Under the pieces are notes generated by a model that ran no database searches, was not told the origin of the DNA, and saw nothing but the letters and a program-made list of their open reading frames with translations. From Streptomyces sp. RPA4-2 (GTDB taxonomy: Bacteria > Actinomycetota > Actinomycetes > Streptomycetales > Streptomycetaceae): a stretch of DNA of 64,000 bases. The stretch covers positions 930,001-994,000 of the forward strand of contig NZ_CP050975.2 of NCBI RefSeq assembly GCF_012273515.2, in the 5' to 3' direction. The position numbers and the translations under genes are program-made. Positions 1 to 64,000 of the stretch are shown here, one piece after another (positions within the stretch are counted from its first letter, which is position 1; every line of letters starts with the position of its first letter).

Positions 1-727
1 CCTCACCGGCGTCCTGGCGCAGCCGATAGGCCGCCACCTGCTGGAAGCCCTCGAACGGTATGTCGATCACCGTGATCCCGCGCAGCCACTTCACCTGGGC
101 CATCCCGTACCAGCCGGGGACGACCAGCCGCAGCGGGAACCCGTGCTGCGGCGGCAGCGGGCCGCCGTTCATCGCGTACGCCACCAGCGCCTCGGGGTCC
201 TCCCCCAGGGCCGCGGCCACGGGCAGCGCCCGCTGGTAGTCCTGCTCCACCCCGCGCTCGACCCCGTGGTCGGCGCCGGTGAACACCACGTCCACGGCGC
301 CGGCTCCCACCCCGGCCTCGGTGAGCAGCACCCGCAGCGGCACGCCCGTCCACTCGGCCGTGGACACCGCCTCGACCAGCCACGGCTGGCTCACCGGCCG
401 GGGGGTCAGCAGGGCCCGCCCGTTGCCCGCGCACTCCATGGTCACCCGTCGGGTGACGGCGGGATACGAGGTCAGCTCGGCCGTCCCGAGCACCCGCGGC
501 CTCCGTACCCGCCCGCCGATCGAGAGCGTCCAGGGGGAGCCTTCGGCGTACGGGATGTCGTAGTGCGTCTGCACGTAGTGCAGGCCGGGCGGGGTGACGT
601 CGTAGCGCAGGGCCTCCAGGGGCAGCCCGTGGTTCCGGGCGGCGAGAGCCAGCTCCTGCCGGCTGATGTCCTCGCCGGGGCCGGCCACCCTCGCGGGTCC
701 GCTCACCTCGTCAAGGTGATGTCCCAT
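1..727 (-). CDS. Sulfite oxidase-type molybdopterin oxidoreductase (C-terminus off window)
   Basis: This is the N-terminal 242 residues of a molybdopterin-dependent oxidoreductase of the sulfite oxidase family; the 3' end lies beyond base 1. The start is the ATG at 727-725. The family signature MECAGNGR is present, with the predicted molybdenum-ligating cysteine at about residue 99, followed near residue 200 by PQHGFPLRLVVPGWYGMA, typical of the molybdopterin-binding fold. No heme domain or signal peptide is visible in the part present, so a cytoplasmic enzyme is likely. The family oxidises sulfite to sulfate, but bacterial members have diverse substrates, so the substrate here is inferred. 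A TetR gene lies 92 bp upstream on the same strand. Confidence 0.85.
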   Translation of the reverse strand, partial: MGHHLDEVSGPARVAGPGEDISRQELALAARNHGLPLEALRYDVTPPGLHYVQTHYDIPYAEGSPWTLSIGGRVRRPRVLGTAELTSYPAVTRRVTMECAGNGRALLTPRPVSQPWLVEAVSTAEWTGVPLRVLLTEAGVGAGAVDVVFTGADHGVERGVEQDYQRALPVAAALGEDPEALVAYAMNGGPLPPQHGFPLRLVVPGWYGMAQVKWLRGITVIDIPFEGFQQVAAYRLRQDAGE

Positions 728-819
728 GCCCGTATTCTCCGCCCGGACGGCGGGTGGGGCCAGGTCATGACCGCCTCCTCCCTCCGGTGGACGCGAAGTG
801 ACGTATTACGGGACAGTCC

Positions 820-1491
820 TCAGGCCCGGAACGGCACCGGGCAGGTGCTCCGCTCCACCAGGTCGTGCCAGCCCGACTCCAGCCGCTCCACCGTCATCCC
901 GCGCTGCCGGGTCAGATGGAGGATCAGCGCGGGTTCGAGATAGCCCATGAGCGTCTGCGCGAGCAGTTCGCCGTCCGCGGCGGGGACGGCCTCGCGCAGC
1001 AGCATGGCGACGTGGGTGAAGCGGACGCGGTACGGGGCGGAGTTGAAGCGGCGGGAGGCGTCCGGTTCGGCGGCGATGTACAGATCCAGCCGGTCGCAGG
1101 TCTGGCGCAGCGCCCCGCAGCCGAAGGCGTGCAGCCGGTCCGCCGGTGAGGCTCCCGGGCCCAGCGGCGGGGGGCCCTGGAAGAAGGCGGCCTGGAACTG
1201 CCGCTCCGTGTGGTCGAGCAGCGCCATCAGGAGGCCGGTGCGGTCGCCGAAGCGCCGGAAGACGGTCCCCTTGCCCACGGACGCGGCGGCGGCGACGGCC
1301 TCCATCGTCACGTTGGCGACGCCGCGCTCCTCCACGAGGCGGGTCGCCGCCTCCAGCAGCCGGGCGCGGTTGCGCGCCGCGTCGGCGCGCAGCTGCGGGC
1401 CCTCGGGCCCGGAGGTCAGCTCCAGCAGCACGGGCTGGGTGGCCGGTTCCGGTCCCTTCGGGAAGGGCGGCAGCGGGGTGGACATGAACAC
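820..1491 (-). CDS. TetR-family transcriptional repressor
   Basis: A 223-residue TetR-type regulator. The N-terminal helix-turn-helix spans about residues 38-85, with the characteristic stretch ASVGKGTVFRRFGDRTGLL; the rest is the helical ligand-binding domain. The listed start is a GTG at 1491; an ATG two codons in (1485) is equally possible. The gene is divergent from the FMN reductase at 1614, and the 122-bp gap contains two copies of GGACC-N2-GGTCC. That arrangement is classic for a repressor controlling itself and the divergent enzyme. The inducer is unknown; the neighbouring flavin reductase suggests a quinone or other electrophile, which is inference only. Confidence 0.88.
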   Translation of the reverse strand: MFMSTPLPPFPKGPEPATQPVLLELTSGPEGPQLRADAARNRARLLEAATRLVEERGVANVTMEAVAAAASVGKGTVFRRFGDRTGLLMALLDHTERQFQAAFFQGPPPLGPGASPADRLHAFGCGALRQTCDRLDLYIAAEPDASRRFNSAPYRVRFTHVAMLLREAVPAADGELLAQTLMGYLEPALILHLTRQRGMTVERLESGWHDLVERSTCPVPFRA

Positions 1492-1516
1492 AGCGTAACG
1501 GCAACCGGGGACAACT

Positions 1517-1575
1517 GGACCCTGGTCCGCTTGAGTGATACAACCTTGAACAGACCAACAAACGGACCTCGGTCC
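1517..1575. promoter_or_regulatory. Two matching TetR operator candidates
   Basis: Two palindromes share the same arms and spacer length: GGACC-CT-GGTCC at 1517-1528 and GGACC-TC-GGTCC at 1564-1575. The second extends to a 6-bp arm (CGGACC/GGTCCG). Their centres are 47 bp apart, about 4.5 helical turns. They lie between the divergent TetR and FMN reductase genes, so both are probable binding sites for the TetR protein encoded alongside. Confidence 0.75.
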
Positions 1576-1613
1576 GGTTTATTACGGCATTATTTCGTCC
1601 CCGGGAGTTCCCC

Positions 1614-2177
1614 ATGTCCGTACGTATCCTCGCGCTCGTCGGCAGCCTGCGCGCCGGCTCCCACAACCGTCAGCTCGCGGAGGCGGCCGTCAAGCTGGCC
1701 CCCGAGGGCACGGAGATCGAGCTGTTCGAGGGCCTCGCCGAGGTCCCCTTCTACAACGAGGACCTCGACGTCGAAGGCGGTGTCCCGGCCGCCGCCGTGG
1801 CACTGCGCGAGGCCGCGGGCCGCGCCGACGCCTTCCTGCTCTTCTCGCCGGAGTACAACGGCACGATCACGGCCGTCCTGAAGAACGCCATCGACTGGCT
1901 GTCCCGCCCCTACGGTGCCAGCGCCTTCACCGGTAAGCCGGTCGCCGTGGTCGGCACCGCCTACGGCCAGTTCGGCGGCGTGTGGGCGCAGGACGAGGCC
2001 CGCAAGGCCCTGGGCATCGCCGGCGCCACCGTCCTGGAGGACGTCAAGCTCTCGGTTCCCGGCTCCGTGATCCGCTTCGCCGAGACGCACCCGGTCGACG
2101 ACACCGAGGTCGCCGGCCAGCTGGCCGAGGTCATCAACCACGTCACCGCCGCGGTCGGCACCGTCGACGCCGCCTGA
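1614..2177 (+). CDS. NADPH-dependent FMN reductase / quinone reductase
   Basis: A 187-residue flavodoxin-fold reductase. The N-terminal GSLRAGSHNRQ (residues 10-20) is the phosphate-binding loop of NADPH-dependent FMN reductases, and SPEYNGT (78-84) is the conserved flavin-site motif of the family. The length is normal. The protein should be cytosolic, passing two electrons from NAD(P)H to FMN or to quinones. A Shine-Dalgarno-like GGGAG precedes the ATG at 1614. The gene is divergent from the TetR gene at 820-1491 and probably repressed by it. A strong hairpin follows the stop codon, so it is likely monocistronic. The natural acceptor cannot be read from sequence. Confidence 0.9.
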   Translation: MSVRILALVGSLRAGSHNRQLAEAAVKLAPEGTEIELFEGLAEVPFYNEDLDVEGGVPAAAVALREAAGRADAFLLFSPEYNGTITAVLKNAIDWLSRPYGASAFTGKPVAVVGTAYGQFGGVWAQDEARKALGIAGATVLEDVKLSVPGSVIRFAETHPVDDTEVAGQLAEVINHVTAAVGTVDAA

Positions 2178-2182
2178 CGATC

Positions 2183-2227
2183 CGCGCGAAGGACCGGTCC
2201 GGCAGCGCCGGGCCGGTCCTTCGCGCG
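2183..2227 (+). terminator. Hairpin terminator after the FMN reductase
   Basis: A perfect 15-bp stem (2183-2197 with 2213-2227) closes a 15-nt loop six bases after the FMN reductase stop. There is no long T tract, as is common in Streptomyces. It separates this gene from the AIM24 gene. Confidence 0.75.
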
Positions 2228-2291
2228 TCCGCGGCCGGCGGCCCGGTCCACGATCTTGGCGGAACGGAACCCTCCGGGCCAAGATGCCCGC

Positions 2292-2969
2292 ATGAAGGGT
2301 GATCTTTTCTCCAGTGAGCACATGGTGCAGCCCGCCGTCACGCCGGGCATGACCGTCCAGAACGCCAAGTCGATCAAGTACGCCGTCAACGGCGACATGC
2401 TCGCGCGCCAGGGGGCGATGATCGCCTACCGGGGCAACCTGCAGTTCGAGCGCAAGGGCCAGGGCGTGGGTGGCATGCTCAAGCGGGCGGTCACCGGCGA
2501 GGGACTTCCGCTGATGACCGTGCGGGGGCAGGGCGAGGCCTGGTTCGCCCACGAGGCGCAGAATTGCTTCATCGTCGACGTCGAGCCGGGCGACGTCTTC
2601 ACCGTCAACGGCCGCAACGTCCTGTGCTTCGACTCCACGCTGTCGTACGAGATAAAGACCGTGAAGGGTGCGGGCATCACCGGCGGCGGTCTGTTCAACA
2701 GCGTGTTCACCGGGCACGGCCGACTGGGACTGATCTGCGACGGGAACCCGTTGGTGATTCCCGTGTCCCCGCAGCAGCCGGTGTTCGTCGACACGGACGC
2801 GGTCGTCGGCTGGACCGCCCATCTGCACACCTCCCTGCACCGGTCGCAGTCCATCGGCTCGATGATCCGCGGCGGCTCCGGCGAGGCCGTACAGCTGAAG
2901 CTGGAGGGCGAGGGCGTGGTGGTGGTGCGCCCCAGCGAGGTGACACCGCAGAAGACGCAGCAGCACTGA
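2292..2969 (+). CDS. AIM24 family protein
   Basis: A 225-residue member of the AIM24 / TRAP-like family, a beta-sandwich fold with no established enzymatic role in bacteria. Recognisable stretches are GNLQFERKGQGVGGMLKR and the central GAGITGGGLFNSVFTGHG, typical of the actinobacterial branch. An open frame extends upstream to a TTG at 2256, but the ATG at 2292 (MKGDLFSSEHMV) matches the usual start of streptomycete members and is preferred. No signal peptide or membrane segment is seen. The gene stands alone between two hairpins and converges on the M4 protease gene. The biological role is unknown. Confidence 0.85.
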   Translation: MKGDLFSSEHMVQPAVTPGMTVQNAKSIKYAVNGDMLARQGAMIAYRGNLQFERKGQGVGGMLKRAVTGEGLPLMTVRGQGEAWFAHEAQNCFIVDVEPGDVFTVNGRNVLCFDSTLSYEIKTVKGAGITGGGLFNSVFTGHGRLGLICDGNPLVIPVSPQQPVFVDTDAVVGWTAHLHTSLHRSQSIGSMIRGGSGEAVQLKLEGEGVVVVRPSEVTPQKTQQH

Positions 2970-2981
2970 CACCAGGACGGT

Positions 2982-3013
2982 GAAGGGGCCCCGCCGCACG
3001 GCGGGGCCCCTTC
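2982..3013. terminator. Bidirectional terminator between AIM24 and M4 protease genes
   Basis: A perfect 15-bp inverted repeat (2982-2996 and 2999-3013) separated by 2 bases; at least 14 bp could pair once a loop forms. It lies between the convergent ends of the AIM24 gene (2969) and the metalloprotease gene (3024), where it can serve both directions. Confidence 0.8.
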
Positions 3014-3023
3014 GCGTGCTCCG

Positions 3024-4853
3024 TCAGCGCCCGACGGCGGGGGTGTTGGCGGTCGTCACGTTGACGGCGGCCCACGCCCTGTCCACGGCCCGGTACTCGG
3101 CACCGGTCGCGCCGTACATGTCGGCGGCGGCCTTGAGCGTGGCGGTCCGCGCGTCGTGGAAGTCGGTCGTGGAGACCATGTAACGGGTCAGCGCGCGATA
3201 GAAGATCGCGGTGGCCTTGGCCCGGCCGATTCCGGTCACCGGCGAACCGTCGTACGTCGGCGACTCGTACTTCACGGTGCCGATCGTCTTGCGGCCGCTG
3301 CCCTCGGCGAGCAGGTAGTAGGCGTGCGAGGAGACACCGGAGCCCGCGTGGACCTCGGTGTCGTAGGCCGCCGGTGACCAGTAGTCGATCGTGCCCTCCA
3401 GCTTGTCCAGGGAGGGGTGGTCGAGACGGCGCAGGAACTTCTGGGCGAGACCCAGTTTCTCGCCCATGAGGTAGTTCGGCGGGTTCTTCGGGTTGTTCGC
3501 GGTGAACTCGACGTTCGAACCGAAGATGTCGGCGAGCGACTCGTTGAGGGCGCCCGGTTCGCCGTACTGGTTGCCGTCCCGGTCCACCCGGGTGGGCTCG
3601 AGGGCGGCGGTGGCGTCGACGACGCCGTGGGTCAGTTCGTGCCCGGTGACGTCGAGGACGACGAGCGGCTTCTTGAACATGTCGCCGTCACCGTCGCCGT
3701 ACAGCATGCAGCCGCACGTCGAGTCCCAGAAGGCGTTGCCGACCTTCTTGCCGAAGTGGACCATCGCGCGAGCACCGGTGCCGTTGTTCTTGATGCCCTT
3801 GCGGCCGAAGGTCTTCTTGTAGAAGTCCAGTGTCTTGGTCACGCCGTACTGCGCGTCGACCGCGACGGTGGCCCGGTTGGCGGTCGTGCCCGTGCCCCAC
3901 TTGTCGTTGGTGCTGGTGAACTTCTTGCCGCGCGTGAAGGATTCCAGCTCCCGGCCCCCGGCGTCCCGGGTCTCGGTGTTCCACCGAGTCGGGTCCTTGA
4001 GGAGGTAACTGGTGCGCGCGGTACGGGTGGTGGTCAGCGTCACCTTTCCGACGAAGAGGGACGCGCCGCTGCCGGTGGCTGTGACCGGGTAGTGGACCGC
4101 TGCCGCCGTCGCCGCGAAGAGACTGGCCGGTCGCGCGGCCGTGCCCGTCGCGGGGTTCGCCGTCTCGCCCCGCTCGCGCAGCTTGTCCCGCAGGGACGGC
4201 GAGATGAACTCGTCGCTGTCGGGGTTGTTGCTGCGGATCCGCCCGGTCCGCGCGTCCACGACGACCGTGCGGGAACCGCCGGCCGACGTGGTCGCGCTGT
4301 CCGTCACCCGCACCTGATAGGCGAGGGCGGCCGCGCCGTCCCGGGCGTCCACGACGAGTTGAGCGGTGCCCGCGTCGCCCTCGGCGGCCGCGGCGGCCTT
4401 CCGCTCGGCCTGATCGGTCGTCAGCTTCGCCTCGGTGGTGGACGGCTTGACGCTGTGGCCGGCGGCCCGGGTCACGCCGAGATAGGCCGACTGCCCGCCG
4501 AGATGGATCACGAGGTCGCCGCCGAGCACCGGAAGTCCCTGATGACTGCGGACGAAACGGACGTGCCGCTTGCCGTCCGGGTCCGTCATGACGTCCGTCG
4601 CCCGCAGGGTGTCGCCGGGGCCGACCCCGGTGGCCGACGCGTGGGCGAAGGCGGCGGCCTTGGCCACGTCGACCGGAGAAGTGGCCGAAGTCGCCTGGCG
4701 GGCGGGCGAGTCGGGGGCCGCGGCGAAGGCGGGGCCCACCGGGAGCGTGGCGGCCGTCGTCACCACGACGGCGATCGCCATCCGGCGTATGTGGGGTCTA
4801 CGCACTGAGTTCCTTCGAACAGAGGCGGCGGGCATCGCCAACCGCCTTGACAC
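3024..4853 (-). CDS. Secreted M4 (thermolysin-type) zinc metallopeptidase
   Basis: A 609-residue preproenzyme. The first 45 or so residues are a signal peptide: arginine-rich start, hydrophobic core, then an Ala-rich cleavage region (GPAFAAA). Next comes an FTP/PepSY-type propeptide to about residue 215, then the M4 catalytic domain. The zinc and catalytic residues are all visible: HELTH at 405-409, the third ligand Glu438 with Asp442 in NESLAD, and His510 in VSSHAY, equivalent to thermolysin His231. An in-frame ATG at codon 7 is an alternative start. The 285-bp upstream gap contains two near-repeats that could bind a regulator. The product should be an extracellular neutral protease, autoprocessed after export. 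Confidence 0.95.
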   Translation of the reverse strand: MSRRLAMPAASVRRNSVRRPHIRRMAIAVVVTTAATLPVGPAFAAAPDSPARQATSATSPVDVAKAAAFAHASATGVGPGDTLRATDVMTDPDGKRHVRFVRSHQGLPVLGGDLVIHLGGQSAYLGVTRAAGHSVKPSTTEAKLTTDQAERKAAAAAEGDAGTAQLVVDARDGAAALAYQVRVTDSATTSAGGSRTVVVDARTGRIRSNNPDSDEFISPSLRDKLRERGETANPATGTAARPASLFAATAAAVHYPVTATGSGASLFVGKVTLTTTRTARTSYLLKDPTRWNTETRDAGGRELESFTRGKKFTSTNDKWGTGTTANRATVAVDAQYGVTKTLDFYKKTFGRKGIKNNGTGARAMVHFGKKVGNAFWDSTCGCMLYGDGDGDMFKKPLVVLDVTGHELTHGVVDATAALEPTRVDRDGNQYGEPGALNESLADIFGSNVEFTANNPKNPPNYLMGEKLGLAQKFLRRLDHPSLDKLEGTIDYWSPAAYDTEVHAGSGVSSHAYYLLAEGSGRKTIGTVKYESPTYDGSPVTGIGRAKATAIFYRALTRYMVSTTDFHDARTATLKAAADMYGATGAEYRAVDRAWAAVNVTTANTPAVGR

Positions 4854-4935
4854 ACGGCGGAGTTGAACGCCGTGGGGACTGTCGGGCCCCGAGGCGAAAG
4901 CCTCACCGATTCACCATGTCCATGTAAAGGAAGAA

Positions 4936-4975
4936 GATCCCTTTTACGAACTTCGAGGCGATCTCTTTACGAATG
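4936..4975. promoter_or_regulatory. Near-direct repeats upstream of the M4 protease gene
   Basis: Two related elements, gatcccttttacgaa starting at 4936 and gatctctttacgaa starting at 4960, lie 24 bp apart in an unusually AT-rich patch about 85-120 bp upstream of the protease start. On the coding strand they read TTCGTAAA followed by a purine-rich tail. They may be activator sites, but no regulator can be named. Confidence 0.35.
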
Positions 4976-5138
4976 TTCGCTTTTCGGTGACCAAGGTGTG
5001 ACCTGCTGTGCGTCTCCCGAACAGATGAGTGAGAGCCGGGAACGGTTGCCTCGCGAGGGGCGCCGACCGGCACATGTGACCGACGTCGCAGCGCCTCCGG
5101 CTCCACCCGCTGCGGGCGGAGCCGGAGACGGCGAGGTG

Positions 5139-6191
5139 TCAGATCGTGCGGTGGGCGAGCGAGGAGAGCACGGTGCGCAGGTCCCCGGCGGGGCGCGGAG
5201 CCAGCGAAGCGCCCGCCAGGAGGGTGTCCGCCGCGGCGAGGTGCCGACGCGCCTCGCGCAGCGCCGCCGAACGGCCGCCGGCCTGTTCGACGAGGGCCGC
5301 GGCCCGGCGCACGGCGGTGTCGTCGAGGACCCCTGGGGAGGCGAGGAGTTCGGCGAGCGCGCGATGCCCCGGAGCCGCGAGGGCGGCTAGGACCGGCAGG
5401 GTCTTCTTGCCCTGCCGCAGATCGCCGTGGACCGGTTTGCCGGTGACGACCGGGTCGCCCCAGATGCCCAGCAGGTCGTCGGCGATCTGGAAGGCCACCC
5501 CGAGATGGCGCCCGGCGCGGTCGAGCGCGGCGGCCGTCTCCCCCCGCGCTCCGGCTAGTCGGGCCCCGACCGCCAGCGCGCACCCGAGCAGGGCGCCGGT
5601 CTTGTGCTCGGCCATCACCTCGTACTCCCGCACCCCCACCGCGTCGGGCCCCGTCCACGGACGCCGGGCGAACAGCAGGTCGTCCGCCTGCCCCCGGACC
5701 AGGTCGCGCAGTGCGGTGGTCAACTGCCGCACAGCCGCCCCGGAACGCGAGGTCGAGGGCGCCGCCGTGAGGGTGTCCACGGCCAGCGCGAACAGCGCGT
5801 CACCCGCGAGGACGGCGGGACCGGTGCCGTACGCCTTCCACACCGCGGGGCGCCCGCGGCGCAGCGCGTCGCCGTCCATGATGTCGTCGTGCAACAGCGA
5901 GAAGGTGTGCACCAGTTCCACGGCGACCGCCCCCGGCACGCCCTCCTCGGCGGAGCCCCTGACCGCCTCCGCCCCGAGTACGGCGAGCGCCTGCCGTACA
6001 CCCTTGCCCTGACGGTGGGCCACGGGGGCGCCGCCGACCTCGCAGCGGCCCAGCGCGTAGCCGGCCATCTCGCCCACCCAGGGATGCAGTCCGCCGATCG
6101 CCTCCGCGAGGGCCGGGGCGACCAGTTGCCGGCAGCGGTCGAGGATCTCCGGGGCGGCGGGCGGCGCGTGCAGGGCCGTGGAGGGCATCAT
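5139..6191 (-). CDS. Polyprenyl diphosphate synthase (trans-isoprenyl)
   Basis: A 350-residue all-helical isoprenyl diphosphate synthase. The first aspartate-rich motif DDIMD is at 102-106, and the second, DDLLGIWGD, at 238-246. The downstream lysine-containing GDLRQGKKTLP is also present, so all Mg-diphosphate-binding elements are intact. Family enzymes condense IPP with an allylic diphosphate to give C15-C20 or longer chains; the product length cannot be read reliably here. The stop of the upstream TPR gene (6188) overlaps this start at 6191, so the two are translationally coupled. No terpene cyclase or carotenoid gene is nearby, so the prenyl acceptor pathway is unknown. Confidence 0.92.
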   Translation of the reverse strand: MMPSTALHAPPAAPEILDRCRQLVAPALAEAIGGLHPWVGEMAGYALGRCEVGGAPVAHRQGKGVRQALAVLGAEAVRGSAEEGVPGAVAVELVHTFSLLHDDIMDGDALRRGRPAVWKAYGTGPAVLAGDALFALAVDTLTAAPSTSRSGAAVRQLTTALRDLVRGQADDLLFARRPWTGPDAVGVREYEVMAEHKTGALLGCALAVGARLAGARGETAAALDRAGRHLGVAFQIADDLLGIWGDPVVTGKPVHGDLRQGKKTLPVLAALAAPGHRALAELLASPGVLDDTAVRRAAALVEQAGGRSAALREARRHLAAADTLLAGASLAPRPAGDLRTVLSSLAHRTI

Positions 6192-7261
6192 CGGGCGGCC
6201 GCCTCGTCCGTGCCCGCCTCGCCCGCCGCCGGGCCGGGCGTACAGCCGAGTTCCGTCCGTGCCCGCTCGACCATCTCCCGGGCGTGCCGCAGTCCGATGC
6301 GCTCCAACACCCGTGCGAGGTCGGTGAGTTCCGCCTCCGTCTCGACGCGGTCGCGGCCGAGGCGGGCCAGCGACTTGGCCAGTCCGAGCCGGGAGAGGGC
6401 CCGGCCGCGCGGCTCGCTCATCTCCTCGAACTCCGCCAGGGCCTGGGTGTAGACGTCCCGGGCCTCCTCATAACGCCCCGCCCGGTAGAGCACGTTGCCG
6501 CGCATCTTGTGGTTGTAGGCGAGAGCGCCGGACAGGTTCATCGCGCGGCAGGAGACCTCCGCCTCGCCCAGCAGTTCCAGCGCGCGGTCCGGGTCCCGGT
6601 CGCGCACGGAGACGATGTCCGCGAGACCGCGCAGGGCCCAGGCATGGCCGCGCCTGTCCTCGGCGCCGGCGGCGATCCCGGCCGCCTCCTCGAACAACGC
6701 GTACGCGGTGTCGTAGGCGCCGGTGTTGCGGTGTATCTGCGCGATACCCTCCAGCGCCCACACGGTGTGGCGGGCCTCGCCGCGCACCCGGGCCTCGGCC
6801 AGGAGCTGTTCGTGCAGGGCGGTCACGGCGGCGTAGTCACCCTGGATGCGCCCCGTCTCGGCCAGCCCCGCCAGGGAGTAGCCACGCACGACCACATCCC
6901 CCGCCCGGCCGCCGAGTTCGGCGGCCAGCCGCAGCAGCCGCCACGCGAGCGGGAAGGCACCGCGCTGCCGGGCCAGGGTGCCGCCGCTCCACAGCGCCCA
7001 CGCCATGGCGCCGGTGTCCCCGGCCGTGCGGGCGGTGCGGTAACTCGCCTTCCACGCCCGGTCGGCGTCCGCGACCTGCCCGAGGCGGCGATGCGCCTCG
7101 GCGACCGCCAGACCCGAGCGGGCCGCTTCGGCGCGGGCGCCCGCGCGCTCCGCCGCACGCAACTGCTCGGTACCCGCGGCCAGCACATCGGTCAGCGAGG
7201 AGTTCACGGACAGGGTGGTCAGAGCGCCCTGGTACTCGGGGGCGAAGGCCTTGCCGTACAT
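6188..7261 (-). CDS. Tetratricopeptide-repeat protein
   Basis: A 357-residue protein made almost wholly of helical TPR-like repeats, with Ala/Gly/Leu patterns of about 35-40 residues (for example ALEGIAQIHRNTGAYDTAYA and GNVLYRAGRYEEARDVY). No DNA-binding or catalytic domain is visible. The ATG at 7261 is chosen because AAAGG sits just upstream; the frame is open further upstream without a better start. The gene overlaps the polyprenyl synthase by 4 bp, so its role is probably linked to that enzyme, perhaps as scaffold or regulator. A palindromic element 120-140 bp upstream is a candidate operator. The biochemical function is unknown. Confidence 0.75.
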   Translation of the reverse strand: MYGKAFAPEYQGALTTLSVNSSLTDVLAAGTEQLRAAERAGARAEAARSGLAVAEAHRRLGQVADADRAWKASYRTARTAGDTGAMAWALWSGGTLARQRGAFPLAWRLLRLAAELGGRAGDVVVRGYSLAGLAETGRIQGDYAAVTALHEQLLAEARVRGEARHTVWALEGIAQIHRNTGAYDTAYALFEEAAGIAAGAEDRRGHAWALRGLADIVSVRDRDPDRALELLGEAEVSCRAMNLSGALAYNHKMRGNVLYRAGRYEEARDVYTQALAEFEEMSEPRGRALSRLGLAKSLARLGRDRVETEAELTDLARVLERIGLRHAREMVERARTELGCTPGPAAGEAGTDEAAAR

Positions 7262-7379
7262 GGATGCCTTTCGGTCTGCCACCGGCGGGCCGGCGCCTGT
7301 CCGGCCGCCCGGTGGGACGGAGTGTGGGGGGCGACGGCGCGCGGTGCCTCGACTCCACTCATCGCATATGCACACGCTC

Positions 7380-7399
7380 TATACACGCGATGTATACAT
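7380..7399. promoter_or_regulatory. Nested palindromes TATACA-N5-TGTATA and ATGTATACAT
   Basis: TATACA (7380-7385) and TGTATA (7391-7396) form an inverted repeat with a 5-nt spacer, and a perfect 10-bp palindrome ATGTATACAT occupies 7390-7399. The AT-rich patch stands out from its GC-rich surroundings and lies about 120 bp upstream of the TPR-polyprenyl synthase operon. It is a probable operator and/or -10 region; the regulator is unknown. The remainder of 7262-7664 shows no gene I can support. Confidence 0.55.
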
Positions 7400-7664
7400 G
7401 GAGCGCATAGTGGGCCGGATCTCCACCCGTGAATCCCCGGCCCGCCACGGTCGGCGCGCCGCCTACCCGTCGTCGATCAAGACGACGTCGGCGCGGGCGA
7501 GGTTGCCTGCCACCGCCAAGAAGAGCGAACCGGACCCGGCGCGGGCACGGTCGGCGCCCTCCCCGGACGGCGCGGGACGACAGGAGCGGCACAGGGTGAG
7601 CCGTCCTCGCGGCCCCCACCGGGACCGAGGTCAGGACCCGGCCGCCGCCGCAGGTCCGACAGAA

Positions 7665-7680
7665 TGGAACGCACATTCGA
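7665..7680. promoter_or_regulatory. LexA (SOS)-box-like site upstream of the alkB-type gene
   Basis: TGGAAC-GCAC-ATTCGA matches 10 of 12 fixed positions of the actinobacterial LexA box TCGAAC-N4-GTTCGA. It contains the GAAC-N4-ATTC core that I recall from streptomycete recA promoters. It ends 20 bp before the ATG of a DNA-repair type gene, which supports a functional SOS or damage-inducible site. Confidence 0.6.
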
Positions 7681-7700
7681 TTACGGAGTACGCTGGACGC

Positions 7701-8327
7701 ATGTCCACGCATCTCCAGGGCTCGCTCTTCGACCAGACCGACGAGCTCCACCTCGCTCCGCTGAACGCGACGCGCCGCACCGCGCTGGGCGCCGGGGCCT
7801 GGATCGACCTGCTGCCCGGGTGGCTCGGCGGGGCCGACGCGCTCTTCGAGCGGCTCGTCGCCGAGGTGCCGTGGCGGGCGGAGCGGAGACAGATGTACGA
7901 GCACGTGGTGGACGTACCGCGGCTGCTCTCGTACTACGGGGCGGGCGACGCGCTGCCCCACCCGATCCTCGACGAGGCGCGGGCCGCACTGTCGGCCCAC
8001 TACGCCGACGAGCTCGGCGAGCCGTTCACCACCGCGGGCCTGTGCTACTACCGGGACGGCCGGGACAGCGTCGCCTGGCACGGGGACCGGATCGGCCGGG
8101 GCGCACGGGAGGACACCATGGTCGCGATCCTCTCCGTGGGCGCCCCGCGTGACCTGCTGCTGCGCCCGCGCCGCGGCGGGGACACCGTGCGCCGCCCCCT
8201 CGGCCACGGCGACCTCATCGTGATGGGCGGCTCCTGCCAGCGGACCTGGGAGCACGCCGTGCCCAAGACGGCACGCGCGGCCGGACCACGGATCAGCGTC
8301 CAGTTCCGCCCGCACGGGGTGAACTGA
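7701..8327 (+). CDS. AlkB-family 2-oxoglutarate/Fe(II) dioxygenase
   Basis: A 208-residue AlkB homologue of normal size. The iron ligands are visible: His127 and Asp129 in AWHGDR and His185 in TWEHAV. The 2-oxoglutarate arginine lies at Arg197, with a second conserved Arg203 in RISVQFR. AlkB enzymes reverse 1-methyladenine and 3-methylcytosine by oxidative demethylation, and other AlkB-like proteins act on RNA or protein. The ATG at 7701 is chosen because the conserved MSTHLQGSLF start resembles streptomycete members; the open frame upstream is fortuitous. A LexA-like box lies 20 bp upstream, fitting a role in DNA repair. The gene appears monocistronic. Confidence 0.9.
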   Translation: MSTHLQGSLFDQTDELHLAPLNATRRTALGAGAWIDLLPGWLGGADALFERLVAEVPWRAERRQMYEHVVDVPRLLSYYGAGDALPHPILDEARAALSAHYADELGEPFTTAGLCYYRDGRDSVAWHGDRIGRGAREDTMVAILSVGAPRDLLLRPRRGGDTVRRPLGHGDLIVMGGSCQRTWEHAVPKTARAAGPRISVQFRPHGVN

Positions 8328-8400
8328 GACCGCGCGTCCACTCCCGCTCCCGCACCCAACCGGTGGCGTCCCGCGCGCGCCGGGCGGACCGGCAACAGGC

Positions 8401-9000
8401 TTACGGCGTCAGCAGTGCCTGCACCGTCGGGCCGTACCGCTCGACGATGTCCTCGATCGCGGTCGCCCGCAGCCGGGAACCGCGCGCGATGCCGTACATC
8501 ACGCCGAGTCCCAGCAGGGTGGCGACGGCGAGTTCGGCGCGCAGGCCCGCGTCGGGGCCCTCGAGACGTACGGCCAGCCGATCGCTGACCTGCGTACGGA
8601 AGTTGGCGCGCAGTATGTCGCCCTGTTCGCCCTGGAGCGGGGCGAAGACGATCCGCAGGACGGGGTCGGCGCCCCGCTCGGTCTGGCCGACCAGCAGATG
8701 GCGGACCATGTGCGGGCCGAGGTCCTCCAGCGGCGCGTCCAGCAGGGCGGCCGCGTCCGTCTCGAACGACATCACCCGTGCGAACAGCGCGTCCTTGTTC
8801 CCGAAGTACTTGAGGATCAACGGCGCGCTCACACCGGCCCGGTCCGCGACCGTCTTGAGCGTGATGTCCGTGTGCGCGTGACGTGCCATGAGGTGACGGG
8901 CCGCGCGCAGGATCGCCGCCTTCGTGGCCTCGGCGTCACGGCGCTGGAGGCCGTTCGGGGCCGCCGCCGGTCCGGGAGGCGGGACGGACACGGTGCTCAC
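8401..9000 (-). CDS. TetR-family repressor of the adjacent MFS pump
   Basis: A 199-residue TetR regulator. The helix-turn-helix is at about residues 22-70, with DRAGVSAPLILKYFGNKDALF; the remainder is an effector-binding domain. The start is a GTG at 9000, overlapping the stop of the upstream MFS gene as GTGA, so the two are translationally coupled. The promoter of that operon has two copies of GTGAAT-N4-ATTCAC, most simply the binding sites of this protein. Pump and regulator in one autoregulated operon is a common drug-resistance arrangement. The inducing compound is not predictable. Confidence 0.9.
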   Translation of the reverse strand: MSTVSVPPPGPAAAPNGLQRRDAEATKAAILRAARHLMARHAHTDITLKTVADRAGVSAPLILKYFGNKDALFARVMSFETDAAALLDAPLEDLGPHMVRHLLVGQTERGADPVLRIVFAPLQGEQGDILRANFRTQVSDRLAVRLEGPDAGLRAELAVATLLGLGVMYGIARGSRLRATAIEDIVERYGPTVQALLTP

Positions 9001-10442
9001 GCTCCTTCCAGTGCTCCGTCCCGGGGCGCCTCCGTGGTGCCCGAGGCACGCCGGGTGCCCCGGGACGGGGGGTCCGCGGGGATGGCGAGGGAGGCGGCGC
9101 AGGCCACCAGGGCGACCGTACCGGCCATGGCGAAGGCCAGCAGATAGCCGTGCAGGGTCGGGATCGGGGCGCCGCCGATCAGGCTCGTGTGATGGACGAG
9201 GATCGCGGCCACCGCGGCACTGCTCACAGCCTGGCCGATGGTGCGCATGAGCACGTTGACGCCGTTGGCGGAGGCGGTCTGCGCAGCGGGGACGGCCCGC
9301 AGGATCAGGGTGGGCAGCGCGGAGTAGGCGAAGGTCGTGCCCGTCGCGCAGACCGCGGAGCCGAGGACGACCACCCACAGGTCGCGGCTGTCGAGGATCC
9401 GGATGCCGTAGCCGAAGGCGATGATCGCGGCCCCTATCGCCAGCGTCACCCGGGCGCCTCGGGCCGCCGACACGCGCGCGGACACCGGGGAGAGCAGCAG
9501 CATGGTCACCCCACCGGGCAGCAGGCACACGCCCGTCGCGACGATGGACAGACCGAGTCCGTAACCGGTCGCCTTGGGCGCCTGCACCAGCTGCGCCGTC
9601 ACCAGGGAGTTGGCGTAGAAGGCGAATCCGGTGAGGAGCGCCGCTATGTGCGGCAGGGCGACCTTGGGACTGGTGGCCAGCTTCAGGTCGACCAGCGGCC
9701 GTTCGGCGCGCAGCTGCTGCGTCCACCACAGGCCGAGGACACCGACGCTGCCGGCGAACAGGCCCAGGATCGTGGGGCTGGTCCAGCCCCACTGGCCGCC
9801 CTGCGACACGCCCATCAGCAGGCAGGTGAGCCCGACGGCCAGACCCAGCGCGCCGAGACTGTCGAAGCGGCCCGGTTCACGGACGGGCGACTCGCGCACC
9901 GCCCACCAGGCCAGCACGGTCCCGAGGGCGCCGATCACGGTCGTCCCCCAGAACATGACATGCCAGTTGGCGTACTGGACCACCATCGCGGCGAGCGGCA
10001 GCCCGAGGGCGGCGCCGATCCCCACGGTCGAGCTCATCAGCGCCACCGCGGAACCCGTGCGCTCGGGCGGCAGTTCGTCCCTCAGGAGGCTGATCGACAA
10101 CGGCACGACGGCGGCCGCGGCACCCTGCAGGGCGCGCGCCACGATGAGCACCCGGATGTCGGACGTCAGAGCGCACATCAGCGACCCGACCGTCATCATC
10201 GCGAGGGCGATCAGCAGGACGCGCTTCTTGCCGTACATGTCGCCGGCCCGTCCCAGAACGGGGTTCAGGACGGCTCCGGTCAGCAGCGTCGCCGTCACCA
10301 TCCAGGACACCGCGCCCGCCGACGCGCCCGTCAGCCGCGGCAGGTCGGGGAGCAGCGGCACCACGACCACCTGCATGACGGCCATGAGGCTCCCGCCGAG
10401 CGCGAGGACCGGCACGGTCAGCCGGTCACGCAGTGCCGCCAT
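8997..10442 (-). CDS. MFS multidrug efflux transporter (14-TM, DHA2-like)
   Basis: A 481-residue integral membrane protein with about 14 hydrophobic segments, typical of the drug:H+ antiporter-2 group. The MFS loop 2-3 motif appears as GRAGDMYGKKRVLL at about residues 66-80. The ATG at 10442 is preceded by GGAG and beats longer in-frame options, which would overlap the operator. The downstream TetR gene overlaps by 4 bp. The tandem operator lies 33-72 bp upstream of the start, where bound repressor would block transcription. The exported substrate is unknown. Confidence 0.9.
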   Translation of the reverse strand: MAALRDRLTVPVLALGGSLMAVMQVVVVPLLPDLPRLTGASAGAVSWMVTATLLTGAVLNPVLGRAGDMYGKKRVLLIALAMMTVGSLMCALTSDIRVLIVARALQGAAAAVVPLSISLLRDELPPERTGSAVALMSSTVGIGAALGLPLAAMVVQYANWHVMFWGTTVIGALGTVLAWWAVRESPVREPGRFDSLGALGLAVGLTCLLMGVSQGGQWGWTSPTILGLFAGSVGVLGLWWTQQLRAERPLVDLKLATSPKVALPHIAALLTGFAFYANSLVTAQLVQAPKATGYGLGLSIVATGVCLLPGGVTMLLLSPVSARVSAARGARVTLAIGAAIIAFGYGIRILDSRDLWVVVLGSAVCATGTTFAYSALPTLILRAVPAAQTASANGVNVLMRTIGQAVSSAAVAAILVHHTSLIGGAPIPTLHGYLLAFAMAGTVALVACAASLAIPADPPSRGTRRASGTTEAPRDGALEGA

Positions 10443-10474
10443 GAACACTCCAGGAGTAGACGCGCGAAAAAGAG

Positions 10475-10514
10475 GTGAATAGGAATTCACCTTAATGGGT
10501 GAATCACTATTCAC
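10475..10514. promoter_or_regulatory. Tandem TetR operator GTGAAT-N4-ATTCAC x2
   Basis: Two perfect 6-4-6 inverted repeats, at 10475-10490 (spacer agga) and 10499-10514 (spacer cact), have centres 24 bp apart, just over two helical turns. They sit directly upstream of the MFS-TetR operon and are the probable autoregulatory sites. Base composition here is strongly AT-rich compared with the flanks, as expected of a promoter. Confidence 0.85.
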
Positions 10515-10543
10515 TCAACGCGCGCCCGCCTCCCCGCGGGCGG

Positions 10544-11746
10544 CTACCGGCGCGCGCGTGCCTGGACCGTGCGCGCCACGCGCGGTCCCAGCCAGCGTTT
10601 GAAACGGCGCAGCGCCTCCAGTCGCCCGGCCGCCCGGTCGATCCGGTAGTACAGCTGCGGCGGTACGTACGGGAGCAGCGGGGAGTGCCGTTGGCCGAGC
10701 AGGGCGAACATCTGGGCCGCCGGAAGGCGGACGTACCGCGGCAGGTTCTCGTACCACTGGGCGCTGTGCCGGGCGGCGCTCTGGACCGACAGGAGCGCGG
10801 ACTTGCGTTCCTGTTCGTACCGGGTCAGGGCGGTGGACAGTTCCCGTTCCTCGCCCAGGGCTCCGGCCAGGGCGATGGCGTCCTCCAGCGCGAGCGTGGT
10901 GCCTGCGCCGATCGAGTAGTGCGTGGTGTGGGCGGCGTCGCCGAGCAGGACGAGGTTGCCGCGATGCCAGGTGCGGTTCGTCAGGGTTCGGAAGTTCAGC
11001 CACTGCGCACCGCCGTCGGCGTGCTCCCGCCCGATCAGGCCGTGTCCGTCGAGGAGGTCGGCGAAGATCTTCTCCAGCAGGGCGAGACCGTCGGCCTCGC
11101 CGGTCCGGTCGAGACCGAGACCGGTCCAGGTCTCCGGTGAGCACTCGACGACGCAGGTGCTCAGGGCCTCGCCGAACCGGTAGGCGTAGCACCAGATCCA
11201 GCCGTGCTCCGTCTCCACGAAGGCGAAGGTGAAGGAGTCGAAGACCTTGGTGGTGCCGAGCCAGATGTAGGTGTTGCGGCCGAGGGTGACGTCGCTGCCG
11301 AAGTGGCCGGCGTGGGCCTCGCGCAGCGCGCTGTTGACTCCGTCGCAGGCGACGACGAGATCGGCCTCGGGCATCCGGTCCGCGGTGATCCCGTGCTCGT
11401 ACTCGATGCGCACCCCCAGGGATCGCGCGCGTTCCGCGAGGAGGTCGAGCAGCAGCCTGCGGCCGATGCCGAACCCCTCGTCGCCGTGGTGCACCGTCGT
11501 CTCGCCGCCGATGTGGGCGACCCCGTCGCTCCAGCGGACCGAGTTCGCCCGGACGGCGCGCGCGGACTCGGGGTCGCCCTCGTGGAGCTTGTCGAGCAGG
11601 GCCGCCCAGTACGTCACCCCCCAGCCGTAGGTCGATCCGGCCGGGTTGCGTTCGTGGACGGTGATGTCGTGGGACGGGTCCTGGCGTTTCATCAGGATCG
11701 AGAAGTAGAGGCCGGCCGGTCCACCGCCGACGCACGCGATCTTCAC
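10544..11746 (-). CDS. FAD-dependent aromatic monooxygenase (salicylyl/anthraniloyl-CoA hydroxylase type)
   Basis: A 400-residue class A flavoprotein hydroxylase. The N-terminal GGGPAGLYF is the FAD-binding Rossmann motif, DLVVACDG in mid-sequence matches the family DG motif, and GDAAHTTHYSIGAGTTLALE is the GD motif. The sequence most resembles the monooxygenase half of salicylyl-CoA 5-hydroxylase or anthraniloyl-CoA monooxygenase; the old-yellow-enzyme half of the bifunctional forms is absent. A GTG at 11746, preceded by GGGAG, is preferred over a TTG at 11758. No CoA ligase is adjacent, so the substrate is uncertain. The MFS operon lies downstream on the same strand but has its own operator. 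Confidence 0.8.
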   Translation of the reverse strand: MKIACVGGGPAGLYFSILMKRQDPSHDITVHERNPAGSTYGWGVTYWAALLDKLHEGDPESARAVRANSVRWSDGVAHIGGETTVHHGDEGFGIGRRLLLDLLAERARSLGVRIEYEHGITADRMPEADLVVACDGVNSALREAHAGHFGSDVTLGRNTYIWLGTTKVFDSFTFAFVETEHGWIWCYAYRFGEALSTCVVECSPETWTGLGLDRTGEADGLALLEKIFADLLDGHGLIGREHADGGAQWLNFRTLTNRTWHRGNLVLLGDAAHTTHYSIGAGTTLALEDAIALAGALGEERELSTALTRYEQERKSALLSVQSAARHSAQWYENLPRYVRLPAAQMFALLGQRHSPLLPYVPPQLYYRIDRAAGRLEALRRFKRWLGPRVARTVQARARR

Positions 11747-12093
11747 GCGTACTCCCAAATGTCACACAGAGCGGTCAATTGGGCACGAAGAGTAGCAGGG
11801 GTCGACGGGAGTCACGGGCCTCACGGTTCACGCCAGCTTGAGGGGGTGAGCCGCACCACTCGGCACGCACCGGTCCCGGAAGATCACCGACGGCGCACGG
11901 ACCGGCAGGAGGATTTCCGGCTCCCGGTCGATCCCGGAGGCCTCGACAGCAAGATCATCTTCGTTCAACCTTGGACGACATCTCATCAATTGTCCTGATC
12001 GCAGCCAACCGACATCCGGCGATTTCTCCCCCTCTCCTACGAACCGATAGGCATGTCGGGTCATCAACAGAGCCGACCCCAGGAGGAATCCGC
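11747..12093. other. Intergenic region upstream of melC1
   Basis: About 347 bp between the start of the flavin monooxygenase (minus strand) and melC1 (plus strand). It must carry both divergent promoters. A relatively AT-rich stretch at about 11950-12000 is the likeliest melC promoter area, but I see no certain -10/-35 pair or operator. Short open frames here lack ribosome-binding sites. Confidence 0.4.
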
Positions 12094-12465
12094 ATGCCGG
12101 AACTCACTCGTCGCCGTGCGCTCGGGGCCGCGGCCGCCCTCGCCGCCGCGACCGGCGCCCAGGCGCTCACCACCACTTCGGCCTCGGCCGCCGTGCCTGC
12201 CGCCGGACACCACCACGACGGACCCGAACCCTTCGACGAGGTCTACCGGGGCCGCCGGATCGAAGGCCGTGCCGGTGGCGGCGGTCACCATCACGGCGCC
12301 GGCTACGGCGTGTTCGTCGACGGGATGGAACTGCACGTGATGCAGAACGCGGACGGCAGCTGGATCAGCGTCGTCAGCCACTACGACCCGGTGGCCACCC
12401 CGCGCGCCGCCGCCCGCGCCGCGGTCGTGGAGCTGCAAGGGGCACCCCTCGTCCCCCTCGACTGA
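12094..12465 (+). CDS. melC1: Tyrosinase cofactor / copper chaperone MelC1
   Basis: A 123-residue MelC1. The N-terminus [17 protein letters not shown] is a twin-arginine-type signal peptide. The family's histidine-rich copper-handling stretches follow (HHHDG at about 35-40 and GGGGHHHG at about 55-65), with [13 protein letters not shown]. MelC1 forms a complex with MelC2, delivers copper to the apo-tyrosinase and carries it out through the Tat pathway, since MelC2 lacks its own signal. A strong AGGAGGA (12081-12087) precedes the ATG. It heads the melC operon, with melC2 84 bp downstream. Confidence 0.97.
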
Positions 12466-12549
12466 CCGCCCCCTCACCCGCACCCGCACCCGCGAACAGC
12501 GACGCCAACAGCACGTCAGCACCGCACAGCAGACCGTGGAGTCCCGCAC

Positions 12550-13374
12550 ATGACCGTACGCAAGAACCAGGCGAACCTCTCCGCCGACGAGAAGCGGCGT
12601 TTCGTCGACGCGCTCCTCCAGCTCAAGCGCAGTGGCCGGTACGACGCCTTCGTCACCACGCACAACGCCTTCATCATGGGCGACACGGACAACGGTGAAC
12701 GGACGGGCCACCGTTCGCCGTCGTTCCTGCCCTGGCACCGCAGATTCCTGCTGGAGTTCGAACGCGCCCTGCAGTCCGTGGACTCCTCGGTCGCCCTGCC
12801 GTACTGGGACTGGAGCACCGACCGTTCGCCCCGCTCCTCCCTGTGGGCCCCGGACCTCCTCGGCGGCACCGGTCGCAGCCTGGACGGCCGGGTGATGGAC
12901 GGCCCCTTCGCGGCCGCCGCCGGCAACTGGACGATCAACGTGCGCGTCGACAGCCGTACGTATCTGAGGCGCTCGCTCGGCAGCGGCGTCCGGGAGCTGC
13001 CGACCCGTGCGGAGGTGGAGTCCGTGCTCGGGATGGCCACGTACGACATGGCGCCGTGGAACAGTTCCTCGGACGGCTTCCGCAACCACCTCGAAGGCTG
13101 GCGCGGCGTCAACCTCCACAACCGGGTGCACGTCTGGGTCGGCGGGCAGATGGCCACCGGCGTCTCCCCCAACGACCCGGTGTTCTGGCTCCACCACGCC
13201 TACATAGACAAGCTCTGGGCCGACTGGCAGCGCCGCCACCCCGACTCCGGATACCTGCCGCTCTCCGGTACCGCCGACGTGGTCGACCTCGGCGAGACGA
13301 TGAAGCCCTGGAACGACGTGCGGCCCTCGGACCTGCTGGATCACACCGCGTTCTACACGTTCGACGTCGCCTGA
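12550..13374 (+). CDS. melC2: Tyrosinase MelC2
   Basis: A 274-residue type-3 copper monophenol monooxygenase. All six copper ligands are present at the standard streptomycete positions: CuA His38, His54 and His63; CuB His190, His194 and His216. It hydroxylates tyrosine to DOPA and oxidises DOPA to dopaquinone, leading to melanin. It has no signal peptide and depends on MelC1 for copper loading and Tat export. The ATG at 12550 has GGAG 8-11 bases upstream. The length is normal and no key residue is missing, so the strain should make extracellular melanin if the operon is expressed. Confidence 0.98.
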   Translation: MTVRKNQANLSADEKRRFVDALLQLKRSGRYDAFVTTHNAFIMGDTDNGERTGHRSPSFLPWHRRFLLEFERALQSVDSSVALPYWDWSTDRSPRSSLWAPDLLGGTGRSLDGRVMDGPFAAAAGNWTINVRVDSRTYLRRSLGSGVRELPTRAEVESVLGMATYDMAPWNSSSDGFRNHLEGWRGVNLHNRVHVWVGGQMATGVSPNDPVFWLHHAYIDKLWADWQRRHPDSGYLPLSGTADVVDLGETMKPWNDVRPSDLLDHTAFYTFDVA

Positions 13375-13428
13375 ACCGAGACACCGGCACTCCCGGCCGA
13401 GGCACTCCCCTGCCGACGCCGGGCACGG

Positions 13429-13460
13429 TGCGGTGGCCCTCGCACAGCGGGGCCACCGCA
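13429..13460 (+). terminator. Candidate terminator of the melC operon
   Basis: A perfect 11-bp stem (13429-13439 with 13450-13460) with a 10-nt loop, 55 bp after the melC2 stop. The following 13461-13650 is GC-rich with short CGCCCGTC-type repeats and no supportable gene. Confidence 0.6.
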
Positions 13461-13650
13461 TCGCCCGTCTCGCGCATCGCCCGTCGCGCGCGTCAGCCGT
13501 CCGGCGCAACGACCGTCTCGCGCGCCGCGCAACCACCGCTCATTCCTGACCGATTCGTTTCGTCCTGACCCGTTTCAGTCCGCTTTCGGCTGCTTCAGCC
13601 CGGTTCGGCAGTCGGTGCGTCGCCGTGCGCCCTGGAGTACTACGGGCGCA

Positions 13651-14379
13651 TCAGACGTCGCTCGTCTCGGACGTGCGGCACTCGGGATGTCCCCAGCCCT
13701 GACCGTTCTTGGCGATGGACTCACCCGCCGCGTACGAGCGGCCGCAGACACAGCGGCCGGGGAACTTGGCCTTGATCGTGCGGGCCGACGCGCCCTGCCG
13801 CGCGGCCGCCGTGCCCTGCCGGGGCGTCTTGGCCGTGGCGCTGCGGCGGACGGCGCCCGAGGCGGCGGGGGTGTCGGGAGACGCCGGAGGCTCCGGGGAG
13901 CCGAGGTCGCTGCCCGCGGGCTGCTGGACCACCGCGGCCTGGCTCGCCGCACGGTCGGCGAAGTCGTTGAGCCGGTCACCGTCGACCTGGTGGGCGGGGA
14001 CGTAGCGGAACTCCACGGTGCGGCCGTCGAGGAGTTCGTCGATGCGCGCGACGAGTTCCTGGTTGGCGACCGGCTTGCCGGAGGCCGTCTTCCATCCCTT
14101 GCGCTTCCAGCCGGGCAGCCATGTGGTGACAGCCTTCATCGCGTACTGCGAGTCCATCCGGATCTCGAGCGGGACCTCCGGCGACACAGCCGTCAACAGG
14201 CGCTCCAGCGCGGTGAGTTCGGCGACGTTGTTCGTCGCCTTGCCCAGCGGACCGGCCTCCCAGCGGGTCGGCGTCTCCTCGCCGTCGGCGACGACCCACG
14301 CCCATCCGGCCGGTCCCGGGTTTCCCTTCGAAGCCCCGTCACAGGCGGCCACAACGCGTTCAAGCATGGCCCCGATCAT
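13651..14379 (-). CDS. rnhA: Ribonuclease HI with C-terminal Cys-rich extension
   Basis: A 242-residue type 1 RNase H. The catalytic carboxylates fit Asp14, Glu54, Asp76 and Asp142, with the conserved His130 in VPAHQ. The RNase H fold ends near residue 150. A low-complexity linker rich in Ala, Pro and Thr follows, then a compact C-terminal unit (about 205-235) with CVCGRSY and HPEC that may bind zinc. The enzyme cleaves RNA in RNA-DNA hybrids. The start at 14379 is the longest ATG; a second ATG at 14367 is equally plausible. The extended form is common in Streptomyces. Confidence 0.9.
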   Translation of the reverse strand: MIGAMLERVVAACDGASKGNPGPAGWAWVVADGEETPTRWEAGPLGKATNNVAELTALERLLTAVSPEVPLEIRMDSQYAMKAVTTWLPGWKRKGWKTASGKPVANQELVARIDELLDGRTVEFRYVPAHQVDGDRLNDFADRAASQAAVVQQPAGSDLGSPEPPASPDTPAASGAVRRSATAKTPRQGTAAARQGASARTIKAKFPGRCVCGRSYAAGESIAKNGQGWGHPECRTSETSDV

Positions 14380-14398
14380 GCCACGCCCCGGGGGCCGC

Positions 14399-15415
14399 TC
14401 ACCGCACGGGGCGCGGCTCCCGGGCCCGGCTCCGCGGGCTGGTGCCGAGCACCCGCAGGCCCAGCAGGGTGGCCGTGTGCAGGACGTACTTGCCGTCGCG
14501 GTGACTGGCCACGAGGCCCCCGTCGCGCAGTACGCCGATCTGGTAGCTGGCGCTGGGCAGCGCGATGCCCACGGCCTCGGCCACCTCGGAGGTGGTGCGG
14601 GCGCTCTGCCCGGCGACCTCGGTCAGGACGGCGGCGCGGGTGCGGCCCAGCAGGCGTTCGACCCCGTCGTCCGTGCCGTCCGCGACGGCGAGGGGTGTCT
14701 TCGCCACCGGGTAGACGAGTACGGGATCGAGACCCGGGTCCGCCAGGGCGGTGGGCCGGCGCCAGCAGAAGTAGGAGGGGACGAGAAGCAGTCCGCGGCC
14801 GTCCAGATACAGGTCGCGCTCGACGGGGTAGTTCACCTCGAGCACCGGCGCGTTCCAGCGCGCCATGGGGCGCAGACCCTCGAGCAGCGCCTGGGTGCCG
14901 CCGTCGAGCAGGGCACGGGAGCGCACCCCGACATCGTTGCCCACCGCCGAGCGGATGTGCGGCCAGTGCGGTTCCAGCAGCCCGCGGAAGTAGACGCCCA
15001 GGGCGTTCGCGAGCGACTTGAGCGCGTCGCCGCCCGGGCGGCCCAGTGAGCCGGCCCAGGTCGGGACCGGGCGGGACTCGGCCAGCCGGGACATCTCGCG
15101 GACCAGTTGCGTGCGCGGGGTGCGCAGCAGTTGGTCGAGGCCGGCGGTCAGTCCGCCACCGGTGACCGGAGGGGTGAGGAAGTCCGGAATGTAGCCGGTC
15201 GAGGGAATCAGGGCCCGTAAGGGGCGCAGCGCGCGGACGAGGGCCGAGTCACCCGCGAACCGCTGGGAGACGGAGCGGCGCCAGTGTCCGAATTCGAGTG
15301 ATCCCTGGCCGGTCTCCAGCCGGCACACGCTGCACATCAGTTCCCAGAGGGGGTCGGGCTGACGGGCCACTCGGATGTTCTGGAGGTCGTACGACGTGAA
15401 GTGAATACGGAGCAT
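14399..15415 (-). CDS. ArsR-type helix-turn-helix regulator (DUF5937-like) with a TTA codon
   Basis: A 338-residue regulator. The C-terminal quarter (about 255-330) is an ArsR-like winged helix, with TTSEVAEAVGIALPSASYQI followed by a wing. The N-terminal three quarters resemble the DUF5937 domain of actinomycete regulators, with no cysteine metal-binding motif, so a metal sensor is unlikely. Codon 66 is TTA (15220-15218), a rare codon in Streptomyces that needs the bldA tRNA, so its translation should be developmentally timed. The start is the ATG at 15415. The targets are unknown. Confidence 0.8.
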   Translation of the reverse strand: MLRIHFTSYDLQNIRVARQPDPLWELMCSVCRLETGQGSLEFGHWRRSVSQRFAGDSALVRALRPLRALIPSTGYIPDFLTPPVTGGGLTAGLDQLLRTPRTQLVREMSRLAESRPVPTWAGSLGRPGGDALKSLANALGVYFRGLLEPHWPHIRSAVGNDVGVRSRALLDGGTQALLEGLRPMARWNAPVLEVNYPVERDLYLDGRGLLLVPSYFCWRRPTALADPGLDPVLVYPVAKTPLAVADGTDDGVERLLGRTRAAVLTEVAGQSARTTSEVAEAVGIALPSASYQIGVLRDGGLVASHRDGKYVLHTATLLGLRVLGTSPRSRAREPRPVR

Positions 15416-15525
15416 GCGGTCTCTCTCGCTCGCCATGCCTGTGGGGGGTTCGGCCGCCCGGACGTGCCACAGCCACAAGAGGGGACGAATACCGCATGCG
15501 CATGGTTGCCCCGGGGCGAAGAGGA

Positions 15526-15572
15526 CCGGCCCGCCGCGGAGAGAACGCGTCATTCTCTCCGCGGCGGGCCGG
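15526..15572. terminator. Very strong hairpin downstream of the chitinase gene
   Basis: A perfect 19-bp inverted repeat (15526-15544 and 15554-15572) with a 9-nt loop. It lies in the 368-bp gap between the chitinase stop (15784) and the start of the ArsR-type gene (15415), so it most simply terminates chitinase transcription and insulates the regulator. I see no gene elsewhere in 15416-15783. Confidence 0.7.
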
Positions 15573-15783
15573 GGGGCTCGCGACGCCGGCCGTCCAGCGC
15601 GCGGCGCGTGAGCGAGTGTCACGGCCGCGCGGGGGCGAGGCGGACCTCGAAACCGTTCGGGCGGCGCCGCGCCAGAGGTGACCCCGGTCGCTGACCTGCG
15701 GTGTCACCTCGGAATGCCGTGGGCCGGCCGCGCCCGCGACGACGTGGTCAACGAGGGCGGCCGGCCGGTCCCGCGGGTGTCGG

Positions 15784-16671
15784 TCAGCAGTAGAGGTTGG
15801 CGCCCGCCGAGGTGCCCAGGATCTGTACGAACCGCTGGTAGGCGTCCACGCGGCTCTGTACCTGCGCGGGGTTCCTGCCGTCGCACTCCAGGGAACCGTT
15901 GATGCTCCGGATGGTCTGGCCGAATCCGGCACTGTTGACCATCGCGTTGTGCGGCGTCATCGTGCCGGGTCCCGACTGCGTGTTCCAGTACCAGAGTCCC
16001 GTCTTCCAGGCGACGGAGGAGTCGGTCTGGACGAGGTTGGGGTTGTTGAGCAGATCGATGCCCAACGCATCGCCCGCCGCCTTGTAGTTGAAGTTCCAGC
16101 TGAGCTGGATCGGCCCCCGGCCGTAGTAGGCGGACTGGCCGGCCGGGCAGCCGTAGGGCTGGCTCCAGTCGCAGTAGTGCGGGTAGTTGGCGGTGTTCTG
16201 CTCCACCACGTAGACCAGTCCGCCGGTCTCGTGGTTGACGTTGGCGAGGAAGGCCGCGGCCTCCTGCTTCTTGACCGTGTCGCTCCCGCTGTTCGCGAAG
16301 CCCGGGTAGGAGCTCAGGGCGGCCTTGAGGCCGTTGTAGCTGTAGAAGGAGTTCCGGTTCGGGAACATCTGGTTGAACTGCGCCTCGCTCACGACGAAGC
16401 CGGAGGGGTTCGTGGAGCCGCCGTCACACGCGTAGGGCTCCCAGTACCAGGTGCTGATGACGGGGTCGTAGCCCGGGTTGTCGTGCTCGGCGATGTAGGC
16501 CTTGCCGTCGGTGTAGCGGACGATGTTGCCGGTGACGTACGACTTGCCGGCCACCCAGTTCGGATAGCTCGAACAGGACGCGGCGGAGGCACCGGCTGCG
16601 GGCAGCAGTACCGGTGCGGCTGTTCCGACCACGATCGCGGCCAGGAGGGCGGAGAGGCGGCGCTTCGACAC
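15784..16671 (-). CDS. Secreted GH19 chitinase with N-terminal chitin-binding domain
   Basis: A 295-residue exported chitinase. Residues 1-31 form a signal peptide (SKRR, hydrophobic core, AGASAA). A CBM5/12-type chitin-binding domain follows (about 35-82, with YPNWVAGKSY and aromatic WYWEPY), then a short linker and a GH19 catalytic domain. Glu148 in NHETGG and Glu157 fit the catalytic acid and base of streptomycete ChiC-type enzymes. It hydrolyses chitin with inversion. The GTG at 16671 is chosen because AAAGGAA lies upstream and the signal peptide then starts cleanly. Chi-type direct repeats about 130-160 bp upstream point to chitin induction. Confidence 0.95.
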   Translation of the reverse strand: MSKRRLSALLAAIVVGTAAPVLLPAAGASAASCSSYPNWVAGKSYVTGNIVRYTDGKAYIAEHDNPGYDPVISTWYWEPYACDGGSTNPSGFVVSEAQFNQMFPNRNSFYSYNGLKAALSSYPGFANSGSDTVKKQEAAAFLANVNHETGGLVYVVEQNTANYPHYCDWSQPYGCPAGQSAYYGRGPIQLSWNFNYKAAGDALGIDLLNNPNLVQTDSSVAWKTGLWYWNTQSGPGTMTPHNAMVNSAGFGQTIRSINGSLECDGRNPAQVQSRVDAYQRFVQILGTSAGANLYC

Positions 16672-16801
16672 AGGATCAGTTCCTTTGCGGTGCCAGGCCG
16701 CACCGGAGGCAAGGTCAGAGCCTTGTGCGCGCGCCGAGGGGGGTCGGTCACGGCATCCGGGGGCGGCCACGGTGGGGGTGTGGGGCCACACTCAACCGCT
16801 T

Positions 16802-16830
16802 TGGTCTGTACCAGTCAAGGGTGTAGACCA
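16802..16830 (-). promoter_or_regulatory. Chitinase promoter direct repeats around a -35 hexamer
   Basis: Read on the minus strand, TGGTCTACACCC (16830-16819) and TGGTACAGACCA (16813-16802) are imperfect 12-bp direct repeats resembling the TGGTC-N-AGACC repeats described in streptomycete chitinase promoters. TTGACT, a good -35 hexamer, lies between and overlapping them (16818-16813). This is the expected arrangement for chitin-inducible control. Confidence 0.7.
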
Positions 16831-16839
16831 GTCGGATCT

Positions 16840-17427
16840 GACAACGTTGGCGCTGAAGTGCCATGAGCTGCGCGGAAGTTGGCGCGGAGGTCCGCGAAGT
16901 GCCGCGTGCGAGTCCTTCGGGGCGCGGCGTCACGGTCTCCGGGAAGGGCCCGCCACGGAGCGCCGTCGATCCGCGTCCGCGGTCCGCTCCGGCCGCGCCC
17001 TCCGGATCCACGGCGCACGCCGCCCGCCCCGCCGTGCGGAGCAATCGGATCGCCCGGCACCACGCGCCTGGCCGGACTGATCACCGGCGAACCGATCCGT
17101 GCGTGGCCGGCTCGCACGGACCGCCCAGTCGAGCTCCAGGGAGCGCCCATGCGTCGCGCACGTCCGCGAGCCGGCCGCTGGAGGTCTTCACCCTCCCGGC
17201 CGGCGTCCGGGCCGAGGTGCCGGCGTCCCGACCATGTCGTTCGACCGTCTTCCCCGTCGTACCGACATCCCGTTGGACCTGGGCCGCCCGTCCCAGCGGG
17301 GCTTCCTCCGCACCGGATAGTGCTGAAGCGAGCGCCTTCCCACCCCGTCGCCACCCCGGACGAAGCCGCAGCCACACCCGCGGCACACACCCGCGGCCCG
17401 ACCGTCCCCGGCCGGGCCGCGCAGGGT
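16840..17427. other. About 590 bp without a supportable gene
   Basis: Several open frames cross this stretch, but all have translation products rich in Arg, Pro, Ser and Ala, no ribosome-binding site and no recognisable motif, as expected of noncoding high-GC DNA. It separates the chitinase promoter from the 3' end of the SDR gene. It could be decayed coding sequence, but I cannot identify a parent. Confidence 0.5.
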
Positions 17428-18147
17428 TCAGACCAGGACGCCACCCCCGTCCACGACCACGACGGACCCCGTGCTGTAGCCGCCGCGCATCAGGTACAGG
17501 TACGCCTCCGAGACATCCTCCGGAGTGCCCACCCGGCCCACCGGAAGGGACTCGGCGGAGGACCGGAACAGTCCGTCCCGTTCCTCTTCGGCGAGGTCAC
17601 GCCAGAGCTCGGTGCGGACCACTCCGGGCGAGACCGCGTTCACCCGGACCGGCGCCAGCTCCAGGGCGAGAGCCCGCGTCAGCGACTCCATCGCGCCGCA
17701 CAGACTTGCCGCCACGCTCGTGCCAGGCAGGGGGCGCCGACCCGCGGTCCCCGTGGTCAGCACCACCGAACCGCCGGGCCGGACGGAGGCGGCGCCGTAC
17801 TTCACCGCCGCGTACGCGCCCCACAGACGCGTGTCCAGAAAGCGCCGGGCCCGCCCGAGGTCCGCCTCCGCGAGGCTCCCCATCAGCAGGGATTCGCCGG
17901 CCGTGTAGACGAGGTGGTCGAACTCCCCGACCCGCCCGAAGAAGGCGCGCAGCGCGTCCTCGTCGGTGGCGTCGAGGGTGTGCCCCTCGGCGCCGTCCGG
18001 CAGCCGCTCCAGTGCCGCGTCCACGCCCTCCTGCCGCCGCGAGGCGACGACCACCGCGGCGCCTTCCCGCGCGCTCGCCGCGGCGACCGCGAACCCGATG
18101 CCGGCCGTACCGCCGATGACGACGACGCGCTGTCCTCGCAGGTCCAT
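17428..18147 (-). CDS. Atypical short-chain dehydrogenase lacking the Tyr-Lys pair
   Basis: A 239-residue SDR-fold protein. The N-terminal GGTAGIGFA (about 12-20) is the cofactor-binding motif, NAVSPGVVRT is the conserved post-catalytic loop, and the C-terminus VVVVDGGG is typical. At the catalytic YxxxK position, however, the sequence reads VAASLCGAMESLTRALA, without the tyrosine or the lysine. I recall related actinobacterial proteins with the same change, so this is probably a divergent subfamily and not a recent lesion. It may bind NAD(P) without classical dehydrogenase activity. It is divergent from a LysR gene with a T-N11-A site between them. Confidence 0.85.
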   Translation of the reverse strand: MDLRGQRVVVIGGTAGIGFAVAAASAREGAAVVVASRRQEGVDAALERLPDGAEGHTLDATDEDALRAFFGRVGEFDHLVYTAGESLLMGSLAEADLGRARRFLDTRLWGAYAAVKYGAASVRPGGSVVLTTGTAGRRPLPGTSVAASLCGAMESLTRALALELAPVRVNAVSPGVVRTELWRDLAEEERDGLFRSSAESLPVGRVGTPEDVSEAYLYLMRGGYSTGSVVVVDGGGVLV

Positions 18148-18226
18148 GACGTTTCCCTTCACGTTGATCCGATGTGTTCCAGCCTGCGCCCACCTCCCCG
18201 CGGCCGTCCAAGACCTCTTTCGGTGT

Positions 18227-18251
18227 CGGCGATACCCTGGAGGCATCGCCG
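18227..18251. promoter_or_regulatory. LysR-type T-N11-A operator
   Basis: CGGCGAT-N11-ATCGCCG forms a perfect 7-bp inverted repeat. T18233 and A18245 are separated by exactly 11 bases, the canonical LysR-family box. It sits between the divergent SDR gene (start 18147) and LysR gene (start 18295), 45 bp from the LysR start. Confidence 0.8.
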
Positions 18252-18294
18252 TCGGCGGGCTCGTACGACGAAGGGAACGACGGAAGGGACGGCC

Positions 18295-19119
18295 ATGGAC
18301 CTGGACCTGCGCAAGGTCCGCTACTTCGTGACGGTCGCGGAGCTGCTGCACTTCGGACGCGCCGCTGAGCGGCTGCACATCTCCCAGCCCGTGCTCAGCC
18401 GTCAGATCCGGGCGCTGGAGAAGGACTTGGGCACCGAGTTGTTCGTCCGGGACAGCCACGCGGTGTCGTTGACCCGGGCGGGAGCCCAACTCCTCGATGA
18501 CGCGCGACTGTTGCTCGCGTCCGCGGATGCCGCCCGGCAGCGCGTCCAGCAGGCCTCCCGCGGCCCCCGCCGTCTCGTCGTCGGCTTCCGCGCGGGGATC
18601 GTCGTCACCCGGGCGCTGCGTGCGTTCGGTGCCCGGCACCCGGAGGTGGAGGTCAAGGCACGCCGAGTGGAATGGGACGACCAGGAACAGCTGATCCTGG
18701 AGGGTTCGGTCGATCTGGCCTACGTCCGCCGGCCGATCCGGGACGAGGGCCTGACGCTGCTGCCGCTGTACGCCGAGCCCAGGGTGGCGATGCTGCCGGA
18801 GGGCCACCGGCTCGCCGGCAAGCAGGAACTCGCCCTCGCCGACCTCGACGACGAGACCTGGCTGCGCTACTCCGACCCTCGGCCCGGGGACGTACCGATC
18901 CGCACCATCGAGGAGAAGTTCGAGTCCGTCGCCGCGGGGACCGGCATCACGCTGGTCCCGCACTCGGTCGCCGAGCAGTACTCACGGCCGGACATCACCT
19001 ACGTACCCGTACCGGACGCCGAGCCCGACGAGGTGCTGCTGGCCTGGAGGTCCGGCCGCCGCTCAACCCTGATCGCGGCGTTCGCCGAGGTCGCGGCGGC
19101 CTCTCCGTCCGGTGACTGA
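18295..19119 (+). CDS. LysR-family transcriptional regulator
   Basis: A 274-residue LysR-type regulator. The N-terminal winged helix (residues 1-62) contains FGRAAERLHISQPVLSRQIR, and a periplasmic-binding-protein-like effector domain fills about residues 90-270. The ATG at 18295 (MDLDLRKVRYFV) matches the usual LysR start; GAAGGGA lies upstream. It is divergent from the atypical SDR gene, with a T-N11-A box in the 147-bp gap, so it probably controls that gene and itself. The effector is unknown. Confidence 0.93.
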   Translation: MDLDLRKVRYFVTVAELLHFGRAAERLHISQPVLSRQIRALEKDLGTELFVRDSHAVSLTRAGAQLLDDARLLLASADAARQRVQQASRGPRRLVVGFRAGIVVTRALRAFGARHPEVEVKARRVEWDDQEQLILEGSVDLAYVRRPIRDEGLTLLPLYAEPRVAMLPEGHRLAGKQELALADLDDETWLRYSDPRPGDVPIRTIEEKFESVAAGTGITLVPHSVAEQYSRPDITYVPVPDAEPDEVLLAWRSGRRSTLIAAFAEVAAASPSGD

Positions 19120-19163
19120 GCGCGCGGATCCCGTACTTCGGGAGGGCCGATGCGCGCGATGGA

Positions 19164-19613
19164 TCACTTCACCGCGGGAGTGAGGCGCCGGCGCGCTCCC
19201 CCGAGGGTTCCCGCCACGAGGGCGAGCAGTATCAGCGTGAGCCCCAGGAAGATCACGGGATTCACCCAGCCCGGCACCAGCTCGGTCCCCACGCCGTCCG
19301 ACGTCACGCACTGCGCACTGACCGGCAGCGCTTCCCGCGTCACGACGTGATCGCCCGGTACGCCCTTCGCCGCACACATCTGGTCCGGGTCCAGGATGTA
19401 GAAGCCCGACATCACGCCCCACGCGTACGCGCCGCACACCGCCGCGCCGGCCATCAGCGCGACCAGCGCGCACGTCGAGGCGCTCGGCAGGTGCCACCCG
19501 CTGCCCGGTAGCCGCTGGTGGGCCCGTCGGGCGAGTGCCACGGCGGCGGCCACGAACACGCAGGGCGCCAGCATCGGCGCGAAGGCCAGGAACAGGAACA
19601 CAAGGCTTGCCAT
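19164..19613 (-). CDS. Small membrane protein of unknown function
   Basis: A 149-residue protein with three clear hydrophobic segments: about residues 3-28, 48-70 and 117-138. The stretch between the second and third segments contains two cysteines (DQMCAAK and SAQCVTS) that could form a disulfide outside the membrane. It ends with a basic tail (GGARRRLTPAVK). The ATG at 19613 starts right at the first hydrophobic segment. No family was recognised. It lies about 110 bp downstream of the VOC gene on the same strand and may be co-transcribed with it. Confidence 0.65.
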   Translation of the reverse strand: MASLVFLFLAFAPMLAPCVFVAAAVALARRAHQRLPGSGWHLPSASTCALVALMAGAAVCGAYAWGVMSGFYILDPDQMCAAKGVPGDHVVTREALPVSAQCVTSDGVGTELVPGWVNPVIFLGLTLILLALVAGTLGGARRRLTPAVK

Positions 19614-19723
19614 GCCTGCCCAGACAGCGCAGGCGGATTTTCGGTTCCGCCGGTCACGTACGAGGGTGACGTACGAGGCGACCCCGTGCGCGGCTCGTCC
19701 CCGGTTCCCGCGCCCGTCCGGGC

Positions 19724-20521
19724 TCAGGTCACCTCGGTCGCCGTCGGCATCGTGCCCTCGGTCGTCTTGACGTCGATCACGGAGAACGCCGCCCCCTGTG
19801 GGTCGCTCAGCGCGGCGAACCGGCCGAACGGGCTGGTCATCGGACCGAAGCGGAGGATCGCGCCGCGCTCGGTCGCCTTCGCGACCGCCGCGTCGCAGTC
19901 GTCGACCGTGAAGTAGACGTTGACGTACGACGGAACCTCGGGCGGGAAGTCGTCCGTCATCCTCATCCGGCCCAGGACCGCGTCCTGACCGAGGTCGTAG
20001 AGCCTGAAGTCGATCGCGGAATCCTCCAGTTGCTTGGCGTGGTAGCCGAAGACGGCCGGGAAGAAGGCGTCCGTCCGCTCCGGCTCGCGGGTGAAGATCT
20101 CCGCCCAGCAGTAGGCGCCGGGCACGGCACGCGCCTCGAAGCCCTCGTGACGGCCGGCCTGCCACACTCCGAAGACCGCGCCGGCCGGGTCACGGGCGAT
20201 CAGCATCGAACCGAAGTCGCCGACCGTCATCGGGTCCATCAGGACCTCGCCGCCGTGCGAGCGGATCTTCGCGGCGGTGGCGTCCGCGTCCGGCGACGCG
20301 AGGTAGAGGCACCAGGCGGACTGACCCTCCTGGCCGGGCATCGGCGGGACGACGGCGGCCACCGCCTTGCCGTTCACGTAGGCCTGCGTGTAGTTGCCGT
20401 ACTCCGAGGACGACTCGCCGAACGTCCAGCCGAGCACGTCACCGTAGAAAACCTTCGCTGCCTCGACGTCACTGAACATCGCGTCCGCCCAGCAGGGCGT
20501 TCCCTCGGGCTCTACGGCCAT
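19724..20521 (-). CDS. Two-domain VOC (glyoxalase/bleomycin-resistance fold) protein
   Basis: A 265-residue protein made of two tandem vicinal-oxygen-chelate modules, about residues 8-125 and 135-255. Conserved features include [23 protein letters not shown] and [12 protein letters not shown]. It resembles the CFP30B-like two-domain VOC proteins of actinobacteria. Metal-ligand positions are not obvious enough to assign a reaction; members include dioxygenases, isomerases and binding proteins. The ATG at 20521 lies 161 bp from the divergent alcohol dehydrogenase gene. Confidence 0.85.
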
Positions 20522-20682
20522 GGTGTTCCACTCTTCCTCGTGCGGCGGGTTCCGGGGTCGCGTTTCGCACTCTGTCGCCCTGCCACGCTAGCCAGGCTCC
20601 GGGCCCGCCGCGCGCCGGCCGACGCCGCGTGGACCACACTGGAGAGGGCGCTCGGGTGGTCGTCGAGGGGACGGAACACGGG

Positions 20683-21702
20683 ATGATGCACGCGTGGGAA
20701 GTGGCCCGCCCCGGGCCGATCGAGCGGGAACCGCTGCGCTTCGTGGAACGGCCGGTGCCGGTGCCCCGGTCCGACGAGCTCCTCGTGCACGTCCGGGCCT
20801 GCGGGGTGTGCCGCACGGACCTGCACGTCAGCGAGGGCGACCTGCCGGTGCGCCGGCCGCACGTGACACCGGGCCACGAGGTCGTGGGCGTGGTCGCGAC
20901 GGCGGGCGAGGACGTACGCGGCTTCGCGGCCGGCGACCGGGTGGGCGTCGCCTGGCTGCGCCGTACGGACGGCATCTGCGCGTACTGCGCGCGAGGGGCC
21001 GAGAATCTCTGCCCGGCCTCGGAGTACACCGGCTGGGACGCCGACGGCGGCTACGCGGAGTACACGACCGTGCCGGCGGCCTTCGCGTACCGGCTGCCCG
21101 ACGGCCTGGACGACGTCGCGTCGGCACCGCTGCTGTGCGCGGGCATCATCGGCCACCGCGCTCTGCTGCGGACCGCGCTGCCGCCGGGCGGGCGGCTCGG
21201 ACTCTACGGCTTCGGCGGGAGCGCCCACCTGTGCGCTCAGGTGGCCCTCGCGCAGGGCGCCACCGTGCACGTGCTGACCCGTGACCCCGCAGCCCGGCGG
21301 CTCGCCCTCGCACTCGGGGCCGCCTCCGCCCGGGGCGCGTACGACGAGCCGCCCGAGCCGCTGGACGGCGCGATCCTGTTCGCGCCGGTCGGCGGCCTGG
21401 TCCCGGTCGCCCTGCGCGCGCTCGACCGGGGCGGGGTCCTGGCGGTCGCCGGGATCCATCTGAGCGACACCCCGCCGCTGCGCTACGAGAGCGAGCTGTT
21501 CTACGAGAAGGAGCTGCGCAGCGTCACCTCCAACACGCGCGAGGACGGGCGCGGCTTCCTTGAGCTCGCGGTCCGGCACCGGGTCCGTGCCACGACGCAC
21601 ACCTACCCGCTGTCCGAGGCACAGCGGGCCCTGCGGGACCTCAAGGCGGGCCGCTTCGACGGGGCGGCCGTACTGGTGAACGACCTGCCGCCGCGCCACT
21701 GA
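20683..21702 (+). CDS. Zinc-dependent alcohol dehydrogenase family protein
   Basis: A 339-residue medium-chain dehydrogenase. Catalytic-zinc residues are visible in CGVCRTDLH (about 38-46) and GHEVVG (about 65-70). The structural-zinc lobe [14 protein letters not shown] keeps three of the usual four cysteines. The nucleotide-binding region contains [15 protein letters not shown], a GxGxxA-like loop. It probably oxidises alcohols or reduces aldehydes with NAD(P), resembling the AdhP/AdhA-like streptomycete enzymes. Two ATGs (20683 and 20686) are possible starts. It is divergent from the VOC gene and convergent with the Ddn-like gene. Confidence 0.88.
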
Positions 21703-21785
21703 GCATGCGCGCCGGCCGCATTCCGCCACCGGACATGCGGGCCGGCCGCGTTCCGGCGCCCTCCCCCGGACGCGTCCACCCGGCC

Positions 21786-22181
21786 TCAGCCGGTGACGTC
21801 GACCCGTACCGTCATCAGTCCCGCGCCCATCGCGCGCACCGCCACGCTGTTGAACCGGGGCAGACTCCTGAGGCGCGCACGGGCGTCGTCCTGCGGCATC
21901 AGGTGGGCGATGCCGGCGTACCACCGGCCCCTGACCCGGATCCGCACCCGTGGGTCCGCCTTGATGTTCCGCACGTACTGCGACCGCTCGCCGTACTCGC
22001 TGACGAACCAGAACTCCCGCCCCGTCAGGCGGCCGCCGACCGGTGTCCGGCGCGGCAGCCCCGAGGCGCGCCCCGTGGTCTCCAGCAGGGTCTGGACGGG
22101 CAGCCGCCGCAGCAGCGGATTGCCGATCCGCCGCTGGAACGCCGTGACCGTCCGGTACTTCAGCTCGGGGTAGCGGGACAT
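21786..22181 (-). CDS. Deazaflavin (F420)-dependent nitroreductase-like protein (Ddn family)
   Basis: A 131-residue protein of the Ddn-type split-barrel family. Diagnostic stretches are LETTGRASGLPRRTPV, matching the family pattern TTGRKSGxxRxTPL, and VRNIKADPRVRIRVRGRWY. Family members bind F420 or other flavins; several reduce nitro-compounds or quinones. The ATG at 22181 has GGAAGAGG upstream and is preferred over a longer in-frame start at 22211. It converges with the alcohol dehydrogenase. The physiological substrate is unknown. Confidence 0.82.
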   Translation of the reverse strand: MSRYPELKYRTVTAFQRRIGNPLLRRLPVQTLLETTGRASGLPRRTPVGGRLTGREFWFVSEYGERSQYVRNIKADPRVRIRVRGRWYAGIAHLMPQDDARARLRSLPRFNSVAVRAMGAGLMTVRVDVTG

Positions 22182-22341
22182 GCGAGACCTCTTCCGTTCG
22201 GTACCCGTCACCGGTCCGGGTGGTCGGGCAACCGTCTCACGACCGCTCGGCGAGTTCGGTGCCGACCAGGCGGTCGACGAGGCCGCGCGCGTCCACGGTG
22301 CTCAACGGGGGGGCCCGGCAAGGTCGTTGGAGCACGAGGCG

Positions 22342-22824
22342 CTACTCCCCCGCGTACGCCTTCTCCAGGGCGACGATGTCCAGCTTGGACATCCGCAGCA
22401 TCGCCTGGGTCGTGCGGGCGGCCTTCTCCGGGTCCGGATCGCTGATCAGGTCGATGAGCCGGGACGGGACGACCTGCCAGGACAGGCCGTACTTGTCCTT
22501 GATCCAGCCACAGGGTCCGGCCTCGCCGCCGTCGTCGGCGAACTTCTTCCAGTAGTGGTCGACCTCCTCCTGGTCGTCGCAGTGGATCTGGAACGAGATC
22601 GCCTCGTCGAACGTGAACTGCGGGCCCCCGTTCAGCGCGACGAACCGCTGCCCGTTGGCCACGAACTCGGCCGCCAGCACGGTGCCGGCCGGCCCGGGGC
22701 CGGCCTCCGTGTAGCGGCCGACCCTGCCGAGCCGGGAGTTCTTGAAGATCGATACGTAGTAGTGGGCGGCCTCCTCGGCCTGGCCGTCGAACCACAGACA
22801 GGTGGTGAAACCCTCGGCGGACAT
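22342..22824 (-). CDS. PhnB-like VOC protein
   Basis: A 160-residue PhnB/3-demethylubiquinone-9 methyltransferase-like VOC protein. It starts with FTTCLWFDGQAEEAAHYYVS and contains the typical GPQFTFDEAISF and CGWIKDKYGLSWQVVP motifs, followed by the C-terminal MLRMSKLDIVALEKAY. Despite the domain's historical name it is not a demonstrated methyltransferase. A strong GAGGAGG precedes the ATG at 22824. The gene is divergent from the epoxide hydrolase gene across about 240 bp. No substrate can be assigned. Confidence 0.85.
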   Translation of the reverse strand: MSAEGFTTCLWFDGQAEEAAHYYVSIFKNSRLGRVGRYTEAGPGPAGTVLAAEFVANGQRFVALNGGPQFTFDEAISFQIHCDDQEEVDHYWKKFADDGGEAGPCGWIKDKYGLSWQVVPSRLIDLISDPDPEKAARTTQAMLRMSKLDIVALEKAYAGE

Positions 22825-23066
22825 GCGTACCTCCTCGGACGGGGAACATCGGTCACCTGTGCAGACCGATCGTCGCCGCAAAACTCATCGGTGGCACGCA
22901 CCTACCGGCCACCGGGCCGAGAACCCGTCGGACACGCACCGACCGTGTCGCCCGTACGGTGGCGTCACGGTCGCCGCCGCGGTCTCGGTCGCGGTCTCGG
23001 GAGCCGCGCCACGCCGGGCGAAATCCAGCGGCGTGGGCGGGCGGCCCGGCGTTAGCATGCGCGGAC

Positions 23067-24293
23067 ATGACCTCTTCGGACGCCCCCCGCATCGAACCGT
23101 TCACCGTCGACTTCCCGCAGAGCGACCTCGACGACCTGCACCGACGCCTCGACCACATCCGCTGGCCCGACGAACTGCCGGGGGTCGGCTGGGCGTACGG
23201 CGTGCCCCGGGAGTACCTGCGGGAGCTCGTACGGTACTGGCGGCACACCTATGACTGGCGGGCGGCGCAGGACCGGCTGAACACATGGCCGCAGTTCACG
23301 ACGGAGATCGACGGTGCGCGGGTCCACTTCGCGTACATCCGCTCGCCGGAACCCTCGGCGACCCCGCTGATCATGACGCACGGCTGGCCGGGCTCGATCG
23401 TCGAGTTCACCGACGTCGTCGGCCCGTTGACCGATCCGCGCGCGCACGGCGGCGATCCGGCCGACGCGTTCCATCTGGTCGTGCCGAGCATTCCCGGTTT
23501 CGGACTCTCCGGGCCGACCCGGGACACCGGCTGGGAGTTCCGGCGGGTGGCCGCCGCGTTCGCCGAGCTGATGACGCGGCTCGGCCACCCGCGTTTCGGT
23601 GCCCAGGGCGGGGACTGGGGCGGCGCCATCTCCCGTGAGCTGGGCCGGGCCTTCCCCGAGCGGCTCATCGGCGTCCACCTGAATCTGCTGCCCGGTTCGT
23701 CCGCGCAGACCGAACCGAGCGACGGTGAACTGGCCGCGCTGAGCCCCGAGGAGCGCGAGCGCGCCCTGACCTCGTGGCGGCGGACCCAGGAGTGGCGGCG
23801 GGACGAAGCCGGGTACGCCGAGCTCCAGTCGACCCGGCCGCAGACCCTCGGCTACGCGCTCACGGACTCCCCGGTCGGTCAACTCGCGTGGATCGTCGAG
23901 AAGTTCAGGCAGTGGACGGATGCCGAGGACCGCCCGGAGGAAGCCGTCGACCGGGACCTGATGCTGACGAACGTGATGCTGTACTGGCTCACCGGCACGG
24001 CCGGGTCCTCGGCCCGCATCTACTACGAGCGGGCGCACGCGGACTACCAGGGTGCCCAGCCCGGCGTCTCGACCGCGCCGACCGCGCTGGCGGTCTTCCC
24101 GCACGAACCCTTCGTACCGCTGCGGCACATCGCGGAGCGCACGAACAACATCGTGCGGTGGACGGAGTTCGACCGGGGCGGCCATTTCGCCGCGGCCGAG
24201 CAGCCGGGGCTCCTGGCCGACGACGTACGGGCCTTCTTCAGGTCGCTGCGCGCCTCTGCCCACAGCGAATCTGCCAGGGGCCGAGAAAGCTGA
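23067..24293 (+). CDS. Epoxide hydrolase (EHN domain, alpha/beta hydrolase)
   Basis: A 408-residue epoxide hydrolase. The N-terminal EHN domain (about 8-110) has the typical LDDLHRRLDHIRWPDE, and the oxyanion motif HGWPGS lies at 105-110. The nucleophile is Asp183 in GGDWGG, and the C-terminal GGHFAA supplies the catalytic histidine. The fold matches juvenile-hormone/microsomal-type epoxide hydrolases, which open epoxides to diols, probably for detoxification or catabolism. The ATG at 23067 fits the usual family start (MTSSDAPRIEPF). It lies 69 bp upstream of clpP3 on the same strand but has no functional link to it. Confidence 0.92.
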   Translation: MTSSDAPRIEPFTVDFPQSDLDDLHRRLDHIRWPDELPGVGWAYGVPREYLRELVRYWRHTYDWRAAQDRLNTWPQFTTEIDGARVHFAYIRSPEPSATPLIMTHGWPGSIVEFTDVVGPLTDPRAHGGDPADAFHLVVPSIPGFGLSGPTRDTGWEFRRVAAAFAELMTRLGHPRFGAQGGDWGGAISRELGRAFPERLIGVHLNLLPGSSAQTEPSDGELAALSPEERERALTSWRRTQEWRRDEAGYAELQSTRPQTLGYALTDSPVGQLAWIVEKFRQWTDAEDRPEEAVDRDLMLTNVMLYWLTGTAGSSARIYYERAHADYQGAQPGVSTAPTALAVFPHEPFVPLRHIAERTNNIVRWTEFDRGGHFAAAEQPGLLADDVRAFFRSLRASAHSESARGRES

Positions 24294-24362
24294 CCCGGGC
24301 GGGACTTCGGTCCGATGGTGGAGATCGCGGCACTGCCCGCCGCACCACCACGAGGAGGACCG

Positions 24363-25016
24363 ATGACCGCATTCGTCAACGGCTGGGGCCCGTCCCACCG
24401 GCCGCGCGCCGAGGAGGGCGAGACCCCGCCGACACGCTTCGACGACCATCTGGCCGCGCAACTGCTCGCCCAGCGGATCGTCCTCCTCGGCACCCAGGTC
24501 GACGAGGTCTCCGCGAACCGGGTCTGCGCCCAGTTGCTCGTCCTGTCCGCGGAGGACCCGCGCACCGACATCAGCCTGTACATCAACAGTCCGGGCGGGT
24601 CGGTGACCGCGGGCCTCGCGATCTACGACACCATGCGGCTGGTCCCGAACGACGTGTCGACGCTTGTCATGGGGTTCGCCGCGAGCATGGGGCAGTTCCT
24701 GCTCAGTGTGGGCACGCACGGCAAGCGCTACGCGCTCCCCAACGCGCGGATCATGATGCACCAGCCCTCGGCGGGCATCGGGGGCAGCACCGCCGACATC
24801 GAGATCCAGGCACAGAACCTGGAGTTCACGAAGAGCGCGATCGAGCGGATCACCGCGGCACACACCGGCCAGAGCGAGGAGACGATCTCCCGGGACGGTG
24901 ACCGTGACCGCTGGTTCACGGCCGAACAGGCCCGGGAGTACGGCATGGTGGACCGGGTCGTGGAGTCGCTCGACGACGTCCGCCCGGCCGCGTCACGACG
25001 ACGGATGGGGCTCTGA
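24363..25016 (+). CDS. clpP3: ATP-dependent Clp protease proteolytic subunit (ClpP3 type)
   Basis: A 217-residue ClpP with an intact catalytic triad by alignment to E. coli ClpP: Ser108 in GFAASMG, His133 in RIMMHQP and Asp182 in [17 protein letters not shown] ribosome-binding site precedes the ATG. Two bases after its stop begins clpP4. In Streptomyces lividans a clpP3-clpP4 operon is activated by PopR when ClpP1/ClpP2 are missing, and a popR-like gene follows here in the opposite orientation. The product should assemble with ClpP4 and a Clp ATPase as an alternative cytosolic protease. Confidence 0.93.
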
Positions 25017-25017
25017 C

Positions 25018-25620
25018 ATGGGTACGTACACGATTCCGAACGTCGTCGAGCGCACCCCGCAGGGCGAGCGGTCCTACGACGTCTTCAGCCGGCTGCTCTC
25101 GGAGCGGATCATCTTCCTCGGCACCGAGATCGACGACGGGGTCGCCAATGTCGTCATCGCCCAGCTCCTCCATCTGGAGTCGTCGAGCCCGGAGAGCGAG
25201 ATCGCCCTCTACATCAACTCGCCGGGTGGTTCGGTCACTTCGCTCATGGCGATCTACGACACGATGACATTCGTCCAGGCGCCCATCTCGACCTTCTGCG
25301 TCGGGCAGGCGGCGTCGACGGCGGCGGTGCTGCTGGCCGGAGGCGATCCGGGGCGGCGGTTCGTACTGGAGCACGCGCGGGTGCTGCTCGGCCAGCCCGC
25401 GAGCGGTGGCCGCCAGGGCACCGTCTCCGATCTCGCCCTCCAGGCCAAGGAGATGCTCCGGATCCGCTCCCAGGTCGAGGAGGTCCTGTCCCGGCACACG
25501 CACCACGACGTCACGGTGCTGCGCGCGGACATGGACCGCGACAAGGTCCTCACGGCGCGGGAGGCGGTGGCGTACGGAATGGCCGACGAGGTGCTGAGCC
25601 GACGGCTCGCGACGGTCTGA
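25018..25620 (+). CDS. clpP4: Clp protease subunit (ClpP4 type) lacking the catalytic histidine
   Basis: A 200-residue ClpP paralogue whose ATG lies two bases after the clpP3 stop. The fold motifs are complete ([15 protein letters not shown] with Ser100; Asp175 in DMDRDKV). Where the histidine of RIMIHQP should be, the sequence is RVLLGQP, so Gly125 replaces it. The subunit is therefore predicted to be catalytically weak or inactive and to depend on partnership with ClpP3. The low sequence noise elsewhere argues for a maintained function. Whether all ClpP4 orthologues share this change needs an alignment. Confidence 0.9.
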
Positions 25621-25649
25621 ACCGGCCCGCCGCGAGCGGCTGTCGCGTG

Positions 25650-26135
25650 TCAGGCGGCCAGGCACATGCCGTCGTGACGCGGGGAGGACGGGGTGCGGCG
25701 GCGGTCCGAGCGCACCTGGGCGAGACGGGTCAGTTCGTCCTGCGCCAGCGAGAGCAGGTCGGTGAGGCCGAGGCCGAGGGCGCGCGCGGCGGCCGCGAGG
25801 ACTTCCGACGAAGCCTCCTTGCGGCCGCGCTCCAGCTCGGAGAGGTACGGCATCGAGATCCGGGCCGCGTCGGCCACGTCCTTGAGCGTGCGCTCCTGCG
25901 CCAGCCGCTCCCGGCGCAGGACGTCACCCACGAGGTCGCGCCAGAGCGGCTCCCCGCGCCCGGAGGCGGGTGGCGTCCGCCGGGGCGCGAGGTCCGGGAG
26001 GGTCCGCCGCGGCGTGTGGCCCGCGGGGACCGCGGACCCCGGCGGCCGACGGATGGCCGGATCCGGCGCGGCGGCCGGGCGCAACGGGATGACACGGGCG
26101 TCGTTGCGTGCTTGGTTCGGCGCTTGGTTGCTCAC
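25650..26135 (-). CDS. popR: PopR/ClgR-type helix-turn-helix activator of clpP3-clpP4
   Basis: A 161-residue XRE-family regulator. A basic, proline-rich N-terminal half precedes the helix-turn-helix at about 78-130, with RTLKDVADAARISMPYLSEL, very similar to ClgR and PopR. The C-terminus is Met-Cys-Leu-Ala-Ala. PopR of S. lividans is itself degraded by ClpP1/ClpP2 through C-terminal alanines, so this tail is a probable degron. It converges on clpP4, 29 bp away. The GTG at 26135 is the working start, although the AAAGG there nearly abuts it; an ATG at 26180 is an alternative. Confidence 0.85.
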   Translation of the reverse strand: MSNQAPNQARNDARVIPLRPAAAPDPAIRRPPGSAVPAGHTPRRTLPDLAPRRTPPASGRGEPLWRDLVGDVLRRERLAQERTLKDVADAARISMPYLSELERGRKEASSEVLAAAARALGLGLTDLLSLAQDELTRLAQVRSDRRRTPSSPRHDGMCLAA

Positions 26136-26396
26136 CCTTTCAGCGTAGGAGCACCTGGCCGCGGGGGAAGGGATCGGCATTCCGCTCTCGGGGGAATCGG
26201 ACCCTGTGGTCAAGGGCCGTCCCGTGGTCCCCGGTGGATCAGCGCGCGGCGTCGGATGCGACCGATCCGACGGCGGGGCGTGGGGGTCCCCCTGCTCGAA
26301 GAGCTCGTGGGCGTGCCGTAGCCGTCGCCGTCCGCCCACCGGGGAGGACGGGGACGCGCCTTAGGCTGGACGCCGGACCGGTGGAGGTGGGCGACG

Positions 26397-27176
26397 GTGC
26401 TGCGGGACACGTTCGACGAGGCGGCGGAGCTGTACGACCGGGCCCGCCCCCGCTATCCCACGGCGCTGGTGGACGAGCTGGCCGGGCGGGTGGGCCTCGG
26501 GCCGGGTGTCCGCGTCCTGGAGATCGGGCCGGGCACGGGGCAGCTCACCGTTCCGCTGGCGCGGCTGGGTTGCGATGTGACGGCCGTGGAGCTGGGACCC
26601 GCGCTGGCGGCGGTGGCCCGGCGCAACCTGCGCGGCTTCCCCCGGGCGCGGGTGGAGGTGGCGGAGTTCGAGCGGTGGCCGCTGCCGCGCGATCCGTTCG
26701 ACGTCGTGGTGTGTGCCACCGCGTTCCACTGGATCGACCCGGCGGTGCGGGTGGTCAAGGCGGCGCGGGCGCTCGGCCCGGACGGAGTCCTCGCCCTGGT
26801 CACCACGCACCATGTCGCGGGCGGCAGCACCGACTTCTTCGCCCGGGTCCAGGCGTGCTACGAGCGCTGGGACCCGGCCACCCCGCCCGGACTGCGGGCG
26901 TCGGACGAGGCGGACGTCGCCACGGACACGGGTGAGCTGGAGCGGTGGGGCCGGGTCACCTCGTACCGCTTCGCACAGGAGATCACCTACTCGACGCGGG
27001 AGTACATCGACGTCCTGCTGACCTACTCCGGGCACCGCGCGCTGGACGCGCCCGCGCGCCGGGGTCTGCTGGGGTGCGTGGAGGAACTGATCGAGACGCG
27101 CCACGCGGGATCGGTCACCAAGCGATACCTGCACGAACTCCTGCTGACGCGGCGGGCGTCGGACGGCGACCGCTGA
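26397..27176 (+). CDS. Class I SAM-dependent methyltransferase
   Basis: A 259-residue Rossmann-fold methyltransferase. Motif I is VLEIGPGTGQLT (about 41-52), and the acidic end of strand beta-2 follows in VTAVELGP. The post-I region FDVVVCATAFHWIDP is typical of the methyltransferase-11/25-like group. A GGAGG sequence precedes the GTG at 26397. The C-terminal part is helical and may shape the acceptor site. No pathway partner is adjacent, so the acceptor is unknown. Confidence 0.88.
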   Translation: MLRDTFDEAAELYDRARPRYPTALVDELAGRVGLGPGVRVLEIGPGTGQLTVPLARLGCDVTAVELGPALAAVARRNLRGFPRARVEVAEFERWPLPRDPFDVVVCATAFHWIDPAVRVVKAARALGPDGVLALVTTHHVAGGSTDFFARVQACYERWDPATPPGLRASDEADVATDTGELERWGRVTSYRFAQEITYSTREYIDVLLTYSGHRALDAPARRGLLGCVEELIETRHAGSVTKRYLHELLLTRRASDGDR

Positions 27177-27186
27177 CCGGGGGCGC

Positions 27187-27381
27187 TCACTGGCCGACCC
27201 TGCCGTCGATCCGCTCGCGCAGGAAGTCCGCGTGGCCGTTGTGCCGGGCGTACTCCTCGATCATGTGCACCAGCACCTCGCGGAGCGGGATCGGTTCGTC
27301 GCCGTTCGCCCCGGTGACGTCGAAGTCGCCGTTCGGGTCGTGCTCGGACCGGTAGTGCCGGGGCACGTCCTGACCGGCCAT
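27187..27381 (-). pseudogene. Remnant of a DUF664 / DinB-type gene with an internal deletion
   Basis: The C-terminal end [20 protein letters not shown] is the hallmark of actinobacterial DUF664 (mycothiol-transferase-like DinB) proteins. In intact genes of this family, about 40-60 residues separate the DFDVTG segment from this end. Here [17 protein letters not shown] joins them directly, and the N-terminal half of the protein is not recognisable in any frame upstream. About 65 codons remain after the in-frame ATG at 27381. I interpret it as a decayed gene. The surrounding 27382-27610 shows nothing else. Confidence 0.65.
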
Positions 27382-27610
27382 CACCCGGCGGAGGAGGTGT
27401 CTGCCATACCCGAGAGCATCGCCCCGCCGACCAGGCGTCCGCCACCGGATTCCCGGCCCTCGCGGCCGACGACTCCGTACTGACCGGCTGACCAGCACTC
27501 ACTCGGCAACGCGAGCAGGGCAGACAGGAGTTGATGCCCTCCGTCCCGAGGGCGTCGACTCCCACCCGTCCCGGTCCCTCACACGGAGGTCCTCATACCC
27601 CGGGCGCGCC

Positions 27611-29056
27611 TCAGCGCAGCCACTGGTCCTTCTCCGCGGGCCGGTACAGCGTCACGGCCCGGGTCAGCTTGTCCAGCACCAGTCGGCCGGACGCGACCCG
27701 GGTGACCTCGCCGTCGTACGAGAACTGCGGGTCGCCGTGCAGTGCTTCGAGACGCAGGCTGCGCACCTGTGCGGTGGTGAGGACCCGGCTGTTGTGCAGG
27801 GTGCCGGTCAGCACCGCCAGCAGCAGTCGTGTCCTGGCCAGCGGGGTCCCCGCGTCGACGGCGCGGACGTCCAGCAGGCCGTCGTCCAGCTGGGTCCGGT
27901 AGGTGGGCGCGAACCCGGCGGGGTGGTAGATGCCGTTGCCCGCGAAGAGCAGCCACAGACGCTTGGGGCGGCCGTTGACCGAGACGTTCACGGGGCTGCC
28001 CTTGGCGAGGACACCGGCCAGGCCGACCACGAGCGCCGGCCATTTCCCGATCCGTTCCTCCAGCTTCTCGCGGGCGCCGACCAGCTCCGAGTAGACACCG
28101 AGGCTGAAGGTGTTGAGGAACACCTGCTCCGGTCCGCCCGGCACGCGGGCCCGCCCGAGGTCCGCGACGACCGCCTCGCCGGCCTGCACGGCGCCCACGA
28201 CGTCCTCCAGGGACTGGTTGCCCAGGTCCACGGCGAAGTGGTTGAAGGTGCCGCCGGGGAACACCGCGAGCGGCACGCCGAGCCGGGCGGCGACCTCGGT
28301 CGCTGCGTTGATCGTCCCGTCGCCGCCGCAGGCACCGAGCGCGCCGCCCCGCTCCTTCGCGCGGCGGGCGGCCTCCTCCAGGAGTTCCGTGAGGCCCTGT
28401 CCCTGCTGGGCCACCGTGATGTCGGCCTTGGGCAGCACCGCGCGCAGATACTCGCTCGCGTCGGGGCCGTCGGCGCTCCACGACAGGCCCGAGGACGAGT
28501 TGACCACGATGTGCAGGCCGGCGCCGCCGGGCAGCGCGGGCGCGGGGCGGCGGGGCGGCGCCGCGGCCGCGGCGGCCTCCGGTTTGACCGGCCACCAGCG
28601 GGCGGTCAGCGCGGCGGCGCCTGCTCCTATCGCGACGCCCACGGCCACGTCGCCCGGGTGACGGACCTCGGAGCGCATCCGCGCGGCGGTCAGTGCGGCG
28701 GCGCCCGGCACGACGAAGAGGCCGTACCGAGGTGCTTCCAGGAGCACTCCCGCCGCGAAGGCGGCCGCGGAGGCGATCCGGCCGGCCGCGTCCAGCGGCT
28801 GCGCCCTGCGCACCGCGGGCCGGGCGACGGCGCGGGTCACGGCCGAGGCGATCGCGACGGTGCCGATGCCCCGCAGGGCCGCCCGCCGCGCGGTCCGGTC
28901 CCCGGACGCGCCGAGGGCCGCGGCCGCGCCGCCCCACAGAAGACCGCCCGCCACGGTCCGCCGCCACCCGGAGGGACCGGCCCGCAGCACGGACTCCAGG
29001 TTCGGCAGCCGGGCCGTCCCGGCGCCCGTTCGTCGCCCTGTCCTGCGCCTTCTCAT
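27611..29056 (-). CDS. Diacylglycerol/lipid kinase fused to a degenerate PAP2-like domain
   Basis: A 481-residue protein. The C-terminal two thirds (about 185-480) is a DAGK-type lipid kinase, with the catalytic GGDGT, the lid VFPGGTFNHFA and the C-terminal YDGEV. The N-terminal 170 residues look like a PAP2 phosphatase with hydrophobic helices. The core motif 2 (usually SFPSGHAAS) is absent: the sequence runs from RRAQPLDAAGRI straight into ASAAAFAAGV. Motif 3 survives only in part as RHPGDV. The phosphatase half is thus probably inactive and kept as a membrane anchor. The ATG at 29056 has GAGGGTGGG upstream. The likely role is in membrane lipid metabolism. Confidence 0.85.
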   Translation of the reverse strand: MRRRRTGRRTGAGTARLPNLESVLRAGPSGWRRTVAGGLLWGGAAAALGASGDRTARRAALRGIGTVAIASAVTRAVARPAVRRAQPLDAAGRIASAAAFAAGVLLEAPRYGLFVVPGAAALTAARMRSEVRHPGDVAVGVAIGAGAAALTARWWPVKPEAAAAAAPPRRPAPALPGGAGLHIVVNSSSGLSWSADGPDASEYLRAVLPKADITVAQQGQGLTELLEEAARRAKERGGALGACGGDGTINAATEVAARLGVPLAVFPGGTFNHFAVDLGNQSLEDVVGAVQAGEAVVADLGRARVPGGPEQVFLNTFSLGVYSELVGAREKLEERIGKWPALVVGLAGVLAKGSPVNVSVNGRPKRLWLLFAGNGIYHPAGFAPTYRTQLDDGLLDVRAVDAGTPLARTRLLLAVLTGTLHNSRVLTTAQVRSLRLEALHGDPQFSYDGEVTRVASGRLVLDKLTRAVTLYRPAEKDQWLR

Positions 29057-29169
29057 GGGAAGCCCACCCTCGCGTCTCGACAACTGATCTGCTGGTCGGC
29101 AAGGTTGGTGCCGCCCCTGTCCCTGTTCCCCGACTTCGCCCGTTCATGGACGGGCGGGTGCGGCGGTGG

Positions 29170-29613
29170 TCAGGAGCTCTTCGGCAGCTTCACCACGGAC
29201 ACGAAGAAGTCGTCGATCTGCCGGACGGCCGCGATGAACTGGTCGAGGTCGACCGGCTTGGTGACATAGGCGTTGGCGTGCAGCTTGTAACTGCGCAGGA
29301 TGTCCTCCTCGGCGGAGGAGGTGGTGAGGACGACGACGGGAATGTGCGCCAGTTCACTGTCCGACTTGATGCGCTCCAGCACCTGACGCCCGTCGTACTT
29401 GGGCAGGTTGAGGTCGAGCAGGATCAGGTCGGGCCGCGGCGCGTCCACGTACTGGTTGACGCGGTACAGGAAGTCGAGGGCCTCCTCGCCGTCCCGTACG
29501 ACGTGCAGGGCGTTGCGGATCTTGTTGTCCTCGAACGCCTCACGGGTCATGAGCTCGTCGCCGGGATCGTCCTCGACGAGCAGGACCTGGATGGGTTCGA
29601 CGCGGGTGGTCAC
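29170..29613 (-). CDS. Single-domain response regulator (Rcp1/CheY-like)
   Basis: A 147-residue stand-alone receiver domain. The acidic pocket VEDDPGD (13-19), the phospho-acceptor Asp67 in LLDLNLP, and VTKPVDL with the conserved lysine are all present. There is no output domain. It resembles Rcp1-like regulators that accept phosphate from phytochrome-type kinases. Its GTG start at 29613 overlaps the stop of the upstream histidine kinase as GTGA, so the two are coupled and the kinase is the obvious phosphodonor. It is the last gene of a three-gene operon. Confidence 0.92.
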
Positions 29614-31256
29614 GTACGTGCTCCTTCGGGTGGGCGCGCTGTTTCGTCGACCCGAGGATCGGGTTCGGGGCGCGCCATGGGCAGGGTGAACGACACGTCC
29701 GTGCCCTCGCCCGCGGCGCCGTCCAGGGTGATGGTGCCACCGTGATGCTCGACGATCTTCCGGCAGACGGCAAGCCCGATCCCGGTACCGTCGTACTCGT
29801 CACGGCCGTGCAGCCGCTGGAAGATGACGAAGACCTTCTCCCTGAACTCGGAGTCGATGCCTATCCCGTTGTCACGCACCCCCAGCCGCCACTCCCCCTC
29901 AGCCCCCTCGCAGTGGACGACGATCTCGGGTGTCCGCCCGGGGTCGCGGAACTTCACGGCGTTGCCGATCAGGTTCTGCCAGAGCATCGTCAGGGTGGTC
30001 GCGTCGCCCGTCACGGTGGGCAGCGGCCCCTCGCGCACCACGCGGGCGTCGGTCTCGTCCAGGGCCACGCTGAGGTTGCCCAGCGCCCTGTCCAGTACGT
30101 CGTCGAGCGCGACCGGCACCAGCTTCTCGCCCACGCGGCCGACCCGGGAGAAGGTCAGCAGGTCGTTGATGAGGGTCTGCATGCGCTTGGCCCCGTCGAC
30201 GGCGAAGTCGATGTACTGCTTGGCCCGGTCGTCCAGTTGGTCGCCGTAGCGTTTCTCCAGCAGCTGGCAGAAGGACGCGACCTTGCGCAGGGGTTCCTGC
30301 AGGTCGTGGGAGGCGACGTAGGCGAACTGCTCCAGTTCCCCGTTGGAGCGCTTCAGCTCCAGCGCCTGTGCGTCGAGTTCCGCGGTCCGCTGCTCCAGGA
30401 GCGTCTCCCGCGCCATGGAGGCGGAGAGCTCCTCGACGATGCGGTGGCGCATCTCCTCGACGGCGCGTGCCACCGCCTCCAGGTCCCGTGGCCCGTCGAG
30501 CCGGATCGTACGCTCGAACGCTCCGCCGCTGACGTCGACCGAGGCCGCTTCCAGGGTCCTCAGCGGCCGTCCGACGATGCGGTGCAGCAACAGGGTCAGT
30601 GCCAGTCCGCTCGCCAGGAAGGCGGCGAGCGTGCCGCCGAAGAAGAGGTTGCGGGACTGCCGGCTCTCCTCCGCCGACGCGCGGGTCCGGTCGCGCAACT
30701 GCCCGAGGTGCGTCTCCATGGTGGACAGCAGCTTCCGGGTCTCGTCGAACTGGGTCTTGCTCGCCTCCAGTCCGGGCGTGCCGCGACCGCCCGTACGGAC
30801 CGACTCGATCAGGGGCCTGGCGTAGTCACGGCGCCAGGCGTCGCCGGCCCCCCGCACCGCGCGCAGGTCGGCCGCGACCCGGGGCTGGCCGGTGAGCAGT
30901 GTGCTCAGACGGGCGCTCAGTGTCGCCTCGTCCCGCACCCCGGACTCGTAGGGCTCGAGGAAGCTGGTGTCCTTGCTCAGGACGTAGCCCCGTACGCCCG
31001 TCTCCTGGTCGACCAGCGAGGTCTCCAGTTGGAAGGCGGTGGAACGGGCGGGCTGGATGAGGTCGGTGAGGAGGTCGGTGCGGTCGTCGGCGCGGGACTG
31101 GAGGACTCCGCCGGACACCGCGAAGACGATCACCAGCAGGACGTTGACGGCCAGGACGAGGTGGATCCAGCCCTGCACGGTCAGCCGGGCGACTCTGCTG
31201 GGCCTGCCCGCCGCGGCGTCGTCCGCGGGCTCCGGGGTGCCTGGGGTACGGGTCAC
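29610..31256 (-). CDS. CHASE3-HAMP sensor histidine kinase
   Basis: A 548-residue membrane histidine kinase. There is a transmembrane helix at about 30-50, then an extracytoplasmic CHASE3 domain with [14 protein letters not shown], and a second helix at about 205-227. HAMP is followed by a coiled stretch, HisKA with His317 in [12 protein letters not shown], and HATPase_c ([15 protein letters not shown] at 462-467). The GTG at 31256 overlaps the upstream phosphatase stop as GTGA, and the downstream response regulator overlaps likewise. The protein should sense an external or membrane signal and phosphorylate the single-domain regulator, and possibly also the receiver domain of the phosphatase. 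Confidence 0.95.
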
Positions 31257-32491
31257 GACCTGCCGTCCGTCGCCAGGTGGAGGACCGCCACGTCGTCGGC
31301 GAGTCCTCCGTGGAACGTGCTCTGTGCCGCCACGTCCTCGACCACCGCGTCGACGAACGGACGGCCGTGCAGGTCCATGTGTTTCCTCGCCACGGCGAGC
31401 AGTCCTTCCTCGCCCAGCCGCCGGTCCGGGCCCACGACGCCCTCGAAGAGACCGTCGGTGAACAGCGTCACCGCGCTGATGTCGTGCGCGGGCAGCTCGG
31501 TCTCGGGCCAGTGCGCCCCGCCCGGGACCAGTCCCAGCGCGGGTCCCACCGGTGGTTCGAACAGTTCGATGCCCTGGGAGGTGCGGACGAGCAGCCCCGG
31601 GTGTCCGGCGCGGATCACGGTCAGCCGGCTGTGGTCCCTGGACAGTCGCAGGATGGTGAGGGTGGCGAAGATGTAGTCCTCGGCGCGCTCGGCCTCGAGG
31701 ATCTCCTCCAGGAGACGGACCTGCGCCGGGCCGACGCAGCCGGAGAGCACCGCGGCCCGCCAGGCCACCCGCAGACACACGCCGAGGGCCGCCTCGGCGG
31801 CACCGTGTCCGGAGACGTCCCCGATCACCGCGTGCACCGTGCCGTCCTCGCTCTCGACGACGTCGAAGAAGTCGCCGCCCAGCAGCGCGTGGTCGCGTCC
31901 CGGGCTGTAGCGGGAGGCGACCTGGCACCGGTCGCCGCGCAGCAGGGGCGTGGGCAGCAGCCCGCGCTCCAGCCGGGCGTTCTCCTGGGCCAGCAGCCTG
32001 CTCGCCTGGAGTTCGGCGCTCGACCGCTCCACCTGCTTGCGCTGGAGGGCGTACCGGACCGCCCGGCTCAGCTCCTCCGCGTTCAGACCGTCCTTGGAGA
32101 GGAAGTCCTGGGCTCCCTCCGCCACCGCGGCGAGACCCGCCTCGTTCTCGGCGAGTCCGGTGAGGACCACCACGGCCGCGTCCGGTGAGGCGTCGCGCAC
32201 CAGCCGCACGGCGCTCAGTCCGTGGGTGTCGGGCAGATGCAGGTCCAGCAGCACGCACACCGCGTTCTTCGAGGCCCGCAGGAACGCCCGCGCCTCGGCC
32301 AGGGACTTGCACCAGGTGACATCCATCGGCAGACCGCTGTCGGCCAGTACCTCGCGCACCAGCAGCGCGTCACCGGCATCGTCCTCGACGAGCAGCAGCG
32401 CCGCGGTGGCGTCCAGGCCCCAGCGGGGGTCGGAACTCACCTGGCGCGGTACCGCGGTACGTTCACCGGTCCGCGGCAGGCCCTCCGCCAC
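31253..32491 (-). CDS. Receiver-PP2C (SpoIIE/RsbU-type) protein phosphatase
   Basis: A 412-residue protein. A receiver domain (about 30-150) carries VEDDAGD and the phospho-acceptor Asp83 in LLDLHLP. A short coiled linker leads to a SpoIIE-type PP2C phosphatase (about 185-410) with GGDFFDVV, GDVSGHGAAEA and the C-terminal LADDVAVL. This architecture suits a phosphatase that dephosphorylates STAS anti-anti-sigma factors when its receiver is phosphorylated. The GTG at 32491 follows GGGGGA. It heads the three-gene operon with the kinase and response regulator. A STAS protein is encoded at 33872-34234 and is a candidate substrate. Confidence 0.92.
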   Translation of the reverse strand: MAEGLPRTGERTAVPRQVSSDPRWGLDATAALLLVEDDAGDALLVREVLADSGLPMDVTWCKSLAEARAFLRASKNAVCVLLDLHLPDTHGLSAVRLVRDASPDAAVVVLTGLAENEAGLAAVAEGAQDFLSKDGLNAEELSRAVRYALQRKQVERSSAELQASRLLAQENARLERGLLPTPLLRGDRCQVASRYSPGRDHALLGGDFFDVVESEDGTVHAVIGDVSGHGAAEAALGVCLRVAWRAAVLSGCVGPAQVRLLEEILEAERAEDYIFATLTILRLSRDHSRLTVIRAGHPGLLVRTSQGIELFEPPVGPALGLVPGGAHWPETELPAHDISAVTLFTDGLFEGVVGPDRRLGEEGLLAVARKHMDLHGRPFVDAVVEDVAAQSTFHGGLADDVAVLHLATDGRS

Positions 32492-32646
32492 GTTCGTCCC
32501 CCTTGAGTGACCGACGCCGACCATCGACTGTGGCGAGCCTACTGGTATTCCGCCCCGGTCCATGCCCGGCGCGGTCGGCTCGACGGCCCCGCCGCCCCCC
32601 GCCGTGCCGTCGCACCCGGTCCGTCCCCGCTGCGCGGGCGGCCGGG

Positions 32647-33099
32647 TCAACGGCGCAGGTCGAGCTGTGCCTTGACGCACTTGCCGACCGGAACGCGCCC
32701 GACGGTCACCTCCGTCGCCAGCGCGTGGACGATCTCCAGTCCGTGCCGCCCGATGCGCTGCGGATCCCGCGGATAGCGTCGGGGCAGGGTGGCGCTGCTG
32801 TCGTAGACCGCGACGGTCACGAAGACGTCGGTCCCCTCCAGCTCCAGGATGTAGGGCCCGTGGCTGTGCCGGTCCGCGTTGGTGACCAGTTCGCTCACGA
32901 CCAGCAGGAGGTCGCCGTCGGCCCGTGCGTCGATCTCCGCACACCACTCCGACCGGAGCTGTTCGAGGAACAGTTCCGCGAAGGCGCGTGCGTCGGCGAT
33001 GCACCCCGGCTCGCCGGTGTAGTGCGCCGCCCGCCGAAGCGGGTCCACGGGCACGTCGAAGCCAGGCGGTATCACTGCTCCGTCCAAGTGCTCGATCAT
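32647..33099 (-). CDS. RsbW-like ATP-binding anti-sigma / serine kinase
   Basis: A 150-residue HATPase_c protein of the RsbW/SpoIIAB class. The N box is LLVVSELVTNADRHS (Asn74), and a G1-like region IGRHGLEIVHAL follows. Such small streptomycete ATPases either sequester a sigma factor or phosphorylate STAS antagonists. The start is the ATG at 33099, with GAGAGAA upstream. It lies 155 bp upstream of the phosphatase gene on the same strand and close to the STAS gene. No sigma factor gene is in this block, so its partner is unknown. Confidence 0.88.
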   Translation of the reverse strand: MIEHLDGAVIPPGFDVPVDPLRRAAHYTGEPGCIADARAFAELFLEQLRSEWCAEIDARADGDLLLVVSELVTNADRHSHGPYILELEGTDVFVTVAVYDSSATLPRRYPRDPQRIGRHGLEIVHALATEVTVGRVPVGKCVKAQLDLRR

Positions 33100-33369
33100 G
33101 TGGTTCTCTCTCGGATGCCGATACGTCCGCAGACCGCGCGTCCGGACGCCGCTGCACAGGAGCGCATACCCGGTGACGCCCTCCACATTCACCCCGATGT
33201 CCACTCGACTCGCACCGGATCCGTGGCCGGCGCCGCGAGCGGCCCTCACCCCCTTCGGCACACGATCCCCACACCGTACCGGTGTCATCCCGGCGCGGAG
33301 GGGCAGGGCCACCAGTCGGGGGGCCTGACGGGTCACCGAATCCCCGGTACGAGCAAAGGGTGCGGACGG

Positions 33370-33864
33370 ATGGATGGACAGACCCCCGAAGGACGGGACG
33401 ACGCCCTGCTCCGCGCGGCCGACCAGCTGGCGGCCGTGGCCGAGATCCTGGTCTCCGTCTCGGCCCGCACGGCGGTCGCCGTCGACAGCCGGCTGTCGCC
33501 GCCGCTGCTGCGTGCGCTGACCCTGGTCGGTACGTCGCCCGGTCTGAGCCTCGCCGCGCTCGCCGACCGGGCGCGGATCAGCCGCTCCCGGGCGAGCCGC
33601 GTGTGCGACACCCTGGAGGGGGCGGGGCTGCTGGCCCGCGCACCACTCGCCGCGGACCGCAGGGGTGTCGGTCTGAGCCTGACGCGGCACGGCCGTTCCG
33701 TGCTCGACCGCGTACGAGCGCAACGCGGTGACTGGATCAGGGACGCCCTGCTGCGGATGCCGGATGCCGACCGGAACGGTCTGCTGACCGCGTTGCGCTC
33801 GCTCGGTCCGTCGCTCGCCCACGCACCCCGGGTTCTTCGGCCGCCGCCCGACCGGTCCCCGTGA
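33370..33864 (+). CDS. MarR-family transcriptional regulator
   Basis: A 164-residue MarR-type winged-helix protein. LSLAALADRARISRSRASRVC (about 57-77) is the recognition region, and the wing follows with RRGVGLSLTRHGRSVLD. The N- and C-terminal helices should form the dimer interface. The ATG at 33370 is used. The gene is convergent with the STAS gene and divergent from the RsbW-like gene, so it sits inside the partner-switching block. Its ligand and targets are unknown. Confidence 0.88.
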   Translation: MDGQTPEGRDDALLRAADQLAAVAEILVSVSARTAVAVDSRLSPPLLRALTLVGTSPGLSLAALADRARISRSRASRVCDTLEGAGLLARAPLAADRRGVGLSLTRHGRSVLDRVRAQRGDWIRDALLRMPDADRNGLLTALRSLGPSLAHAPRVLRPPPDRSP

Positions 33865-33871
33865 CCCGCTC

Positions 33872-34234
33872 TCAGACCGCATCGTTCTCCAGCGCCTCCG
33901 CCACGGTGCGGAAGACCGGCACGACCTCCGAGACTCCGGTCACGCCCAGCACCCGTTCCAGGAACGGCGTGAGCGCGGCGAGTCTGAGCCGGGGACCGAG
34001 GACGCCGTAGGCCCGCAGGAGGACGTTGATCGTGGTCGAGTCCGCGAAGGTCAACTCGGCCAGGTCCAGGACCACCGGCCCCTCGGGGGACCGTGCCGCC
34101 GCGTCGAGGGCGGCGCCGAGGCCGCCCACGTTGTCGAGATCGGCTTCACCGCCGACCGCGATCACGGTTGCCGGACCGGCCTCGCGCGTGGACAGCGAAA
34201 GGGCCGCCTGACCTGGACTCCGGCCTGAATGCAC
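33872..34234 (-). CDS. STAS-domain anti-sigma factor antagonist (RsbV-like)
   Basis: A 120-residue STAS protein. The diagnostic VVLDLAELTFADSTTINVLL includes the regulatory serine/threonine (Ser66 or Thr67), which an RsbW-type kinase phosphorylates and a SpoIIE-type phosphatase releases. The GTG at 34234, preceded by AAGGAT, gives the normal STAS length; the frame is open further upstream. The putative kinase (32647-33099) and two phosphatases (31253-32491 and 35126-36319) flank it. Together they make a plausible partner-switching set. Confidence 0.9.
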   Translation of the reverse strand: MHSGRSPGQAALSLSTREAGPATVIAVGGEADLDNVGGLGAALDAAARSPEGPVVLDLAELTFADSTTINVLLRAYGVLGPRLRLAALTPFLERVLGVTGVSEVVPVFRTVAEALENDAV

Positions 34235-34473
34235 AGCGATCCTTCGGGATGTCGTCGGAACGTACGGGTATAGAGGAGTACGCGCACGGGGCGGTACACC
34301 GCGGCGCCGCGAGGGAGCCGCGCCAGGTCCCACCGTATCCGATCGTTGTCATTTGACAACAATTGCTGTCAGGCAACAATCTGGTCCCCCTGTGACCCCG
34401 AGTCAGGTGTCCCTGGGGCCTGGTTGTCGCGGTGGAGGGACCTCTCATGGAGCTAACCGGTACGCAAGGGCAC

Positions 34474-34986
34474 CTAACCGGTGCCGGTCGCGCGCCCCGG
34501 CTCCCGGCCGGAGCCGCCGGCCCGCTCGTCGAGCTGGTCCAGCGCGGTCGCCCGGAACGCTTCGAGTCCCTCGGTGAGCCGGGCGACGTCCGCCGACGAC
34601 ATCTGCTCCAGGACGGCCCGCACCTCGCGCGCGCGGTGCTCACGGAGTTCGCGCAGCACCTGCTCCCCGAGCGGGCTCAGCACGACCTCGACCTCGCGCC
34701 GGCTCGTCGTGCTCGGCGCCCTGCGGATCAGCCCGACGGCCTCCATCCGGTCGCACAGACGGCTGACCGAGGAGGGACGCGAGGCCAGGGCGTCGCCGAG
34801 CGAGCGAAGATTCATCGAACCGCCCTGCTCGATCACGATCAGGGCCCTTAGCTGTGAGGGCGGCACCGGGCCGGACGGCGCGGCCTCCTGCCCTCGGCCC
34901 CACAGAAGTTCGAGAAGTTCCGCGACGGCGTCCAGCGTTTGCGCGGCATCGTCTCGGGACACGGGTGGACGGATCGAGCGCGGCAC
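34474..34986 (-). CDS. MarR-family transcriptional regulator
   Basis: A 170-residue MarR regulator. The recognition region is NLRSLGDALASRPSSVSRLC, and the wing contains RREVEVVLSPLGEQVL. The GTG at 34986 has AAGGTGG at good spacing. It is divergent from the second SpoIIE-type phosphatase gene (start 35126) across about 140 bp, so it probably controls that gene and itself. It is distinct in sequence from the other MarR gene at 33370. Confidence 0.9.
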   Translation of the reverse strand: MPRSIRPPVSRDDAAQTLDAVAELLELLWGRGQEAAPSGPVPPSQLRALIVIEQGGSMNLRSLGDALASRPSSVSRLCDRMEAVGLIRRAPSTTSRREVEVVLSPLGEQVLRELREHRAREVRAVLEQMSSADVARLTEGLEAFRATALDQLDERAGGSGREPGRATGTG

Positions 34987-35125
34987 CGAACCACCTTGTC
35001 ATCTCCTGAAGGGCTTCGCCAGCCATGACGGCCCGCCCGGCCGGACTCCTCACCCGGCCCGCCTGACCGACCACACCACCCGCACGAGAACCGCACGCGA
35101 ACCGCACGAGAAAGCCACCACGACC

Positions 35126-36319
35126 GTGACCTCTGTGAACGACGTCGACCGAGCCCTGCGCGCGACCCCTCCGCACGCGCTGCTCGACACCCTGCGCACT
35201 CTCCTGACGGACATCTGGGGAGCGACCGGCGCCGATCTGCTCATGGCGGACTACGGACTGACCGTGCTCCAGCCGGTCGAGGCACCCGGGGACCCCTCGC
35301 GTGCCGTCTCCCTGCACAACAGCGCCGAGGGCCGCGCGTTCGGCAGCCAGGAACCGCACGTGGAACACCCCCGGCACGGAGAGTACGTACGTCTCCACCT
35401 GCCGGTCACGGCCCGCGGCGAGCGCCTCGGCGTGCTCACGGTGCGGCTGCCGCCCGGGTCCGTGGGCGTCGAGGTGACCGACGGGCTCGCTCAGGTGGCC
35501 GAACTGCTCGGCCACGAGATCGTCGTGGCCGAACGCGACACCGACGTCTACCGGTTGGCGCGCCGGGTCGGCCGGCTGACCCTGGCCGCCGAGATGCAGT
35601 GGGAGCTCCTCCCCGGCCGGGCCAGCGCCCGCGAGGAGTTCTCCATCGGCGCGCAGCTGGAGCCCGCGTACGCGGTGCGCGGGGACAACTTCGACTGGTC
35701 CTCGGACGCGGACCGGCTCTCGCTGTCGATCCTCAACGGCATGGGGGACGGCATCAACGCCTCCCTGCTGACCCAGCTGGCCGTCGGCGCCCTGCGCAAC
35801 GCCCGCCGCGCCGACCTCCCGGTCGCCGACCAGGCCAGGCTCGCCGACCAGGCGATCTACGCCCAGCACCAGGGCGACCAGCACGTCTCGGCGCTGCTCC
35901 TGTCGTTCGACCTGGCCACCGGCAGGGTGCTCGCCGTGGACGCCGGCTCGCCCCGGCTGTGGCGCAGACGGGGGACGGCCGTCGAACGGATCGAACTCGA
36001 AGCACAGCTGCCGCTCGGCATGTTCGAGGAGTCCGACTACCTGCCGCAGGAGTTCGCCGTCCTGCCCGGCGACCGGCTCCTGGTGGTCAGTGACGGTGTC
36101 TACGACGCCCTGTCCCCGCTCGGAGAGGCCTTCGGGGAACGGGCGCTGGCCCGGGCGGTGGCCGCCACGGCCCTGCTGCCCGCGGCCGATGTGCCGCGGG
36201 CCGTCCTCGACGAGCTGGCCGGCTACCGCGTCACCGAGCCGCTGGACGACGCGTTGATCGTCTGCCTGGACTGGTCCGGCAGGCGGCGCCGCGAAGGGAG
36301 CGGGCCGCGGACCGACTGA
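35126..36319 (+). CDS. SpoIIE/RsbU-type PP2C phosphatase with N-terminal GAF-like domain
   Basis: A 397-residue protein. The N-terminal 150 residues form a GAF-like sensory domain with LRTLLTDIWGATGADLLMAD. The C-terminal part, from about residue 165, is a SpoIIE-type PP2C phosphatase, with RGDNFDWSS, the metal-site NGMGDGINASLL and the terminal EPLDDALIVCLDW. It should dephosphorylate a STAS protein in response to a signal. The GTG at 35126 is the working start; a second GTG three codons on is possible and neither has a strong ribosome-binding site. It is divergent from the MarR gene. Confidence 0.88.
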   Translation: MTSVNDVDRALRATPPHALLDTLRTLLTDIWGATGADLLMADYGLTVLQPVEAPGDPSRAVSLHNSAEGRAFGSQEPHVEHPRHGEYVRLHLPVTARGERLGVLTVRLPPGSVGVEVTDGLAQVAELLGHEIVVAERDTDVYRLARRVGRLTLAAEMQWELLPGRASAREEFSIGAQLEPAYAVRGDNFDWSSDADRLSLSILNGMGDGINASLLTQLAVGALRNARRADLPVADQARLADQAIYAQHQGDQHVSALLLSFDLATGRVLAVDAGSPRLWRRRGTAVERIELEAQLPLGMFEESDYLPQEFAVLPGDRLLVVSDGVYDALSPLGEAFGERALARAVAATALLPAADVPRAVLDELAGYRVTEPLDDALIVCLDWSGRRRREGSGPRTD

Positions 36320-36461
36320 GCGGGGCGTGCCCCGCGGCCGGCGGTGCGCACGTCGTCCGGGACGGCATCCCCTGACGGGGCATTGTCCGGTGCTCCCGGG
36401 GAACCCGGACGGAGCCGAATCCGGTCGACCGTGGCCGGGCCTGGAAGTCCGGAGGTGGACG

Positions 36462-36608
36462 ATGGTCTGGTGGATGTGGCCGGTCGTCGTGGTCGCGGCC
36501 CTGGCGCTGCTGGGCGCGACGATGGTCTGGGTGCAGACGAGAAGGCGGTCGGGGACCGTCATCGCCGTCCAGCGCGGGCGGCGGTCCGGGAAGCGGGACG
36601 TGCGATGA
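36462..36608 (+). CDS. 48-residue single-span membrane peptide
   Basis: A small gene supported by a strong GGAGGTGG five bases before its ATG and by a 4-bp ATGA overlap with the next gene. The 48-residue product has one hydrophobic segment (about residues 4-24, WWMWPVVVVAALALLGATMV) and a basic C-terminal tail. It is the first gene of an operon with two PRC-barrel genes. It may anchor or assist them at the membrane. No family was recognised. Confidence 0.7.
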   Translation: MVWWMWPVVVVAALALLGATMVWVQTRRRSGTVIAVQRGRRSGKRDVR

Positions 36609-37183
36609 GCGAGCTGACCGCCGCGCGCAGCCTGGGCGGACGACCGGTGGTCACCCTCGGGGGTGACGCGGTCGCGCAGATCAAGGACACCGTTTTCGAC
36701 GGACCGGCTGGACGCGTCACCGGTTTCACGCTCAGTGGCCGGGGGCTGCTCTCGGGACCGCTGAAGCAGAGCCTGCCCTGGAGCGCCGTGCACTCGGTCG
36801 GCCACGACGCCGTCATGATCCGGAGCCGCGAGGTTCTCGCCGAACCGGCCGCGGTGGTCGCGCGGGGCGAGGCGGCGCACGGCCGGGTGGTGGGCGCCAA
36901 GGTGCTCACGGACGCGGGCACGGAGGTCGGCACCGTACTGGACCTCGTCGTGGAGGCGGGCACCAGCGGACGTGTGGTGGGGTTCCGGATCGCCGCCCGC
37001 GAGACGCCGAGGTCCGGTCCGGGACGGCGTCGCCGCAAGGTGTTCGTCCCCCGGGGCGAGACCCTGGCCGCGTCCGGGCAGGCGCTCGTCATCCCCGCGG
37101 ACGCGACCCGGTTCGTCGCTGACGACCTGGCGGGTTTCGCCGCGCAGGTCGACGCGTTCCACGCGACGGGGGAGACACCGTGA
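36605..37183 (+). CDS. PRC-barrel domain protein
   Basis: A 192-residue protein with two PRC-barrel-like units, about residues 8-80 and 95-180. Each has the pattern of a short beta-rich domain, with GRVTGFTLSG and LPWSAVHSVGHDAVMIRS in the first and GAKVLTDAGTEVGTVLDLVV in the second. PRC barrels occur in photosynthetic reaction centres and in RNA-processing proteins; their role in Streptomyces is unclear. It overlaps the membrane peptide gene by 4 bp (ATGA) and the next PRC gene by 4 bp (GTGA), so all three are translationally coupled. Confidence 0.82.
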   Translation: MSELTAARSLGGRPVVTLGGDAVAQIKDTVFDGPAGRVTGFTLSGRGLLSGPLKQSLPWSAVHSVGHDAVMIRSREVLAEPAAVVARGEAAHGRVVGAKVLTDAGTEVGTVLDLVVEAGTSGRVVGFRIAARETPRSGPGRRRRKVFVPRGETLAASGQALVIPADATRFVADDLAGFAAQVDAFHATGETP

Positions 37184-37640
37184 CGCTGTTCTCCCGGATC
37201 AACGGTCTGCCGGTCGTCACCCTCGGCGAGGCGACCCAGATCGGCGTGGTCAAGTCGCTCACGATCGACGCCGAGGCCGGCCTGGTCAGCCGGCTGCGCG
37301 TCGCGCGGGCGCGCGGGCGCGCGGGCGCGCGGGCGCGCGGGCGCGCGGGCGCAAGGAGACCTCGCTCCCCTGGGACGTGTTGCACGCGGTGGGTCCCGAC
37401 GCCGTCCTGGTCCGTTCGGACACCGTCCTCGACACCCTCCCGCCCCCGGTTCCGCCGCATCACGAAGCCCTCGGCGCGCGGGTCCTGACCGAGAGCGGAG
37501 ACGAACGCGGGACCGTACGGGACATCGCCTTCGACCCCGCCACCGGGCGGATCGAGGAGATCCGCACGACGTCCGGCGAGTTTCCCGGTGAGCTGCTGAT
37601 CGGCCTCGGGGACTACGCACTCGTGGTACGGACGGGCTGA
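37180..37640 (+). pseudogene. PRC-barrel gene frameshifted by an 8-bp tandem repeat
   Basis: The reading frame starts at the GTG at 37180 (MTLFSRINGLPVVTLGEA) and is clearly PRC-barrel up to about codon 41. It then enters six perfect copies of GCGCGGGC (37303-37350), after which the original frame runs out at 37488. The rest of the protein (KETSLPWDVLHAVGPDAVLV through to DYALVVRTG) is intact in another frame, ending at 37640. With two or five repeat units the frames would rejoin; with two the joint reads VARARGRKETSLPW, which fits the paralogue next door. This looks like repeat expansion, a phase-variable site or a sequencing error in GC-rich DNA. Confidence 0.85.
37303..37350. repeat. Six tandem copies of GCGCGGGC inside a coding region
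   Basis: Six uninterrupted 8-bp units. Because 8 is not a multiple of 3, each gain or loss changes the reading frame of the PRC-barrel gene. Removing one unit, or leaving two, restores an open frame. Confidence 0.95.
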
Positions 37641-37771
37641 GGCGCCGCCCCGAACCGACCTGGCACCGGAACCGCCCGGCACGGCACCGGTGTCGTGCCG
37701 GGCGGCGGATCGACCGCTCCCGCCGTGGCGTGTCCGTGGGCTGTGCGCCGTGGACGGCGAGCCGGGGGTGG

Positions 37772-38182
37772 TCAGGCGGCGGAGGTGCCGAGTACGGCGG
37801 CGGTCCGCTGCATGCGCAGCGCGTCCACGGATTCGGCGAGCAGTTCGTACTCGGTGGTGTCGTCGCTCGTGGCGATGCGGACGAGCTTCCCGGCGGCCAA
37901 CTCCTCAGCGACAAGCTCCTGCTGACCGCTGTCACCGCACCACGCGCGCAGCATGCTGGGCACGTCAGGGACGGTGTCCGACACCGGGGCGATCGAGTTC
38001 GGGGGGAAGGTGGGGTCCTCGGGCTGCGGGTCGAGCCGTTCGGCCATCCACGAAGCGCGGTCCCGCATCCACCACAGGGCAAGCGCCAGGGTCGGAGCGC
38101 GGTAGGTTCCCAGGGGGACGCCGACGCGTCTCCCTCCGCACACTCCGTACGCGGTGACGTGGCACAGGAATTCGTCGTGCAC
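37772..38182 (-). CDS. Hypothetical protein
   Basis: A 136-residue protein with no recognised family. It starts with a GTG at 38182, preceded by GGGGGAG. The composition is normal for a soluble protein, with a tryptophan-rich patch (ALALWWMRDRASWM, about 35-48) and an acidic C-terminal half containing SDDTTEYELLAESVDALRMQ. The codon pattern has high GC at third positions, which supports coding. It stands alone, convergent with the PRC-barrel operon. Confidence 0.55.
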   Translation of the reverse strand: MHDEFLCHVTAYGVCGGRRVGVPLGTYRAPTLALALWWMRDRASWMAERLDPQPEDPTFPPNSIAPVSDTVPDVPSMLRAWCGDSGQQELVAEELAAGKLVRIATSDDTTEYELLAESVDALRMQRTAAVLGTSAA

Positions 38183-38576
38183 GATCGCTCCCCCATTGCA
38201 ACGCTCGCTGCCGGGCCGGCCTCACTTTCCTTGCGGCTCGTTCACTGCACGCGGCTCGTCCGCGGTCGACGGTCGTACCGGGCATCCGTGGTACACAGTG
38301 GTGCTGCGCTCGGGCGTGGCTGAATCGCCCTGCTTATCGAGTATCGCCACTCCTGACACTCTGTCACCATGCCATTCCAGCCAGTCTCTTGGCATATTCA
38401 CGTACCTCTTTGGCCGAAACGCGACCGACCGCCCTTACCCGGGAGGTAATCGACGCCTTCGGGGGCCGCCGGGCATCGTTGCGGTACCGGATGACGGCAC
38501 GCGCCACCGCACCTTCGCATCCGGCCCACGACCAGTCCGAATCCCCCTTCTCCCTTTCGCCGGAGGCTGATCAGCC
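38183..38576. other. Gene-free 394-bp interval
   Basis: The base composition is notably lower in GC around 38340-38450 than in the flanks. On the minus strand a short stretch reads VSAKEVREYAKRLAGMAW before a stop; it may be a fragment of a lost gene, but no start or parent can be supported. The interval must contain the promoter of the SnoaL-like gene at 38577. Confidence 0.4.
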
Positions 38577-38954
38577 ATGTCCGAGAACACCGTCCGTTAC
38601 GAGTCCGCCGTCGCCCGCTACCTGGAGGCGTGGAACGCGCGTGAGCCGGACGCGCTCGCCAAGGCGGTCGCCGCCGCCTGGAGCGCCGACGGCGGCTACA
38701 CCGACCCGCTGGCCGATGTGCGCGGGCACGACGGGATCGCCGCCGTGATCTCGGCGGCGCAGGAGCAGTTCCCGGGGTTCTCCTTCCGGCTCGCGGGGAC
38801 GGTCGACGGGCACCACGACATCGCCCGGTTCGGCTGGGAACTGGTCGACGGGGCGGACGGCTCGGCTCCCGTCGCCGGATTCGACGTGATCACCCTGGAC
38901 GACGACGGCCGGATCCGCGGCGTGCACGGATTCCTGGACCGCGTGCCGACGTAG
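38577..38954 (+). CDS. SnoaL-like / NTF2-fold protein
   Basis: A 125-residue NTF2-like protein of the SnoaL-like group. Typical features are the N-terminal helix VARYLEAWNARE, YTDPLADVRGHDGIAAVI and the C-terminal DDDGRIRGVHGFLD. The fold forms a cone-shaped pocket used by isomerases, hydrolases and cyclases as well as by non-enzymatic binders. No catalytic assignment is possible. The ATG at 38577 follows CGGAGG. A small GC-rich hairpin (38971-38991) follows the stop. Confidence 0.8.
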   Translation: MSENTVRYESAVARYLEAWNAREPDALAKAVAAAWSADGGYTDPLADVRGHDGIAAVISAAQEQFPGFSFRLAGTVDGHHDIARFGWELVDGADGSAPVAGFDVITLDDDGRIRGVHGFLDRVPT

Positions 38955-38970
38955 GACCGAGGGCTCCCTC

Positions 38971-38991
38971 CGCCGGCCTCGCGGGCCGGCG
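38971..38991 (+). terminator. Short hairpin after the SnoaL-like gene
   Basis: An 8-bp GC-only stem (38971-38978 with 38984-38991) around a 5-nt loop, 17 bp after the stop codon. It is a probable weak terminator. Confidence 0.5.
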
Positions 38992-39001
38992 ACGGGTTCC
39001 G

Positions 39002-39044
39002 CCGCTTCCGGTGGTCTCCTGAACAGGACACCCACCGGAAGCGG
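39002..39044 (+). promoter_or_regulatory. 13-bp hairpin overlapping the ribosome-binding site of the DUF1905 gene
   Basis: A perfect 13-bp inverted repeat (39002-39014 with 39032-39044) and 17-nt loop. Its 3' arm ends inside GCGGAGG, so the first bases of the Shine-Dalgarno sequence of the gene at 39053 are paired. This could be a terminator, or a structure that limits translation. Confidence 0.55.
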
Positions 39045-39052
39045 AGGATCAC

Positions 39053-39349
39053 ATGAACACGGTCGGCAGGGCGGGCGGCCCGGACCGGCACTTCACCGAG
39101 GTGTTGCGCAGGAGCTCCGCCGAGGGCGGCTGGACCTACGTGGTCCGGCCGGAGTCGGTGGCCTTCTTCGGTACCCGCGGACTCGTCAAGGTCCGCGGCA
39201 CGATCGACGGCCACCCCTTCCACGGCTCCTTCATGGCCCTGGGCGACGCCACGCACAAACTGCCCGTGAAGGCCGAGATCCGCAGGGCGATCGGCAAGGA
39301 GGAGGGCGACACCGTCACGGTCCGCCCGGAGGAGCGGCTCAGCCCGTGA
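39053..39349 (+). CDS. DUF1905 domain protein
   Basis: A 98-residue protein of the DUF1905 family, recognised from [20 protein letters not shown] and the C-terminal [20 protein letters not shown], a small beta-barrel. The function of the family is unknown. GGAGG lies just upstream of the ATG at 39053 and is partly enclosed in a hairpin. Its last 11 bases overlap the 3' end of the convergent AraC gene. Confidence 0.85.
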
Positions 39350-40268
39350 GGGCGGCCCGCGCGACATCCCGGTAGCGCCTGGGAGCCACGCCGGTCGTCC
39401 GCTTGAAGGCGTTGCTGAACGCGCTCTCGGAGGTGTAGCCCACCTTCTGCGCGAGGGCCGACACGGACGTCTCGCCGTCCCGCAGCGCACGCCTGGCCAG
39501 ACTCATGCGCCAGTCCAGCAGATAGGTCAGGGGCGGTACGCCGGCCACCGCCCGGAAACGCTGGGCGAAGCTGGTGCGGGACATGGCCGCCGCCCTGGCC
39601 AGCTCCTCCAGCTGCCAGGGGCGGCCCGGATCGGCGTGCATGAGACGCAGCGCCGGCGAGATGCGCTCGTCGGCGAGGGCCCGCAGCCTTCCGGCGGGCA
39701 GGGCGTCGGCGTCCGCGAGATAGGCGCGCAGCACCTGCACGAACATCAGCTGGGCGAGCTGGTCGGCCGCGAAATCGGCGCCCGCCCGGCCGGCCGTGAG
39801 TTCACGCAGCAACTGGTCGAGCAGCCAGCGCAGCACGGGGGCCTCCTCCGCGGCGGCCCGCACATGCAGCAGCGCCGGCAGGGCGTGCAGCAGCAACTCC
39901 TCGCCCGCCCGGCCCAGTTCGACATGGCCGCCGACGAAGACGACGTCCTCGCCACCGCCGTAGCGGATCATCGGCCCGGGTGTGTCGGCGAAGAGCCTCG
40001 TCGCGTCCACCGGGTCCGGCGTGGGATCGCTCGCGACCACGAACGCCCGGCTGCCGTCGAACACGGCCACGTCGCCGCGCTCGAGGCGGACGGCGTCCGG
40101 CATGCCCTCGACGGCCACCCACATGCTTCCCTTCACCACCGCGGTGATCTTGAGCCGGTCGGGCCGGGGGAAGCGCAGGGCCCAGTCACCGCCGGCGGTG
40201 AAACCGCCGGAGATGACACAGCGGGCGTCCATCAGACCGAGGGTGTCGGAGAGCGGGTCGACAGGCAT
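39339..40268 (-). CDS. AraC-family regulator (cupin_6 type)
   Basis: A 309-residue AraC regulator. The N-terminal cupin-like domain (about 5-190) binds an effector. The C-terminal double helix-turn-helix (about 205-305) contains [20 protein letters not shown] and the second-helix signature [25 protein letters not shown]. The ATG at 40268 is used. It is divergent from the SDR gene at 40369 across 100 bp, the usual arrangement for an AraC-type regulator controlling an adjacent oxidoreductase. Confidence 0.93.
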
Positions 40269-40368
40269 ATCCGTACTATCGCGCAAGTTATGCGGACTCT
40301 CAAGCATTCATCGTACGGACGGCCGGTCCTACGGTGGTCGGGAAGGCACACACAAGGAGACCCGAGCC

Positions 40369-41361
40369 ATGACCACCACCGTCCAAGAACCCCTGCACTC
40401 CGGCTTCGACGCCGCCTCCACCGCCGAGGACGTCATCAAGGGAATCGACCTGACCGGCAAGGTCGCCGTCGTCACCGGAGGCTATTCCGGCATCGGCCTG
40501 GAGACCGCGCGCGTCCTGCGTGCCGCGGGCGCCGAGGTCGTCGTGCCGGCCCGGGACACCGCGAGGGCCGAGGCCGCGCTGAAGGGGATCGACGGCGTCG
40601 AGGTCGAGACCATGGATCTGCTGGACCCCGCCTCGATCGACGCCTTCGCCGAGCGGTTCCTCGCCTCCGGCCGCCCGCTGCACATCCTCGTGAACAGCGC
40701 GGGCGTCATGGCGACCCCGCTGACCCGGGACGCCCGGGGGTACGAGGTGCAGTTCGCCACGAACCACCTCGGCCACTTCCAGCTGGTGGCACGTCTGCGG
40801 CCCGCGCTGCGCGAGGCGCACGGGGCCCGGGTCGTGTCGGTGTCCTCCTGGGGACACCGGTTCTCGCCCGTCCTCTTCGACGACCCGCACTTCGAGCACG
40901 GCTCGTACGACCGCTGGATCGCCTACGGACAGTCGAAGACGGCCAACATCCTCTTCGCGCTCGCGCTCGACGAGCGGGGCAGGCAGGACGGCATCCGCGC
41001 CTACTCCCTGCACCCGGGCAGCATCGTCGACACCAACCTGAAGAAGTACCTCGCCGAGGAGGACCTGAAGGCGGCCGGTGTCCTCGACGCGGACGGCCGG
41101 ACGGTCCTGGACCCGGAGCGGCAGCTCAAGACCGTCGAGCAGGGGGCGGCCACCAGCGTGTGGTGCGCGACCAGCCCCCTGCTGGCGGACAGGGGCGGTG
41201 TCTACTGCGAGAACAGTGACATCGCGCCCCCGATGTCGGCGGAGGAGGGCCGTGAGTGGACGCTCAGGAGCAGGACGCCGAAGCCCGGCGTGCTGTCCTA
41301 CGCCGTCGACCCGGTGGCGGCCGACCGCCTCTGGGAACTCAGCGAGCGCCTCACGGCCTGA
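40369..41361 (+). CDS. Short-chain dehydrogenase (retinol dehydrogenase-like)
   Basis: A 330-residue classical SDR. The cofactor motif is TGGYSGIG (about 36-43), and NSAGVM follows. The catalytic serine lies in VSVSSWG, and Tyr and Lys in AYGQSKTAN. The length and the PGSIVDTNL loop match the WW-oxidoreductase/retinol dehydrogenase-like group, which act on diverse alcohols and ketones using NADP. The ATG at 40369 follows AAGGAGA. It is divergent from the AraC gene and probably controlled by it. Confidence 0.9.
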   Translation: MTTTVQEPLHSGFDAASTAEDVIKGIDLTGKVAVVTGGYSGIGLETARVLRAAGAEVVVPARDTARAEAALKGIDGVEVETMDLLDPASIDAFAERFLASGRPLHILVNSAGVMATPLTRDARGYEVQFATNHLGHFQLVARLRPALREAHGARVVSVSSWGHRFSPVLFDDPHFEHGSYDRWIAYGQSKTANILFALALDERGRQDGIRAYSLHPGSIVDTNLKKYLAEEDLKAAGVLDADGRTVLDPERQLKTVEQGAATSVWCATSPLLADRGGVYCENSDIAPPMSAEEGREWTLRSRTPKPGVLSYAVDPVAADRLWELSERLTA

Positions 41362-41394
41362 CCAGCGGGGCCCAGAAGGCCCGGCCGGCGTGCG

Positions 41395-42384
41395 TCACGC
41401 CTTGATGACCGCGTCGATCCGGGCCAGCTCCTCCTCGTCGAAGTCCAGCGCGTGGGTGGCCGTCACGCTGTCCTCCAGCTGCTGGGTGCTGCTCGCGCCG
41501 ATGAGGGCGGAGGTCACCCGGCCACCGCGCAGGACCCAGGCCAGGGCCATCTGTGCCAGGGACTGACCACGCGCCTCGGCGATCTCGGCGAGGGCGCGCA
41601 GCTGCCCCACCAGGTCCTCGGTGACCGTGTCCGCGCTCAGGAAGGGGCTGTCGCTCGCGGCGCGCGACCCCTCCGGGATGCCGTCGAGGTAACGGCTGGT
41701 GAGCAGTCCCTGCTCCAGCGGGGAGTAGGCGATGGAGCCGACCCGCAGCTCGTCCAGCGTGTCCAGGAGGCCGTCCTCGGGCCGGCGGTCGAGCATCGAG
41801 TAGCGCGGCTGGTGGATGAGGAGCGGGGTGCCCAGCTCTCCGAGGATGCGGGCGGCCTCCCGGGTCTCCTCGGGCGAGTAGTTGGACACGCCGACGTAGA
41901 GGGCCTTGCCCTGCTGGACCGCCGAGTGCAGGGCCCCCATCGTCTCCTCGAAGGGGGTCTCGGGGTCGGGGCGGTGCGAGTAGAAGATGTCCACGTAGTC
42001 CAGGCCCATCCGGGCCAGGCTCTGGTCGAGCGAGGACAGCAGGTACTTGCGCGAGCCCCATTCGCCGTACGGGCCCGGCCACATCAGGTATCCGGCCTTG
42101 GTCGAGATGACCAGTTCGTCGCGGTAGGGCGCGAAGTCGGCCTTCAGCGCGTCACCGAGGGCCGACTCGGCGGCACCGGGCGGCGGACCGTAGTTGTTGG
42201 CCAGGTCGAAGTGGGTGACACCGAGGTCGAACGCGCGGCGCAGGATCGCGCGCTGTGTCTCCACCGGCCGGTCGGGGCCGAAGTTGTGCCACAGACCGAG
42301 GGACAGCGCGGGAAGTTTCAGGCCGCTGCGTCCGGTGCGCCGGTAGGGCATGTCCGCGTAGCGGTCGGGGTGTGCGGTGTACAA
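41395..42384 (-). CDS. Aldo/keto reductase (YghZ/Gpr type)
   Basis: A 329-residue AKR. The catalytic tetrad is readable: Asp in FDLANNYG, Tyr in the same motif, Lys in ISTKAGY and His in YSHRPD. The start MPYRRTGRSGLKLPALSLG is typical of the YghZ-like (L-glyceraldehyde 3-phosphate reductase) branch. A TTG at 42384 with AGGAG six bases upstream gives the usual family start (YTAHPDRYADMPYRR), so I prefer it. The enzyme probably reduces reactive aldehydes with NADPH. It is divergent from a LysR gene. Confidence 0.92.
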   Translation of the reverse strand: MYTAHPDRYADMPYRRTGRSGLKLPALSLGLWHNFGPDRPVETQRAILRRAFDLGVTHFDLANNYGPPPGAAESALGDALKADFAPYRDELVISTKAGYLMWPGPYGEWGSRKYLLSSLDQSLARMGLDYVDIFYSHRPDPETPFEETMGALHSAVQQGKALYVGVSNYSPEETREAARILGELGTPLLIHQPRYSMLDRRPEDGLLDTLDELRVGSIAYSPLEQGLLTSRYLDGIPEGSRAASDSPFLSADTVTEDLVGQLRALAEIAEARGQSLAQMALAWVLRGGRVTSALIGASSTQQLEDSVTATHALDFDEEELARIDAVIKA

Positions 42385-42455
42385 CGCGTGCTCCTGGAAG
42401 GCCGGGAAAACAGGTCTCCACTCTCGCGCGCGCACGGTGCAGAGGTCCAACGGGA

Positions 42456-42471
42456 GAATCGGATCGGATTC
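42456..42471. promoter_or_regulatory. Inverted repeat GAATC-N6-GATTC between AKR and LysR genes
   Basis: A 5-bp inverted repeat with a 6-nt spacer in the 127-bp divergent gap, about 40 bp upstream of the LysR start. The location suits a LysR binding site, but it is short and does not fit T-N11-A cleanly. Confidence 0.4.
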
Positions 42472-42511
42472 AGCGACAGGGACTCTCAATCGACCAGTAC
42501 GCTTGTGCCTC

Positions 42512-43405
42512 ATGGAACTGCGCCACCTCCAGCACTTCGTCGCCGTCGCGGAGGACCAGCACTTCACCCGGGCGGCCGAACGTCTGATGGTGTCGCAGTC
42601 GGGTCTGTCGTCCTCGATCCGTGCCCTGGAGCGGGAGCTCCAGGCCCCGTTGTTCGTACGCACCACCCGGCGGGTCACGCTCACGGAGGCCGGCCGTGCC
42701 CTGCTCGGCGAGGCGGAGCGGGTGCTGGCCCAGGTCCGCGCCGCCCACGACGCCGTGGCCGCCGTGCAGGGCCTGCTGCGCGGCACGCTCTCCCTCGGTA
42801 CCGAGCAGTGCATCGCCGGAGTGCGCGTGGCCAAGCTCCTCACCGCGTTCCGGCGGCGTCATCCCGATGTCGAGATCCGGTTGCGGCAGGCGGGCTCCGG
42901 CGCGCTCGCCGAGGAGGTCGCGGCCGGGCGGCTCGACCTGGCCTTCGCGGTGAAGACGCAGCCGGACAGCGACCAGCTGCGGTCCGTCCCGCTGACGAGC
43001 GAGCCGATGACGGTGCTCTGCCATCCGACGCACCACCTCGCGACCTCCGCCGTGGTCACGCCGGAGGAACTGGGCGGCGAGGCCTTCGTCGACTTCCATC
43101 CCGACTGGGGGCCGCGCCGCATCACGGACGCGGCCTTCGCCGCGGCGGGCGTCCGGCGGACCGTGACCCTCGAGGTCAGCGACGTGCACAGTCTCCTGGA
43201 GCTGGTCGACGAGGGCCTCGGCATCGCCGTGGTGCCACGGCACTTCGGTCTCAAGCGCGAGGCCGGCGGCCTCACCTCGCTGCCGTTGAAGGGCGCGGGC
43301 GACGCACCGTACGAGACCGTCGCCATGCTTCCGCCGCCGGATGCCACCAGCCCGGCGGCCCGCGCCCTGATGGCCCTGCTCGACACGTCCGAGGACGGAC
43401 ACTGA
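42512..43405 (+). CDS. LysR-family transcriptional regulator
   Basis: A 297-residue LysR regulator. The winged helix at 1-60 contains HFTRAAERLMVSQSGLSSSI, and the effector domain fills about 88-290. The ATG at 42512 gives the standard start MELRHLQHFVAVAE. It is divergent from the aldo/keto reductase and likely regulates it. The last codons (EDGH) run directly into a 10-bp tandem repeat array that continues past the stop. Confidence 0.93.
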   Translation: MELRHLQHFVAVAEDQHFTRAAERLMVSQSGLSSSIRALERELQAPLFVRTTRRVTLTEAGRALLGEAERVLAQVRAAHDAVAAVQGLLRGTLSLGTEQCIAGVRVAKLLTAFRRRHPDVEIRLRQAGSGALAEEVAAGRLDLAFAVKTQPDSDQLRSVPLTSEPMTVLCHPTHHLATSAVVTPEELGGEAFVDFHPDWGPRRITDAAFAAAGVRRTVTLEVSDVHSLLELVDEGLGIAVVPRHFGLKREAGGLTSLPLKGAGDAPYETVAMLPPPDATSPAARALMALLDTSEDGH

Positions 43406-43520
43406 CGAACACCGACGAACACCGACGAAAACTGACGGGCCCTGACGGACACTGACGAACGCTGCCAAACATCGACGGGCTCTGACGAACGCAGACGCAC
43501 AACGACGGGCGCCGACGGAT
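43401..43520. repeat. Array of about twelve degenerate 10-bp direct repeats
   Basis: From 43401 to 43520 the sequence has an exact 10-bp period with a consensus close to RCYGACGRRC; for example actgacgaac, accgacgaac, actgacgggc and tctgacgaac. Spacing is maintained without indels for twelve units, and the last codon of LysR and its stop lie in the first unit. The preceding 10 bases (gaggacggac) and the following 60 bp continue the theme less regularly. The period equals one helical turn of DNA. Confidence 0.85.
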
Positions 43521-43681
43521 CAGCGCTGACGGACGAACGCTGACAGACTGGCGCCGACCGGGCACGGGCGGAGCCGGCGCGGCTCTGTCAGGCACCGCGG
43601 CGCCCCCCTCTCGGCCTCCGGCACGCGGTCGGCCGCGTGTGGCATCCCGAAGCGGGGGCAACCGGACTCCGGGAGGTCTAC

Positions 43682-44521
43682 ATGAACGCGAGTACGACGA
43701 CACGGACCGGACGGATCGGGGCCCGGCGCACGGCGCGGGGCCCGGTGACGGAGTACGCCGCCAGGGCCGGTCTGACCGCGCGGGGCGTGATCTACCTGCT
43801 GGTCGGTGTACTGGCGCTGCAGATCGCCTTCGGCGACAGCGGCAAACAGGCGGACCGCGGCGGCGCGCTCGCGGAGATCGCGCAGAAGCCCTTCGGTGCC
43901 GTACTGCTGTGGGCGCTGGGCCTCGGACTGGTGGGCATGGCGCTGTGGCGGCTGTCCGAGGCGGTCTTCGGTTCCGCGGGGCAGGACGGCGGCAAGGCCA
44001 AGAAGCGGCTGCTGTCGGCCGGCCGGTGCGTCTTCTACTCCTTCACCGCCTACTCCGTGCTGTCGTTCGCGGCGGGCTCGCGCGGCAGCGGGAGCGGATC
44101 CAGCGACCGGCAGTCCCAGGACGTGACGGCGAAGGTCCTCGGCCTGCCCGCGGGGCAGTGGATCGTGGGAGCGGCCGGGGCCGGCATCGTGGTGGCGGGC
44201 GTGTGGATCGGCACCCGGGCCGTCCTGCGCAAGTTCCACAAGAAGCTGAAGCTCGGTGAGATGTCGGCGCGGACCCGAAAGCTGGTGGACGTCACCGGCG
44301 TGGGCGGCGGCGCGGCGCGCGGGCTGGTGTTCGCCGTGGCGGGTGGCTTCGCCATCCGCGCGGCGGTCGAGTTCGAACCCGACAAGGCCAAGGGCCTTGA
44401 CAACACGATCCGCTCGTTCGCCGAAACCCCCGCGGGACCGTGGCTGCTGGTGTGCGTCGCGGCCGGACTCGTCCTCTTCGGCCTGTTCTCCTTCGCCATG
44501 GCCCGCTGGCGCAGGGTCTGA
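43682..44521 (+). CDS. DUF1206 integral membrane protein
   Basis: A 279-residue membrane protein of the DUF1206 family, built of three repeats of a two-helix unit and so about six transmembrane segments. Signature stretches include AARAGLTARGVIYLLVGVLA near residue 30, FGAVLLWALGLGLVGMALWR, and a third repeat starting DVTGVGGGAARGLVFAVAGG. The function of the family is unknown. The ATG at 43682 follows GGGAGG. A 10-bp repeat array lies 160 bp upstream and a strong terminator follows the stop. Confidence 0.9.
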   Translation: MNASTTTRTGRIGARRTARGPVTEYAARAGLTARGVIYLLVGVLALQIAFGDSGKQADRGGALAEIAQKPFGAVLLWALGLGLVGMALWRLSEAVFGSAGQDGGKAKKRLLSAGRCVFYSFTAYSVLSFAAGSRGSGSGSSDRQSQDVTAKVLGLPAGQWIVGAAGAGIVVAGVWIGTRAVLRKFHKKLKLGEMSARTRKLVDVTGVGGGAARGLVFAVAGGFAIRAAVEFEPDKAKGLDNTIRSFAETPAGPWLLVCVAAGLVLFGLFSFAMARWRRV

Positions 44522-44540
44522 GCGCGACATCCCACGGTAC

Positions 44541-44571
44541 GGGTAGGTGCGCGGGCCTCGCGCACCTACCC
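44541..44571 (+). terminator. Rho-independent-like terminator after the DUF1206 gene
   Basis: A perfect 13-bp stem (44541-44553 with 44559-44571), 5-nt loop, then TTT. It starts 19 bp after the stop codon. It is one of the clearest terminators in the window. Confidence 0.88.
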
Positions 44572-44687
44572 TTTGTGCGTCACTGGCCCGGGGTGTCCCT
44601 TCCCGCGTCACGGGCCCGGGGGTCGCGGGACCGCGCGGGAACCGGTTTCCGGGCGCAGGGGACGGCGGGATGCGCCAAGGTGGACGC

Positions 44688-45203
44688 ATGCATGCAAAGG
44701 ACATCCTCATCGACGCGTTCGGCCGTATCCAGGAAGACGTCCATGCCGCCGTCGAGGGACTCCCCCCGGAGACCCTCAACGCGCGTCCCGCGCAGGACGC
44801 CAACTCCCTGTCGTGGCTGGTATGGCATCTCACCCGCGTCCAGGACGACCACATCGCCGCGGCCGCCGGCCTCGACCAGGTCTGGCTGACGCAGGGCTGG
44901 GAGAAGCGGTTCGGCCTCGACCTGCCCCGCCAGGACACGGGTTACGGTCACAGCCCCCGCAAGGTGGCCGAGGTCCGGGTGGAGTCGGACGAGTTGCTGC
45001 TCGGGTACTACGACGCCGTGCACGATCAGACCCTGGCCTTCCTGCGCGGGCTGACCGCCGCGGATCTCGACCGTGTCGTGGACGAACGCTGGACCCCGGC
45101 GGTCACCCTCGGCGTACGGCTGGTGAGCGTCCTGGCCGACGATCTGCAGCATGTCGGCCAGGCCGCCTACGTCCGCGGGCTCCTTCAGAGCGCGGCCTCG
45201 TAA
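44688..45203 (+). CDS. DinB-like / DUF664 protein (mycothiol-dependent type)
   Basis: A 171-residue four-helix protein of the DinB superfamily. [13 protein letters not shown] (about 43-55) and the C-terminal [16 protein letters not shown] provide histidines that in this fold coordinate a metal. Actinobacterial relatives are candidate mycothiol-dependent transferases or maleylpyruvate isomerase-like enzymes. AAGG precedes the ATG at 44688. Its last 19 bases overlap the convergent adenosine deaminase gene. Confidence 0.85.
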
Positions 45204-46255
45204 CCGGGCAGGACGACGTCCCGGATGAGCGCCGCGCGCTCGTCGAACGGGATGAACGCGCTCTTGAGGGCGTTCACCGTGACGGTGCGCAGGTCCTCGA
45301 CGGTCCAGCCCGCCTCCTCGACCAGCAGCGACATCTCGCGGGTCATCGTCGTGCCCGAGACCAGCCGGTTGTCGGTGTTGAGGGTGACCCGGAAGCCGAG
45401 GTCCCGCAGGGCGGTGATGGGGTGGTCGGCGATCGAGGTGGCCGCACCCGTCTGGAGATTGGAGGTGGGGCACATCTCCAGGGCGATGCGGCGGTCGCGT
45501 ACCCAGCCCGCGAGGCGGCCGAGCTTGCCGTCGACGATGTCCTCGGTGATGCGGACGCCGTGGCCGATGCGCTGGGCACCGCAGACCTGGAGGGCCTGGT
45601 GGATGCTGGGCAGCCCGTGGGCCTCGCCGGCGTGGATGGTGAAGGGCACGCTCTCGCGCCGCAGGTGCTCGAACGCGGCCAGGTGGTCGGCGGGCGGGAA
45701 GCCGTCCTCGGCGCCGGCGATGTCGAAGCCGACGACCCCGGCGTCCCGGAACGCCACCGCGAGATCGGCGATCTCCCGGGTGCGGTCGAACATGCGCATC
45801 CCGCACAGCAGCGTGCCGACCCGGACCGGGGTGCCCGCGGCGGCGGCCTTGGCCATACCGGCCGCCAGGCCCTCCTGCACGGTCTCGACGACCTCGGGCA
45901 GGGTCAGTCCGCCGTTCACCATCAGCTCGGGCGCGTACCGGACCTCGCCGTAGACGACGCCGTCCTCGGCCAGGTCGAGCACGTACTCCTCAGCGGTGCG
46001 CAGCAGGCCCTCGCGGGTCTGCATCACGGCGAGGGTGTGCTCGAAGGTGGCTATGTAGCGCACCAGGTCACCGGAGTTGGCGGCCTCGTAGTACCAGGCG
46101 GCGAGCGCGCGCGGGTCGGTGGTGGGCAGCGTGTGTCCGACGGTCGCGGCGAGTTCCACGAGGGTGTCCGGGCGCAGACCGCCGTCGAGGTGGTCGTGCA
46201 GTACGGCCTTGGGGAGACGGCGGACGGTGTCGGTGTCGATGCGGGGCGCGGTCAT
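45185..46255 (-). CDS. add: Adenosine deaminase
   Basis: A 356-residue adenosine deaminase. The zinc ligands His20 and His22 lie in VLHDHLDGG. The catalytic region HAGEAHG supplies a further His and the acid Glu, IGHGVR the proton-relay His, and NTDNRLVSG the zinc-ligand Asp. It hydrolyses adenosine and deoxyadenosine to inosine and ammonia in purine salvage. The length is standard. The ATG at 46255 is used. A VOC gene lies 60 bp upstream on the same strand and may be co-transcribed. Confidence 0.95.
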
Positions 46256-46315
46256 GCGTGTCTGTTTCCTCGGCAGGTGGGTTCTGGGTGGTGGGGCGGT
46301 GCGAAGGCGGTGGGG

Positions 46316-46708
46316 CTACGCGGCGGGCTGGAGAAGGTCCCAGCGGTTTCCGTACAGGTCCTCGAAGACGACGACCGAGCCGTACGGTTCGTGGCGCGGC
46401 TCCTCCAGGAAGGTCACGCCGGCGGCACGCATGCGCGCGTGGTCGCGGGCGAAGTCGTCGGTGTGGAGGAAGAAGCCCACGCGCCCGCCGGTCTGGTCGC
46501 CGACCCGGGCGCGCTGTGACTCGTTCTTGCCCCGGGCCAGGAGCAGTCCGCTGCCGGCGCCCTCCGTGCCCGGCTCGACGACGACCCAGCGGGAACCGTC
46601 CGGCCGGGGCTCGTCCTCGGCCAGCCGGAACCCGAGTGCCTCGGTGTAGAAGCGGATCGCCTCGTCGTAGTCGTCGACGACGAGGGTGACCAGGGCGATG
46701 CGTCTCAT
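46316..46708 (-). CDS. Single-domain VOC (glyoxalase-fold) protein
   Basis: A 130-residue VOC protein. Typical motifs are VTLVVDDYDEAIRFYTEALG at the N-terminus, VGFFLHTDDFARDHARM in the middle and YGSVVVFEDLYGNRWDLLQP at the C-terminus, where a glutamate metal ligand is often found. GGAGAGG lies upstream of the ATG at 46708. It probably binds or converts a small molecule; no substrate can be assigned. It precedes the adenosine deaminase on the same strand. Confidence 0.85.
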   Translation of the reverse strand: MRRIALVTLVVDDYDEAIRFYTEALGFRLAEDEPRPDGSRWVVVEPGTEGAGSGLLLARGKNESQRARVGDQTGGRVGFFLHTDDFARDHARMRAAGVTFLEEPRHEPYGSVVVFEDLYGNRWDLLQPAA

Positions 46709-46869
46709 CAGGGCCTCTCCGGGAAGGGCGTGGGTTATACGTAACACGTAGGGTACGACATCCCGTCCCGTCCTCGGCCCCCACGAGCGCGCGGGCCGTC
46801 GGCGGCGCAAGGTGGGGAGGGCACTCCGGCCCTTTCGGCCCCCTCGGGAACGATCCCCGCCGCGCTTAC

Positions 46870-46887
46870 GTCTACAGTTATGTAGAC
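46870..46887. promoter_or_regulatory. 18-bp palindrome GTCTACA-N4-TGTAGAC
   Basis: A perfect inverted repeat with 7-bp arms and a 4-nt spacer (gtta), in the 314-bp gap between the divergent VOC (46708) and PAP2 (47023) genes. The CTACA/TGTAG half-sites resemble BlaI/MecI/CopY-family operators. No such regulator is encoded in this window, so control would be in trans. Confidence 0.65.
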
Positions 46888-47022
46888 CATCCATGGGTGT
46901 GCGGTCGGCGCGGACGGCGTGTTGCCGCGTGTCCGCGCCCCGCCAGGGAAGGGACCTCCCGCGATGTCCGCAGCGCTGCGCACCGTGTCCGCGTGGGCGG
47001 TCGACGCTCCCGGGGCGCCGTC

Positions 47023-47769
47023 GTGAAGCGCGCGGACACGGCCGACCTCGCGGGATCGACCGCCTTGGGGAGCCTCGTCGCCTTCGTGCTGCTCACCCTG
47101 GTCGTGACCGGCCGGAACGGCGCCACGCTCTTCGGCGACGGCGCCCTCAACACCTGGTCGGCCGGCCACCGTCCGCCCGTAGCCCTGGCCCTGGCCCGCG
47201 CGGTCACGTACACCGGGACGGGCGTCGTGCCGTACGCCCTGGTCGCGCTGGCCGGTGTGGTCGTGGGGCGCACGGCGCGGGAGCGGATCCTCCGCGCCCT
47301 CGGCTGTCTCGGCTGCCTCGCCGTCGCCCAGACCGTGCGGTACGCCGTGATGACCCTGGTCGCCCGCCCCCGGCCCGCGGTCGCGGAGTGGGCCACGCAC
47401 GCGTCCGGCTGGTCCTTCCCCTCGGGTCACACCACCACGTCCGCCGTCAGCGGCGGGCTGCTGGCCCTCGCGCTGCTCGCGCGGGCCCCGCGCGGCGGCC
47501 GGCCCCTCGCCCTGGTCGTCGGCTGCTGGTCCGTCCTCGTCGGGCTGAGCCGGGTCTATCTGGGCGTCCACTGGTTCTCCGACGTCCTCGGCGGCTGGCT
47601 GTTCAGCCTGTGCTGGCTGAGCCTCACCGTCTACGCCCTCGCCCGCTTCCTTCCGCCCTCGTGGTCCTCCATATCGGCGCTCCGTCCCCGCCCCGATGCC
47701 CTGACGACGGAAGAGCGCCGCGATGATCCCCACCCCCGCCGAGAAATCCCCCCTCAGTCTCCTCCGTGA
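47023..47769 (+). CDS. PAP2-superfamily phosphatase (membrane)
   Basis: A 248-residue integral membrane phosphatase with about six helices. All three phosphatase motifs are present: RYAVMTLVARPRP (motif 1), WSFPSGHTTTS (motif 2) and SRVYLGVHWFSDVLGG (motif 3). It probably dephosphorylates a lipid phosphate such as undecaprenyl or phosphatidyl phosphate on the outer membrane face. The GTG at 47023 is the working start. The 3' end overlaps the BASS-type transporter gene by 47 bp in another frame, suggesting coupling. A palindromic operator lies about 140 bp upstream. Confidence 0.9.
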   Translation: MKRADTADLAGSTALGSLVAFVLLTLVVTGRNGATLFGDGALNTWSAGHRPPVALALARAVTYTGTGVVPYALVALAGVVVGRTARERILRALGCLGCLAVAQTVRYAVMTLVARPRPAVAEWATHASGWSFPSGHTTTSAVSGGLLALALLARAPRGGRPLALVVGCWSVLVGLSRVYLGVHWFSDVLGGWLFSLCWLSLTVYALARFLPPSWSSISALRPRPDALTTEERRDDPHPRREIPPQSPP

Positions 47770-48775
47770 CCACCTCGGCTGGGCCGTCGGCGCGGCCTAT
47801 CTCGCCGCCGCGACGGTCTCGGCGCCGGGTCTGTGGCTGCGCCGCCCGCACACGATCGGCGACGGCGGACTCCTCGAGGTCGCCTTACGGACCCCGCACT
47901 TCCTGCTGTCCCTGGTGCTGTTCACCGCCGGCCTCCAGGTGCCGCTCCACGAACTGCGGGCTCTGCTGACCCGGCCCACCGCGCTGCTGACCGGCTTCGT
48001 CCTCCATCTGGTCGCACCCCTGCTGATCATCCCCGGCGTGGCCTTCGCCCTGCACCGGACCCCGGACAGCGACGGCGGCAGCGGACTGATCGCGGCGATG
48101 ATCCTGATCGTCGCGATGCCCGTGGCGGCCGGCGCCACCGTGTGGACGAGCAGAGGCGAGGGCGACCAGCCGACCACCGTCGGCCTCGTGCTGGCGTCCA
48201 CGATCGCCGGCCCGCTCACCATCCCGGTCACCATGACGGCCCTGTGCCCTCTGCTGCACGGTGGCTACGCGGAAGCGCTCTCGGGGGCCGCCCGGACCGC
48301 CGGGCACGACTTCGCGCTGACCGGAGTCCTGCTCCCGTGCGGTGCCGGCATCCTGGCCCGGCTCGTTCTGCCCGGCCGCCCCCTGCGCCTGCTGCTCAGC
48401 GCCGCACCCCCCGCCTCCCTGCTCGGCTCGCTGCTGCTGACGTACATCAACGCCAGCGGCGTCCTCGGTCCCTTCCTCGCCCGTCCGGAGCCGGTACTGA
48501 TGGCGGCCGCGCTGGCCGTCGCCGCCCTCGTGTGCGGGCTGTCGTTCGGCCTGGGCCGGATCACCGCCCGGGTGCTGCGCCTGGACCGTTCCTCGGGTGC
48601 CTCGGTGACGCTGGCCTGCGGGATGAACAACAGCAGCGCGAGTGCGGTCCTCATCAGCACGGCCCTGCCCGACCGGCCCCACGTCCTGCTGCCGGTGCTG
48701 GCCTACAGCCTGCTGCAGAAGGTGGCCGCGAGCCACGTCGTGCGGGCCGGGGCCGGGAAGCGTGCCCGCGCATGA
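47723..48775 (+). CDS. BASS-family (bile acid:sodium symporter-like) transporter with a TTA codon
   Basis: A 350-residue membrane protein with about ten hydrophobic segments. ALRTPHFLLSLVLFTAGLQV and CGMNNSSASAVLIST match the crossover regions of the bile acid:Na+ symporter (BASS) fold. The transported anion is unknown. Codon 55 is TTA (47885-47887), so translation should depend on the bldA tRNA and be limited early in growth. The ATG at 47723 lies inside the 3' end of the PAP2 gene; the two share a promoter in all likelihood. Confidence 0.85.
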   Translation: MIPTPAEKSPLSLLRDHLGWAVGAAYLAAATVSAPGLWLRRPHTIGDGGLLEVALRTPHFLLSLVLFTAGLQVPLHELRALLTRPTALLTGFVLHLVAPLLIIPGVAFALHRTPDSDGGSGLIAAMILIVAMPVAAGATVWTSRGEGDQPTTVGLVLASTIAGPLTIPVTMTALCPLLHGGYAEALSGAARTAGHDFALTGVLLPCGAGILARLVLPGRPLRLLLSAAPPASLLGSLLLTYINASGVLGPFLARPEPVLMAAALAVAALVCGLSFGLGRITARVLRLDRSSGASVTLACGMNNSSASAVLISTALPDRPHVLLPVLAYSLLQKVAASHVVRAGAGKRARA

Positions 48776-48848
48776 CATCGTTGGCAGTGATCCGGGACCG
48801 GTACCGCCGGCCCCCTGACAAGCGCTGTCCCCACAGGAGTTGAGTGCC

Positions 48849-49559
48849 ATGTCCGAGCTGCCGAAGCCGACCGGAGCCCCGGCCCATCAGAACGTGACCT
48901 TCCCCAGTGCCGGAACCACCGCCCACGGCTATCTGGCGTTGCCGCCGTCCGGTCGGGGGCCGGGTGTGATCGTCATCCAGGAGTGGTGGGGCCTGACCGA
49001 TCACATCGCGCAGGTCGCCGACCGGCTGGCCGCGGAGGGCTTCGTGGCCCTCGCGCCCGACCTGTACGGCGGCAACGTCGCCCATGACAGCGGGGAAGCC
49101 TTCAGGATGATGCAGGAACTGCCTGTCGCGCGAGGTGTCGAACTGCTCTCCGGCGCGGTCGACCACCTGCTCGGCCTGCCCGAGGTCACCTCGGACACGG
49201 TGGGCGCGGTCGGCTTCTGCATGGGCGGCGGCTTCGTCCTCTACCTGGCCGCGGCGGACCCGCGGGTCACCGCGGCGGTGCCGTTCTACGGCGTCATCCA
49301 GGGCGAGATGCCCGACTTCTCCGGCCTGAAGGCGGAGATCCTCGGCCACTACGGGGAGCTCGACACGAGCATCCCCAAGGAGAGCCTGGAGCAGCTGAGC
49401 GAGGCGGTCCACGGGCAGTCCGGCGTCACCCCGGACCTCCGTCTCTACCCCGCCAACCACGCCTTCTTCAACGACGGCCGCCCCGAGGCGTACGACGCCG
49501 ATTCGGCCGAGCGCGCGTGGGAGAGCACGGTGCCGTTCCTGCACGCGCGGCTGGGCTGA
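48849..49559 (+). CDS. Dienelactone hydrolase family protein
   Basis: A 236-residue alpha/beta hydrolase of the dienelactone hydrolase family. The nucleophile is Cys124 in GFCMGGG, with Asp172 and His204 completing the triad; VIVIQEWWGL (40-49) supplies the conserved glutamate. Dienelactone hydrolases open 4-carboxymethylenebutenolide in chloroaromatic degradation, but most chromosomal homologues have unknown substrates and no ring-cleavage genes are near. AGGAG precedes the ATG at 48849. Confidence 0.9.
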   Translation: MSELPKPTGAPAHQNVTFPSAGTTAHGYLALPPSGRGPGVIVIQEWWGLTDHIAQVADRLAAEGFVALAPDLYGGNVAHDSGEAFRMMQELPVARGVELLSGAVDHLLGLPEVTSDTVGAVGFCMGGGFVLYLAAADPRVTAAVPFYGVIQGEMPDFSGLKAEILGHYGELDTSIPKESLEQLSEAVHGQSGVTPDLRLYPANHAFFNDGRPEAYDADSAERAWESTVPFLHARLG

Positions 49560-49664
49560 GCCCTCCGGTCGCGACGCCACGGGCCGGGGACCGGGAAGAC
49601 CCGGTCCGGGTCCGGCCGGCCCGCCCGTGCCGCGTGACGCCCGGCACGACGGCGGGCCGCGGTC

Positions 49665-50588
49665 TCACTCCCCCGGCCGATGGACCGCGTCCAGCCGGGC
49701 CACCTCGTCGTCGGTGAGCCGGAGCGCGCCCGCGGCGACGTTCTCGGTGAGATGGTCCGGGTTTCCGGTGCCGGGGATGGCCAGTACGTGCGGACCCTGC
49801 CGCAGGGTCCACGCCAGACGGATCTGCGCGGGGGTGGCGCCATGGGCTCGCGCCACGGCGAGCACCTCGTCGTCCGCGTCACCGGCCGAACCGTCCGTGC
49901 CGCCGGGGCCCCGCGCACCGCCCGTGCCGGCGATCGCGAAGAAGGGCACGAACGCGATGCCCAGGTCCCCGCAGATCCGCAGCAGCTCGTCCGTCCCGGG
50001 ATCCGTGGAGCCGAGGCCGTACCGGTTCTGCACGCACACGACGGGCGCGATGGCCCGTGCCTCGGCCAGGTGCCGGGGTTCGACGCCGGAGACTCCGAGG
50101 TGCCGGATCAGCCCCGCGTCGCGCAGTTCGGCGAGCGCGCCGAAGTGCTCGGCGATCGAGTCCTGCCCCATCCGCCGCAGGTTCACCACGTCGAGGTGGT
50201 CGCGTCCGAGCTGGCGCAGGTTCTCCTCGACGTGGGAACGCAGTTGGTCCGGCCGGGCGGGGGTGCCCCACTCCCCCGCGTAGTCGCGGTACGGCCCCAC
50301 CTTCGTGACGATCACCAACTCGTCGGCGTACGGGGCCAACGCGCTGTTGATCAGCTCGTTCGCCGAGCGCAGCGACGAGAAGTAGAAGGCCGCGGTGTCG
50401 ATGTGATCGACACCGAGCTCGATCGCGCGCCGCAGCACGGCGATCGACCGGTCGCGGTCGCTCGGCGTACCCAGGTGGAAGGCCGCGCTGCCCGTGAGCC
50501 GCATGGCACCGAACCCGATGCGGTTGACGTCGAGATCTCCGAGTCTCCAGGCACCCGCGGCCGCCGCGGTGATCATCTCTGAGGTCAT
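49665..50588 (-). CDS. Aldo/keto reductase (pyridoxal reductase-like)
   Basis: A 307-residue AKR. Asp and Tyr of the tetrad lie in HIDTAAFYFS, and Lys in IVTKVGPY. At the position of the usual catalytic His, the sequence reads VVNLRRMG, so the histidine is replaced, as in some PdxI-like reductases. The start ATG at 50588 (MTSEMITAAAAGAW) is used. It probably reduces an aldehyde with NADPH, with pyridoxal as one candidate. It converges with the dienelactone hydrolase gene. Confidence 0.85.
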   Translation of the reverse strand: MTSEMITAAAAGAWRLGDLDVNRIGFGAMRLTGSAAFHLGTPSDRDRSIAVLRRAIELGVDHIDTAAFYFSSLRSANELINSALAPYADELVIVTKVGPYRDYAGEWGTPARPDQLRSHVEENLRQLGRDHLDVVNLRRMGQDSIAEHFGALAELRDAGLIRHLGVSGVEPRHLAEARAIAPVVCVQNRYGLGSTDPGTDELLRICGDLGIAFVPFFAIAGTGGARGPGGTDGSAGDADDEVLAVARAHGATPAQIRLAWTLRQGPHVLAIPGTGNPDHLTENVAAGALRLTDDEVARLDAVHRPGE

Positions 50589-50748
50589 CGTGGCAGTTTC
50601 GCATACGGACGTACGAGGCCACGTCGGCGTTCGGTGAGGCGGCGGCGTCCCATGAGGCGGCCGGGCGCCCGAGGACGCCCCGTCGCCAGGAACCGGACCG
50701 GCGCCCGGTCGGCCATGGGGTCCGTCCCAAGTCCCCACGCCGCGGCGG

Positions 50749-51147
50749 TCAGTCGTGGTCGTACCAGGCGAAGGCCGAGATCCGCCAGCCCTCGGCGGTG
50801 CGGACGAACTGGATGGTCTTGACCCCCGCGCCCTCGAACGGCTCACCGTCCAGGATCCCGGACTTGCGGTACTCGCCGAACCGCGAGGCGACGTCGCCTG
50901 CGATGTCGGTCCGTTCGGAGGTCTCCCACTCGGAGAACTCGACCAGCCGGCCGTCGCCCAGCAGCGTCCGGCGAGGCGCGATGAACTCCTCCACCGTGTA
51001 GACGGTGAAGTCCGGGCCCGTCTTGACGATCACACCACCGGGCACCACCAGTCGACGAAGGCGTTCCAGGTCGGCTGTCCTGCCGCCCCGGTTGTCGAAG
51101 GCGCCGAAGAACTCGGCGGTCACCAAGTCGATCTCGCTCTGGGACAC
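50749..51147 (-). CDS. NTF2-like (SnoaL/DUF4440-type) protein
   Basis: A 132-residue NTF2-fold protein. An N-terminal helix (VTAEFFGAFDNRGG), TVEEFIAPRRTLL and a C-terminal beta strand (EGWRISAFAWYDHD) define the cone-like fold. No catalytic residues are clear. The GTG at 51147 is the working start, although no strong Shine-Dalgarno is visible. It lies between the AKR and aldehyde dehydrogenase genes on the same strand, with gaps of about 130-160 bp. Confidence 0.72.
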   Translation of the reverse strand: MSQSEIDLVTAEFFGAFDNRGGRTADLERLRRLVVPGGVIVKTGPDFTVYTVEEFIAPRRTLLGDGRLVEFSEWETSERTDIAGDVASRFGEYRKSGILDGEPFEGAGVKTIQFVRTAEGWRISAFAWYDHD

Positions 51148-51277
51148 CGCGCGACCGTAACACGGGCCCGCGTGACTCCGCAGGGTCGCGCGCAAGCCCC
51201 CTTCCCGGGTACGGAGTCGGCCCGGTCCGCCGGGGCCACCGCGGCCGCCGACCGGATGGAACCGTGCTCGTCCCGTC

Positions 51278-52600
51278 TCAGCTCAGCGGCTTCTCCAGTA
51301 CGGCCTTGCGGTGGCTGAACGTCTCGAGGGAGTAGCGGCCGTGGTAACTGCCCATGCCGCTCTCGCCGACCCCGCCGAACGGCAGGTCGGAGACGGTCAG
51401 ATGGGCGAGCGGCAGTCCGAGGCCGAGCCCTCCGGACGAGGTCTCGGCGGCCAGCCGCTCCCGGGTGGTGTCCGACTCGGTGAAGGCGTACAGGGCCAGC
51501 GGCTTGTCGCGGTCGTTGATGAAGTCGACGGCCTCGTCGAGTCCGGACACCGTCACGATCGGCAGGATCGGGCCGAAGATCTCCTCGCGCATGACGGGCG
51601 CCTCGGGGTCGACGTCGGCCAGAACGGTCGGCGCGAGGTACTTGGTGGCACGGTCGCCGGTGCCGCCCGTGACGGTGCGGCCGGAGTCGAGCAGGGAGCT
51701 GAGCCGGTCGTAGTGGCGCTCGTTGACGATCCGCCCGTACTCGGTGGACTGCCGCGGTTCGCTGCCGAAGAGATCCTCGACGGCACGGACGAGTTCGGGC
51801 TCCAGGGCGCGGGCGGTCTCCGGGTCGGTGAGGACGTAGTCGGGCGCGACGCAGGTCTGACCGGCGTTGAGGAACTTGCCGCGGGCGAGCCGGTCGGCGA
51901 CGACGGCCAGGTCGGTCCCGCGGTCGACGAACGCCGGGGATTTCCCGCCCAGTTCGAGCGCGACCGGGGTGAGGTGTTCGGCGGCGGCCCGCATCACGAT
52001 GCGGCCGACGGTGCCGTTGCCGGTGTAGAAGATGTGGTCGAAGCGCTCTGCCAGCAGCGCGGTGGTCTCCTCGACGGCGCCCTCGACGACCGCGACGGCG
52101 TCGGTGTCCAGGTACCGGGGCAGCAGCCGCGCGATGACGGCCGAGGTGGCGGGGGCGAGCTCGCTGGGCTTGACGACGACCGTGTTGCCCGCGGCCAGCG
52201 CGCCGAGCATCGGCGTCAGCAGGAGCTGGACGGGGTAGTTCCAGGGAGCGATGACCAGGACGACGCCCAGCGGGTCGAACCGCGTCCACGCGGTCGCGTC
52301 CGCGCCGAGGTGTGCCGGGACCGGAGCGGCCTGGGGGCGCAGCCACTCGTCGAGGTGCTCCAGCATGTGGTCGATCTCCCGGACCGTGAAGTCGATCTCG
52401 GTGCGGTGGGCCTCGGTGGAGCTCTTGCCGAGGTCGGCGTGGAGTGCTTCAGCGAGGTCTTCGCCGTGCGCGGTGAGCATCTCGCGCAGTCCGCGCAGCT
52501 GGGCCTTGCGCCACTCGACGGGCTTGGTACGGCCGGAGCGGTAGGTGGCGCGCAGCCGGGTCACGAGGTCGGCGGGCTGCTCGGGGGTGGGGTGGGTCAC
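51278..52600 (-). CDS. Aldehyde dehydrogenase (ALDH3-like)
   Basis: A 440-residue aldehyde dehydrogenase close to the ALDH3/coniferyl aldehyde dehydrogenase branch. The catalytic Cys250 lies in LNAGQTCVAPDY, the general base Glu216 in LELGGKSP and Asn121 in APWNYP. It oxidises aldehydes to acids with NAD(P), probably in detoxification. The GTG at 52600 (VTHPTPEQPADL) is used. A TetR gene lies 210 bp upstream on the same strand and may control it. Confidence 0.92.
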   Translation of the reverse strand: MTHPTPEQPADLVTRLRATYRSGRTKPVEWRKAQLRGLREMLTAHGEDLAEALHADLGKSSTEAHRTEIDFTVREIDHMLEHLDEWLRPQAAPVPAHLGADATAWTRFDPLGVVLVIAPWNYPVQLLLTPMLGALAAGNTVVVKPSELAPATSAVIARLLPRYLDTDAVAVVEGAVEETTALLAERFDHIFYTGNGTVGRIVMRAAAEHLTPVALELGGKSPAFVDRGTDLAVVADRLARGKFLNAGQTCVAPDYVLTDPETARALEPELVRAVEDLFGSEPRQSTEYGRIVNERHYDRLSSLLDSGRTVTGGTGDRATKYLAPTVLADVDPEAPVMREEIFGPILPIVTVSGLDEAVDFINDRDKPLALYAFTESDTTRERLAAETSSGGLGLGLPLAHLTVSDLPFGGVGESGMGSYHGRYSLETFSHRKAVLEKPLS

Positions 52601-52810
52601 GGTGCCCTCGCTGGTCGAAGCTGATCGGAACGGACCGGATGATCCGCGCACTGGAGTCGCACGGCCTCTCGGCGCGCGCACTGGCCTTCATCGAGACTAC
52701 GGGCTCGATGTAATTGCCAACCTTTCAGGTACCCAAGTACATTCCGACGACACGAAGGTCACCGTGTGTCACCCCTCGCGCACGGTTCCCCATCCCCTGT
52801 CGCGTCCGTC

Positions 52811-53425
52811 TCACCCCTGCCGCGTCGGGCTGCGCGTCGCGCTGTCGCGCAACTGCTGGATGCCCAGATCGAGTGCGGCTTCCAGGTGGGTCGTCCGCCC
52901 GGTGGAGAGCAGCACCACGACACCGCCCTGAATGCCGGCCAGCAGCGCGGCCGCCGAACGGTCGGGGTCGACGCCCTGACCGATCTCCCCCTGCCGCTGC
53001 ATCGCCCGGACTCCTTCGGCGATCTCGCCCTGCCACTTTCCCAGCAGCTCGGCGACGACCGCCTGGGCACCCGGGGTGCTGCGTCCCAGCTGAGACATCA
53101 GCATGTTCAGCGGACACTGCGGACCCTGCCCCCGGTAGCGGGCGACCACGGTGTCGCGCCAGGCCAGCCAGGCGTCCCACGACGTGAGGTCGCCCAGTTC
53201 GGGCCGCTGGTCGGCCAGCACCTGGTCGGCCTCGAAACGCGCCACCGCGAGCAGCAGTTCCTCCTTGCCGCCGGGGAAGTAGTGGAACAGCTGGCTCTTG
53301 CTCGTGCCGGTCCGCGCCCGCACGTCGTCCAGTGTCGTGACGGCGACGCCCCGCTCCCGCATCTCGGCGGCCGCTCCCTCGATGATCCGCCCGCGCGTGG
53401 CCGCACCCTTGGCGGTGAGCTTCAC
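52811..53425 (-). CDS. TetR-family transcriptional regulator
   Basis: A 204-residue TetR regulator. The helix-turn-helix lies at about residues 8-55 with RARTGTSKSQLFHYFPGGKEEL, and the helical ligand-binding domain has the C-terminal TetR_C_6-like helices. The GTG at 53425 follows GGGAGA. Three imperfect repeats of ACCTGCCGGT lie in its promoter (53444-53488). It is on the same strand as the aldehyde dehydrogenase downstream and plausibly regulates it. Confidence 0.88.
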   Translation of the reverse strand: MKLTAKGAATRGRIIEGAAAEMRERGVAVTTLDDVRARTGTSKSQLFHYFPGGKEELLLAVARFEADQVLADQRPELGDLTSWDAWLAWRDTVVARYRGQGPQCPLNMLMSQLGRSTPGAQAVVAELLGKWQGEIAEGVRAMQRQGEIGQGVDPDRSAAALLAGIQGGVVVLLSTGRTTHLEAALDLGIQQLRDSATRSPTRQG

Positions 53426-53443
53426 GATCTCTCCCTCGTCCGC

Positions 53444-53488
53444 ACCTGTCGGTCTCCGGACCTGCCAGTTTTCTGAACCTGCCGGTCC
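53444..53488. promoter_or_regulatory. Three imperfect ACCTGCCGGT repeats upstream of the TetR gene
   Basis: Repeats start at 53444 (ACCTGTCGGTC), 53460 (ACCTGCCAGTT) and 53477 (ACCTGCCGGTCC), spaced 16-17 bp. Each has a short ACC/GGT symmetry. They overlap the likely promoter of the TetR gene and are candidate autoregulatory sites. Confidence 0.45.
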
Positions 53489-53528
53489 ATTTCCACCGTG
53501 CCAGCTTCGCACCCCGTACCGCCGCCGG

Positions 53529-54719
53529 TCACTCGCTCGCGAGCACCGCCCGGCACCGTTCCAGGTGGGCGCGCTCCGCCGGGCTCGCGGTCAGCGCGAT
53601 GGCCGCCTCGTACGCCCGTACGGCCTCGGCGGTCCGGCCGAGGCGGCGCAGCAGATCGGCCCGTACGGCGTGGAAGGCGTGATAGCCGCCGAGTTCGAGC
53701 GCGTCGACCAGGGCGAGCGCCGGCTCGGGGCCTTCGACCTCGCCGACGGCGACGGCCCGGTTGAGGGCGACCACGGGGCTCGGGGTGAGCGCCGTCAACT
53801 GGTCGTAGAGCCGGAGGATCTGGTCCCAGTCGGTGCCGGCCGCGGTCGGGGCGTCGCTGTGCACGGCGTTGACGGCGGCCTGGATCTGGTACGGGCCCGG
53901 CCGGCCGCGGCGCAGGCAGCGGCGCACCAGGTCCTGCCCCTCGGCGATCAGGTCACGGTCCCACAGGGAGCGGTCCTGGTCCGGGAGCAGGACGAGGGCG
54001 CCGTCCGGTGCGGTGCGGGCGGGCCGGCGCGACTCGACGAGGAGCATCAGCGCGAGCAGCCCGAGGGTCTCGGGTTCGTCCGGCATGAGCTCGGCGAGCA
54101 GACGGCCGAGGCGCACGCCCTCGGCGCAGAGGTCCTCCCGGCCGCCGTACCCCTCGTTGAAGATGAGGTACACGACGGCCAGCACGCCCCTGACGCGGTC
54201 CGGGAGGTCCGCGTCGCGCGGGATGCGGTACGGGATACGGGCGTCGCGGATCTTGGCTTTGGCGCGGACGATCCGCTGGGCCATGGTCGGCTCGGGGACG
54301 AGGAAGGCACGGGCGATCTGCGGAGTCGTCAGACCGCCGAGAAGACGCAGGGTCAGGGCGACCTGGGCCCGGGTGGCGAGCGCCGGGTGGCAGCAGGTGA
54401 AGATCAGACGGAGCCGGTCGTCGCGCACGGGGCCCTCCTCGTCCGGTTCGTCCCGCGCGTGGAGCCGTTCGGCCTCGGCGTGCCGGGCTTCGCGCGTCGA
54501 TTCACGGCGCAGTCGGTCGATGGCACCGTTGCGGGCGGTGGTGATGATCCAGCCGGCCGGGCTCGGCGGTGTGCCGGACCCCGGCCACTTCCGCAGCGCG
54601 GTCGTGAAGGCGTCCTGGACCGCCTCCTCGGCGAGGTCGATGTCGCCGAGGAGGCGGACGAGGACGGCGACCGCGCGGCCGTACTCGGCGCGGAAGACTC
54701 CCTCGACGTCCAGGGGCAT
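53529..54719 (-). CDS. ECF42-type RNA polymerase sigma factor (SigJ-like, with C-terminal extension)
   Basis: A 396-residue sigma factor. Sigma-70 region 2 is at about residues 8-80 ([37 protein letters not shown]) and region 4 at about 115-175 ([23 protein letters not shown]). A 200-residue TPR-like C-terminal domain with LIFNEGYG follows. This architecture and the adjacent YCII/DGPF gene define group ECF42. In this group the C-terminal domain, rather than a classical anti-sigma factor, is thought to matter for activity. Its ATG overlaps the YCII stop by one base (TGATG). Confidence 0.93.
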
Positions 54720-55066
54720 CAGGCCTCGCCCATGAAGGGCCGCACCTCGATGGGGAGCGTCGTCGCCAGCGTCGCCTTGCGGCCCCAGTCCAGCGCCGCG
54801 TCCAGGTCGGGGGCCTTGATCAGGCAGATACCGCCCAGGTACTCCTTGCTCTCGGTGTACGGGCCGTCCGTGACCAGGACGTCTCCGGCCTCGGCCCTCA
54901 CCACCGTGGCCGTCTCGGGCCCGTGCAGTCCCCCGGCGAACACCCAGGCCCCGGCCTCCCGCAGCTCCGCGTGGAAGACGTCGAGACTGTGCATGATCTC
55001 TTCGAGCACCTCGGGCGCGGGCGGCTCTCCCTGCGGCTGCATCACGCTCAGCAGGTAGTACTTCAT
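54719..55066 (-). CDS. YCII/DGPF-domain protein, partner of the ECF42 sigma factor
   Basis: A 115-residue YCII-related protein with the DGPF signature [15 protein letters not shown] (about 67-81) and the N-terminal [15 protein letters not shown] proteins are almost always encoded next to ECF42 sigma factors and may act as ligand-binding partners or as targets. The ATG at 55066 follows AGGAG. The stop overlaps the sigma start by one base, so expression is coupled. Confidence 0.92.
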
Positions 55067-55178
55067 GGTGTGCTCCTTGCTCCTCGGAGGTCTCTCGCTC
55101 CTGGTGGTCTTCACTGACTACACGAACGGGAGAACCCCGGATCGACACACGCCCCGACGACCGAGGGAGATTCCTTCG

Positions 55179-56246
55179 ATGACCGCCCCACCGCACCCGC
55201 TCGTCTCCCGGGCCGGACGGCTGGCCGCCGAGGTACTCGCCCCGCAGGCGGAGCGTGTCGACCAGGAGGGCGTGCCGGCGAGCAGCATCGAGGCGCTCAA
55301 GCGCTCGGGGCTGCTCGGGGTGAGCGCGCCGGTCGCGTACGGCGGATCGGCCGCGCCCGCCGCGGTCGTCCGAGAGACGGCCGAGATCCTCGCCGGGGCC
55401 TGCTGCTCGACCTGGTTCGTGCAGGCCCAGCACCACACTCCGGTCCTGACCCTGGCCCAGGCCGATGCCGGGCTCCCGGTGCGGGAGCGCCTGTTGGGTC
55501 CGCTGGCGCGCGGCGAGCTGCTGTCCGGGGTCGCCTACGCCCAGCTGCGCGCGTATCCGCGCGTCCCCGTGCGGGTCTCGCGCGAGCGGGGCGGCTGGCG
55601 CTTCGACGGGACGGTGCCCTGGTACACCGGCTGGGGACTCAACGACGTGATGCTGCTGGCGGGGGTGACGGACGACGCGGAGGCGCTGTTCGCCTTCACC
55701 GAGGCGCGTGAGCAGCCCGGTCTGCGGCCGTCGCCGCCGATGCGGCTCGCCGCGCTGACGGCCTCCCGGACGGTCTCGCTGGAGCTGGACGGTCTGTGGC
55801 TGCCCGACGACGCGGTGGCCCTGCGCACGCCGTACGAGACCTGGGCGGCGACCGACCGTCCGAACAACACCAACGCCTCCCCCGCGGTCTTCGGGGTCAC
55901 GGCGGCGGCCCTCGACCTGCTGGACACCGATCCGCCGGCGAAGGAGACCGCGCGGGTGCTGCGCGCCCGCCTCGGCGAGGTACGACGACGGGCGTACGAG
56001 CTGGCCGACCATCCCGTGCCGAGCGAGCGGATCGAGGAGCGGCTGACGGCCAAGACGCTGGCCTACGACCTGATGCGGGCGGCAACGACCGCGGCGGTCG
56101 TGGCCGGTGGCGGCCGGGCCATGGGCCTGGGCAGCGCGGCGCAGCGGCTGGCCCGAGAGGGGATGTTCCTGCTGATCCAGGGGCAGACGGCGGCGGTGCG
56201 CACGGCGCACCTCGGAGCGCTGCGTGCGCCGGGTCCGGCCGTGTGA
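55179..56246 (+). CDS. Acyl-CoA dehydrogenase-fold flavoprotein
   Basis: A 355-residue protein with the acyl-CoA dehydrogenase fold. The N-terminal helical domain has [18 protein letters not shown], and a middle beta domain ([17 protein letters not shown]) and C-terminal four-helix bundle follow. It lacks an obvious catalytic glutamate and resembles the DszC/SfnB and hydroxylase-like members that use reduced flavin and oxygen more than classical beta-oxidation enzymes. The ATG at 55179 follows GGGAGA. It converges on the organosulfur operon, so a sulfur role is possible but not shown. Confidence 0.78.
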
Positions 56247-56622
56247 CGGGGGCGCGCCGGCCCCGCCTCTGCGACGGATGTGCCGGGCCCGACCGGTCTG
56301 GCGGGTGCGCCAGGCCCGGCCGCTGTGACGGAGGCGCCGGGCGCAACCGGTGCCCCGAGTCCGGCCGGTGTGTCAGGTGCGGCGGATGCCGGGACGCGCG
56401 GGGCGACGCCGATGCGCCGGGTGCACCCGTCTTGTCGGGTGCACCCGAAACGCCAGGTCCGCCCGGCCCACCAGCTCCGCCAGGACCGCCGGACCTGCCA
56501 AGTCCGCCAGGACCGTCCGACCCACTGGTCCGTCCGGACCGTCCGGATCGCCCGACCCACTGGTCCGTCCGGACCGTCCGGACCGTCAGACCCGCTGGAC
56601 CGTCCGGACGGGTCCGGTCCGT
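56247..56622. repeat. Repeat-rich intergenic region with a 35-bp tandem duplication
   Basis: A 31-bp sequence at 56517-56547 recurs identically at 56552-56582 (period 35 bp), and a partial third copy follows at about 56585-56620. The copies contain the palindrome GTCCGGAC. The stretch 56280-56450 is also internally repetitive, and one frame translates as collagen-like Gly-X-Y triplets. It lies between two convergent genes, so it may act in termination. Confidence 0.75.
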
Positions 56623-57765
56623 TCAGCTCGTGAAGGGCACCCGCGCCGCGGGCACGGGTGCCGTCGCGAACGGGTGTCGCCACAGGCCCCGCGCGGCGAG
56701 GCGCGGCAGGACGCCTTCGCCGAACCAGTAGGCCTCCTCGAGGTGGGGGTAGCCGGAGAGGACGAACTCGTCGATGCCGAGGGCGTGGTACTCGGCGACA
56801 CGCTCGGCGACCTCGTCGTGGCTGCCGACCAGGGCGGTGCCCGCGCCGCCACGGACCAGGCCGATCCCGGCCCACAGGTTGGGGTGGATCTCCAGGCTCT
56901 CGCGGCTGCCGCCGTGGAGTGCGCGCATGCGTCGCTGCCCCTCCGACTCGCTGCGGGCGAGACCGGCCTGCACGGACTTCACGGTCTCCGGGTCGAAGCC
57001 GTCGAGGAGCCGATGGGCCTCGGCCCAGGCCTGCTCGGAGGTGTCACGGGTGATGACGTGCAGCCGGATGCCGAAGCGCAGAGCTCGTCCTTCGCGCTCC
57101 GCGAGCCGGCGTGCCCACGCGATCTTCTCGGCCACCTGGGCCGGCGGTTCCCCCCAGGTCAGGTACACGTCCGCGTGCCGGGCGGCGACCTCGCCCGCGA
57201 TCGGCGAGGAACCGCCGAAGTAGATCTCGGGCACCGGGTCGGGGAGGTGGGCCAGCCTGGCCTCCTCGACCCGCAGGTGCTCGCCCGCCAGGTCGACGGT
57301 CTTGCCGTCCCACAGGTCCCGGACGATCTGGAGGAACTCACCGGTACGGCGATACCGGGCGTCCTTGTCGAGGAAGTCACCGTAGGCGCGCTGCTCGTGG
57401 CTCTCGCCGCCGGTGACCACGTTGAGCAGGAGCCGGCCCCCGGTCTGCCGCTGATAGGTGGACGCCATCTGCGCGGCGAGCGTCGGCGAGACGAAGCCGG
57501 GCCGGAAGGCGACCAGGAACTTCAGACGCTCGGTGTTCTGGCTGACCATCGCGGTGGTCAGCCAGGCGTCCTCGCACCAGGCGCCCGTGGGGGTGAGCGC
57601 GCCGACGAAGCCCAGATCCTCGGCGGCGCGGGCGATCTGGCTCAGATACCCGACCGTCGGCGGCCGGTCGCGGCCGGAGCCGGTGGCGGGGGTGCCGTGG
57701 CCGCCGCCGACGACGTGCCGGCTGTCTCCGTTGGTGGGCAGGAACCAGTGGAAGGTGAGGGACAC
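56623..57765 (-). CDS. FMNH2-dependent alkanesulfonate monooxygenase-like (LLM class)
   Basis: A 380-residue luciferase-like flavin monooxygenase closest to SsuD-type enzymes. The TIM-barrel motifs LTFHWFLPTNGDSRHVVGGG, FLVAFRPGFVSPTLAAQM and LLLNVVTGGESHEQ are typical. Such enzymes cleave C-S bonds of alkanesulfonates to aldehyde and sulfite with FMNH2 and oxygen. The GTG at 57765 follows GGAG. It is the last gene of the sfnG-FMN reductase-sfnB operon, 14 bp after sfnB. The reduced flavin should come from the reductase at 59023-59577. Confidence 0.9.
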   Translation of the reverse strand: MSLTFHWFLPTNGDSRHVVGGGHGTPATGSGRDRPPTVGYLSQIARAAEDLGFVGALTPTGAWCEDAWLTTAMVSQNTERLKFLVAFRPGFVSPTLAAQMASTYQRQTGGRLLLNVVTGGESHEQRAYGDFLDKDARYRRTGEFLQIVRDLWDGKTVDLAGEHLRVEEARLAHLPDPVPEIYFGGSSPIAGEVAARHADVYLTWGEPPAQVAEKIAWARRLAEREGRALRFGIRLHVITRDTSEQAWAEAHRLLDGFDPETVKSVQAGLARSESEGQRRMRALHGGSRESLEIHPNLWAGIGLVRGGAGTALVGSHDEVAERVAEYHALGIDEFVLSGYPHLEEAYWFGEGVLPRLAARGLWRHPFATAPVPAARVPFTS

Positions 57766-57779
57766 GTGACGGTCTCCGT

Positions 57780-59018
57780 TCAGAGCAGGCCGTGGCGGGG
57801 TGGCTTGGTGCCGTTGAGCGCGTGGCGGCCGATGTGCTGGATCTTCCAGCGGGACGGGTCGTGCAGGGTGTGGGTGCGGGCGTCCCGCCAATGGCGGTGC
57901 AGATTCAGGGAGTCGAGTGCCGAGCGGGTACCGGCCAGTTCGAAGAGGGCGCCCGCCACCTCCACGGCGGTGGCGGAGGTGTGCACCTTCGCGGCGGCCA
58001 CGGCGATCGACGCCTCGGCCGCCGAGTCCTCGGTGAGGTCGTCGCGGGCCGCGTCGACCGCGCGGGCCGCGGCGCCGAGCAACGCCCCGGACGCCCGTAC
58101 CTGGACGGCGAGTTCACCGAAGCGCTGGATGAGGAGCGGATCCTCGGCCGCGCTGTCCACGCCGCTCTCGAACCACGGCCGGCTCTTGGTACGGACGAAC
58201 TCGGCGGCCTCGGCGAACGCGCCGGCCGCGATCCCCGCGTCGATGGCGGCGTGCAGCAACTGGGCCACCGCCCCGTGGAGCTGGGGTCCGCGGAAGGTGA
58301 GGTGGTGCGGGACGACCCGGTCGGCGGGGACGGGGACGGCGTCCAGGCGGACGGTGCCGCTCGCCGTCGTGCGCTGCCCCATGCCGTCCCAGTCGTCGAC
58401 GACCGTGACCCCGTCCGCGTCCCGGGGAACGTACGCGACGTGCAGGTCGTCGTCCTCGGTGCGGGCCAGTACGGGGATCCAGTCGGCGAAGAGCGCGCCC
58501 GTGGAGTAGTGCTTGACGCCGGTCAGGAGGTACGAGCCGTCGGGCCGCGGGTCCAGACGGGTGCGGATGTCCTGGACGTGCCGGGTGCCCGCCTCCGACT
58601 GGGCGTTGCCGAAACGCCGTCCCGCCAGCACCTCGCCGAAGAAGAACGCCCGCTGCTCGTCCGTTCCCTGACGGCGGATCACGTTCACGTACACGAAATG
58701 GTTCTGCGGGATCTGGGCGAGGCTGGCGTCGGCGGATGCCAGCAGCCGGAAGATCTCCGCGAGGGTCTCCTGGCGGACATCCGCCCCGCCGTACTCCGCG
58801 GGCACGGTGACGGCGAGCAGCCCGGAGGCCGAGAGGCGATCCAACTCGGCGCGGGGCAGCCGCCGTTCGGAGTCCCGCGTGGAGGCCCCGGTGCGGAACT
58901 CCGTGGCGAGCGCGGCGGCGACGGCCAGGGCCTCGGCGTCGTCGGCGATCACTTCGGCGGATGTGTGGTCGGACGCCGTCCGGGCCGACACGTCCTCAGG
59001 CGTCGTCTGCGCGGTCAC
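57780..59018 (-). CDS. sfnB: SfnB-family sulfur acquisition oxidoreductase
   Basis: A 412-residue acyl-CoA dehydrogenase-fold flavoprotein of the SfnB family. The diagnostic QIPQNHFVYVNVIRRQGTDE and FGNAQSEAGTRHVQDIRTRL are present, as is the C-terminal LHDPSRWKIQHIGRHAL. SfnB proteins occur with sfnG in dimethyl sulfone and related organosulfur utilisation; the exact reaction is not settled. The GTG at 59018 lies 4 bp after the FMN reductase stop, so translation is coupled. It contributes to sulfur acquisition with its operon partners. Confidence 0.92.
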   Translation of the reverse strand: MTAQTTPEDVSARTASDHTSAEVIADDAEALAVAAALATEFRTGASTRDSERRLPRAELDRLSASGLLAVTVPAEYGGADVRQETLAEIFRLLASADASLAQIPQNHFVYVNVIRRQGTDEQRAFFFGEVLAGRRFGNAQSEAGTRHVQDIRTRLDPRPDGSYLLTGVKHYSTGALFADWIPVLARTEDDDLHVAYVPRDADGVTVVDDWDGMGQRTTASGTVRLDAVPVPADRVVPHHLTFRGPQLHGAVAQLLHAAIDAGIAAGAFAEAAEFVRTKSRPWFESGVDSAAEDPLLIQRFGELAVQVRASGALLGAAARAVDAARDDLTEDSAAEASIAVAAAKVHTSATAVEVAGALFELAGTRSALDSLNLHRHWRDARTHTLHDPSRWKIQHIGRHALNGTKPPRHGLL

Positions 59019-59022
59019 GGGG

Positions 59023-59577
59023 TCAGCCCGCCGCGGCCAGCAGCGGTGTGCGGCCCAGGGCCGCCGAGAACTGGTCGACCACCTGGGCCAGGGCCTCGGC
59101 CGTGCCCGGTGCCAGGGTGACGCCGCCGTCCTCCCCGGTGGTGATGTCCTTGTCCAGGGTGAACCAGCCCTGGACGATGTGCGCGGCGCCCATGGAGTTG
59201 AGCACCGGCCGCAGGGCGTAGTCGAGGGCGAGGACATGCGCGGTGCTGCCGCCGGTGACGAGCGGCAGGACGGTCTTCCCGGTGAGCGCGTACTGCGGGA
59301 GCAGGTCGAGCAGCGCCTTGAGGACACCGGAGTAGGCCGCCTTGTAGACGGGGGTGCCGATGACCACACCGTCGGCGCGGGCGAAGAGTTCGGTCGCCTC
59401 GACGATGGCGGGATGCTCGAAGTCCGCGCCGAGCAGCGCCTCCGCGGGGATCGTACGGACGTCGAGCGGGATGACCCGGTGCCCCTGCGCGACCAGCCGG
59501 CCGTCCAGGTGGCGCAGGAGTTTCGCGGTACGGGAGGAGACGGAGGGACTGCCGGAGACGGACAGGACGGTGGCCAT
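59023..59577 (-). CDS. NADPH-dependent FMN reductase (SsuE/MsuE type)
   Basis: A 184-residue flavin reductase. The phosphate loop is SGSPSVSSRTAKLLRHL (about 8-24), and GTPVYKAAYSGVLKALLDLL matches SsuE-family FMN reductases. It supplies FMNH2 to the monooxygenases SfnG and SsuD-like encoded on either side. The ATG at 59577 is used. It lies 34 bp downstream of sfnG and 4 bp upstream of sfnB, firmly inside the operon. This is separate from the unrelated FMN reductase at 1614. Confidence 0.92.
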   Translation of the reverse strand: MATVLSVSGSPSVSSRTAKLLRHLDGRLVAQGHRVIPLDVRTIPAEALLGADFEHPAIVEATELFARADGVVIGTPVYKAAYSGVLKALLDLLPQYALTGKTVLPLVTGGSTAHVLALDYALRPVLNSMGAAHIVQGWFTLDKDITTGEDGGVTLAPGTAEALAQVVDQFSAALGRTPLLAAAG

Positions 59578-59611
59578 GGGCCCTCTTTCGTGAGCGGCGT
59601 ACGGACGGGTG

Positions 59612-60736
59612 TCAGACGTGCGCGGGGACGGACTCGGGCTCGGTGTCGGGCAGCCCGGCCTCCAACTCGCGTACCAGGGGCAGCACACGGCGGCCGAAGT
59701 ACTCGACCTCCTCGTGGTAGTGCAGGAAGCCGAGCAGGAGGAGGTCGACGCCGAGGCGCTTGTAGGCGACGATCCGTTCGGCGATCTGCTCCGGGGTGCC
59801 GATCAGCCCCGTCCGGAAGCCGTCGTTGTACTGGACCAGGTCCTCGAAGCGGGAGTCCTGCCACATGCCCTTGCCGTCGGCGGTGGACTGTCCGGCCTGC
59901 TTCACCGCGGCGCCGAAGCCCTCGACTGCCTCGGTGTCGGCCCGGGCGACGATCTCGCGCAGGGTGTCGCGGGCCTCGGCCTCGGTGTCCCGGGCGATCA
60001 GGAAACCGTTGAGACCGAACCGGGGTGGCCTGCGGCCGGCCTGCTCCGCCGACGCCCGCACGTCCGCGATCTGTTCGACGACTCCGCCGAAGTCCTTGCC
60101 GTTGGAGAAGTACCAGTCGGAGACCCGGCCCGCCATGGCGCGGGCGGCGGTGGAGTTGCCGCCCTGGAAGATCTCCGGGTGCGGACGCCCGGGGACGTCG
60201 AGGGGCTTGGGCTTCAGGGTGAAGTCGCGCAACCGGTAGAAGTCACCGGCGAGTTCGGCGTGGTCCTCGGTCCAGATCCGGCGCAGCGCGCGGATGAACT
60301 CCTCCGAGCGGCGATAGCGCTCGTCGTGCTCCAGCCACGGTTCGCCGAGCGCGGTGAACTCTGCCTTGAACCAGCCGCTGACCACGTTGACGGCGAAGCG
60401 GCCGTTCGACAGATGGTCGGCGGTGGCGCCGAACTTGGCCAGGACACCCGGGTGCCACAGGCCCGGGTGGACGGCGGCGATGACCTTCAGCCGCTCGGTC
60501 GCCAGGAGCAGGGCGAGGCTGAAGCCGGTCGACTCGTGCTGGAACTCGGCACCGTAGCCGGCCATGTAGCGGACCTGGCTGAGCGCGTAGTCGAAGCCGT
60601 TGTTCTCGGCGAGGACGGCCAGTTCGCGGTTGTAGTCGTAGCCCCAGTCGGTGCGCTGCTCGATCGTGCTGGTGACCAGGCCGCCGCTGACGTTGGGGAC
60701 CCAGTAGGCGAAGCGGACGGGTTCGGTTGCGGACAC
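59612..60736 (-). CDS. sfnG: Dimethyl sulfone monooxygenase SfnG
   Basis: A 374-residue luciferase-like monooxygenase. The N-terminal FAYWVPNVSGGLVTSTIEQR, the AVNVVSGWFKAEF stretch and FQGGNSTAARAMAGRVSDWY are characteristic of SfnG. The enzyme uses FMNH2 and oxygen to convert dimethyl sulfone to methanesulfinate, a step in sulfur acquisition. The GTG at 60736 follows GGGAG. It is the first structural gene of the organosulfur operon, with a 27-codon leader peptide 174 bp upstream. Confidence 0.93.
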   Translation of the reverse strand: MSATEPVRFAYWVPNVSGGLVTSTIEQRTDWGYDYNRELAVLAENNGFDYALSQVRYMAGYGAEFQHESTGFSLALLLATERLKVIAAVHPGLWHPGVLAKFGATADHLSNGRFAVNVVSGWFKAEFTALGEPWLEHDERYRRSEEFIRALRRIWTEDHAELAGDFYRLRDFTLKPKPLDVPGRPHPEIFQGGNSTAARAMAGRVSDWYFSNGKDFGGVVEQIADVRASAEQAGRRPPRFGLNGFLIARDTEAEARDTLREIVARADTEAVEGFGAAVKQAGQSTADGKGMWQDSRFEDLVQYNDGFRTGLIGTPEQIAERIVAYKRLGVDLLLLGFLHYHEEVEYFGRRVLPLVRELEAGLPDTEPESVPAHV

Positions 60737-60910
60737 GGAGAACTCCCGGTGTACGGAGAGGGCATGACGAACGGGGGCCCGGCGTGTCACGGCGACAGCG
60801 GGCGGACAGCGGCATGCGGCAGGGAGCGGAGAAGGCGGCGAGGTGCCCCGCGGGGAGAATTCACCTGCGGGCGGGCGGCCTGTGCGAAGGGGACCCTACC
60901 GTCGGGATCG

Positions 60911-60994
60911 TCAGGCTTCGCGACAACAGAAGGCGCTGGAGACACGCGCGAGGTCGACATGGCGTCGTCGCGTGAGGTCCGGCTGCGTCTTCAT
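60911..60994 (-). CDS. Cysteine-rich leader peptide of the sulfur operon (27 aa)
   Basis: An ATG at 60994-60992 opens a 27-codon frame ending with TGA at 60913-60911. Its product contains RRRHVDLARVSSAFCC, the recurring motif of streptomycete putative leader peptides found before sulfur-assimilation genes: basic HVDL core, serines and cysteines near the end. The two adjacent cysteine codons suit ribosome stalling when Cys-tRNA is scarce, as in the cysteine attenuators described in actinobacteria. It lies 174 bp before sfnG on the same strand. The rest of 60737-61131 shows no other gene. Confidence 0.82.
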   Translation of the reverse strand: MKTQPDLTRRRHVDLARVSSAFCCREA

Positions 60995-61131
60995 GTGGCC
61001 GATCGTGGCAGCCACCGGTCCGGACCGTCAAGGAACGCCGGGCCGGTCTCGCATCCCGGACCGGCGAATTTCACGAAGGCGTGACAGGGCAGACCTTGAA
61101 CCGCCCGCGACCGTGGCCGCATTCTGCTGCC

Positions 61132-62058
61132 GTGCGCACAGAGCAGCTGGAATACATCGCGGCGGTCACCCGGCTCGGCTCGTTGCGCCGGGCCGCCGAG
61201 GAACTCCACCTCTCGCAGCCGGCGCTGAGCGAGACCGTACGGAATCTGGAGCGGGAACTCGGTGTCGACCTGCTGGAGCGCAAGCGGTCCGGCGCCCGGA
61301 TGAGCGCCGAGGGACGCGAACTGCTGCCGCACATCATCAACGTGCTCGACGCGGTCGACCGGCTGCGCGGCGCGGCCGGCGAGCAGCACCGCATCAGCCG
61401 GATGGTCCGGGTCGGCACGGTGAACGCGGCGACGGTGCCGCTGCTCATCCCGGTCGTCCGGGGTTTTCGCGCGACGCACCCGCAGACACAGGTCGAAGTG
61501 GTCGGCGCCCAGCAGCCGGAGATCCACCGGGGCCTCTCGGAGGGCGGTTTCGATCTGGGGCTGGTGAACCACCTGGACGGCGACGACATGCCCGCCGACT
61601 TCGAGTCCACCGAGCTGCTGCGCGGGCGGCCGGTGGTGTGCGTACGCCCGGACAGCCCGCTGGCCGCGTCGTCCGCCGTGTCGCCGTCCGACCTCCTCGA
61701 CGGACGCGAGCCCCTGATCGCGATGCGCTCCGGCTATGTCATGCACCGCTACCTGCATCGGTTCCTGGAGGGCCGGGGGCCGTCCCTGTCGTACTCGACC
61801 GATGGCGCCGAGATGGGAAAGCTCATGGTCGCCGAGGGCCTGGGCGCCACCGTACTGCCCGACTTCAGCGTCATCGGCGATCCCCTGGAGCGGTGCGGCG
61901 CCCTCACGTACAGGCCGCTCACCGACGCCGCGACACGGGTCCTGCTGATGCTCCGGCGCCGCAGGACGGACTCCCTCCCCCGCGCCGCGGGCGACCTGCA
62001 CGACGCGTTCGTGCGCAGGTCCGCGGAGCTCGGCGGCAGCCTGGCGACGAGGGCCTGA
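61132..62058 (+). CDS. LysR-family regulator of the organosulfur operon
   Basis: A 308-residue LysR regulator. The winged helix (1-60) contains SLRRAAEELHLSQPALSETV; the effector-binding domain fills about 90-300. The GTG at 61132 gives the start MRTEQLEYIAAVTRL. It is divergent from the sfnG operon across a 395-bp gap that also holds the leader peptide. Sulfonate and sulfone genes are often governed by LysR-type regulators, so control of the operon is the simplest reading. The effector may be a sulfur metabolite, by analogy only. Confidence 0.92.
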   Translation: MRTEQLEYIAAVTRLGSLRRAAEELHLSQPALSETVRNLERELGVDLLERKRSGARMSAEGRELLPHIINVLDAVDRLRGAAGEQHRISRMVRVGTVNAATVPLLIPVVRGFRATHPQTQVEVVGAQQPEIHRGLSEGGFDLGLVNHLDGDDMPADFESTELLRGRPVVCVRPDSPLAASSAVSPSDLLDGREPLIAMRSGYVMHRYLHRFLEGRGPSLSYSTDGAEMGKLMVAEGLGATVLPDFSVIGDPLERCGALTYRPLTDAATRVLLMLRRRRTDSLPRAAGDLHDAFVRRSAELGGSLATRA

Positions 62059-62181
62059 GCCGACCGCGCCGGCCCGGACGCTCGGAGCGCTCGGGGGCGC
62101 CGTGCTGTGACCATCCGAAGAGTTACTCGTTTGACGGATCGGCGTGACAGGACGCCAGCTCCTTCGGAAGGCATTCGTTCC

Positions 62182-64000
62182 ATGCCCCTCCCTCCGTTCG
62201 CCCGCGCCGTCCGCCGCGGCAGGACCGGACTCGACCGGGCCGAGGCAGCCCTGGTCGAGGAGTACAGCGACCTGGTGCGGCTGGCGTATCTGACGCTGCC
62301 GTCGTCGCTGAGCAGGCACCGACGCATTCTCGTGGCGCATTCCCTGGTGCAGCGGTCGCTGCCGGGCGCCCGGAGCGGACGGCCGGACCCCCTGGTGCCG
62401 GCCCCGCGCGGGACCGTGCGCCGGCCCGTCGCGGAGAAGGACCGCCTGCGCGGTCAGGTCGTGCGCTCCGCCCTGGCGCACGGCCGGTCCCCGCGCGGCT
62501 GGCCCCGCCGGCTGCCGCCGCCCCGTACGGTGCTGCCCACGCTGCCCGTCGTCTGGGGGCTGCAGCTGTTCCCGCGCGCGGGCGGGGCCGAGGAGATCGC
62601 CCTGGGCCAGGCCCTGGCGGGTGCGACGGCCGCGGGGCGCGCGGCGTTCGTGCTGCGCCGGGTGGACGGGCTCGCCGACGCGGTGGTCGAGGCTCTGCTG
62701 CGCGCGGCGGGCGTCCCCGACCCCGAGGGCGCCCTGCGGTCGGCGAACCGTCTCGACGAGTCGGCGGGGGCAGCGGCGAGGGCCCTGCTCACGTCGAGGG
62801 AGTTCGACGCCTGCTCGGTGCAGACCCGTCCCACCGATCTGCTGCGCCGCAGACGCCGTGTGCGGTTCCTGTGGGCGGCGCTGACCGCCGCCGTGCTCAC
62901 CGGGTTGGTGCTTGCGGTCGCCGGCCAGGGGTCCGCGCCGTCCCGGCCGGCGCCCGGCTCCCGTACGGGCGTGGGACTTCCCGGACCCGATGACCTGGTA
63001 CGCACCGCCGGGGACCTCTGGGCCGACACCTCCCGCGTCGACCTCACCGCGTGGCCCGCGCGGGGCGGCCGCGTGAACGACCGGTCCCTGCTGGCCAGGG
63101 CTCTGTCCACGTGGGACCGGCCCGCGGGTGCGCTGCGGGTCACCACGACGCCCGGCACCCCGACGGATCCTCCGCCGCACTCGCCCCAGCTGCTCTACGC
63201 CGGGAACGTCGACGGCGACGCCGTGGTGCTCCTGTACGACGGCCGGCGGGTGGTGCGCTACAGCGAGCCGCTCGGCGCCCCCGGGCACGGTGCCCTCGCC
63301 CTGGCGCGTGCCGACGACGCGGACGTGACGACCGCCGCCGCGCTGGTCGTCCACCGCGGTGCCCGTGGCGCGCGGTATCTCCTCGCCCCCTGGATCGCGG
63401 AGGCGCGCAGCCGCGACCTGTTGCGCCCCGACTCCCCCGCGCGGCCGGTCGGCGTCGCCGGGGACGGGGTCACCGTGCCCGTCCCCGCTCCCACCAGGAA
63501 AGCGGCCTGCGACAGCCGGCCCGTGCTGCAACTGCGCTCCTCCGCACGCATCGTGGAGAAGCACGCGTTCCTGCTGACCGACCTGGGCGAGCTGTCCCCG
63601 GTGCACCTCACCTACACCCCGCTGCCGGGACACGGGAGCCCTCCGGCGCGCCAGCCCCGTGAGGCGACGGGCGGTCCTGCCCTGCTCGCCTGGGCGCACC
63701 TGGCGTGCGGGCTCGAGGAGTTGCGGGGCACGGGCGTCCGGGCGGTCAACGCCTGGGACTTCGCCGAGCAGGAACTGCCGGAGCGGGGCGGGCACGCGGT
63801 GTGGACCTGCGCGCGGGCCTCGACCTGGCGCGGGCCCGGTGACGTGGAGCTGGTGCTGCGTGCCCCGGCCTCCTCGGCGTCCGCTCCGGCCGAGGTGGTC
63901 GGCCGGGCCCGGGCCACCGCGGCCTGCAGCAGATTCGGCCAGCACGTGGTGGCCGACGTCCACTGGCGGACGCGCTCCGGTCACTGGTATCTGCTGGCGG
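62182..64000 (+). CDS. Large membrane-anchored protein of unknown function (C-terminus off window)
   Basis: An open frame of at least 606 codons starting at the ATG at 62182 and running past the end. The N-terminal 220 residues are helical and basic (YSDLVRLAYLTLPSSLSRHR), with some likeness to a degenerate sigma-like region but no convincing region 2 or 4. A single transmembrane segment follows at about 235-255 (FLWAALTAAVLTGLVLAVAG), and a large domain lies beyond, presumably outside the membrane. I do not recognise the family. GGAAGG lies 11 bases before the start. Confidence 0.65.
   Translation, partial: MPLPPFARAVRRGRTGLDRAEAALVEEYSDLVRLAYLTLPSSLSRHRRILVAHSLVQRSLPGARSGRPDPLVPAPRGTVRRPVAEKDRLRGQVVRSALAHGRSPRGWPRRLPPPRTVLPTLPVVWGLQLFPRAGGAEEIALGQALAGATAAGRAAFVLRRVDGLADAVVEALLRAAGVPDPEGALRSANRLDESAGAAARALLTSREFDACSVQTRPTDLLRRRRRVRFLWAALTAAVLTGLVLAVAGQGSAPSRPAPGSRTGVGLPGPDDLVRTAGDLWADTSRVDLTAWPARGGRVNDRSLLARALSTWDRPAGALRVTTTPGTPTDPPPHSPQLLYAGNVDGDAVVLLYDGRRVVRYSEPLGAPGHGALALARADDADVTTAAALVVHRGARGARYLLAPWIAEARSRDLLRPDSPARPVGVAGDGVTVPVPAPTRKAACDSRPVLQLRSSARIVEKHAFLLTDLGELSPVHLTYTPLPGHGSPPARQPREATGGPALLAWAHLACGLEELRGTGVRAVNAWDFAEQELPERGGHAVWTCARASTWRGPGDVELVLRAPASSASAPAEVVGRARATAACSRFGQHVVADVHWRTRSGHWYLLA

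Follow-up and report, generated by a model that had tools for sequence, protein, structure and literature searches.

A leader peptide with cysteine codons upstream of the sfnG operon of Streptomyces sp. RPA4-2 and its possible role in translational attenuation

Known cysteine leaders and the locus upstream of sfnG

Polycysteine leaderless ORFs of the Ms5788A type (NCBIfam NF042933) were reportedly described in mycobacteria by Canestrari et al. in 2020. In arrest peptides of the TnaC type, conserved nascent residues lie about 11–12 codons before the stalling codon, which is a stop; we know of no sequence relation between TnaC and the HVDL-containing leaders considered here.

Actinobacterial leaders with cysteine codons are a known kind of element, as far as the accessible parts of the respective papers go (PMC8079986, PMC9031893, PMC9094748, PMC4633059, PMC13236596, PMC8632094, PMC1262725, PMC4833913). 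The mycobacterial cys leaders presented in 2005 (PMC1262725, accessible part) are, like the leader analysed here, short ORFs that lack a terminator and have Cys codons close to the stop, but their Cys codons form runs, and that part of the paper does not name Streptomyces in connection with cysteine. The Rhodobacterales cysS leader uORFC-8-2 also has Cys codons in a leader ORF; however, according to the available text (PMC8632094), it belongs to another phylum, possesses an intrinsic terminator and uses predominantly UGC.

The DNA analysed (hereafter, the window) is a stretch of 64,000 nt corresponding to positions 930001–994000 of the single-contig 9.86 Mb genome of Streptomyces sp. RPA4-2. 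The original prediction placed a 27-codon frame with a product containing RRRHVDLARVSSAFCC on the minus strand upstream of sfnG, and this frame was found at 60994–60911; its full product, up to the stop codon, is MKTQPDLTRRRHVDLARVSSAFCCREA. Two Cys codons near the leader end, followed by 174 nt and then sfnG, were also correctly foreseen: the codons of Cys23 (60928–60926) and Cys24 (60925–60923) are both TGT, and 174 nt separate the leader stop from the GTG start codon of sfnG at 60736. The elements of the leader and of the sfnG translation start are as follows:

60911–60994, minus strand: leader ORF, 27 codons and a stop, ATG start, match to NF042934
60950–60961, minus strand: HVDL core of the leader peptide (His is position 0), assigned from sequence
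60926–60928, minus strand: TGT codon of Cys23 (+11), proposed pausing codon; TGT in 186/186 leaders and 234/234 distinct Cys-bearing motifs
60923–60932, minus strand: Cys-codon stretch CTTCTGTTGT, candidate anti-Shine–Dalgarno sequence; 9/10 positions can pair with 60743–60752
60743–60752, minus strand: ribosome-binding region of sfnG, ACACCGGGAG, 10 nt upstream of the GTG start codon; the loci L109 and L110 keep this string

The neighbouring genes were named using NCBIfam profiles with curated cut-offs:

59612–60736, minus strand: sfnG, dimethylsulfone monooxygenase, GTG start (TIGR04021, 627 bits, cut-off 383)
59023–59574, minus strand: SsuE-type NADPH-dependent FMN reductase (TIGR03567, 223 bits, cut-off 164)
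57780–59000, minus strand: sfnB, stretch scanned, start codon unsettled (TIGR04022, 566 bits, cut-off 431)
56623–57852, minus strand: SsuD-like alkanesulfonate monooxygenase, stretch scanned, start unsettled (TIGR03565, 467 bits, below the cut-off of 518)
61135–62058, plus strand: divergent LysR-type regulator, GTG at 61135 being the chosen start (many LysR models, all below cut-off)

The predicted resemblance to streptomycete putative leader peptides was borne out by a match to the NCBIfam model NF042934 (cis_reg_atten, 'putative leader peptide'): the score was 37 bits, the cut-off being 27 (E=1.7e-9). The window leader has the same R-R-H-V-D-L-x-R-V-x-S-x-x-C core and, in line with the short ORF ahead of a regulable gene that the family implies, it comprises 27 codons and lies 174 nt before sfnG; the model as displayed, however, gives neither an operon nor a codon rule or a mechanism. 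With the Ms5788A type the window leader shares a leader ORF, probably leaderless in the window, Cys codons and an association with sulfur genes, but it contains two Cys codons instead of a run and scored 25.7 bits against the NF042933 (leader_Ms5788A) cut-off of 45. The related profile NF042936 (leader_Ms4527A) gave 21.1 bits, far under its cut-off of 45.

In the same genome, 11 matches of the NF042934 type were found, nine above the cut-off and two just below it. Ten of these leaders precede genes that, by their Pfam domains, encode luciferase-like monooxygenase, cysteine dioxygenase, ThiS family, nitrite/sulfite reductase, flavin reductase, GST C-terminal, ABC permease, rhodanese, extracellular solute-binding and 2OG-Fe(II) oxygenase proteins. 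The leader before the 2OG-Fe(II) oxygenase gene (L012, HVDYVRVTSMGCRPSA) is below the cut-off (21.8 bits) and also has TGT at +11. Leader matches occurred in all 101 genomes of the genus sample (E up to 0.01; 3 to 16 per genome) and in 131 of the 197 genomes of the class sample (E up to 1e-4), while 14 control genomes gave none at either threshold; relaxing E to 10 brought up weak matches in 10/14 control genomes, none of them above the cut-off. The window leader itself is one more member of an already known leader family. What this analysis adds is the association with sfnG, the fixed TGT at +11, the Cys-less form and the predicted pairing with the ribosome-binding site (RBS); the first three were not met in the openly accessible literature that was searched.

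Conservation of the leader and its promoter

The sfnG locus set consisted of the best 80 of 589 confirmed loci, 65 of which were titled Streptomyces. A stricter leader pattern matched 11 of these 80 loci, L098 among them by chance, and a wider pattern was adopted. It was revealed that a leader of the NF042934 type is located within 800 nt of sfnG in 68 of the best 80 loci, so the conservation of the frame in relatives, proposed as a check, was observed; the 12 loci of this set without a leader belong to Actinomadura (7), Gordonia (2), Microbispora (2) and Spongiactinospora (1). The alignment comprised 69 rows, namely the window and the 68 leader-bearing loci from the best 80 of 589. Over 14 core codons and 46 unique rows, pN/pS was 0.181 in the leader frame compared with 3.7 and 2.8 in the shifted frames. 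Note that the pattern used to select the rows asked for a Cys at any place within 14 residues and fixed part of the core; on the eight codons left free by this pattern, pN/pS was 0.301. Codon comparison thus indicates that the sfnG leader evolves as a peptide. The match to NF042934, the presence of a leader in 68 of the 80 best-listed loci and the frame-specific pN/pS mean that the window frame is more than a chance one.

The expected HVDL-xx-Cys-Cys motif was conserved only in part. In rows preselected for some Cys, the first Cys (+11) is present in 69/69 sfnG leaders of the best-80 set, whereas the second (+12) occurs in 37/69, so the Cys pair did not hold. Judging by these sequences, what is chiefly conserved is a single fixed TGT codon together with the HVDL peptide, and not a Cys pair. 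The linker between the leader and sfnG showed no conserved sequence in the alignment, and its length ranges from 79 to 264 nt among the rows listed.

Two putative promoter boxes were distinguished upstream of the leader:

61026–61031, minus strand: −35 box TTGACG of the leader promoter; TTGAC at a constant distance in 53/69 rows
61002–61007, minus strand: −10 box CACGAT, 7 nt upstream of the ATG; this hexamer occurs in 24 of the 53 TTGAC rows

In these 53 of the 69 rows of the best-80 set, the distance from TTGAC to the in-frame leader ATG is 37 nt (in 51) or 36 nt (in 2), and the TTGAC rows without CACGAT have other hexamers ending in AT. A strict sigma-70 promoter scan found nothing at this site. 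Since the −10 box ends 7 nt before the ATG, the transcript probably starts at the ATG, and the box spacing allows us to assume that it is leaderless.

A Shine–Dalgarno-like sequence precedes the leader in at least 10 of the 16 rows outside the TTGAC spacing. Streptomyces loci in which such a sequence replaces the TTGAC box are L047, L051, L054, L058, L061, L082, L085, L087, L089 and L099; the peptide was thus kept there while the mode of initiation changed.

The fixed codon at +11 and the cysteine-less subfamily

Positions were numbered from the His of HVDL, taken as 0. In seven groups of leaders, with rows chosen for having some Cys regardless of its codon or exact place, position +11 is Cys encoded by TGT in 186/186 cases; these counts come from related sequences and do not represent independent events. 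The other Cys codons from His onward in the same 186 leaders are TGC (156) and TGT (24), and the Cys codons of operon-region genes are TGC (98) and TGT (8). A scan of the fetched loci with a Cys-free pattern, which left out L013–L027 (weak own-genome matches), gave 249 distinct motifs with Cys (234, all TGT), stop (13), Ala (1) or Gly (1) at +11. Asp and the Arg at +5 are present in 234/234 distinct Cys-bearing motifs (R and D/E being part of the search pattern), and the Asp, Arg, His and Val codons vary synonymously. TGT at +11 was also found in all loci parsed from the class-wide (27/27) and genus-wide (28/28) sets, each of which had one further, unparsed locus, and the leaders L306, L307 and L309, which pass the Ms5788A cut-off, carry it as well. 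The fixed codon suggests, on sequence grounds, that the nascent peptide sets the pausing site. tRNA-Cys has the anticodon GCA and reads UGU by wobble.

For the Arg two residues before His, CGA is used in 72 of 233 distinct motifs (60950–60967 in the window, and relatives); among the Arg codons of operon-region genes, CGA is rare (139/4533).

A Cys-less leader of the same genome, MTGKGTNGLTRRLHIDLLRVSSAY followed by a stop (L008), precedes a GST-like gene. Leaders of this HVDL type, with the sequence LTRRLHIDLLRVSSAY before a GST-like gene and a stop at the place of the conserved Cys, were observed in L258–L260 and L292–L305. Five GST-like loci, including that of the own genome, were found by protein; in three of them, the leader ends in HIDLLRVSSAY with a stop codon at +11, and the other two (L261 and L262) have Ala or Gly at +11 and Cys elsewhere. 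A DNA pattern built on the Cys-less ending, and thus presupposing it, matched 14 of 392 genus genomes, and the reversed pattern matched none. In 14/14 cases, the gene after the leader has a similar N-terminal region, and five codons outside the pattern encode LTRRL with synonymous changes. The pN/pS of 0.026 for this set is largely built in, because the search pattern fixed most of the peptide. A Cys-poor leader-like sequence in L289, HIDLLRVCSAI, also has a stop (TGA) at +11. The Ser codons of the Cys-less leaders can form a UCUCCAG/CUGGAGA helix with the RBS, in full in 5/14 and shortened to five pairs in 9/14.

RNA pairing and the mode of control

In one lineage, the leader sequence CTCCTGTTGC over the Ser/Cys/Cys codons is the exact ten-pair complement of the sfnG RBS GCAACAGGAG. 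Over the 69 rows, the mean uninterrupted pairing run was 6.81 in one register compared with at most 2.74 in 23 others. At least 9/10 pairs between the Cys codons and the RBS were found in 38 of the 69 sfnG rows (fewer in the remaining 31 rows of this best-80 set), whereas 7 of 185 RBSs of other genes from the same loci reached this level. Thirty further loci were collected by DNA similarity, 19 of which, including the window, were parsed with a leader and sfnG; among the other 18, nine had at least 9/10 pairs, although some may repeat species of the 69-row set. In duplex energy, the leader end with its RBS stood out only weakly from the same with shuffled RBSs (−20.1 vs. −17.4, sd 4.3). Ensemble folding gave a probability of pairing between the Shine–Dalgarno (SD) sequence and the Cys region above 0.5 in 34 rows and of 0.5 or less in 35. 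When a stretch the size of a ribosome was masked at the first Cys codon, the SD opened by more than 0.2 in 27/69 rows, while control masks in the linker and upstream did so in 1/69 and 3/69 rows, respectively. Covariation was nearly absent: the sfnG tree has only one branch with a two-sided pairing change, represented by two Nocardia rows of poor pairing. In L052, L056 and L123, a leader C faces an RBS G at one pair, but most rows with the leader C keep the RBS A. It is therefore complementarity in one register together with conservation, and not covariation, that supports the predicted pairing.

In the window, CTTCTGTTGT and ACACCGGGAG, both kept in the near relatives L109 and L110, can form 9/10 pairs, two of them G-U, and 5.4% of other RBSs equal that. 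In its ensemble, the probability of pairing between the SD and the Cys region was 0.00; masking the Cys region left the SD closed (0.21 to 0.17), and forcing the helix of the Cys codons with the SD cost 4.6 kcal/mol. In the minimum-energy fold, the SD pairs with UCCCG, a string that directly follows the leader stop and would probably stay uncovered by a ribosome paused at Cys23; it is present in L029 and altered in L109 and L110.

The mutually exclusive hairpins sought as a check were not found: there was no intrinsic terminator-like site in 60600–61200 (0 sites), the window leader RNA folded no better than shuffles (z +1.47; 186/200 shuffles equal or better), and it matched no Rfam family at E up to 1. 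Attenuation of the terminator type was rejected given the lack of such a site in this region and the ordinary fold energy. The alternative structure backed by the relatives is, judging by their sequences, that of the Cys codons against the SD, i.e., translational control.

Leaders of other sulfur genes were compared using 30 loci each, of which 25 (cysteine dioxygenase), 29 (sulfite reductase), 30 (sseA) and 28 (cysO) were parsed. In cysteine dioxygenase leaders (L138–L167), the last Ser-Cys codons CCGTCCTG pair with the RBS CAGGACGG, with a mean helix of 7.44 compared with 4.83–5.82 for other RBSs (25/30 parsed). This is a second, differently placed case of Cys codons as an anti-RBS. For sfnG leaders, the mean helix was 7.57 compared with 4.67–5.26 for other RBSs, except for 7.41 with the cysO RBSs, which have ACAGGAG in common with those of sfnG. 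The mean helices of the cysO (5.47), sulfite reductase (5.35) and sseA (4.85) leaders were not above the cross-controls. Given this mixed result, pairing of the Cys codons with the RBS is one solution within the family and not a rule. It was also rejected as the general reason for TGT, since sulfite reductase (29/29) and sseA (30/30) leaders have TGT without pairing above the cross-control.

The original prediction of cysteine-responsive attenuation stands as the best reading of homology and anatomy, without the terminator hairpins attached to it. A cysteine-responsive translational attenuator before sfnG appears rather likely from the comparison of sequences, and its translational form is favoured by the absence of a terminator and by the complementarity of the Cys codons to the SD in relatives. 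RNA polymerase would start at or beside the leader ATG, and the first ribosome would translate MKTQPDLTRRRHVDLARVSSAF and then meet the TGT of codon 23 (+11). With plentiful Cys-tRNA, it would run to the stop and free the RNA of the Cys codons to pair with the sfnG SD, so that sfnG and the genes behind it would be poorly translated. If Cys-tRNA were scarce, the ribosome would pause with TGT in the A site and cover this RNA; the sfnG site would stay open, and the sulfone/sulfonate scavenging operon would be made. The response to cysteine, the pausing and the leaderless start are the steps that we infer. Translational attenuation fits mycobacterial reports in the accessible parts of papers citing the Ms5788A work.

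Several other explanations should be considered. Control could instead act on transcription, with the translating ribosome shielding the leader RNA from Rho or blocking a terminator, so that read-through would depend on the cysteine state. The C-rich, 174-nt linker and the gaps of 79 to 264 nt among the rows listed would suit this, and Rho-dependent termination is suggested for mycobacterial cys leaders in the accessible part of PMC1262725; we nevertheless regard it as unlikely, because 60600–61200 contains no intrinsic terminator-like site and the linker is unconserved, whereas the Cys-codon stretch and the RBS are complementary in one register. It is still less probable that the leader is a loading device without sensing, from which ribosomes reinitiate at sfnG. 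The upstream ORF is on the same transcript and short leader genes are known to be coupled in this way (PMC4833913, accessible part), but 174 nt from stop to start and the variable distances in relatives are ill-suited to reinitiation, and the fixed TGT would be left unexplained. That the frame arose by chance, or that its product is a small protein with a role elsewhere in the cell, is hardly credible in view of the family match, the conservation, the frame-specific selection and the fixed +11 codon.

An arrest peptide has a somewhat less than even chance, as estimated from the sequences: the HVDLxRVxS nascent chain would pause the ribosome with +11 in the A site, and a shortage of Cys-tRNA or slow termination would act as the trigger. 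Conservation at the peptide level beyond Cys (pN/pS 0.181, and 0.301 on the free codons), the single fixed TGT, the stop at +11 after HIDLLRVSSAY in three of the five GST-like loci and HIDLLRVCSAI in L289 argue for such a peptide. On the other hand, the GST-like relatives L261 and L262 have Ala or Gly at +11, and the conservation may have another cause, e.g., the RNA sequence or translation start-up. As in TnaC, where the stalling codon is a stop, a stop occupies +11 in the Cys-less subfamily; the window leader differs in having a Cys codon at this site, and its stalling is putative. In a broader form, put forward tentatively, the actinobacterial HVDL leaders could be an arrest-peptide family and not poly-Cys counters, in which R-R-[HA]-V-D-L-x-R-V-x-S-x-x would set the A-site codon 11 after His, mostly UGU and never UGC, and a stop in the GST-like subfamily. 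If so, the reading of UGU by G-U wobble would make the leaders especially sensitive to the supply of Cys-tRNA, and the Cys-less peptide before the GST-like gene would sense slow termination or another signal. The fixed UGU and the stop at the same place bear on the old question of what keeps the surrounding peptide conserved when Cys codons are so few.

Under the preferred reading, that of a cysteine-responsive translational attenuator, the sulfone/sulfonate scavenging operon of Streptomyces sp. RPA4-2 would answer to a cysteine signal read by the ribosome besides its LysR neighbour, and the window leader would tie the Streptomyces leaders to the cysteine attenuators of mycobacteria.
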